A stretch of 42,685 bases of DNA from an uncultured Pelagibacteraceae bacterium. Lineage in GTDB: Bacteria > Pseudomonadota > Alphaproteobacteria > Pelagibacterales > Pelagibacteraceae. Position 1 is the stretch's first letter, and each line of letters opens with the position of its first letter. The notes under the pieces are model-generated. The model saw only the letters and a list, made by a program, of their open reading frames with translations. It was not told where the DNA came from and made no database searches. Shown here piece by piece: positions 1 to 42,685 of the stretch. Position numbers and translations under genes: made by a program. The stretch spans positions 1 through 42,685 of the forward strand of contig CACLEX010000004.1 in assembly GCA_902606065.1 (NCBI GenBank). The letters run 5' to 3'.

Positions 1-279
1 CCCGATTTTATATTGACAAATATTGGTGGGGGTAAACAGGAAATATTAGGATTGTATTTAAAAAAAAACCTTAAGTTTAAAACAACTATTCTATGTACTG
101 GGGCAGCTATTTCTTTTTTTACCAAAGATCAAGCTCCCGTCAATAACTTTATAGATCGATACTACCTTGGTTGGATTGTCAGATTGATATTTAGTCCTTT
201 AATTTTCCTCAAAAGATACATATATGGTTTAAGACTAATACCAATGGTAATCTTTAGTAAAATAAAAATTATTAAATAA
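1..279 (+). CDS. WecG/TagA/CpsF family glycosyltransferase, C-terminal fragment (5' end outside window)
   Basis: Frame is open to the window edge (ccc gat ttt ata = PDFI before the called TTG at 13). PDFILTNIGGGKQEI...TGAAISFFTKDQAPVNNFIDRYYLGWIVRLIFSPLIFLKRYI matches the family's C-terminal pattern (G.GKQE, RAP-like, EW..R...P....RY). Confidence 0.75.
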   Translation, partial: PDFILTNIGGGKQEILGLYLKKNLKFKTTILCTGAAISFFTKDQAPVNNFIDRYYLGWIVRLIFSPLIFLKRYIYGLRLIPMVIFSKIKIIK

Positions 280-353
280 CTAGTTCTAGAATTAAAGTAT
301 TAGTTATATTATATAAGCATAACTAGTTCATAACTTATAATTTTTAAAATTTT

Positions 354-1397
354 ATGAAAAAAAAGAAAGCATTAATATTTGGAGTTACAGGCCAAGATGG
401 TGCATATTTATCAAAATTTTTATTAAATAAAAATTATATTGTTTATGGAGTTAAAAGGAGGTCATCTATTATTAACACTCAAAGAGTTGATGATATTTAT
501 AAAGATATAAATTATAAGTCAAATTTTATTTTACTTTATGGAGATTTAACTGATGCGTCTTCAATATTAAATTTGATAAAAAAAACAAATCCAAGAGAAA
601 TATATAACCTCGCAGCACAATCCCATGTAAAAGTTTCTTTTGAAGTCCCAGAGTATTCTGCTGATGTAAATGGTCTTGGAACCCTAAGAATTTTAGAAGC
701 CATAAGAAGTTTAAATTTAGAAAAAAAAGTAAAATTTTATCAAGCGGGCACCTCGGAAATGTTTGGAAGTACAAAAGAAAAATTTCAAAATGAAAAAACA
801 TCTTTCCATCCAGTAAGTCCCTATGGTGTTTCAAAATGTTTTGCTCATTGGATTACTAAAAATTATAGAGAAGCATATGGAATATATGCATGTAATGGAA
901 TCTTATTTAATCATGAAAGCCCTATTAGAGGAGAAACTTTTGTAACAAGAAAAATTATACAAGGTCTTGTAAGAATAAAACAAAACTATCAAAAAAAATT
1001 ATTTTTAGGCAATCTATATTCAAAGAGAGATTGGGGGCACGCTAGAGATTATGTAGAAGCTATGTGGAAAATGCTTCAACAAAAAAAGCCTGATGATTAT
1101 GTAATTGGTACAGGAAAAACTTTTACAATTAAAGAATTTGTAAATATAGCTACGAAAAAAATGGGATTAAACATAAAATGGATTGGTAGAGGCATTAAAG
1201 AAAAAGCTATAGATATTAAAAGTAAGAAAATTATTATTGAATGCAGAAAAAGATATTTTAGGCCTTTAGAGGTAGATTATTTGAAAGGTAATGCCACTAA
1301 AGCAAAAAAAATATTAAAATGGTCTCCAAAAACATCTATCGATAGTCTTATAGATGAAATGATTAAACATGAACTAAATAATAATGATCAATATTAA
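354..1397 (+). CDS. gmd: GDP-mannose 4,6-dehydratase
   Basis: GVTGQDGAYLSKFLL Rossmann motif, YNLAAQSHV, YGVSKCFAHW, LFNHESPIRGETFVTRKI. Confidence 0.95.
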   Translation: MKKKKALIFGVTGQDGAYLSKFLLNKNYIVYGVKRRSSIINTQRVDDIYKDINYKSNFILLYGDLTDASSILNLIKKTNPREIYNLAAQSHVKVSFEVPEYSADVNGLGTLRILEAIRSLNLEKKVKFYQAGTSEMFGSTKEKFQNEKTSFHPVSPYGVSKCFAHWITKNYREAYGIYACNGILFNHESPIRGETFVTRKIIQGLVRIKQNYQKKLFLGNLYSKRDWGHARDYVEAMWKMLQQKKPDDYVIGTGKTFTIKEFVNIATKKMGLNIKWIGRGIKEKAIDIKSKKIIIECRKRYFRPLEVDYLKGNATKAKKILKWSPKTSIDSLIDEMIKHELNNNDQY

Positions 1398-2325
1398 TAG
1401 TAAAGTATTTATTGCAGGCCATAATGGAATGCTAGGTTCATCGATATTTAGAGAGCTGAAAAAAAAAGGATATAAAAACATAATCACAATTAACAAAAAA
1501 AAACTAGATTTAAGAAACCAAAATGCAGTTAGAATGTTTTTTAAAAAAAAAAAACCAGATGCTGTAATTATTGCTGCTGCGAAAGTTGGTGGAATAAAAG
1601 CTAACATTCACTATCCAGCAAATTTTATAAATGATAATTTACAAATTCAAACAAATATAATTTCTTCAAGTCACTCTAACAATGTGAAAAAATTAATTTT
1701 ATTTGGCTCGAGTTGTATTTACCCAAAAAGTATAAAAAAACCGATTAAAGAAAGTCAAATTATGTCAGGAGTTTTAGAATCGACAAACGAGAGTTATGCT
1801 ATTGCAAAAATTGCAGGTATTAAGATGATAGAATCTTTCAATAGACAATATAATACAAACTATTTATGCCTTATGCCATGCAATTTGTTTGGCCCAAATG
1901 ATAATTATGATACAAAAAACTCACATTTTTTACCCGCTTTGATAAAGAAAATATATTCGGCAAGTAAAAAAAAAGGAAAAAATAAAGTTGTTAAATTGTG
2001 GGGAACTGGAAAACCTAAGAGAGAAGTTTTACATGTTGATGAAGTTGCAAATGCTTGTGAATTCTTCCTTAAAAAAAAAATTAAAAAAACTATAATCAAC
2101 ATTGGTTCCCCAATAGAAATGACTATAAAAAATTATGCTAGTTTGATCAGGAAAAAAATTGATCCAAAAGTTTTGATAAAATTTAATAATGACAAAAAAT
2201 TAGATGGTGTTATGAGAAAAAAATTAAATCTTTCTCTGGCCAATAGTTATGGATGGAAATCAAAAATGAATTTTATGAGAGTATTAGATGAAGTTATTGA
2301 GGACTATATAAATACTCATAGATAA
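1384..2325 (+). CDS. fcl: GDP-L-fucose synthase (NAD-dependent epimerase/dehydratase)
   Basis: AGHNGMLGSSIFREL, AAKVGGI.AN, FGSSCIYPK, YAIAKIAGIKM; overlaps the gmd 3' end by 14 nt. Confidence 0.93.
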   Translation: MININSKVFIAGHNGMLGSSIFRELKKKGYKNIITINKKKLDLRNQNAVRMFFKKKKPDAVIIAAAKVGGIKANIHYPANFINDNLQIQTNIISSSHSNNVKKLILFGSSCIYPKSIKKPIKESQIMSGVLESTNESYAIAKIAGIKMIESFNRQYNTNYLCLMPCNLFGPNDNYDTKNSHFLPALIKKIYSASKKKGKNKVVKLWGTGKPKREVLHVDEVANACEFFLKKKIKKTIINIGSPIEMTIKNYASLIRKKIDPKVLIKFNNDKKLDGVMRKKLNLSLANSYGWKSKMNFMRVLDEVIEDYINTHR

Positions 2326-2330
2326 ATAGT

Positions 2331-3971
2331 ATGATTTTTTTTCAAATACTTATATTTATTGTAAGTATCTTTCTATTGTCATTGTCTATTTCTGGATATG
2401 GAAGATTAGTAAATTTTAATTTTAAAAATAATTTTTTTTTAGATATATTTTTAGGCTTTATATTAATATCTTTAACAATAACCTTAGTTCATTTTTTTTT
2501 TAAAATAAATCTTATTATTAGTTTTGCGATTTTTATTTTGGGGCTATTCTTTTTTTTTTATAAAAAAAAAATAATCCTACAGAATTTAATTAAAAATGAA
2601 AACTTCTACAGCTTTATAATACTTATTTTATTAATACCTATTTTTTTATCTCAAAAATATCATGAAGATTTTGGATATTATCATTTACCATATGCACTTG
2701 GTTTCATTGAGGAAAAAATAATCTTTGGATTTGCAAATATTGATAAATCTTATATCTATAACTCTATTTGGTTGAATTTATATTCAATCTTTTTTTTAAG
2801 TGATAAAAATTTTAATTTTTTAACTTTACCTAGTTTTTTATTATTTGTAGCGTTCGTACTTTTTTCTTTTCAACAATTAATTTCAAAAAATGACAAATTA
2901 GCAAGTGATTATTTTCTGCTTACAACAATATTTTATTTCATTCTAAAATTTACTAGAATTTCTGAGTTTGGAGTAGATTTACCGACATCTATTTTTTCCA
3001 TTCTGAGTATTTATTTTTTCTTAAAGTTTTCTGAAGTAGATCTGATAAGTGAAAGAAAAGAATATTTTTTTTTAATTTCAATTTTTACTTTTTTTTCAAT
3101 TCTAATAAAATTAAGCACAATCCCTCTCATTTTATTACCAATTTTCCTTTACTTGAAACATTTCAAAGTTTTGAAATTTGATATTTTTAATTTTAAGTTT
3201 TTATTAATATATAGTTTATTAACAATATTTTTAATTCAACAATTTATCTATACTGGATGCTTTTTTTTTCCATCCAAACTGACATGCTTAAATGTAAGTT
3301 GGTTTAGTGAGGAAAATTTAGAATTATCAAAACAACTTAAATTAATTAATAAAAGTTATGGTGTAGCAAATGATATTTATACTCCCAGGGAATATCTTGA
3401 AAATTTTAATTGGTTAAGTTTTTGGTTTAAGAGAAACTTTGTTGAGATTTCAGAACACCTCTTAACTATAATTCTGCCATTGTTGTTATTTTTTTCGATA
3501 CAAAAACAAAAGATTAATCATAGATTTATTTTAAAAGATAAGTTAGGGCTATATATTTTTTTATTCTTTGGTTTTTTATTTTGGCTTAATTTTTCTCCAG
3601 TTTATAGGTTTGCAATACATCTATTTTTGACTCTAATTTTTGTTCTGCTGATCAATAGTTCAATATCAAAAAATTTTTCAAAAAAATTTTTTTTCATTTT
3701 TATGATAACTTTTATTCTATACAGTTTTTCAAAAAATATGATAAGATTAAATAAAGTTGATACTATATTTTTTGGTATCTTAAAAATAGATAATGCATTT
3801 ATACTTAATGAAAAAAATACTAACGAGTTAGTAAAAATTTATCAGCCCGACATTAAGAATAACTCATCAAATGGTTGGCAAGGTAGACTTTGTTGGGATA
3901 TTCCATTCATCTGTTCTTCTAACAAACTGCATATTAGAAAAAAAAATGGATATTTAATAATAAATAAATAA
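2331..3971 (+). CDS. Polytopic membrane protein, possibly GT-C-like or LIC_10190-like surface-glycan protein
   Basis: 546 aa, many hydrophobic segments, KYHEDFGYYHLPYALGF early loop; lies inside a glycan cassette. Confidence 0.55.
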   Translation: MIFFQILIFIVSIFLLSLSISGYGRLVNFNFKNNFFLDIFLGFILISLTITLVHFFFKINLIISFAIFILGLFFFFYKKKIILQNLIKNENFYSFIILILLIPIFLSQKYHEDFGYYHLPYALGFIEEKIIFGFANIDKSYIYNSIWLNLYSIFFLSDKNFNFLTLPSFLLFVAFVLFSFQQLISKNDKLASDYFLLTTIFYFILKFTRISEFGVDLPTSIFSILSIYFFLKFSEVDLISERKEYFFLISIFTFFSILIKLSTIPLILLPIFLYLKHFKVLKFDIFNFKFLLIYSLLTIFLIQQFIYTGCFFFPSKLTCLNVSWFSEENLELSKQLKLINKSYGVANDIYTPREYLENFNWLSFWFKRNFVEISEHLLTIILPLLLFFSIQKQKINHRFILKDKLGLYIFLFFGFLFWLNFSPVYRFAIHLFLTLIFVLLINSSISKNFSKKFFFIFMITFILYSFSKNMIRLNKVDTIFFGILKIDNAFILNEKNTNELVKIYQPDIKNNSSNGWQGRLCWDIPFICSSNKLHIRKKNGYLIINK

Positions 3972-3982
3972 ATTAATTGAAT

Positions 3983-4705
3983 ATGATTAATAGAGAAACA
4001 TTTAAGTTTTCAATTATAATTCCATGTTATAATGAAAAAGATACAATTGAAAAAATTCTTGAAAAAATAATTCAAAGTTTAAAAAATCATGAAATTTCAA
4101 AATATGAAATCATTATTGTTGATGATTGTTCGAACGATGGCACAAATGAAATATTAAAAAATTTGCCAATTAAAGAAAAAGTTCAAATTTATTTCCACGA
4201 TAGTAATTTAGGAAAAGGTGCTGCGATACATACTGCACTTAAACATATAACTGGCGAAATTACTTTAATCCAAGATGCAGATTTAGAGTATGATCCATCT
4301 GATTATGATAAATTATTAATTCCTTTTTTTGAGACAAATGCAGACATAGTTTATGGATCTAGATTCCTTGGTGGTGGGAAATACGTAAGAATACATTTTT
4401 TTTGGCATTATTTAGCAAATAAGATTTTAACTTTTATTTGTAATTTATGTATTAATTTAAATTTAACTGACATGGAAACTGGATATAAAGCATTTAAGTC
4501 TTCAGCTCTAAAAAGTGTAAATCTCAAAGAAAAAAGTTTTTCATTCGAACCAGAAGTAACTATTAAATTAGCAAAAAAAAATTTCAAATTTTTTGAAGTT
4601 CCTATAACCTATAATGGGAGATCATATGAAGAAGGTAAAAAAATTGGTCTAAAAGATGCATTTATTGCTCTAAAAGCTATTATTTTTTATTCTTTCACGA
4701 AGTAA
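3983..4705 (+). CDS. Glycosyltransferase family 2 (dolichyl-phosphate mannose synthase-like)
   Basis: FSIIIPCYNEKDTIEKIL, IIVDDCSNDGT, LIQDADLEYDP, DMETGYKAF. ATG at 3983 preferred over the track's TTG at 3977. Confidence 0.9.
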   Translation: MINRETFKFSIIIPCYNEKDTIEKILEKIIQSLKNHEISKYEIIIVDDCSNDGTNEILKNLPIKEKVQIYFHDSNLGKGAAIHTALKHITGEITLIQDADLEYDPSDYDKLLIPFFETNADIVYGSRFLGGGKYVRIHFFWHYLANKILTFICNLCINLNLTDMETGYKAFKSSALKSVNLKEKSFSFEPEVTIKLAKKNFKFFEVPITYNGRSYEEGKKIGLKDAFIALKAIIFYSFTK

Positions 4706-4722
4706 ACATTTTTTATTTTTCT

Positions 4723-4750
4723 TTGACTAAAATTTTTCTTTAGGTATAAA
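4723..4750 (+). promoter_or_regulatory. Sigma70-like promoter for 5S rRNA
   Basis: TTGACT (4723-4728), 16-nt spacer, TATAAA (4745-4750); predicted start at about the 5S 5' end. Confidence 0.6.
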
Positions 4751-4756
4751 TACCTC

Positions 4757-4872
4757 GCCTGGTGATTATAGCGAAGAGGTAATACCCGATCCCATTCCGA
4801 ACTCGGAAGTCAAGCTTTTCAGCGCCGATGGTACTTTGTCTTAAGACATGGAAGAGTAGGACTTTGCCAGGC
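4757..4872 (+). rRNA. rrf: 5S ribosomal RNA
   Basis: gcctggtgattatagcgaagaggtaatacccgatcccattccgaactcggaagtcaagc...gccgatggtactttg...gagagtaggac-like 3' part ending gccaggc; terminal helix gcctgg/ccaggc. Confidence 0.95.
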
Positions 4873-4888
4873 TAAACTCTTTAAAATT

Positions 4889-5014
4889 ATGAAAATTAAA
4901 AGTTCACTGAAATCAATCAAAAGAAGAGATTTAAATTCCAAACTTGTAAGACGTAGAGGAAGAGTTTATATAATTAACAAATCTAATCCTAAATTTAAAG
5001 CAAGACAAAAATAA
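4889..5014 (+). CDS. rpmJ: 50S ribosomal protein L36
   Basis: Not in ORF track. [41 protein letters not shown] (41 aa), the alphaproteobacterial L36 pattern. Confidence 0.93.
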
Positions 5015-5019
5015 TTTTT

Positions 5020-5130
5020 ATGGATAATGAAAACCATAAAAAAACTTGGAATAGTTTTACCAAATTTGTGTTGTGGGGAACTGTCGCGGTAGTGTTAGTA
5101 TTGGTACTAATGGCGATATTCTTATTATAG
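5020..5130 (+). CDS. Small membrane protein, aa3-type cytochrome c oxidase subunit IV-like
   Basis: Not in ORF track. MDNENHKKTWNSFTKFVLWGTVAVVLVLVLMAIFLL (36 aa): short polar N-terminus with H..TW..F plus one TM, as in the bacterial aa3 CoxIV family; upstream of pntAA. Confidence 0.65.
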   Translation: MDNENHKKTWNSFTKFVLWGTVAVVLVLVLMAIFLL

Positions 5131-5139
5131 AATTTTTCA

Positions 5140-6228
5140 ATGAAAATCGGATCAGTTTCAGAAAATCAAAAAAAAGAAAAAAGAATTTCAATTACTCCTG
5201 AAATCGCCAAAAAGTATATTTCAATAGGATTTGAAGTTCATTTGTCAAAAAATTATGGAGTCCACTTAGGAATTTCTGATGATAAATTTAAAAATTTAGG
5301 TGTTAAATTTTCAGATGATGAAAATGAAGTCATAAATCTTTCAAACATAATTGTCCAGTTAGGATTATTGTCTGAGGATAAATGTTCATTAATCAAAGAA
5401 GATAAAACTCTTGTTGGTGTTTTAAACCCTTATGATAACAAAGAAAGATTAGACAAATTAAAGCAAAAAAAAATAAATCTCTTTTCATTAGAATTATTAC
5501 CAAGGATAACCAGAGCTCAATCAATGGACATCTTGTCTTCTCAAGCGAATCTAGCTGGATACAAAGCAGTAATTGAGTCATTTGCTTATTTTGAGAAAGC
5601 TATTCCTATGATGATGACAGCCGCTGGTACAATTCCAGCAGCAAAGATTTTAGTTGTTGGAGCTGGTGTTGCCGGCTTACAAGCAATAGCAACCGCAAAA
5701 AGAATGGGGGGTATTGTTTTTGCTACAGATGTAAGAATGGCATCAAAAGAACAAGTTGAAAGTTTAGGTGGAAAATTTTTAACGGTCGAAGGTACTGAAA
5801 ATTTAGAAACTGAAGGTGGCTATGCGAAGGAGGCCTCTGATGAATTTAAAAAAAAACAAGAGGTATTACTTTCTGAAACTTTAAAAAAAATTGATATTGT
5901 TATTTGCACGGCATTGGTACCTGGGAAAAAAGCACCTGTGATTATCAAAGAGGATATGATCAATTATATGCAAGCTGGATCTGTTATTTATGACTTAGCC
6001 GCTGTACAGGGTGGCAACACTGCATTTACAAAAGCAGATGAAATTATTGAAAAAAATGGAGTAAAAATTATGGGTGAAAGTAATATTTTAAATAAATTAC
6101 CAGTGTCTGCCTCTAGTTTATACGCAAAAAATATGTTTAATTTCATTGAGAACTTATTTGATAAAGAAAATAAAAAATTAAATATTAATTTAGAAGACGA
6201 AATAATAGAAAAAACACTTATTAAATAA
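5140..6228 (+). CDS. pntAA: NAD(P) transhydrogenase subunit alpha part 1
   Basis: KIGSVSENQKKEKRISITPEIAKKY, VVGAGVAGLQAIATAKRMGG, ALVPGKKAPVI, DLAAVQGGN. Confidence 0.95.
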   Translation: MKIGSVSENQKKEKRISITPEIAKKYISIGFEVHLSKNYGVHLGISDDKFKNLGVKFSDDENEVINLSNIIVQLGLLSEDKCSLIKEDKTLVGVLNPYDNKERLDKLKQKKINLFSLELLPRITRAQSMDILSSQANLAGYKAVIESFAYFEKAIPMMMTAAGTIPAAKILVVGAGVAGLQAIATAKRMGGIVFATDVRMASKEQVESLGGKFLTVEGTENLETEGGYAKEASDEFKKKQEVLLSETLKKIDIVICTALVPGKKAPVIIKEDMINYMQAGSVIYDLAAVQGGNTAFTKADEIIEKNGVKIMGESNILNKLPVSASSLYAKNMFNFIENLFDKENKKLNINLEDEIIEKTLIK

Positions 6229-6231
6229 AAT

Positions 6232-6543
6232 ATGGAAATTGATCCTTTAATATTCAGATTAAGTATATTTATCCTTTCAATATTTGTAGGGTATTATGTT
6301 GTTTGGAGTGTTACTCCATCATTACATACTCCTTTAATGTCAGTTACTAACGCAATCTCATCTGTAATTATTGTTGGGGCAATAATTGCAGGGTTATCTA
6401 GTAACGAAGATAGTGTGTTTAATATTTCTAGTATTTTTGGTTTTTTAGCTATTGCATTGGCGGCGATAAATATTTTTGGTGGTTTTTTAGTAACCCAAAG
6501 AATGCTTGCGATGTACAAAAAAAAGAAAAAGGATAAAAAATGA
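6232..6543 (+). CDS. pntAB: NAD(P) transhydrogenase subunit alpha part 2
   Basis: WSVTPSLHTPLMSVTNAISSVIIVGAI, GGFLVTQRMLAMYKKK. Confidence 0.95.
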   Translation: MEIDPLIFRLSIFILSIFVGYYVVWSVTPSLHTPLMSVTNAISSVIIVGAIIAGLSSNEDSVFNISSIFGFLAIALAAINIFGGFLVTQRMLAMYKKKKKDKK

Positions 6544-7937
6544 TATCAGCAAACTTATCAGCAATATTTTACCTAGTTTCTGGTGTGCTCTTTATTTTAG
6601 CTTTAAGAGGTCTGTCATCTCCTGAAACATCAAGACAAGGTAATTTTTTTGGTATTCTTGGAATGATAATAGCTGTAACTGTAACTTTTTTATCTACTGG
6701 TAATTTTTCGACCGGATTTGTATATGTTCTAATATTCATCTTAGTTGGGGGTTCTTTAGGAGCTTTCATAGCTTATAAGATACCAATGACAGCAATGCCT
6801 GAATTAGTAGCTGGGTTTCATAGCTTAGTTGGGCTCGCTGCAGTATTTGTTGCAATATCAGCTTTTTTAAATCCTGAAGCATTTAATCTTGGAAGCCCAG
6901 GAAACATAAAGCTTGGTAGTTTAATAGAAATGTCAATTGGAGCGGCTGTTGGAGCTATCACATTCTCTGGTTCAATAATTGCCTTTTTAAAGTTACAAGG
7001 AATAATGTCAGGTTCACCAATCACCTTTAAAGGTCAACACCCATTAAACGCTATAATTTTAATTTCAATAATCGTTTTAATTTATTTGTTATGTTCAACG
7101 CAATCATCGAACTTATTTTGGATTCTGTTAGGTGTCTCATTTTTAATTGGATTTCTTTTAATAATCCCAATTGGTGGGGCTGATATGCCAGTAGTTATTT
7201 CTATGCTTAATTCTTATTCAGGCTGGGCAGCTGCTGGTATCGGATTTACTCTAGAAAATACAGCTTTAATAATTACTGGTGCGCTTGTTGGATCATCTGG
7301 AGCAATATTATCATATATAATGTGTAAAGGAATGAATCGTTCATTCTTTAATGTAATCTTAGGTGGATTTGGTGCTACAGATGAAGCCTCTAGTGTTTCT
7401 TCAAAAGAACAGCGACCGGTAAAAAGTGGTAATGCTGATGATGCAGCTTTCTTAATGAAAAATGCTTCATCAGTAATAATAGTACCTGGATATGGAATGG
7501 CAGTTGCTCAAGCTCAGCATGCTTTAAGAGAAATGGTCGATACTTTAAAGAAAAACGATATTAAAGTATCTTATGCCATTCATCCTGTTGCAGGGAGAAT
7601 GCCTGGACATATGAATGTTTTATTAGCAGAGGCTAATGTTCCCTACGACGAAGTTTTTGAATTAGAGGAAATTAATAATGACTTTGCTAATGCAGATGTA
7701 GCATTTGTAATTGGAGCAAATGATGTGACTAACCCAGTTGCAAAAACAGATCCACAAAGTCCAATCTATGGAATGCCAGTTCTAGATGTAGAAAAATGCA
7801 AATCAGTATTATTTGTCAAAAGAAGTCTTTCACCAGGGTATGCGGGTATTGATAATGATCTCTTTTACAAAGAAAACACACTAATGCTTTTTGCAGATGC
7901 GAAAAAAATGACAGAGGATATAACTAAAAATTTATGA
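6540..7937 (+). CDS. pntB: NAD(P) transhydrogenase subunit beta
   Basis: IPMTAMPELVAGFHSLVGLAAVF, GGADMPVVISMLNSYSGWAAAGIGF, VPGYGMAVAQAQHALREM, HPVAGRMPGHMNVLLAEA. Confidence 0.96.
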   Translation: MISANLSAIFYLVSGVLFILALRGLSSPETSRQGNFFGILGMIIAVTVTFLSTGNFSTGFVYVLIFILVGGSLGAFIAYKIPMTAMPELVAGFHSLVGLAAVFVAISAFLNPEAFNLGSPGNIKLGSLIEMSIGAAVGAITFSGSIIAFLKLQGIMSGSPITFKGQHPLNAIILISIIVLIYLLCSTQSSNLFWILLGVSFLIGFLLIIPIGGADMPVVISMLNSYSGWAAAGIGFTLENTALIITGALVGSSGAILSYIMCKGMNRSFFNVILGGFGATDEASSVSSKEQRPVKSGNADDAAFLMKNASSVIIVPGYGMAVAQAQHALREMVDTLKKNDIKVSYAIHPVAGRMPGHMNVLLAEANVPYDEVFELEEINNDFANADVAFVIGANDVTNPVAKTDPQSPIYGMPVLDVEKCKSVLFVKRSLSPGYAGIDNDLFYKENTLMLFADAKKMTEDITKNL

Positions 7938-8632
7938 GTACTCAAATTTTCTGTGATATTGCAGATTTAAATCAAATTAAAAAATTTAGCAAAAAAAAAA
8001 TAGTCAAGGGCTTCACCACAAATCCTAGTTTAATGAGAAAAGCAGGAGCAAAAAACTATAAATCATATTCAAAACAAATACTTCAAGTTTGTAAAAGTAA
8101 ACCAATTTCATTTGAGGTATTTGCTGATAATTTTAAGTCAATGTTGGAACAAGGAATTAAGATTAATACTTGGGGTAAAAATGTTTATGTAAAAGTACCT
8201 GTGGTCAATTCTAAAAGCCAATTTACAGGAAGAGTAATAAAAGATTTAAATAAAAGAAATATTAAGTTAAATATTACAGCAGTTTATACAGCTAAACAAA
8301 CAGCCAGAATTCTAAGAGTTATAAATAAAAAAACAAAAGTTATCATTTCAATCTTTGCCGGAAGAGCAGGTGATACAGGAAAAGATCCATTACCTGAATT
8401 AATAAATAGTATCAAAATGGTAAAAAGTTATAAAAATGTGAAAATTTTATGGGCCAGTGTAAGAGAACCTTATAATTATATTCAAGCGAAACAAATAGGT
8501 TGTCATATAATAACGATACCCCCATCAATTATTGAAAAAATTCAAAATTTTGGTAAATCTTTTGATAAACTTACTAGGGAAACTGTAAAAGGTTTTTTAA
8601 TAGATTCTAAAAAATCAAAATTTAGAATATAA
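7934..8632 (+). CDS. Transaldolase family protein (TalC/Fsa-like)
   Basis: FCDIADLNQIKK, GFTTNPSLMRKAG, VYVKVPV, LNITAVYTAKQ, IISIFAGRAGDTG. Confidence 0.85.
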   Translation: MSTQIFCDIADLNQIKKFSKKKIVKGFTTNPSLMRKAGAKNYKSYSKQILQVCKSKPISFEVFADNFKSMLEQGIKINTWGKNVYVKVPVVNSKSQFTGRVIKDLNKRNIKLNITAVYTAKQTARILRVINKKTKVIISIFAGRAGDTGKDPLPELINSIKMVKSYKNVKILWASVREPYNYIQAKQIGCHIITIPPSIIEKIQNFGKSFDKLTRETVKGFLIDSKKSKFRI

Positions 8633-8649
8633 GCCTGATACCAAGTCTT

Positions 8650-9636
8650 TTGATTATGGACCTTTTAATTGAAAAAAAAAATTCAAAAAAAATACTTTTT
8701 ACCCCTGGACCTGCAAGCTTATCAAAAGCGAATCTAATTAATTTAAATCCAGCTTTTGGAAGAGGTGATAAATCTTATCAAAATACTGAAAAAAAGGTTT
8801 TGTCAAAAATAAAAAAATTATCAGGTCACAAAAATATTATAACTACCCAAGGCTCTGGTAGTACGGTTCTTGAAATGGTTTCTTTAAATTTTTTAAGAGG
8901 TAGAGTTTTAATTGTTTCAACAGGATATTATTCAGATCGATTGTATAATTTAGCTTTATTCGCAAAAAAAACTCATAACTTTATAAAAAGAATTGATAAG
9001 GTCGAATGGAATAATTTGGAAAAAGTAAAAAAAAAATATGATTGGATTTGGGCTTGTTATACAGAAACTAGCTGTGGTTTAAAACTCTCAATGAATGATC
9101 TTAGAAAAGTATGTAGATCCTCCAAATCGAAACTGGCTATAGATGCAACTGCATCTTTTGGTTTAGAGAAGGATCACAAATATGCAGACGTGGTTTCATT
9201 TAGCTCCTGTAAAGGCCTGTTAGGTTTAACAGGAGCTGGTTTTATTTGCTATAATCAAATGCCAAAAAATAAAGTAAATTCATTTGTATTGAATTTAATA
9301 AGTGCTAGGGATAAAAAAATGACAGGACCTTATCATTCAATTCAATCTTTGGAATTGATACTTAAGAATTTTAAATCTTTTAGAAAATCTGTTGTTATAA
9401 ATAAAAAACTAATATTAAAAAAATTTAAGGATTACGTTTTATTTCCGAAAAAAAATCAACCCTTAATTTGCACTTATCTGAAATGTAAAATTAAAGGTAC
9501 TTCTTCAAAAGTTATTTTGTATCAACCTAGGGTAAAATTACCAGGTTCAGTAGTTTGTCATTTGGGCGAGGCTCATTTAGGAGCAAAAGCAAAAGGAAAA
9601 ATTCTTGATTATTTAATAATTGATGAAAAAAAATAA
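8650..9636 (+). CDS. Class V aminotransferase (2-aminoethylphosphonate-pyruvate / alanine-glyoxylate aminotransferase-like)
   Basis: LFTPGPASLS, QGSGSTVLEMV, YTETSCG, AIDATASFG, SFSSCKGLLGLTGAGF (PLP lysine context). Start is TTG 8650 or ATG 8656. Confidence 0.75.
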   Translation: MIMDLLIEKKNSKKILFTPGPASLSKANLINLNPAFGRGDKSYQNTEKKVLSKIKKLSGHKNIITTQGSGSTVLEMVSLNFLRGRVLIVSTGYYSDRLYNLALFAKKTHNFIKRIDKVEWNNLEKVKKKYDWIWACYTETSCGLKLSMNDLRKVCRSSKSKLAIDATASFGLEKDHKYADVVSFSSCKGLLGLTGAGFICYNQMPKNKVNSFVLNLISARDKKMTGPYHSIQSLELILKNFKSFRKSVVINKKLILKKFKDYVLFPKKNQPLICTYLKCKIKGTSSKVILYQPRVKLPGSVVCHLGEAHLGAKAKGKILDYLIIDEKK

Positions 9637-10012
9637 AAAAATTTTAGTAGATATGACTTGTTCGTTAATTCATCATGGACATATCAGAATTCTAAAAAAA
9701 GCTTCTAGTTATGGAAAAGTGATAGTTGCACTTACTAAAGACAAAGATATTTTAAAATATAAAAAATTCAAATCTCCATTAAACTTTAATCATAGAAAAG
9801 AAGTTTTAGAGTCTATTAGATATGTTTCAAAAGTAATTCCATCTAATTATTTTATTTCTCAAAAATTTTTGATTAAAAATAAAATTGATTATCTAGTGCA
9901 TGGCAATGATAACAAAAATGATATTGATAAAAAATATTTGAAAATATTTAAAAGAACAAAAAAAATATCAAGCACTAAGTTAAGAAAAAAAAAAAAATTA
10001 ATTAATTTTTAA
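9623..10012 (+). CDS. TagD/ECT-like cytidylyltransferase (HxGH nucleotidyltransferase)
   Basis: DMTCSLIHHGHIRILKKA (HxGH), VALTKD, YLVHGNDN, RTKKISSTKLR (degenerate RTxGISTT). ATG 9623 preferred over TTG 9620. Confidence 0.8.
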   Translation: MKKNKKILVDMTCSLIHHGHIRILKKASSYGKVIVALTKDKDILKYKKFKSPLNFNHRKEVLESIRYVSKVIPSNYFISQKFLIKNKIDYLVHGNDNKNDIDKKYLKIFKRTKKISSTKLRKKKKLINF

Positions 10013-10038
10013 TTTTTTGCTTAAAATTTATGTAAATT

Positions 10039-10115
<77 letters not shown>

Positions 10116-10121
10116 ATATAT

Positions 10122-10328
10122 TTAAATTCTATTTTTTAATTTATTAAGTTTTTTAACTCTCTTAATATTTTCCTGGAGTATTCTTTTTTTCTTTTCAGAG
10201 GGTTTTTCATAAGTATTTTTTAATTTTATTACCTTAAAAAAACCATCTCTTTGAAGTTTCCTTTTTAAAACTCTAAGAGCTTGTTCTACATTATTATCTT
10301 TGACTTCTATTTTAATAAATACCTCCAA
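10122..10328 (-). CDS. rpsU: 30S ribosomal protein S21
   Basis: MEVFIKIEVKDNNVEQALRVLKRKLQRDGFFKVIKLKNTYEKPSEKKKR. Confidence 0.93.
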   Translation of the reverse strand: MEVFIKIEVKDNNVEQALRVLKRKLQRDGFFKVIKLKNTYEKPSEKKKRILQENIKRVKKLNKLKNRI

Positions 10329-10389
10329 AAAAATGTGTAGTTAACATTTTTATATTTTTATGTCTATCTAATTTATTCACAATAAGGGA

Positions 10390-10959
10390 TTATATTGATT
10401 GTTTTTGTTTTTCTCTCTCTTTTTTTTCTCTTTTAATTCGTCTTTCAGCTTTTTCTAATGCTTGAATCAAATCCTTTTGAGAAAATAAATTTAAAGCAAC
10501 GGGGTCTTTTGGATTTAAATTATTATAATTCCAATAACTTTTATTTCTTATTGAGGTGACAGAATTTTTAGTCACCCCCACAAGCTTTGCAATTTGTGAG
10601 TCTTTTAAAATGTTATGATTTTTAATAAGCCATAATGCTGAATCTGGTTTGTCTTGTCTTTTTGATAGCGGGACATATTTTTTAATTTTTTTTTCAGAAT
10701 TTGATATTTGAATGTCAGTATTTTTTATTTCTAAAGGCCTTAATTGATCTTTTGAGGATAATTCAATTTCTTCTCTTGAAAGCTGTCCTGAGATTATTGG
10801 ATTATAAGCTTTAATTCCTTTTGCAACCTCTCCATCAGCTATCCCTTGAACCTCTACTTCATGCAAATTACAAAAATCGGCTATCTGTTTAAAAGTAAGT
10901 GTTGTATTTTCTACAAGCCATACAGCTGTTGCCATAGGCATTAAGGGAGCGTTTGTCAT
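10390..10959 (-). CDS. trcR: DUF1013 protein / TrcR-type cell-cycle transcriptional regulator
   Basis: PLMPMATAVWLVENTTLTFKQIADFCNLHEVEVQGIADGEVAKGIKAYNPI, KPDSALWLIKNHNILKDSQIAKLVGVTKNSVTSIR. Confidence 0.85.
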   Translation of the reverse strand: MTNAPLMPMATAVWLVENTTLTFKQIADFCNLHEVEVQGIADGEVAKGIKAYNPIISGQLSREEIELSSKDQLRPLEIKNTDIQISNSEKKIKKYVPLSKRQDKPDSALWLIKNHNILKDSQIAKLVGVTKNSVTSIRNKSYWNYNNLNPKDPVALNLFSQKDLIQALEKAERRIKREKKEREKQKQSI

Positions 10960-11192
10960 TAACTTTTATTTTCTGACCTAAAATTTTGGAATTTTTTGTT
11001 AAATTTACTTATGCGACCTTTATCTAATAATTTTTGTTTTCCGCCCGTCCAAGCAGAATGTGATTTTGGATCAATTTCTAGTTTAAGTATATCACCCTCA
11101 GCGCCCCAAGTAGACCTTGTCTCAAATTGAGACCCATCAGTCATTTCAACTTTTATAGTATGGTAATTAGGGTGTATTTTTTTTTTCATCAC
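10959..11192 (-). CDS. rpmE: 50S ribosomal protein L31
   Basis: [64 protein letters not shown]. Confidence 0.93.
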
Positions 11193-11224
11193 GAGACTTA
11201 TAACAAAAGAAATTTTTAAAACAA

Positions 11225-11962
11225 TTAAAAGTTGCCCAGTTTTTCAATGAATTTGGCATTTATTTCTACCGATGAAGCTAAAACTTTTATATTTTTAATA
11301 CTATTAAGATCAATATCATTTATTAATCCACCAGCTTCTTTAATTAAAACTATACCTGCAGCTATGTCCCATAAATTTAAGTTACTTTGTGCGTATCCAT
11401 CTAGTCTTCCAGATGCTACGTATGCAATATCAAGTGCAGCACATCCGGATCTTCTATAAGTTAAGCCTGGTTCATTCTTTAATTTTCCAACTGCAAATAA
11501 ACATTCATCTAAATTGTTTTTTTTTGAGACTCTTATTCGCTGATTGTTAAAAAAAGCTCCATTATTCTTTTCAGCATAAAACATTTCGTCTTTAATAGGA
11601 TCAAAAATCAATCCACATATAATCTCATCGTCTGATTTCAAAGCAATGGATATTGCAAAATGTGGTATTCCATGTAAAAAATTAATTGTTCCATCAATAG
11701 GATCAATTATCCATGAATTAGAAATATCTTTATTTTTTTCAACACCACTCTCTTCACTAATGATTGAATAGTTTGGTCTTGCTTTTTTTAGCTCCTCTAT
11801 AATTATTTTTTCTGCTTTAACATCAGAATTAGTTACAAAATCTCTTGGTCCTTTTTTGGATACTTGTAACTTCTCTAATTCACCAAAATCTCTTATTAAA
11901 ATTTTAGATGCTTTTTCACATGCCTTTATCATCACATTGAGATTTGCAGATATTGAATTCAT
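11225..11962 (-). CDS. suhB: Inositol monophosphatase family protein
   Basis: [48 protein letters not shown]. Confidence 0.92.
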
Positions 11963-11965
11963 AAA

Positions 11966-12526
11966 TTAAATTTTTTTGATGTATTCTAAATTTCTGGTAT
12001 CTATGACAACATTATCTCCCGCTTCAATAAATGGCGGTACCTGAATACTTAATCCATTTTCTAAAACTGCAGGTTTATAAGATGATGAAACAGTTTGACC
12101 TTTTAATGCAGCATCTGTGGTTTCAATTTTACAAGTTACCTGGTTTGGTAAATCTACAGAAATTGGGTTATCATTATAAAAACTTATAGTTACCTCAAGA
12201 TTTTCAGTCAATAACTTCCCTTTTTCACCAATTAGACTTTTTTGAATTTCTGTTTGTTCAAAAGTTTTTGGATTAATAAAAAAGTACTTTTCTTGGTCCT
12301 CATATGAAAATGTAAAATTAGTTTCTTCTAATGAGGCCTTTTCAATTGTTTCATTGGATCTAAATCTTTCATTAAGTTTGGTATTTTTGTTTACACTCTT
12401 CATCTCCACTTGTGCAAATGCTCCACCTTTTCCAGGTTTAACATGCTGTGTTTTCAGCACCTGCCACAAATCATTTTTATATTCTAGCAACATGCCCACT
12501 CTAATTTCACCTGCATTTATTTTCAT
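11966..12526 (-). CDS. efp: Elongation factor P
   Basis: GEIRVGMLLEYKNDLWQVLKTQHVKPGKGGAFAQVEMKSV; C-terminal VPPFIEAGDNVVIDTRNLEYIKK. Confidence 0.95.
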   Translation of the reverse strand: MKINAGEIRVGMLLEYKNDLWQVLKTQHVKPGKGGAFAQVEMKSVNKNTKLNERFRSNETIEKASLEETNFTFSYEDQEKYFFINPKTFEQTEIQKSLIGEKGKLLTENLEVTISFYNDNPISVDLPNQVTCKIETTDAALKGQTVSSSYKPAVLENGLSIQVPPFIEAGDNVVIDTRNLEYIKKI

Positions 12527-13137
12527 ATTAATTTTTTTATCGCGTTCTTTGGTTTAAGTTTTTTATTTTTCCAAATGTAGCCTGAAATAGCTAAAAAGTT
12601 TGCCTTATTCAACAAAAGATTTTTATAATTATTAAAGTTAATACCACCGATTACAACAATTGGAGTGTTTGTGATCTTTTGAGCTTTTTTAAGCAAACTT
12701 ATGGATGCTTTATATTTAACTTTTTTTGTTTTAGATGAATTAAAAGCTCCAAAAGCTAAATAGTCCGCTTTATTTTTTATCGCATTTTTTGCTAACTTAA
12801 TTGAATTATGACATGTAATCCCAATTATTTTTTTTCCAATTAATTTTCTTGCCTCTTTAATTTTCATATCTTTTTGACCAAGATGGCATCCATCTGCATT
12901 TAATTTTTTTGCAAGGTATACGTCATCGTTAATTATAAATTTTACCTTAAATTTTTTACATATCTTTTTAATTTTGCCTCCAATTATTAATTTTCTTTTG
13001 AAACTATTTTTTTTAAGTCGTAGTTGAAAAAAACTTGTTTTTTTTTGTTTCAATACTTCATTTAAATTTTTAAAAAAATTTTTTTCAATTTTAGGTGGGG
13101 ATATTAGGTAGATAAATCTTTTTTTATTATATCTCAA
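12523..13137 (-). CDS. thiE: Thiamine-phosphate synthase
   Basis: FFQLRLK, FIINDDVYLAKKLNADGCHLGQKDM, IIGITCHNSIKLA, YLAFGAF, PIVVIGGIN. Confidence 0.88.
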   Translation of the reverse strand: MRYNKKRFIYLISPPKIEKNFFKNLNEVLKQKKTSFFQLRLKKNSFKRKLIIGGKIKKICKKFKVKFIINDDVYLAKKLNADGCHLGQKDMKIKEARKLIGKKIIGITCHNSIKLAKNAIKNKADYLAFGAFNSSKTKKVKYKASISLLKKAQKITNTPIVVIGGINFNNYKNLLLNKANFLAISGYIWKNKKLKPKNAIKKLI

Positions 13138-14134
13138 GATCTTTTGACCATTTTCCTTGAGCAGCTAATGTATTCATTTTGGCTCGGTGGTTAAAAATCT
13201 GCTGAGTGCCTTCAAGATCCTTTATGTTTTTAGACCAATACTTTAAGGCGCTTTGCTGAAGAGCCCTACCATAAGAATAACTCATCACAAAACCTGTATT
13301 ATTGTGTTTATTAATTAAATTCAAATTTTCTGTTGCTTCTATTTCGGACTGACCTCCTGATAGGAAAGCTATGCCCGGAACTTCTGGGGGTACTGAGGAT
13401 TTTAAACATTCCAAAGTTAATTTTGCCACTTCCTCATTAGTAATTTTTTCTTTAGAACTGTTTCCAGATAAAACCATATTAGGTTTGAGTATAATTCCCT
13501 TCAAATCTACTTTATGTATTATTAGTTCTTCAAAGCATTTTTTTATAACTTCAGAAGTTTTTTCTAAACACTCTTTAGCAGAATGATCACCATCCATTAA
13601 AACCTCAGGCTCAACTATTGGAACCATGTTGCACTCTTGAACTAGAGCAGAATATCTTGCCAATGCATGTGCATTAGAGTGTATTGAGAGTTTGCTTGGA
13701 TAATTTTTATTTATATTATAAACACCTCTCCATTTAGTAAATTTTGCACCTAATTTGTAATATTCTTTTAATCTTTCCCTTAACCCATCAAGACCCTCAG
13801 TAATTTTTTCATCTGGAGAACCAGCTAAAATTTTTGCTCCTGTGTCTACTTTGATACCTGGCAATGAGCCTATATCTGATATTAATTCTGGAATTGTATT
13901 TTTTTTGGATGATGTTTGTTTAATTGTTTCATCATAAAGAATTACACCTCCAATACAATCTTTCATTGAGGATGAGCTAAAAAGTGTTTCTCTGAAAAAC
14001 AATCTGTTTTCTGGGGTTGAGGGGACATTTACACTGTCTAATCTTTTAGTCATTGTTGCAGTGCTTTCATCTGCAGCTAAAATTCCTTTACCGTTTTCTA
14101 AAATTTTTAGTGCTATATTATTCAGTTCTGACAT
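13127..14134 (-). CDS. Class I fructose-bisphosphate aldolase
   Basis: GKGILAADESTATMTKRL, KGIILKPNMVLSG, PGIAFLSGGQSEIEATENLNLIN, SYGRALQQSALKYW. Confidence 0.93.
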   Translation of the reverse strand: MSELNNIALKILENGKGILAADESTATMTKRLDSVNVPSTPENRLFFRETLFSSSSMKDCIGGVILYDETIKQTSSKKNTIPELISDIGSLPGIKVDTGAKILAGSPDEKITEGLDGLRERLKEYYKLGAKFTKWRGVYNINKNYPSKLSIHSNAHALARYSALVQECNMVPIVEPEVLMDGDHSAKECLEKTSEVIKKCFEELIIHKVDLKGIILKPNMVLSGNSSKEKITNEEVAKLTLECLKSSVPPEVPGIAFLSGGQSEIEATENLNLINKHNNTGFVMSYSYGRALQQSALKYWSKNIKDLEGTQQIFNHRAKMNTLAAQGKWSKDLEI

Positions 14135-14135
14135 T

Positions 14136-15314
14136 TTAATTCAGGGCTTTTATACCAGGAAGTTCTTTTCCTTCAAGGTATTCTAAAAAAGCACCACCAG
14201 CAGTTGAAACAAAATTAAAATCTTTAATCGCATTTATTTTACTTATAACAGCCACTGTATCCCCCCCGCCAACAACAGAATAAATTGAATTATCTCTATT
14301 TTTTTTAATAATCGTTTTCGCAATCTCAAAACTTCCCTCAGCAAAATTTGGATTTTCAAAATAACCAGCAGGACCATTCCACAAGACAGTTTTGCTATTT
14401 TCAATAATATTTTTAATTTTTTTTAGTGTTTTTGGTCCCAAGTCTAAGATTAAATCATCATTTGCTATATCCTTAAGATCTTTTGTTTGAGCGTCACCAT
14501 CTGTGCTTTTGCCTGTTAATACATCTTCTGGATAAGTAATTTCACAAAGTTGATCTTTTGAAATCTCAAAGATTTCTTTTATTATACTTTTGCAATTTTC
14601 TTCACAAATTGATTTTCCAATTCTATTACCTTTGAAGCTCAGAATATTGTTAGCCATACCTCCCACAAAGACTATGTTGTTAAATTTAGGTATTAAATTT
14701 TTGATTATATCTATTTTTGTAGAAATTTTTGATCCACCAATAATACAAGTAATTGGTTTTTTGATTTCAATAGTGACTTTTTTTAAAGCATTTACTTCAG
14801 TTTCAAATTGTAATCCAGCAAATGATGGCAAAAATTCTGTAATTTTGCATACTGAAGCATGTGCTCTATGTGAGCAAGAAAAAGCATCATTTACGAACAA
14901 ATCTGCAAAACTAGCTAGGTGTTTTGAAAAATTTGACTCATTCCTTTCTTCTTCTGCATAAAATCTTATGTTTTCAAAAAAGATGACTTTCTCATCAGGC
15001 TCTTTAAATAAATCATTTCTTTTGATTTTTAAAATGTCATCACTTATAAAGTTGATTCTAGTTTCTATCTTTTTTTCTAAGTAATCACAAATTGGTTTAA
15101 GGGAGAGATCTTTATTAAATTTGCCTTTAGGACGTCCGACATGAGAAATTATTAAAATTTTTGAATTTCTTTTTATTAAAAATTCGAGAATAGGTATGAT
15201 CTTTATTATTCTTGTTTCATCGATAATGTGTCCATTTTTCAATGGGACGTTAAGGTCTAATCTTAATAAAACTCTTTTACTACTAAGATTTTCAAAATCT
15301 TTAATATAGTTCAT
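14136..15314 (-). CDS. pgk: Phosphoglycerate kinase
   Basis: KRVLLRLDLNVPLKNG, ISHVGRPKG, FVNDAFSCSHRAHAS, VLWNGPAGYFE, VVGGGDTVAVI. Confidence 0.96.
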   Translation of the reverse strand: MNYIKDFENLSSKRVLLRLDLNVPLKNGHIIDETRIIKIIPILEFLIKRNSKILIISHVGRPKGKFNKDLSLKPICDYLEKKIETRINFISDDILKIKRNDLFKEPDEKVIFFENIRFYAEEERNESNFSKHLASFADLFVNDAFSCSHRAHASVCKITEFLPSFAGLQFETEVNALKKVTIEIKKPITCIIGGSKISTKIDIIKNLIPKFNNIVFVGGMANNILSFKGNRIGKSICEENCKSIIKEIFEISKDQLCEITYPEDVLTGKSTDGDAQTKDLKDIANDDLILDLGPKTLKKIKNIIENSKTVLWNGPAGYFENPNFAEGSFEIAKTIIKKNRDNSIYSVVGGGDTVAVISKINAIKDFNFVSTAGGAFLEYLEGKELPGIKALN

Positions 15315-16315
15315 TAAGAATTCTTATGAAGATATTCGACAATATCACACATTCTATTTGAGAAACCCCATTCATTATCATACCAGGCTGAAATTTTACC
15401 CATATTTTTACTCACCACTTTTGTTAAGCCTTCGTCTACTATTGAAGAAGCAGGATTATGATTAAAGTCGATTGAAACAAGTTTTTCTTTTGTGGTTTGA
15501 AGAATTTTATTTTTTTTGCTAAAATTTTGAAATGCTAAATTAATTTTATCAATTGTAATGTCTTTTTTTGTGCAAAAGACTAGTTCAATCAATGAAACAT
15601 TAGGCGTAGGGACTCTCATAGCAACACCTTCTAATTTACCTTTAAGGGAAGGTATAATCTCACCAATTGCTTTTGATGCACCTGTTGAGGTTGGCACAAT
15701 AGACTGGCTTGCCGATCTAGCTCTTCTTGGGTCTTTATGAGAATTATCTAATATTCTTTGGTCACTTGTGAAGGAGTGAATTGTAGTCATAAACCCTTTT
15801 TCAATTTCGAAATTTTCGTTTAAAACATGGGCCACAGGGGCGAGACAATTTGTTGTGCAAGAAGCAGCAGATATAATTTTATCCTCTTTTTTTAACTCAT
15901 TCTCATTTACTCCATAAACAATAGTTTTGTCAGCATCTTTACACGGAGCAGAGACAATAACTCTTTTTGCACCATTATTAATATGTGCTAGTAATTTTTC
16001 TTTAGAGTTAAATTTACCTGTACACTCTAAAACATAATCCACTCCATATTTATTCCAATTAATATCATTTAAATTTGTTTCTTGGCCAAATAAAATTTTA
16101 TTTTTGTTGATAATAATATGATTTTCATCAAAATCTATTTCTGCATTAAATTTTCCGTGAATAGAGTCATATTTTAATAGAGATGAACACGTTTCAGAAT
16201 TAGTTCTATTATTGATGTATTTAATTTCTATATTTTTATTTTTACTCTCGATAATTGATCGAATAATCATTCTTCCAATTCGACCCATTCCATTTATTCC
16301 AATTTTGATTGTCAT
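15314..16315 (-). CDS. gap: Glyceraldehyde-3-phosphate dehydrogenase
   Basis: [56 protein letters not shown]. Confidence 0.96.
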
Positions 16316-18243
16316 AATCTTTTTTTAATTTTTTTAACTATTATCTCTGAGCTTAATCCAAAGTGATTATATATATCTTTATAAGGCGCACTTTTTCCAA
16401 AATCATCAATTCCAAAATTTAGTCCTTTGCTGCCAGTATATTTTTTCCAATAACCAGTTTCAGAGGCCTCTATAGAAATTACAAGCTTAGTTTCATTTAA
16501 AATTTTATTTTTGTAGGCTTCACTTTGTTGATCAAATAATTCCTGACAAGGCATTGATATTACTTTTGAGTAAATGCCATCTGTGGCTAATTTATGACTA
16601 ACGTCTATTGCAAGACTAGTTTCAGATCCTGTTGCTATAATAGTTGCACTTATTTTATTACTAGTTCTTAAAACTTCATAAGCGCCAACCATAGACAAAT
16701 TTTTTGATGATTTTTTTGTACGAACTGGATTTAAGCTTTGTCTTGTTAGGGCTATTACACTTGGAGAACTTTTGCTATTTAATGCCAATTGCCAACACTC
16801 AAAAGTTTCTATTAAGTCAGAAGGTCTAAAAACATTTAAATTCGGTATTGATCGTAAACTTGTCAATTGTTCTATTGGTTGATGGGTTGGTCCATCCTCT
16901 CCAAGACCAATTGAATCATGTGTAAAAACATAAATAACTTTTTGTTTCATCATAGCCGATAGTCTTATTGATGGTTTACAGTAATCGCTAAATATTAAAA
17001 AAGTTCCACCATAAGGAACAAGCTCACTATGAAGTGAGATACCATTCATAATACCACACATCGCATGTTCTCTTACTCCAAAATGGATATAATTCCCGGA
17101 AAAATCATTTGATTGAATAATTTTATGATTTTTGGTTTTTGTATTATTGGATCCTGCTAAATCTGCTGATCCACCAATTAAATTTGGAAGTTTGGTTGCA
17201 ATTTCTAAAAATTTTTCTGAACATTTTCTAGTTGCTATTGGTTGTAATTTTTTTAAGTAGTCCGATTTTGCTTTATCTATTTCTGCATTGATAGTATTTT
17301 TATTAAATCTGAGTGAAAATTTTTTTTTTTTCTTATTAGCTTTATTTGATGCTTTTTTACCTATTGATCTCCAATGCTCCATTAAGTTTTTTGGAATTTC
17401 AAAAGTATTGTGTGGCCAGTTTAATTTTTTTCTGACTAATTTTATTTCATCTTCACCTAATGGACTGCCATGAGATGAGGCTTTACCACCTTTATTTGGG
17501 GATCCGTAACCAATCGTTGTTTTACAAGAGATTGCTGTAGGTTTTTTTGATTTTTGTGCTTTTTGAAGAGCCTTTGTTATTTCTTTAAAATTATGTCCAT
17601 TAATTTTTAAATAATTCCAGCCATAGCTTTTTAACCTTTTTTCATGATCATCAGATACTGCTAAGCTTGTTGGACCATCTATTGAGATTGAATTGTTATC
17701 AAAAAGTAATATCAGGTTTTTAAGTTTTAGGTGTCCAGCAAGACTTAAAGCTTCATGACTTATTCCCTCCATCAAACAACCATCACCTGCTAAAACGTAA
17801 GTTTTATGATTGATAATTTTTTTTCCCAATCTTTTTTTTAAAATTTCTTCTGAGATTGCAAAACCAACTGCATTTGAAATTCCCTGTCCTAAAGGACCTG
17901 TTGTAGTTTCAATGCCAGTGCTTGGATGATATTCGGGGTGACCTGCACATATTGAATTTAGTTGTCTAAATTTTTTAATTTCTCTTAAAGAAATACTTTT
18001 ATAACCCGTCAGATAGAGGAGCGAGTAAAGTAACATAGAACCATGTCCTGCTGAAAGAACAAATCTATCTCTATTAATCCAATCTGGATTTTTAGGATTA
18101 AAGTTTAAGAAATCTTTAAAAAGAACAGTTGCAACATCAGCCATTCCCATAGGCATACCTGGATGCCCAGAATTAGCTTTTTGAACAGCATCTATAGACA
18201 AAAATCTTATACAATTCGCTAATTCTTTATAAAGTTTACTCAA
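16312..18243 (-). CDS. tkt: Transketolase
   Basis: [62 protein letters not shown]. Confidence 0.97.
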
Positions 18244-18298
18244 GTAATTATCCTGCCTAGACTAAGAAGATTCTATTTAATAATATAATTATATATAT

Positions 18299-18622
18299 AT
18301 GAATTCTGTGATCGAAAAAGAAAAAAAACTAAATTTAGCTTTGGCAAAATTAAAAAATTTAAACTTTAAAAACCCTGACGTTAAAAAAAATATAGAGAAT
18401 TTAAGTAGTCAAAAAAATCAATTAGAAATTGAAAAGCAAGAAATAGAAGAAAAATATAAAAGTTTAATTAATGATTATAATAATTTAAGTAAAAAATTGG
18501 ACGAATTACAAAATCAAGAAAAGGCCGAACAAAAAAGACAGATTGAGTTTTCTGAAAAAATTGATGAATTAAATCAAGAAACAGATATTTTGTTAGATGA
18601 GATAGATAAATGGCAAACGTAA
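18299..18622 (+). CDS. Coiled-coil protein (DUF4164-like), upstream of zapA
   Basis: Heptad-rich Glu/Lys sequence; overlaps zapA start, a common alphaproteobacterial neighbourhood. Confidence 0.6.
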   Translation: MNSVIEKEKKLNLALAKLKNLNFKNPDVKKNIENLSSQKNQLEIEKQEIEEKYKSLINDYNNLSKKLDELQNQEKAEQKRQIEFSEKIDELNQETDILLDEIDKWQT

Positions 18623-19056
18623 GTATTAAGTTTAACGGAAAAGAATTTTTGTTGTCTTGTGAGGATGGTCAAGAAGAGCATCTTGAAGAATTATTAATTC
18701 AAATCAATCAGAAATTTAATAATCTGAAAAATGATCTTGGGAACCTTGGAGAGAATAAACTTCTACTAATAACAGCTGTTAAAGTAATGGATGAATATTA
18801 TGAAACTAAAAAAAAAGTAGATCAAAAAAAGAATGAGTTGAGAGATCTTTCAAATAAATTTAAAGAACTCAAAACTTTAATTTATGAGTACAGAGATAAG
18901 AAAGAGCTGGAAATAAACTCACTTAATAAAGATCACCTTAAATTAAAAAATGAAATTGAAATAAATCAAAAGAGTTATGAGAAGTTAATTGACGAAGCTG
19001 CTGATGAAATTTCAAATTTTGTTGAAAAAGCAAATTTAGAAAATATTTCTAATTAA
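18610..19056 (+). CDS. zapA: Cell division protein ZapA
   Basis: VSIKFNGKEFLLSCEDGQEEHLEELLIQINQKFN...NKLLLITAVKVMDEYYE; upstream of fthC. Confidence 0.82.
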   Translation: MANVSIKFNGKEFLLSCEDGQEEHLEELLIQINQKFNNLKNDLGNLGENKLLLITAVKVMDEYYETKKKVDQKKNELRDLSNKFKELKTLIYEYRDKKELEINSLNKDHLKLKNEIEINQKSYEKLIDEAADEISNFVEKANLENISN

Positions 19057-19063
19057 AACCTCA

Positions 19064-19594
19064 GTGAATAAATCCGAGATCAGAAAAAAAATATTAAAAG
19101 CAAGAAAACTATATAACAATAAAAATTTAGTCGTAAAATTTAGTAATATTGTAAAAATTTTAAAAAAAGAAAAAGTAAAAAGAAAAATAATTGGTGGTTA
19201 TTATCCATATAATCATGAAGTTGACTCAATTCAAATTCTAAATAAACTTGAAAAACTTGGTTATCAAATATCATTGCCAAAAATTAAAAAAAATAATCAA
19301 ATGGACTTTTTGTGCTGGTCAACAAAAGAGCCTTTATCAATAAATAAATATGGAATACCTGAACCTACATCAAACCAAATTGTCTATCCAAATATTCTTT
19401 TAGTACCACTTGTAGCTTTTGATAATCATTTAAATAGGATAGGTTATGGAGGTGGCTATTATGATAGGTACATAAATAAGGTAAAAAAATACAGAAAAGT
19501 TAAATTAATTGGGTTAGCTTATTCTTTTCAAAAAGTAAAAAAAATACCAGCAAAAAAATATGATATGAAACTGGATTTTATTGTAACAGATTAA
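19064..19594 (+). CDS. fthC: 5-formyltetrahydrofolate cyclo-ligase
   Basis: SEIRKKILKARK, YYPYNHEVD, LLVPLVAFDNHLNRIGYGGGYYDRYI; GTG start. Confidence 0.9.
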   Translation: MNKSEIRKKILKARKLYNNKNLVVKFSNIVKILKKEKVKRKIIGGYYPYNHEVDSIQILNKLEKLGYQISLPKIKKNNQMDFLCWSTKEPLSINKYGIPEPTSNQIVYPNILLVPLVAFDNHLNRIGYGGGYYDRYINKVKKYRKVKLIGLAYSFQKVKKIPAKKYDMKLDFIVTD

Positions 19595-19602
19595 AATTTG
19601 AT

Positions 19603-20406
19603 ATGAGAATTTTATTTTTAGGTGATGTAGTGGGGAATACAGGTTGTTCGAAATTATTAAATAATCTTTTAAGCCAAAAAGAATTGAATAAAATCGATTT
19701 TGTAATTGTTAATGGAGAAAATGCTGCTGAGGCAGGCGTTGGATTAACAAAAGAAATCTGTGAAGACTTTTTTAAATGTGGTGTTGATGTCATCACCACT
19801 GGTAATCATGTTTGGGATCAAAAAGATATTATGAAGTTTATCGATAATGAAAATAGGTTACTTCGCCCAAAAAATTTATTTGAGCCAGCACCAGGTAAAG
19901 GATTTGAAATTTTTCAAAATAAAAAAAATATAAAAATTGGCGTTTTAAATTTAATGGGAAATGTTTTTATGAAAAAATGTGACGATGTATTTGAGATTTC
20001 AGAAAAATTTTTAATAGAGCACAAACTAAAAGAGGATTATGATTTTCTAGTTGTTGACTTTCATGGAGAAACTACTAGTGAAAAAAATGCGATAGGGCAT
20101 TTTTTCGATGGTAAAGCTACTTTAGTGGTTGGAACGCATACACACATTCCAACAAATGATGCAAGAATTTTGAAAAATGGGACAGCTTATCAAACAGATG
20201 TAGGCATGTGTGGTGATTATGACTCAGTTATTGGAATGAATAAAGATAACTCTTTGAACAGATTTATGAAAAAAGAGTCAACCAAACATTTTCCGGCAAC
20301 TGGTGATGCTACTTTAAGTGGAGTAATTGTTGATTGTGATATAAAAACTGGTTTAGCAAATAAAATTGAAAGCTATGTTTTTGGAGGTCAGCTAAAGAAT
20401 ACTTAA
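19603..20406 (+). CDS. YmdB family metallophosphoesterase
   Basis: MRILFLGDVVGNTG, VNGENAAEAGVGLT, VDVITTGNHVWDQKDI, GTHTHIPTNDARIL. Confidence 0.9.
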   Translation: MRILFLGDVVGNTGCSKLLNNLLSQKELNKIDFVIVNGENAAEAGVGLTKEICEDFFKCGVDVITTGNHVWDQKDIMKFIDNENRLLRPKNLFEPAPGKGFEIFQNKKNIKIGVLNLMGNVFMKKCDDVFEISEKFLIEHKLKEDYDFLVVDFHGETTSEKNAIGHFFDGKATLVVGTHTHIPTNDARILKNGTAYQTDVGMCGDYDSVIGMNKDNSLNRFMKKESTKHFPATGDATLSGVIVDCDIKTGLANKIESYVFGGQLKNT

Positions 20407-20413
20407 TTAGTTT

Positions 20414-21136
20414 ATGGCAGGACATTCTCATTGGGCAGGAATAAAACATAAAAAAGGTAAAGCCGATAAGCAAAGATCTAAAATTTTTTCAAAGTTGTCG
20501 AAAGAAATAACCGTTGCAGCAAAACTTGGGGACAAAGATCCAGCAATGAATCCAAGATTAAGATCCGCGATTCAAGCTGCAAGATCAGCAAATATGCCCA
20601 AAGAAAATATAGAAAGAGCGATTGATAAATCTTCAGTTAATACCGTGTCAAATTTTGAAAATTTAAGGTATGAGGGCTTTGGACCAGAAAAAGTAGCAGT
20701 GATAATAGAAGCATTAACAGATAATAAAAATAGAACAGCGTCCAGTATTAGAACAATTTTTCAAAAAGCAGGTGGCAGTCTAGGAACCCAGGGTTCTGCT
20801 TCTCATAATTTTAATCAATTAGGAATAATAAAGATTGATAAAAAAGAGGTTTCTGATGATCAAATTTTTGAGCTAGCTACCAATGCTGGAGCTGATGAAT
20901 GTAAATCGGAAAATGATTTTCACGAAATACAATGTCCTGTCAGTGAAATTTATAATGTTAAAAAAGAATTAGAAAAAGAAATTGCTAATTTCATCTCAAC
21001 AGAAATTGAATGGGTGCCACTCAATAGTGTAAAAATTTCTAAAGAAAAAAATGAAGATTTAATAAATTTCTTTGAATTACTTGAAGACAATGATGATGTA
21101 CAAAATGTTTATTCTAACGCTGAATTTGTAAATTAA
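20414..21136 (+). CDS. yebC: YebC/PmpR family (TACO1-like) protein
   Basis: MAGHSHWAGIKHKKGKADKQRSKIFSKLSKEITVAAKLG, RYEGFGPEKVAVIIEALTDNKNRT. Confidence 0.95.
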   Translation: MAGHSHWAGIKHKKGKADKQRSKIFSKLSKEITVAAKLGDKDPAMNPRLRSAIQAARSANMPKENIERAIDKSSVNTVSNFENLRYEGFGPEKVAVIIEALTDNKNRTASSIRTIFQKAGGSLGTQGSASHNFNQLGIIKIDKKEVSDDQIFELATNAGADECKSENDFHEIQCPVSEIYNVKKELEKEIANFISTEIEWVPLNSVKISKEKNEDLINFFELLEDNDDVQNVYSNAEFVN

Positions 21137-21139
21137 ATT

Positions 21140-21634
21140 ATGTTAATAATAGGTATAGATCCTGGAATTTCTGGTTCAATTTGTTTTTTAGATAATGGAA
21201 AAATCCTAGACGTTATTGAAATGCCCATAATGACAGACGGAAAAAAAAATAAAAAACAAGTAAATGGTTCGCAAGTTTATAATGAAATTACCAAAAGAAT
21301 TAAACAATTTGAAAAAAATGAAATTAGAGTTGTGATTGAACACGTTTCTGCAATGCCTGGTCAAGGCGTTACCAGTATGTTTAATTTTGGACAATCGTTT
21401 GGAATTTTAAAGGGTATTTGCACTGCGATGCAATTACCGATGTACTTTGTAAGGCCCGCAAAATGGAAAAAATATTTTAATCTTTTAAATTCTGAAAAAG
21501 ATGCCAGCAGGACAAGAGCAATAGAAATATTTCCTTATTTTTCATCTCAATTATCAAGAAAGAAAGACTCAAATAAAGCCGATGCGATTTTGATAGCAAG
21601 TTTTTATAATGAAACTTACAAAATTGAAGAATAG
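21140..21634 (+). CDS. RuvC-fold Holliday junction resolvase, MOC1-like subtype
   Basis: IIGIDPGISGSICFL, VVIEHVSAMPGQG, FNFGQSFGILKGI, VRPAKWKKYFNL, KDASRTRAIEIFP, LSRKKDSNKADAILIAS: RuvC-fold acidic residues with a C-terminus resembling MOC1/phage-type resolvases. Confidence 0.78.
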   Translation: MLIIGIDPGISGSICFLDNGKILDVIEMPIMTDGKKNKKQVNGSQVYNEITKRIKQFEKNEIRVVIEHVSAMPGQGVTSMFNFGQSFGILKGICTAMQLPMYFVRPAKWKKYFNLLNSEKDASRTRAIEIFPYFSSQLSRKKDSNKADAILIASFYNETYKIEE

Positions 21635-21685
21635 CTCTAAATATTTAAGACAAAATCATGACACATTTAAGTGTGAGAAGACGTT

Positions 21686-22360
21686 ATGGAAGCTGATATC
21701 ACGTCTCAAGCAGTTGGGTTAGCCTCAAGCGCTGATTTTTCTTTAATAAATTTATTTATTAGAGCTGACATAGTAGTTAAGTCAGTGATCATCATGTTAA
21801 TAGCTTGTTCTATATATTCATGGGCAGTAATAATTGAAAAATATAGATTGTTCAAAAAAATAAATCAATCTACTGAAGAATTTGAAACAAAATTTTGGAA
21901 TTCTAAATCTGCAGAAACTTTTTATAATAATTTACCAACAAACGTTCAAGATCCAATGGCTTTGATATTTAAAGATGCGATGCAAAATTTATTAAAGAGA
22001 AGATCCAGGACAGATCTAAACAATAGAATGACCACAATGTTAGAAACGGGTATTGAAAAACAAATATCAAAAATCACCAAAGGTTTTACTTTTTTAGCAA
22101 CAGTAGGATCAACAGCTCCATTCATAGGTCTATTTGGAACAGTTTGGGGAATTATGAACTCTTTTCAATCTATCGCAATTTCAAGGAATACGAGTTTGGC
22201 AATTGTTGCACCCGGGATAGCCGAAGCTTTATTTGCAACTGCATTAGGTTTACTAGCAGCAATACCCGCAGTTGTTGCATATAATAAATTTAATAATGAC
22301 TCAATTAAGTATTCCCAAAAATTAGAAAATTTCTCAAAAAGATTTTTAACGATTATCTAA
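21686..22360 (+). CDS. tolQ: TolQ, Tol-Pal motor subunit (MotA/TolQ/ExbB)
   Basis: ATVGSTAPFIGLFGTVWGIMNSFQSIA, PGIAEALFATALGLLAAIPAVVAYN. Confidence 0.95.
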   Translation: MEADITSQAVGLASSADFSLINLFIRADIVVKSVIIMLIACSIYSWAVIIEKYRLFKKINQSTEEFETKFWNSKSAETFYNNLPTNVQDPMALIFKDAMQNLLKRRSRTDLNNRMTTMLETGIEKQISKITKGFTFLATVGSTAPFIGLFGTVWGIMNSFQSIAISRNTSLAIVAPGIAEALFATALGLLAAIPAVVAYNKFNNDSIKYSQKLENFSKRFLTII

Positions 22361-22361
22361 A

Positions 22362-22778
22362 ATGGCTTTTAAATTTAATCGCTCATCAAAAGAACCAATG
22401 AGCGAAATAAATGTAACACCATTTGTGGATGTAATGTTAGTGCTTTTAATCATTTTTATGGTTACAGCACCTTTGTTAACTGTAGGTGTTCAGGTTGATT
22501 TACCCGAAAGTTCTGCTGACTCTCTACCTGAAGAAGCTGAACCACTGACTTTAACAATAAACTCTAAAGGTGAAATTTATATTCAAGAGTCAAAAGTCGA
22601 ATATGAAAAAATAATAGCAAAAGTCTTAGCGGTTTCAAAAAATAGAACTGATACAAGAATTTATGTGAGGGGCGATAAAACAATTAATTATGGACGAGTG
22701 TTGGAAATTATGGGTTTACTATCTGGATCTGGTTTCACTAAAGTAGCACTTATATCTGAGCCCTATAAAGAGAGGTAA
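22362..22778 (+). CDS. tolR: TolR (ExbD/TolR)
   Basis: MSEINVTPFVDVMLVLLIIFMVTAPLLTVGVQVDLP. Confidence 0.95.
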   Translation: MAFKFNRSSKEPMSEINVTPFVDVMLVLLIIFMVTAPLLTVGVQVDLPESSADSLPEEAEPLTLTINSKGEIYIQESKVEYEKIIAKVLAVSKNRTDTRIYVRGDKTINYGRVLEIMGLLSGSGFTKVALISEPYKER

Positions 22779-22781
22779 GAA

Positions 22782-23591
22782 GTGAATAGAAGTATAATTA
22801 TATCTTCTGTATCACATCTAGTTTTAATAATGATTACAGCTTTCAGTTTACCTTTTTTAACTAAAAAACCAATTGATCTTCCTCCGATAGTATCAGTAGA
22901 ATTAATACAGATCACTGATAAAACTAATATTCCTTACGCACCTAAGGCAAAAAAAATTATTGAAAAAATTAAAGAGAAAGAAAAAAAGTTGGTATCAGAA
23001 CAAGCTCCCCCAAAAAAAGTAAAAAAAATTAAACCAGATGCAGTTCCATTGCCAGATGATCAGCCTAAAAAGGTTGAGAAAATAAAAGAAGATAAACAGA
23101 ATCCAGAAAAAATTGACAATGAGGTTAAGCAAGTTTCTGAATTTGAAAAAAAAGAGTTATTCGATCCAAATAACATTGCGGCCTTAATTGATAAATCTAA
23201 AGTTGAAAGTGCTGAAACCGTAAAAAAAAATGATAAAATTACACAAGATCAAAAAAAAAATGTTGAGAACGCAGGTTTATCTTTAAGCGAAGAGGATGCT
23301 TTAAAAGCCCAAATATTTGGTTGTTGGAGTATTCCTTTAGGTCTTCCTTACAATGAAAATTTATTAGTAAGAATTAAACTTCAACTGAATCCAGATGGAA
23401 CAATTCAAGAGTCAGAGATTTTGGATCATGCAAGAATGAATAAACCTGGTCAGGGTTTTTACAAGGTTTTGGCGGAAAGTGCTTTAAGAGCAATAAAATT
23501 ATGCCAACCATTAAGAGTTCCAACAACTGGTTATGAAAGATGGAAAGAATTACAATTAAATTTTGATGCAAGAGAAATGTTAGAGGGATAG
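22782..23591 (+). CDS. tolA: TolA-like energy transducer
   Basis: N-terminal TM, Lys/Glu/Pro-rich middle, C-terminal CWSIPLGLPYNENLLVRIKLQLNPDGTIQ; between tolR and tolB; GTG start. Confidence 0.85.
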   Translation: MNRSIIISSVSHLVLIMITAFSLPFLTKKPIDLPPIVSVELIQITDKTNIPYAPKAKKIIEKIKEKEKKLVSEQAPPKKVKKIKPDAVPLPDDQPKKVEKIKEDKQNPEKIDNEVKQVSEFEKKELFDPNNIAALIDKSKVESAETVKKNDKITQDQKKNVENAGLSLSEEDALKAQIFGCWSIPLGLPYNENLLVRIKLQLNPDGTIQESEILDHARMNKPGQGFYKVLAESALRAIKLCQPLRVPTTGYERWKELQLNFDAREMLEG

Positions 23592-23600
23592 AATATTTTA

Positions 23601-24941
23601 ATGAGAAATCTAATTATTTTATTTTTAATATTTATAATACCTACTAAAGCGTTTGGTCTTATTGAAGTAGATATAACACGAGGAAATTTGAATCCACTGC
23701 CTATTGCAGTGTCACCATTATCAATTGATGACGAGTCAAAAAAGAGTTTTGAGAAAACTTTAAAGAAAAAAGATATTGGGTCAGAAATTTCTAAAGTTAT
23801 CGAAAAAAATTTGAAAATTTCAGGTCTTTTTAATCCATTAGATAAAAATGCTTTTCTTCAAGCACCTGATATTGCTCACCTAAAACCACGTTTTGAGGAT
23901 TGGAATTTAATTAAAGCTCAAGCTTTAATAACAGGTAAAGTAAAAAATGTAGATGATAAACTTAGAGTTGAGTTTAGATTATGGGATGTACTTGCTGGTA
24001 AAGAAATGATGGCTCTTGCATTTACCACAGTGCCAAACAATTGGAGACGTGTTGGCCATATAATAACAGATAAAGTTTATGAGCGACTGACTGGAGAAAA
24101 AGGTTATTTTGATACTAGGATAATCTATGTTGCTGAGGAGGGGCCAAAAACAAAAAGAATTAAAAAATTAGCCATCATGGATCAAGATGGTGCAAATAAT
24201 AAATTTTTAACTTTAGGCAATGAACTTGTTTTGACACCAAGGTTTAATCCTACAAGCCAAATGGTAACATATCTATCTTATTTTAGAAATTTACCTAGAG
24301 TATATCTTCTTGATATAGAGACGGGTATTCAAGAAGTGGTAGGAGATTTTCCAGGAATGACTTTTGCTCCTAGATTTTCTCCAGATGGAAAAAAAATTAT
24401 AATGAGTTTTGCTAAGGATGGAAATTCAGATATTTATACAATGGATTTAGAAAATAGAATTGTAGAGAAAATTACCAATCATCCCTCTATAGATACTTCA
24501 CCATCTTATTCCCCGGATGGAAAATTTATTTGTTTTAACTCTGACAGAAGTGGGTACCAACAAATTTATGTCATGAAAAGTGATGGCAGTAATGTTAAAA
24601 GAATTTCTTTTGGAAATGGTTTATATGGTACCCCAGTTTGGTCTCCAAGAGGTGATTTAATTGCTTTTACAAAATTACATAAAGGTAAATTCTACATCGG
24701 TGTAATGAGAACTGATGGATCTGGTGAGAGATTGTTGACAGAAAATTTTTATCAAGAAGCTCCTTCCTGGTCGCCTAATGGACGAGTTTTAATTTTTTAT
24801 AGAGAGACTAAAACTAATGATAAAGGAGAGGGTTTTTCTGCTAAATTGTGGTCAATTGATTTAACAGGCTATAATGAGAGGCTTGTAGATACTCCAACTG
24901 ATGCATCAGACCCATCATGGTCATCTTTATTAAGTAATTAA
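23601..24941 (+). CDS. tolB: TolB
   Basis: Repeats [61 protein letters not shown]. Confidence 0.95.
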
Positions 24942-25026
24942 CTGAAAATATGTTGATTTTTTATCTTGAAACATTTAATTAGTTGTGAAAAAGTTAGTTA
25001 TAAGAAATATTGACCAAGGAGCATTA

Positions 25027-25506
25027 ATGAAATTAAATAAAATTTTAAAAAACACTTTTTTAGTACTATTTGCATGTTTAGTGTTGTCTGCTTGCGCAAC
25101 ATCAAAAAAATCTACAGGACAAATGCAAGGGGATGTTTACACTGGAACTGATACAGTTGAATATTTAGCTTCAGGTGTTCCTGACAGAGTTTTCTTTGCA
25201 ACTAATGAGTCAGTTTTGACTACTGCATCAAGAGAAACTTTAAGAAAACAAGCGGCATGGTTAAGAAAAAATTCTGACATTACAATCGTGCTAGAAGGAC
25301 ATGCTGACGAGAGAGGAACAAGAGAATATAACTTAGCATTAGGTGAAAGAAGAGCTAATGCTGCTAAAGATTATTTAATGACTTATGGGATTTCCTCTAA
25401 CAGAATTTCAGTTTTAAGTTATGGAAAAGAAAGACCAGTTGACTCTGGTTCTAATCCTTTGGCTTGGTCAAAAAACAGAAGATCTGTTACAGTAAAAGCA
25501 AATTAA
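25027..25506 (+). CDS. pal: Pal peptidoglycan-associated lipoprotein
   Basis: Signal MKLNKILKNTFLVLFACLVLSACA with lipobox; OmpA domain LEGHADERGTREYNLALGERRANAAKDYL. ATG 25027 has AAGGAG upstream; the track start 24985 is upstream of the signal peptide. Confidence 0.95.
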   Translation: MKLNKILKNTFLVLFACLVLSACATSKKSTGQMQGDVYTGTDTVEYLASGVPDRVFFATNESVLTTASRETLRKQAAWLRKNSDITIVLEGHADERGTREYNLALGERRANAAKDYLMTYGISSNRISVLSYGKERPVDSGSNPLAWSKNRRSVTVKAN

Positions 25507-25520
25507 TTTTAAAAAATTTA

Positions 25521-25560
25521 AGACCCTTAATTAATTCAATTAGTTAAGGGTCTTTTTTTT
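25521..25560 (+). terminator. Rho-independent terminator after pal
   Basis: AGACCCTTAA (25521-25530) perfectly complementary to TTAAGGGTCT (25544-25553), then T7. Confidence 0.85.
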
Positions 25561-25589
25561 GCCATTATTTTAATCATAAGATTATTTTA

Positions 25590-26585
25590 ATGCGATACAT
25601 TTTAAGAAAATTAAAAATTATTACACTTTGTCTAAGTAATTTTTTTTTAATAACTTATTCTTACGCTGACAATCATAATATTTATGAAATATTAGATCAA
25701 CTTCAGAAAGATATAAAGACTCTAGAAAAAGCAGTCTACTCAGGATCAATAGAATTAAATAGTGATAGCTCTGTGAGTTTAAATTCAAATTTAGATAATA
25801 ATTCAGAAGATGTTCTTACAAGACATTTATTAAAACTTTCAGAAATTGAAAATCAATTTCAGGAACTTACAAATAAGTTTGAGGAAATAAATTTTAAGTT
25901 AGACAAACTATCCAGCAGGATGTCAAAAGTGCAAGCAGATAATCAAATAAGATTTCAGGACTTAGAAAATGTTGTGTCTTCTGATGTAACTACAAATAAA
26001 TTAACAAAAAAAACGAATGATGAGCAAATAGAAGTTTTACCTGGAAGTTCTCAACCTCAAGATTTGGGATCGATATCATATAAAGATACAGCGACAAATG
26101 AAACATCACAAAAAACAAATTCTGTAGACTCAACAGCTTTAGTAGTAACTGAAACTTTTCAAGCTGAAGAAAAAATTCTTCCAAATGAGTCTCCAGATAA
26201 ACAATATCAGTTTGCTACAAGCTTTTTAAAAGTTGGAGATTATTCAACTGCTGAAAGAGCATTCAGAGAGTTCGTCGACACAAATCCTGAACATAATCTA
26301 GCTGGGAATGCTCAATATTGGTATGCGGAAACTTTTAGGATACGACAATTGTATACGGATGCAGCCTCAGCATATTTAGAAGGTTATCAGAGATACCCCA
26401 AAGGTGAAAAAGCACCTATAAACTTATTAAAGCTTGGTGTATCAATGGTACAAATTGGAGAAAAAGATCAAGGTTGCAAAATGATCAATGGTGTTGAAGA
26501 ACAATATCCAGAGGCAAACCAATCTGTGATACAAAAAGCTAAATATGAGTCTCAGAAATTCGAATGCAACAACCAAAATTCCTAA
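25590..26585 (+). CDS. cpoB: CpoB/YbgF Tol-Pal accessory TPR protein
   Basis: Signal-like N-terminus, coiled coil, C-terminal YQFATSFLKVGDYSTAERAFREFVDTNPEHNLAGNAQYWYAETFRIRQLYTDAASAYLEGYQRYP. Confidence 0.88.
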   Translation: MRYILRKLKIITLCLSNFFLITYSYADNHNIYEILDQLQKDIKTLEKAVYSGSIELNSDSSVSLNSNLDNNSEDVLTRHLLKLSEIENQFQELTNKFEEINFKLDKLSSRMSKVQADNQIRFQDLENVVSSDVTTNKLTKKTNDEQIEVLPGSSQPQDLGSISYKDTATNETSQKTNSVDSTALVVTETFQAEEKILPNESPDKQYQFATSFLKVGDYSTAERAFREFVDTNPEHNLAGNAQYWYAETFRIRQLYTDAASAYLEGYQRYPKGEKAPINLLKLGVSMVQIGEKDQGCKMINGVEEQYPEANQSVIQKAKYESQKFECNNQNS

Positions 26586-27573
26586 ACTTTTAAGAGATAA
26601 CTTAAATAATAAAAGAATAAATAAGATTTATAAAAAATTTGAGATCTCTTTAAATTTAGATGAAAGTTTTGCAGTTGCAGTCTCAGGTGGTCCAGATAGT
26701 CTTGCATTGGCTTTTTTATCTAAAATTTATGCAATTAAAAAAAATTTAAAATCAAAGTTTTATATTATCGACCATAAACTCAGACCTGAGTCTACAAAAG
26801 AGGCTAATTTCGTTTTAAATTTGCTTAAAAGAAACTTTATAAAATCAGAAGTATTAACCTGGAAAGGAAAGAAACCAAATAAAAGCATCCAGTCAATTGC
26901 TAGGACAAAGAGATATGAAATACTTTTCAAGAAATGTAATCAATTAAAAATCAAAAATATTTTAATGGGGCATCACGAGGATGATTTAATTGAAAATTTT
27001 TTTATAAGACTTTTGAGGGGTAGTGGAATAAAAGGTCTCACATCTCTAGATATAAAGACAACAATAAAAAAAAAAAACATATTAAGACCTTTAATTGATA
27101 TAAAAAAAGAGGATTTAATTTTTATTTCAAAAAAAGTTTTTAATTTTTATGTAGAAGATCCAACAAACCATGATGAAAAATATCAAAGAGTTCGAGTAAG
27201 AAAATTAATGGAAAATCTTAAAAGAGATGGTTTAGATAAAAATAAATTAAAAAAAACGATTAAAAATTTAAAATATGCAAACAAAGTAATTGAGTTTTAT
27301 GTTGATAAAAATTTCAGAGAAAATACCTCTTTTTTAAATAATAAAAAAAGATTAGTTATCAATAGTGATTTTTTTCTCCAACCCCAAGAGGTTACTTTTA
27401 GAGCCTTTTCAGAATCATTAAAGTTAATTGGTGAAAAATATTATTCTGTAAGAGGAAAAAAATTAGAAAAAATTATCCGGGAAATTGAAAATAATCGATT
27501 GAATAGAGCTACATTAAGTGGTTGTATTATTGAAAAGGTCAATCAATCAATAATTATCTCTAAAGAGCCCTAA
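26545..27573 (+). CDS. tilS: tRNA(Ile)-lysidine synthase
   Basis: FAVAVSGGPDSLALAFL (PP-loop SGGPDS), GHHEDDLIENFFIRLLRGSGIKGL, RPLIDIKKEDL. Confidence 0.92.
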   Translation: MSLRNSNATTKIPKLLRDNLNNKRINKIYKKFEISLNLDESFAVAVSGGPDSLALAFLSKIYAIKKNLKSKFYIIDHKLRPESTKEANFVLNLLKRNFIKSEVLTWKGKKPNKSIQSIARTKRYEILFKKCNQLKIKNILMGHHEDDLIENFFIRLLRGSGIKGLTSLDIKTTIKKKNILRPLIDIKKEDLIFISKKVFNFYVEDPTNHDEKYQRVRVRKLMENLKRDGLDKNKLKKTIKNLKYANKVIEFYVDKNFRENTSFLNNKKRLVINSDFFLQPQEVTFRAFSESLKLIGEKYYSVRGKKLEKIIREIENNRLNRATLSGCIIEKVNQSIIISKEP

Positions 27574-27635
27574 AATAATGCCACTTTACACAAAATGCCA
27601 CTTGTTAAATTGATAATAATTCTTATTTTAAGCCT

Positions 27636-29537
27636 ATGAATATGAAAAATATTGCAATGTGGGCTATCATAGTTTTTTTAACTATTGGTCTTTATAATAT
27701 GTTTAAAAATCCCCAAACAAATATTAGAGGTGGGGACAAAGTTATATTCTCGGAATTCTTGACATCTGTTGAAAACGGAGAGGTATTAAAAGTAGAAATC
27801 CAAGGTAACAATATTAAAGGTGTGTATTCAAATGGAAAATCATTTACAACTTATTCTCCTAACGATCCAAATTTAATCGAAAAACTTTCTGAAAAAGGAG
27901 TGAGTATTTCAGCTGCACCTATTGAAGAAAAAATGCCATCTTTATTTGGTGTCCTGCTTTCTTGGTTTCCTATGTTATTATTAATTGCTGTTTGGATTTT
28001 TTTCATGAGACAAATGCAAGGTGGTAAAGGTGGAGCTATGGGCTTTGGAAGATCAAAAGCAAAAATGATGAATGAACTGAAGGGTAAAGTTACATTTAAT
28101 GACGTTGCAGGTGTAGAGGAAGCAAAGGAAGAAGTTGAAGAAATTGTAGAATTTTTAAAAGATCCAAGAAAATTTAGTAGACTTGGAGGAAAAATACCTA
28201 GAGGTGCTTTATTGGTTGGTCCACCAGGCACTGGAAAAACTTTATTAGCTAGAGCGATAGCAGGTGAAGCTGGAGTTCCTTTTTTTACGATCTCAGGTTC
28301 TGATTTCGTTGAAATGTTTGTAGGAGTTGGTGCTTCTAGAGTGAGAGATATGTTTGAACAAGGAAAAAAAAATTCTCCTTGTATAATTTTCATAGATGAA
28401 ATTGATGCTGTTGGAAGAAGTAGGGGTGCTGGTTTAGGTGGTGGAAATGATGAACGAGAACAAACTCTTAACCAGCTTTTAGTTGAGATGGATGGTTTTG
28501 ATACTAATGAAGGAGTTATAATCATTGCTGCAACAAACAGACCAGATGTATTAGATCCCGCTTTATTAAGACCAGGTAGGTTTGATAGACAAGTAGTTGT
28601 ATCCAATCCTGACATAATTGGACGAGAAAAAATTTTAAAGGTTCATGTAAAAAAAATAAAAATGGCACCAGATGTTAATTTAAGAACTATTGCGAGAGGT
28701 ACACCTGGTTTTTCTGGTGCAGATCTAGCTAATTTAGTAAATGAGTCTGCTTTATTGGCGGCTAGAAAAAATAAGAGAATTGTTACACTAAACGAGTTTG
28801 AGGAGGCAAAAGATAAAGTAATGATGGGAGCTGAGAGACGTTCAATGGTGATGACAGAGGATGAGAAAAAATTAACAGCTTATCATGAAGGGGGTCATGC
28901 GTTAGTATCCTTCAATATGCCAAGTTATGATCCCATACATAAAGCAACTATAATTCCTCGGGGCAGAGCATTAGGTATGGTAATGAATTTGCCGGAAAGA
29001 GATAAACATGGTCATTCTATAAAATATTTAAAAGCAAGACTGGCAGTTTGTTTTGGCGGAAGAGTTGCTGAAGAAGTAATTTTTGGAAAAGATAATATAT
29101 CAACAGGAGCAGGTGGAGGTAGTGGATCAGATATTAATCAAGCTACACAACTTGCCAGAGCTATGGTGACTAAGTATGGAATGAGTGAAGAAATGGGACC
29201 TGTTGAATATGGCGAAAATCAAGAAGAGGTTTTTTTAGGAAGATCAGTAACACAAACTCAGTCAGTCTCTGAGGAAGTAGCACAAAAAATAGACAAAGAA
29301 ATTAGAAAGCTAATTGATGAGGGTTATAATACTGCAAAGAAAATTCTGACTGAAAAAGTTGAAGATTTACACAAAATTGCTAAAGCTCTTATGACTTATG
29401 AGACATTAACTGGTGAAGAAATTGAAAATATAATCAATAAAAATATATACCCAGCAGACAAACAAGACTTAAAAGTAGAAGATGATAAAGGGTCAGCAAT
29501 GGGTGCTCTAGGCCTAAAACCAAAAATTGTTCATTAG
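27636..29537 (+). CDS. ftsH: ATP-dependent zinc metalloprotease FtsH
   Basis: [42 protein letters not shown]-like [17 protein letters not shown] (HExxH). Confidence 0.97.
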
Positions 29538-29542
29538 ACTGA

Positions 29543-30595
29543 ATGTCTAGATATTACACAAGAGTGTGTAATTTCTATTATGGTACAAAATCTAAATTAT
29601 TAGTTAAAAAAAAAAAAACATTACCACTTCATAATAATCCTGAAATTTCTTTCGATAAAATAGAAATAGTAACAAGAAATTCAAAAAAATTAATTTCTTT
29701 AAACGAAGTGAACAAATTACATGTAAATTTAAAAACAAAAGTAAAAAAAGATCTAAGATTAATTACAAAAAAAAAAAGAAATATTAAAAATTTAAATTTT
29801 CAAATTATTCCTCAAATAATGGGTGTTTTAAATATTACTCCAGACAGTTTCTCAGATGGTGGAAAATTTTTTAATTATGCATCAGCCAAAAAACAATTAA
29901 ATTTTCTTGTAAATTCTGGCGCAAATCTTGTTGATATTGGAGCAGAGTCCACTAAACCCGGATCCAAAGCTATTAAATTAAAAATAGAATGGAATAGACT
30001 CAAAAATATTTTAAAATCAATTGATAAAAAAAATTTTATATCTCTAGATACTAGAAAATCAGAAATCATGGAAAAGGGAATTAAACTAGGAGTAAAATTA
30101 ATTAATGATGTTTCTGGTCTTAATTTTGATAAAAACTCAATTAAGATTTTAAAAAAGTATAATATACCTTTCGTACTCCAACACTCACTTGGTAATCCTG
30201 ACGTAATGCAAAAAAATCCAAAATATAAGAATGTATTATTAGATATTTACGATTTTTTTGAAGAAAAATTAAATAATTTACGTCAAAATGGAATCTATCA
30301 TAATAATATAATCTTAGACCCCGGTATAGGTTTTGGAAAAAATTTGAAACATAATATGACGATAATTAAAAATATATCAATTTACCATTCTTTCGGTTTG
30401 CCTATACTGCTTGGTATTTCCAGAAAACGATTTATAAAAGATTTATCTGGTAATAACGACAGTTCTTTAAGAATTGGAGGAACAATAAGTAGCAGTATTT
30501 TTGCAATGTTACAGGGTGTACAAATTTTGAGAGTTCATGATGTCAACGAAGTTAATCAAGCTATAAAAGTTTTCAAAGCATTTATAAATAAATAA
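29543..30595 (+). CDS. folP: Dihydropteroate synthase (with N-terminal extension)
   Basis: IMGVLNITPDSFSDGGKF, VDIGAESTKPGS, ISLDTRKSEIMEKGI, ILDPGIGFGKNLKHN. Confidence 0.93.
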   Translation: MSRYYTRVCNFYYGTKSKLLVKKKKTLPLHNNPEISFDKIEIVTRNSKKLISLNEVNKLHVNLKTKVKKDLRLITKKKRNIKNLNFQIIPQIMGVLNITPDSFSDGGKFFNYASAKKQLNFLVNSGANLVDIGAESTKPGSKAIKLKIEWNRLKNILKSIDKKNFISLDTRKSEIMEKGIKLGVKLINDVSGLNFDKNSIKILKKYNIPFVLQHSLGNPDVMQKNPKYKNVLLDIYDFFEEKLNNLRQNGIYHNNIILDPGIGFGKNLKHNMTIIKNISIYHSFGLPILLGISRKRFIKDLSGNNDSSLRIGGTISSSIFAMLQGVQILRVHDVNEVNQAIKVFKAFINK

Positions 30596-31920
30596 TGAAG
30601 TATTTTGGTACTGATGGAATTAGAGGGCAGGTGAATAGTGGGAACATTAATGGAGATATGTTCTTTAAGTTTGGACTAGCAGCAGGAAAATATTTCACAA
30701 ATTTAAAAAAAAGAAAACAAACAGCAATTATTGCTAAAGATACTAGACTTTCAGGATACGCATTAGAACCCGCATTAGTTTCTGGTTTAGCTTCTGCAGG
30801 AATGCACGTTTATACACTGGGTCCATTGCCGACCAATGGCCTTGCAATGTTGACAAAATCAATGAACGCAAATCTTGGTATTATGATCACTGCTTCGCAC
30901 AATTTATTTTATGATAATGGTTTAAAGTTATTCGGTCCTGATGGATTAAAACTATCTGATAAAATTCAAAAAAAAATTGAAAATTTAATAGATAGCAAAG
31001 TTCAAAAACACTTATCAAATCCAAAAAAATTAGGAAGGGTTAAAAGGTTAGAGACGGGAACTGATGAATATATTAAAATTTGTAAAAAAAAGTTATCAAG
31101 AAACTTTAAATTAAATAATTTGAAAGTAGTTCTAGATTGTGCAAATGGAGCTGGATATAAATCTGCACCAAAATTAATCAGATCACTTGGAGCAAAATTA
31201 AAAGTAATAGGCAATAAACCAAATGGATTTAATATTAATAAAAATTGTGGTTCAACTTTTCCAGAAAAACTACAAAGAAATGTTAAAAAATTTAAAGCAG
31301 ATTTGGGTATATCTTTAGATGGTGATGCTGACAGAATAATAATGTGTGATGAAAAAGGATCTATAATTGATGGTGATCAAATTATCGCAGCATTAGCTTT
31401 ACAATGGAAAAAGAGAAAAATTCTCAAAGGAGGCGTTGTCGGGACCTTAATGTCAAACTATGGTTTAGAAAAATTTTTAAAAGAAAAAGGTATTAAATTT
31501 TTAAGAGCTAATGTTGGGGACAGATATGTTAAGGAATTGATGCAAAAGAAAAAATTCAATTTAGGAGGAGAGCAATCAGGTCATATTATTTTAGGAAAAT
31601 TTGCAACAACTGGCGATGGTGTGCTTGTCGCTTTAGAGATTATCAAATCAATGAATAGAAAAACTAAAGCCAGTGATTTTTTTAATGTCTTTAAAAAAAT
31701 TCCACAAATTTTAGAAAATATAAAAATAAAAGATGATAAAATACTTAAAAATCACTCTGTTAAAAGATCCATTAAAATTGCAAAAAAATTAATTAGAAAT
31801 CAAGGTCGAATTCTTGTAAGAAAATCAGGCACTGAACCAAAGATAAGAATAATGGGTGAGAGTGAAAATAAAATTTTGCTTAGAAAATGTGTAAAAATGA
31901 TTTCAAAAGAATTTAAATAA
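30595..31920 (+). CDS. glmM: Phosphoglucosamine mutase
   Basis: YFGTDGIRGQVN, MITASHNLFYDNGLKLF, GISLDGDADRIIMCDE, GEQSGHII, RKSGTEPKIRIM. Confidence 0.95.
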   Translation: MKYFGTDGIRGQVNSGNINGDMFFKFGLAAGKYFTNLKKRKQTAIIAKDTRLSGYALEPALVSGLASAGMHVYTLGPLPTNGLAMLTKSMNANLGIMITASHNLFYDNGLKLFGPDGLKLSDKIQKKIENLIDSKVQKHLSNPKKLGRVKRLETGTDEYIKICKKKLSRNFKLNNLKVVLDCANGAGYKSAPKLIRSLGAKLKVIGNKPNGFNINKNCGSTFPEKLQRNVKKFKADLGISLDGDADRIIMCDEKGSIIDGDQIIAALALQWKKRKILKGGVVGTLMSNYGLEKFLKEKGIKFLRANVGDRYVKELMQKKKFNLGGEQSGHIILGKFATTGDGVLVALEIIKSMNRKTKASDFFNVFKKIPQILENIKIKDDKILKNHSVKRSIKIAKKLIRNQGRILVRKSGTEPKIRIMGESENKILLRKCVKMISKEFK

Positions 31921-31921
31921 A

Positions 31922-34916
<2,995 letters not shown>

Positions 34917-34956
34917 AATGAGTTTATCTAATTAATTATTAATATTTTTCAATGAT

Positions 34957-35937
34957 TTATTTATTAGTATTTCTTAGTATTTTTAAAATATTCTCAAGTT
35001 CTAAAGGTAAATTTGAGTTGAAAGTCATTTCTTTGCTTTTTGTGGGGTGAATGAAGCCTAGAGTCTTAGCATGAAGAAATTGTCTATTAAGACTATTTAA
35101 ATTTTGCTCTATCAATGGATTAATGTTTTTAATTTTCTTAAACTTTTTTTTATATTTATCATCGCCAACAATACTATTTCCTAAAAAATTCATGTGAACT
35201 CTAATTTGATGGGTTCTACCCGTTTCAAGTTTGCATTCTAATAAACTTAAAGTTGGTGTGTGTTTATTTTCAAAAATTTCAATAGTTCTATAATTGGTAA
35301 TCGCTTTTTTTCCTTTAGTCCGACTCACTTCCATCATTTGTCTATTCTTTGAACTACGTGTTATTAAAGTTTCAATTTTTCCCTTAGACGGTCTGACTTT
35401 TCCCCATATCAATAATTGATAAACTCTTGTTATAGAGTGCTTATTAAACTGATTAGATAAGTTTTCATGAGATAGGTTATTTTTTGCTATGACTACTAAA
35501 CCTGATGTATTTTTATCTATCCTATGTACTATTCCCGGTCTAAGTTCATCACCAATATTTGAAAGAGAGTCTTTATCATAATCTACTAATGCATTTACAA
35601 TTGTATTGTCAAAATTTCCAGCTCCTGGATGCATGACAATACCCGCTGGTTTATTTAGCACTATTACATCTTTATCCTCATGAACAATATCTAATTTGAA
35701 TTTAAATGGTTTTAGAGAAGCTTTTTTAGGCTCTGGAATTATTAATTCTATAACATCGTCCTTTAAAACCTTTTTAGCAGGATCTGAAATAACTTTATTA
35801 TTAATTTTAAGCTTCTTACCTAAAATCAAGTTTTTTATTCTAGTTCTACTTATCTCATTTTCCTTACTATTAATAAAAACATCTACACGCATATCTTTAT
35901 TACTTTCTTTTACAATCAAATTTATTTTTTTTTTCAT
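34957..35937 (-). CDS. rluD: RluD-type 23S rRNA pseudouridine synthase
   Basis: S4-like N-terminus, VLNKPAGIVMHPGAGN, LRPGIVHRIDKNTSGLVVIAKN, LETGRTHQIRVHMNFLG. Confidence 0.92.
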   Translation of the reverse strand: MKKKINLIVKESNKDMRVDVFINSKENEISRTRIKNLILGKKLKINNKVISDPAKKVLKDDVIELIIPEPKKASLKPFKFKLDIVHEDKDVIVLNKPAGIVMHPGAGNFDNTIVNALVDYDKDSLSNIGDELRPGIVHRIDKNTSGLVVIAKNNLSHENLSNQFNKHSITRVYQLLIWGKVRPSKGKIETLITRSSKNRQMMEVSRTKGKKAITNYRTIEIFENKHTPTLSLLECKLETGRTHQIRVHMNFLGNSIVGDDKYKKKFKKIKNINPLIEQNLNSLNRQFLHAKTLGFIHPTKSKEMTFNSNLPLELENILKILRNTNK

Positions 35938-35960
35938 AAAATGATATATTACTATTATAT

Positions 35961-36037
35961 GCGCTTGTAGCTCAACTGGATAGAGCGCCTGACTTCGGAT
36001 CAGGAGGTTCTGGGTTCGACTCCTAGCAGGCGCACCA
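35961..36037 (+). tRNA. tRNA-Arg (TCG), CCA encoded
   Basis: gcgcttgtagctcaactggatagagcgcctgacttcggatcaggaggttctgggttcgactcctagcaggcgcacca; loop CTTCGGA gives TCG; acceptor GCGCTTG/CAGGCGC. Confidence 0.94.
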
Positions 36038-36038
36038 A

Positions 36039-36830
36039 TTATTCACCCATGTTAATCAATGTTCCTTTAATTCGAGCTCTCAAAAAAGATAAATAAAATA
36101 GAACTATTCCAATGATTAAATAGATCAGGTTTAATAAATATGCTTGTCTCAAATTTGTATAATCAATTGACCCATTCAAAAGTATGTTTCTAGTCTCATC
36201 AAAAATATAAACAAGTGGTAAACCTTTTGCTATGAATTGAAATAATTCTGGTAAAATTTCTATTGGATAATATATGCATCCTAAAGGAGCTAGCAAAAAT
36301 AGGGACGACCATGCAATATTTTCAAATGATGGACCAAATCTAATTAGTCCTGAACTCACAAACAACCCAAGTGTTATTCCAAAAAGATATAAACTTAGAA
36401 ATAAGAATAAAAGTGGTAATCCCAATTTTAAAATTGATACACCAAATAGAGGAGATGTTAGCATTATCGCAGGAACCAATCCTATTAAAGTTCTTATCAA
36501 AGCAGTAAAAATTAATGAAATAATGATTTCTTTAAGCTTAAGGGGAGCAATAAACAAATTTGTGAAATTTCTACTCCAGATTTCTTCTAAAAAAAGCATA
36601 TTAAAACTAATACTTGATCTGAAAAGAATATCGTAAAGTATTGCGCAAGTTAAAATTACTCCCAAAGTATTGCTATAGTAGTCACTATGTATTGAGAAGA
36701 ACTTCGAGATAAAACCCCATAAAATTATTTGAATTGTCGGCCAATAAATTAAATCCAAAATTCTTGGTAAAGAACTTTTAATTAAATAAAAGTGTCTTAG
36801 GAAAAGACCATACATTTTATTGAAATTCAT
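36039..36830 (-). CDS. ABC-2 type transporter permease
   Basis: 263 aa, about 6 hydrophobic segments, LIYWPTIQIILWGFISKF; 4-nt overlap with the ATPase gene. Confidence 0.85.
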   Translation of the reverse strand: MNFNKMYGLFLRHFYLIKSSLPRILDLIYWPTIQIILWGFISKFFSIHSDYYSNTLGVILTCAILYDILFRSSISFNMLFLEEIWSRNFTNLFIAPLKLKEIIISLIFTALIRTLIGLVPAIMLTSPLFGVSILKLGLPLLFLFLSLYLFGITLGLFVSSGLIRFGPSFENIAWSSLFLLAPLGCIYYPIEILPELFQFIAKGLPLVYIFDETRNILLNGSIDYTNLRQAYLLNLIYLIIGIVLFYLSFLRARIKGTLINMGE

Positions 36831-37555
36831 ACTTTTTCCCTTGTTAGTTTTAAAAAAACTTCTTCCATATTTTTTCTTCCATGTTTTTTAATTAATTCCT
36901 CTGGTCTACCCTCATCAATAATTGACCCTTTATTCATCATTAAAACTGAAGAACATAGTCTCTCTACCTCTGCCATATTGTGAGATGCTAATAGAATTGA
37001 TGTTTTATTTTCCTGTTGATATTCCTCTAAAAAACTTCTAACAAAATCACCTGTTTCAGGATCAAGTGATGCCGTAGGTTCATCAAGAAGTAAAACTTTT
37101 GGATTATTAATTATTGATTTTGCAAGACTAACCCTATTTTTTTGACCAGATGACAACTCCCCAGTTAATTTATCTATAAATTCGTAGAGTCTTAATTTTT
37201 CACAAAGATATTCAATTTTTTCCTTATGATTGTTTACATCATAAAGCCTCCCATAAACTTCTAAATTTTGTCTAACTGTCAATTTTTTTGGCAACTCTAT
37301 ATAAGGTGATATAAAATTTAATTGATTTAATAAATCTACACGTTGATTTTCAATTTCGACACCATTTATTAAAACTTTTCCTTTTGATGGTTTTAACAAA
37401 CCTAAAATCATACCGATTGTAGTAGTTTTTCCACAACCATTAGGACCAAGTATACCAATAATTTCATTTTGATTTACTTTAAAAGAAACTTCTTTTACTG
37501 CTTCTTTTGTATTATAAGTTTTTGATAATCCTATTACTTCAAGTGGTTTTTTCAT
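36827..37555 (-). CDS. ABC transporter ATP-binding protein (ABC-2 exporter class)
   Basis: Walker A GPNGCGKTT, LSSGQKNRVSLAKSI, Walker B VLLLDEPTASLDP. Confidence 0.94.
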   Translation of the reverse strand: MKKPLEVIGLSKTYNTKEAVKEVSFKVNQNEIIGILGPNGCGKTTTIGMILGLLKPSKGKVLINGVEIENQRVDLLNQLNFISPYIELPKKLTVRQNLEVYGRLYDVNNHKEKIEYLCEKLRLYEFIDKLTGELSSGQKNRVSLAKSIINNPKVLLLDEPTASLDPETGDFVRSFLEEYQQENKTSILLASHNMAEVERLCSSVLMMNKGSIIDEGRPEELIKKHGRKNMEEVFLKLTREKV

Positions 37556-38486
37556 TGAATCTTGATGCTCTTAATAACCTATCATTAATAGTTTTACCAT
37601 ATCCTCTATCAGGAATTTTACATACTGCAATCGAGCTATATTTCTTCTTTTTAATTTTTCTCAAAGTAGAATATAAATTTTTTGCAGCTTCTTTTAGATT
37701 TCCTTTTTCTGACAAAAAATAATAATTTGATTTACTTACTTTTTTCTTTCTGATCAACAAGTATGCTTCATCTTGACGAATATTTTTTGCATTAAGTCTG
37801 ATGGGCAAACCTGGCGAATAATGAACCTTAAGTTGGCCTGGTGAAACGATTTTTGAAGGTTTGTTATTTATTGTTATTTTTTTTCCTAGTATTTTTTGAA
37901 TAGTTGAAACATTTAAGCCTCCCAATCTTAAGATTTTAGGTTTCTCTCTAAGGTCAATAATTGTTGATTCTACCCCAATAGATGATTTTCCGCCCTCAAG
38001 TATGTACTTAATTTTTTTTCCAAAATCTTCTTTTACATGATTAGATGTAACAGCACTAACCCTAGATGAGGGATTAGCACTTGGAGCTGCTAAAGGAAAT
38101 TTTAAAATTTTTAGTAATCTTCTCGTGACTGAGTGCCGCGGAAATCTTACTGCCAATATATTTTTTTTGTTAGTAATCATTTTTGAAATTTTTGATGATT
38201 TTTTAAGATTTAGTATAAAAGTTAAAGGACCAGGACAAAATTTTTTATATAGTTTAATAAAGTCATTGTTTAAATGACAATCTTTTTTCAACCTTTGAAT
38301 ATTCAGATAATGAACTATTAGAGGGTTATTTTTTGGTCTTTTTTTAAGCTTATATATTTTTTGACAGGCTTGGTCTGAGTAGGCATTACCCGCCAAACCA
38401 TAAACTGTTTCTGTAGGTATAGCAATACACTCCCTTTTATATAGAAGTTTTTTTGCTTTTTTAATATTTGCAAGATTAATTTTCAT
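37539..38486 (-). CDS. Threonylcarbamoyl-AMP synthase (Sua5/YwlC/TsaC)
   Basis: IAIPTETVYGLAGNAYSD, YKLKKRPKNNPLIVH, PGPLTFIL, VRFPRH, APSANPSSRVSAVT, SPGQLKVHYSPG. Confidence 0.94.
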   Translation of the reverse strand: MKINLANIKKAKKLLYKRECIAIPTETVYGLAGNAYSDQACQKIYKLKKRPKNNPLIVHYLNIQRLKKDCHLNNDFIKLYKKFCPGPLTFILNLKKSSKISKMITNKKNILAVRFPRHSVTRRLLKILKFPLAAPSANPSSRVSAVTSNHVKEDFGKKIKYILEGGKSSIGVESTIIDLREKPKILRLGGLNVSTIQKILGKKITINNKPSKIVSPGQLKVHYSPGLPIRLNAKNIRQDEAYLLIRKKKVSKSNYYFLSEKGNLKEAAKNLYSTLRKIKKKKYSSIAVCKIPDRGYGKTINDRLLRASRFNEKTT

Positions 38487-38506
38487 GTATTATCTGAGAG
38501 TATTAT

Positions 38507-38761
38507 ATGAAAGATAAAGATTTACCAAATGATTATGAATCTTCGTCTCTGGAGGAATTAACTCTCGAAGCTAATAAGATAATTGAGGATTTAGAAAGTC
38601 AAAAAGATTTACAAGATTCAATTGAAAAATATCAAAATTTGATAAAACTTAACAATATCATCGAGAAAAAATTTAAAAAAAAAGTCACCGATATTAATTC
38701 AACAACAAAAGATAATATATCTAAGATAACCTCAAAAAATAATGCAAAAAAAACTAAATAA
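38507..38761 (+). CDS. xseB: Exodeoxyribonuclease VII small subunit
   Basis: SSLEELTLEANKIIEDLESQKD-LQDSIEKYQNLIKL; upstream of ispA and dxs as in many proteobacteria. Confidence 0.8.
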   Translation: MKDKDLPNDYESSSLEELTLEANKIIEDLESQKDLQDSIEKYQNLIKLNNIIEKKFKKKVTDINSTTKDNISKITSKNNAKKTK

Positions 38762-39614
38762 AATTGCTAAAGACACAAATATTTTTTTAAAAAGATTTAT
38801 TAAAAAGCAAAAAAAATCAGAACTGATTGTCCCAATGCAATATGGATTATTTTCGGGTGGTAAAAAAATAAGATCAAAAATACTAGTTGATGTTGGTTCA
38901 ATATTTAATTTAAATTATAGAACCTTACTAATTATTGGTGCTGCTGTTGAATGTATTCATGCTTATTCACTTATTCATGACGATTTACCATGTATGGATA
39001 ATGATTTAATAAGACGAGGTAAGCCTTCTACTCATATCAAATTTGGAGAGTCTACAGCTGTTCTTGCTGGAAACTCACTCTTAACTATGGCATTCGAAAT
39101 TTTGAGTCACAAAGACTTGAATGTTAATGAAAAAACAAAAATTAGATTAATTAATAAAATTTCTGAGAGTTCTGGACATCTAGGGATTGCGGGTGGTCAA
39201 TATTTAGATCTTAGCTATGAACATAAGAAAATTTCGGAAAAAAAAATAATTGAAATGGAAATAAAAAAAACTGGAAAACTATTTAGTTTTTGTTGTGTAG
39301 CTCCATTAATTTTAAAGAACAAAAGTAAAAAAGATATCCAAAAATTTGAAAATATTGGAGCTGATATAGGATTACTATTTCAAGTTGCTGACGATTTAAT
39401 TGATTATAATGGAAGTCTTTCTGCTGCAGGAAAAAAAACTGGAAAAGATAAGAAAAAAGGTAAAGCAACTCTTATTAGTTTACTGGGAGATAAAAATACT
39501 ATTAAATATGCGAATAAACTAATTTTAAAAATAAATACTAAGTTAAAAAAGTATGGACCAAAATCTAAGAATTTAACCGAAACTCTAAATTATATTTTAA
39601 ATAGAAATAAATGA
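38742..39614 (+). CDS. ispA: Farnesyl/geranylgeranyl diphosphate synthase
   Basis: GGKKIRSKILVD, YSLIHDDLPCMDNDLIRRGKPSTH (first Asp-rich motif), LLFQVADDLIDY. Confidence 0.94.
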   Translation: MQKKLNKIAKDTNIFLKRFIKKQKKSELIVPMQYGLFSGGKKIRSKILVDVGSIFNLNYRTLLIIGAAVECIHAYSLIHDDLPCMDNDLIRRGKPSTHIKFGESTAVLAGNSLLTMAFEILSHKDLNVNEKTKIRLINKISESSGHLGIAGGQYLDLSYEHKKISEKKIIEMEIKKTGKLFSFCCVAPLILKNKSKKDIQKFENIGADIGLLFQVADDLIDYNGSLSAAGKKTGKDKKKGKATLISLLGDKNTIKYANKLILKINTKLKKYGPKSKNLTETLNYILNRNK

Positions 39615-41525
39615 AAAAAAATTACGAATTTTTTAGATCAGATTAATTTTCCATCAGACTTAAAAAAAGTTCCTGAAACAAAACTGCAAAAGGTTGCTGA
39701 TGAATTAAGAGAGGAAATGATCGATGCAGTATCAGTTACTGGAGGACATTTGGGTGCTAGTTTAGGTGTAGTAGAATTAAGCGTAGCATTACATTATATT
39801 TTTAACACACCAAGTGATAAATTAATTTGGGATGTAGGACACCAATGTTATCCACATAAAATTTTAACAGGAAGAAAAGATAAAATAAGGACACTTCGGC
39901 AAGGAGGGGGTCTCTCAGGATTTACTAAGCGTTTAGAAAGTGAATATGATCCTTTCGGAGCTGCGCATAGTTCTACCTCAATTTCATCAGCTTTGGGAAT
40001 TGCAGAAGCAAATAAATTATCAAAAAAATCAGAGAATGTTATAGCAGTGATTGGTGATGGTGCAATAAGTGCAGGTATGGCTTATGAGGCCATGAACAAT
40101 GCAGGTGCCTCTAAGACTAAAATGATTGTGATATTGAATGATAACGACATGTCAATTGCAAGGCCTGTTGGAGCAATGGGAACATATTTAGCTAAAATTT
40201 TTTCTGGTAAAATTTATTTTAGTTTAAGAGAAACTATAAAATTGATTACATCAGCATTTTCAAAAAGATTTAGTGCAAAAGCGGGTAAAGCTGAAGATTT
40301 ATTAAGATCAGCTGTAACTGGTGGAACTTTATTTAGTTCATTAGGTTTCTATTATATTGGTCCTATAGATGGCCATGACCTTTCTTCATTGATTCCAATT
40401 TTAAGAAATGCAAGAGACTCAAAACACCAAGGTCCTATATTAATTCATATAAAAACGAAAAAAGGAAAAGGCTATTCTTTTGCTGAGGAGGCAAAAGATC
40501 ATTATCATGGGGTATCCAAATTTAATGTTAAGACTGGAGAACAGGAAAAAAGCTCCAGTAAAGTACCATCATACACTAAAGTTTTTGCTGATACTCTGAT
40601 ACAACACGCAAAAAAAGATAGTAAAATAATTGCAATAACAGCAGCAATGCCAGATGGAACTGGATTAAGCAATTTTAGAAAAGAATTTCCAGATAGAACT
40701 TATGATGTTGGTATTGCAGAACAACATGCTGTTACGTTTGCAGCTGGTTTAGCGACTGAAAATTACAAACCTTATGCAGCAATTTACTCAACATTTCTTC
40801 AGAGAGCATATGATCAAGTCGTTCATGATGTTGCAATTCAGAGTTTACCTGTAAGATTTGCAATAGATAGAGCAGGATTAGTTGGAGCTGATGGACCTAC
40901 ACACGCTGGTAGTTTTGACACGACTTATTTAGCAACACTACCAAATTTTATTGTAATGGCTGCAAGTGATGAGGCCGAGTTGGTAAGAATGATTAATACT
41001 TCTACAGAAATTAATGATAGACCTTGTGCATTCAGATATCCAAGAGGGACTGGTATTGGATCAATATTGCCATCAATTAATGAAAAGATAGAGATTGGTA
41101 AATCAAGAATTATTCAAGATGGAAAAAAATTAGCTTTAATAAACTTTGGTGCAAGATTAAGTGAAAGTTTAAGGGCATCAGAAAATTTAAAAAAAAAAGG
41201 TGTTAATATTACAATAGTGGATGCAAGATTTGCCAAGCCATTGGATGAAAATTTGATATGGCAATTAGCAACAACACACGAGGCAATTGTAACTATTGAG
41301 GAGGGGTCAATTGGTGGATTCGGTTCTCATGTGATTGATTTTTTAACAAAAAAGGGACTAATGGACTCAAATTTAAAATTTAGATCAATGAAACTTCCAG
41401 ATATTTTTATTGATCAAGACAAACCTGAAAACATGTATAAACTAGCAAATTTAGATAGCATTTCTATTGAAGAACAAATTTTAGATGTATTAAATTCAAA
41501 TATTATCTTACAAAAACAAAAATAA
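39611..41525 (+). CDS. dxs: 1-deoxy-D-xylulose-5-phosphate synthase; apparent frameshift in the A8 tract 39614-39621 at the start
   Basis: Track ORF 39717-41525 starts inside the conserved N-terminus. Upstream same-frame codons read [35 protein letters not shown], typical Dxs N-terminus; ATG 39611 joins this frame only if one A is removed or skipped. Confidence 0.85.
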
Positions 41526-41530
41526 AGTGG

Positions 41531-42613
41531 TTATCCACATTGAGCTTGATTCAATAAATAATGATCAAGTAAAACGCATGATAGCATAGCCTCACCCACT
41601 GGAACTGCTCTAATTCCAACACACGGATCATGTCTTCCCTTAACAGATATGCTAGTATTTTTTCCAAATTTATTAATTGTCTTTCTGCTCTTTAAAATTG
41701 ATGATGTAGGCTTTACTGCAAATGAAACAATTATTTGCTGACCAGAGGAGATGCCACCAAGAATTCCACCTGCATTATTTGAGTTAAACTTTAATTTATT
41801 TTTTGATTTTGAAATTTCATCTGAATTTTCTTCTCCAGACAATTGAGCGGAATTCATTCCAGAGCCAATATTAACTCCTTTTACAGCATTAATACTCATC
41901 ATTGCAGATGCAATATCAGAGTCTAGTTTTGAGTAAATTGGTGCCCCCAGTCCTGCAGGAATACCATTAGCTCTAATTTCAATTATAGCACCACAAGACG
42001 AACCTGCCTTTCTAATACTTAAAAGATATTTTTCCCAGATTTTAAGCATAGATTTATCAGGACAAAAAAACGGATTTTTATAAATTATCTTATCATCCCA
42101 CTTGTTTGTATCGCATCCAAGAATTCCAAGTTGTGTAACTGCACCAGAAATTTTAAATTTTTTACCTAATTTTTTTTCCAAAACTTTTTTTGCTACCGCT
42201 CCTGCTGCAACTCTAGAAGCAGTCTCTCGCGCAGAAGATCTTCCACCACCTCTATAATCTCTAATGCCATACTTTTTAAAGTAAGTAAAATCAGCATGAC
42301 CTGGTCTGAATTTATCCTTAATATCACTATAATCTTTTGAGCGCATATCCTCGTTATAAATTATTAAAGAGATTGGAGTTCCAGTTGTTTTACCTTCAAA
42401 GACTCCTGAAAGAATCTCTACTATATCACTCTCTTTTCTTTGAGTAGTAAATTTAGATTGACCAGGTTTTCTTTTGTTGAGTTCTATCTGAATATCTCGT
42501 TCATTGAGGTTTATTAGCGGTGGACAACCATCTATTATACAACCAATTGCAGGACCATGAGATTCTCCCCATGTAGTGAAACGAAAAACCTTTCCAAAAG
42601 TATTAAATGACAT
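41531..42613 (-). CDS. aroC: Chorismate synthase
   Basis: [87 protein letters not shown]. Confidence 0.97.
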
Positions 42614-42646
42614 TATTTATATTGTATAGATTATTTTGTTAAAATT

Positions 42647-42685
42647 ATGAATGAAAAAAACTCACTAGGGCTTAATAAATGCTTT
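42647..42685 (+). CDS. Start of an unidentified CDS truncated by the window end
   Basis: ATG 42647, MNEKNSLGLNKCF, open to the last base; divergent from aroC. Confidence 0.35.
   Translation, partial: MNEKNSLGLNKCF

Follow-up and report, generated by a model that had tools for sequence, protein, structure and literature searches.

The yebC–tolQ slot and its predicted resolvase

The window, by which we mean the whole 42,685-nucleotide stretch of contig CACLEX010000004.1 that was analysed, carries an open reading frame with an ATG start located 3 nt downstream of yebC and 51 nt upstream of tolQ (Table 1). The gene order around it comprises a divergent tktA, two small coiled-coil/zapA-like genes, a 5-formyl-THF cyclo-ligase-like gene, ymdB, yebC, the predicted resolvase, tolQRAB, pal and ybgF, with the neighbours named by recognition and conserved order. 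No ruvA, ruvB or ybgC lies between yebC and tolQ in the window. Orthologues of the resolvase are encoded by 61 of the 63 genomes of at least 90% completeness in the window's own family, the Pelagibacteraceae (SAR11; f1). The two remaining genomes (G040 and G114) also lack tolQ, which indicates that the locus is missing from these assemblies, and a true absence of the gene was rejected for this reason; a weak profile match in G114 turned out to be YqgF. The gene is under purifying selection, with dN/dS values of approximately 0.04–0.1.

Table 1. Location of the slot gene, its key residues and flanks in the window, and of slot nucleases in related lineages (L numbers denote other loci; residue numbers are those of the window protein)
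Feature	Position	Strand	Remarks
yebC	20414..21136	+	Upstream flank of the slot; homologues beside the slot in every lineage examined
Predicted Holliday junction resolvase, MOC1-like (PHROG_1770), RNase H fold	21140..21634	+	164 aa; ruvC slot
D7, first catalytic Asp, GIDPG motif	21158..21160	+	NtMOC1 D116; invariant in 35 orthologues
G9, at the site of the second catalytic Asp of MOC1 (NtMOC1 D118)	21164..21166	+	Asp missing; G9 in all 35 orthologues
E67, catalytic Glu	21338..21340	+	NtMOC1 E175
A71–G76 (AMPGQG), counterpart of the MOC1 base-recognition loop	21350..21367	+	Invariant in SAR11 and 25 aligned viral relatives
K120, counterpart of the catalytic-site lysine of MOC1	21497..21499	+	ZmMOC1 K229 / NtMOC1 K230
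D143 and D148, acidic C-terminal motif KKDxNKADA	21566..21583	+	NtMOC1 D253 and E258
tolQ	21686..22360	+	Downstream flank of the slot; followed by tolR, tolA, tolB, pal
f2 slot resolvase (predicted)	L050:7169-7549	-
f2 slot resolvase (predicted)	L051:6353-6736	+
f2 slot resolvase (predicted)	L052:7059-7430	-
Small phage-type nuclease directly after yebC in RuvC-less families	L256, L257, L260		yebC–tolQ slot
f40 nuclease	L258:4437-4943	-	Directly after yebC
f40 nuclease	L259:1745-2251	+	Directly after yebC

An earlier, sequence-only reading of this DNA had described a 164-aa protein of RuvC fold between yebC and tolQ, had judged it not to be canonical RuvC, and had proposed a resemblance to MOC1 and phage-type proteins. 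The open reading frame and its position, including the 51 nt to tolQ, are as described there, and the other two points are now supported by sequence, fold and phylogeny. The Pfam RuvC model (PF02075) scores the protein at 14.3 bits, below its cut-off of 22.2, and the PHROG_1770 profile ‘Holliday junction resolvase’ matches it over its full length (residues 1–161, 2e-36). The best sequence matches among solved structures are tobacco and maize MOC1 (3e-14 for NtMOC1, the others weaker), with RuvC at 0.5. An AlphaFold2 model based on an alignment with 25 viral relatives (mean pLDDT 94.2, pTM 0.89) was compared with the PDB using Foldseek, and the top 12 matches were all MOC1 chains (TMq 0.77–0.87, TMt 0.77–0.88), most of them with a TM of 0.84–0.88 at 1.7–2.4 Å, while RuvC reached 0.56–0.73. 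In a tree of 60 proteins, canonical alphaproteobacterial RuvC is split from the window protein at 100/100. All copies from SAR11 are monophyletic (100/98); they sit amid phage sequences, close to plant MOC1, within a 98/95 clade of phage and plant sequences. By position, fold and family, the window protein is a member of the phage-type, MOC1-like resolvases and not a canonical RuvC; its enzymatic function is inferred, as no biochemistry is available.

Residues were mapped by alignment with NtMOC1, and conservation was assessed over 35 SAR11 orthologues, in which D7, E67, K120, D143 and D148 are all invariant. The catalytic tetrad of MOC1 (D116, D118, E175 and E258) is incomplete, with D7, E67 and D148 present and G9 at the position of D118. 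RuvC also has no analogue of this second Asp (PMC11183143), so the window protein displays a RuvC-like set of acidic residues in a MOC1-like fold. The base-recognition loop of MOC1, with its aromatic residue and D183, the reader of cytosine (PMC7078210), is not matched either, M72 replacing Y180 and Q75 replacing D183 (NtMOC1 numbering). Since both the second catalytic Asp and the base-reading Asp are absent, specificity and rate may differ, and we infer that the sequence preference is not that of MOC1, which cuts between two cytosines. With G9 and Q75 in place of these two residues, the protein is not a MOC1 in the strict sense, so the proposed resemblance holds for phage-type, MOC1-like proteins but not for MOC1 proper.

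RuvABC, RecG and the occupants of the slot in related lineages

For Holliday junction resolution in bacteria, RuvABC is the textbook system. As the genome to which the window belongs is 66.7% complete, the absence of ruvABC was judged on its relatives, and an artefact of incomplete assembly was rejected on the basis of single-contig relatives that are 99–100% complete. Neither the RuvC nor the RuvA profile detected a homologue in any of 118 genomes of the order, with E. coli, Caulobacter and other controls positive for both. With a composite RuvA+RuvB+RecG query applied to 22 genomes, RuvA and RuvB were found only in the three RuvC-positive controls, and full-length RecG was found in all 22. 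The RuvB_N profile gave weak matches in all genomes (up to about 34 bits, a single stretch, in frames of 233–605 aa); these were not individually identified and were rejected as RuvB, given that the composite query yielded no RuvB-specific match in these genomes and 444–744 bits in the controls. YqgF, another protein of RNase H fold, occurs in at least three f1 genera, and second weak PHROG_1770 matches in some genera of this family could be assigned to YqgF by motif.

These results bear on the proposal of the sequence-only reading that the branch-migration motor had been lost and that ruvA, ruvB and ybgC were missing. The loss of RuvAB stands, as neither these genes nor ruvC were found elsewhere in complete relatives, but the RecG motor is kept in all genomes tested. 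The loss of ybgC does not belong to the same event: three other f1 genera retain ybgC between the resolvase gene and tolQ (L055, L057, L269), and its loss was thus later and separate from the replacement of RuvABC. The ancestral-type order invoked for comparison, yebC-ruvC-ruvA-ruvB-ybgC-tolQ, is indeed seen in relatives that bear RuvABC (L366, L368, L370 and L372, where it continues through tolRAB to pal), and one further locus (L374) has yebC-ruvC-ruvB-tolQ inside a gene neighbourhood like that of the window.

In the sister family f2, the slot between yebC and tolQ is occupied by an unrelated phage-type resolvase of the PD-(D/E)XK type with 123–127 aa (PDDEXK_15, 4e-8 to 2.5e-7; PHROG_244, 8e-20 to 3e-21). 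It was found in 45 f2 genomes, among them all 12 with a completeness of at least 90%; no f1 genome gave a match. A protein of 97–108 aa matching PHROG_2002 (8.5e-8 and 2.5e-10) fills the slot in f27 and f123, two related marine families, and 78 of the 80 named genomes of the f27/f123 type show the arrangement yebC-X-tolQ. The assignment of this protein as a resolvase is weak, resting on the PHROG_2002 match and on a weak Hjc-like fold match of a model with a pLDDT of 73. In a fourth case, f40, which belongs to another order, a 168-aa PDDEXK_15 protein (2e-21) lies directly after yebC and is present in 13 of the 18 genomes of that order; the tolQRAB-pal-ybgF block is not downstream of the slot there (L258, L259), and homologues of the genes at window positions 26545–29537 are found instead. 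The short PDDEXK_15 proteins of f2 and the long ones of f40 fall into separate phage clades (100/100). RuvABC is missing and RecG retained in all five families, and the different slot proteins are mutually exclusive.

Two single cases in this survey are recorded here. In AG-457-I08 (L338:2118-3023(+)), the slot resolvase is in frame with a PyrE-like sequence, giving an open reading frame of 301 aa versus 97 aa. A metagenome-assembled genome labelled as Gammaproteobacteria TMED225 (L332, NHJW02000023.1) carries the alphaproteobacterial slot with a 98% identical resolvase and is probably mislabelled or contaminated.

RuvC itself was detected in 226 of the 241 genomes of the class. Four RuvC-less genomes (G190, G232, G282 and G292; loci L261, L262, L263 and L265) have no evident small nuclease beside yebC, which means that replacement is not universal among genomes without RuvC. 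Two other members of the class that match the resolvase profile (G278 and G323) were rejected as replacements, because canonical RuvC is also present and the copies are located outside the slot, that of G278 near a recombinase gene. In a tree of flanking genes, f1 and f2 are joined, as are f27 and f123, while f40 is placed elsewhere among RuvC-bearing alphaproteobacteria. AT-rich lineages are prone to artefactual grouping, and we therefore give only a lower bound of two for the number of independent RuvABC losses; f27 and f123 may share one acquisition.

Proposed replacement in place by phage resolvases

Five families without RuvABC but with RecG, together with RuvABC-keeping relatives that carry ruvCAB in the very same slot, point to a repeated replacement in place by single-gene phage resolvases. 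We propose, with a probability of roughly 0.8, that the window protein is a phage-derived, single-gene resolvase of RNase H fold that supplanted ruvC-ruvA-ruvB at their own locus in the f1 ancestor, and that this was repeated with unrelated nucleases elsewhere. The corresponding same-locus replacements would be the short PDDEXK_15 type in f2, the PHROG_2002 type in f27 and f123, and the long PDDEXK_15 type in f40. With approximately 1,300 genes to choose from, it is very unlikely that several lineages reused the same slot by chance.

In the proposed scenario, (i) a phage gene that arrived within or beside the ruv operon would have obtained suitable expression and could have rendered ruvCAB dispensable in one step, which is an inference; (ii) the resolvase would act as a dimer, with D7, E67 and D143/D148 coordinating catalysis with Mg2+ or Mn2+, and introduce paired nicks across four-way junctions, which would derive from recombination and fork reversal; (iii) in the absence of loading by RuvAB, it would have to bind open or spontaneously migrating junctions; and (iv) RecG, the only dedicated junction branch-migration helicase found, would be the sole enzyme of this kind available. 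Single-gene phage resolvases are complete in themselves. With the RuvC of phage bIL67, an E. coli strain deleted for ruvABC regains its UV resistance (PMC3864405). RuvAB is hence not a requirement for every phage resolvase, although for the window protein both activity and RuvAB-independence are inferred.

The near-universal conservation of the gene under strong purifying selection, the exact replacement of ruvCAB and the finding that the different predicted resolvases of the slot are mutually exclusive make it unlikely that these phage-type genes serve another role, such as flap or fork processing or interference with infecting phages, while YqgF would resolve junctions or RecG and a topoisomerase would dissolve them. 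YqgF could share the work in the genera that encode it, but it is not known to stand in for RuvC in most bacteria. Some room for such a role is left by the retention of RecG everywhere tested and by the description of phage resolvases as more promiscuous than cellular ones (PMC3864405).

The phage relatedness of the slot proteins is observed, while the direction and order of events are inferred. Relatives of the window type occur on more than 500 IMG/VR viral contigs, the best 80 at 38–47% identity. The f2 protein is up to 57% identical to proteins of viral contigs and 48% identical to the resolvase annotated in Roseobacter phage CRP-810, whose temperate phage family counts a prophage of a SAR11 genome among its members (PMC11288001). 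For f40, the viral-contig search returned no relatives, although the phage collection gave matches, with 45% identity to a jumbo-phage resolvase. The f123 protein shares 71–83% identity with marine viral proteins, and one viral contig (L386, about 37 kb) encodes an f123-type resolvase between small-terminase-like and large-terminase-like genes (1354-3700(+)). Such close similarity would also be expected had the resolvases evolved in these bacteria and then been captured by phages, as identity alone does not give the direction; however, diversity among the phage families far exceeds that among the bacterial ones, copies from bacteria (including those of f123) are nested inside viral clades, and viral copies reside in replication or packaging modules beside terminase or primase genes, so that we give this direction very little weight. 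Vertical descent from alphaproteobacterial RuvC, with MOC1-like features arising convergently through rapid evolution in a reduced genome, is largely refuted, since it agrees with the retained chromosomal slot, the GIDPG motif with a RuvC-like lack of the second Asp, and the weak sub-threshold matches to RuvC models, but not with the 100/100 split from alphaproteobacterial RuvC and the placement inside phage sequences, nor with a fold far closer to MOC1, and it cannot explain the non-homologous protein in the slot of f2. Whereas the sequence-only reading had the resolvase ‘kept or swapped in’, the nesting of the protein in phage sequences and the different slot resolvase of f2 lead us to favour the latter.

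In a wider sense, we consider it probable that the ruv locus is a hotspot of replacement in streamlined marine alphaproteobacteria. On this view, RuvABC was lost on two or more occasions, no fewer than four distinct phage-type resolvase clades with either of two unrelated folds, RNase H or PD-(D/E)XK, became fixed at the identical position after yebC, and the high homologous recombination of these cells is sustained by a phage resolvase plus RecG, without RuvAB. SAR11 bacteria are among the most abundant organisms on Earth. They are reported to recombine at very high rates in an article whose section on missing functions lists RecBCD, RecF and MutSL and does not mention Ruv (PMC12374537). Our literature searches found no paper describing such a replacement of RuvABC; the loss of ruvABC may have been noted in subscription articles about genome reduction in SAR11. 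If the proposal is true, recombination in these bacteria relies solely on a phage resolvase and RecG, and they provide clear natural cases in which phage enzymes repeatedly assumed, at the original locus, a housekeeping function in information processing. The need for RuvAB in junction resolution within cells, and the effect of its loss on recombination tract length and promiscuity, would become directly testable, and the recurrence at a single slot raises the new question of why it happens there.

Relation to known resolvases

The window protein resembles MOC1 (ZmMOC1 and NtMOC1; PDB 6jrf, 6kvo) in fold, length, the C-terminal KKDxxxA(D/E)A motif and the positions of D116, E175, K230 and D253, as well as in having no known RuvAB partner. 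It differs in having G9 for D118, D148 for E258, and M72 and Q75 for Y180 and D183, and in being a bacterial protein whose gene forms an operon-like block with yebC and tolQ. As a side observation, plant MOC1 groups with the resolvase of the cyanobacterial phage PaV-LD (L036) in the 60-protein tree, which hints at a phage origin of chloroplast MOC1. The PHROG_1770 resolvases of Salmonella phage epsilon15, Planktothrix phage PaV-LD and Stenotrophomonas phage Bhz63 have the GIDPG, AMPGQGV, KKD and ADA motifs in common with the window protein, and the SAR11 copies are nested among them. In contrast to these phage counterparts, which are replication or packaging genes, the window gene is a fixed chromosomal gene of housekeeping style at the ruv locus, with approximately 35–48% identity to them.

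Canonical RuvC (PF02075) shares with the window protein the RNase H fold, an Asp/Glu active site and the chromosomal slot, as the window matches the order yebC-ruvC-ruvA-ruvB-tolQ with ruvA and ruvB gone. Unlike RuvC, the window protein remains below the Pfam cut-off, falls outside the RuvC clade (100/100) and has no RuvA or RuvB partners that could be found in the relatives searched. The bIL67 RuvC is likewise a phage resolvase and functions without RuvAB, as seen in an E. coli ruvABC deletion (PMC3864405), but it belongs to another, RuvC-like subfamily (TM 0.60–0.68) and is not fixed at a bacterial ruv locus. Finally, the PDDEXK_15 (PF24608)/PHROG_244 and PHROG_2002 proteins share the yebC-adjacent slot in f2, f40 and f27/f123, yet they are of the PD-(D/E)XK type rather than of RNase H fold and are not homologous to the window protein.
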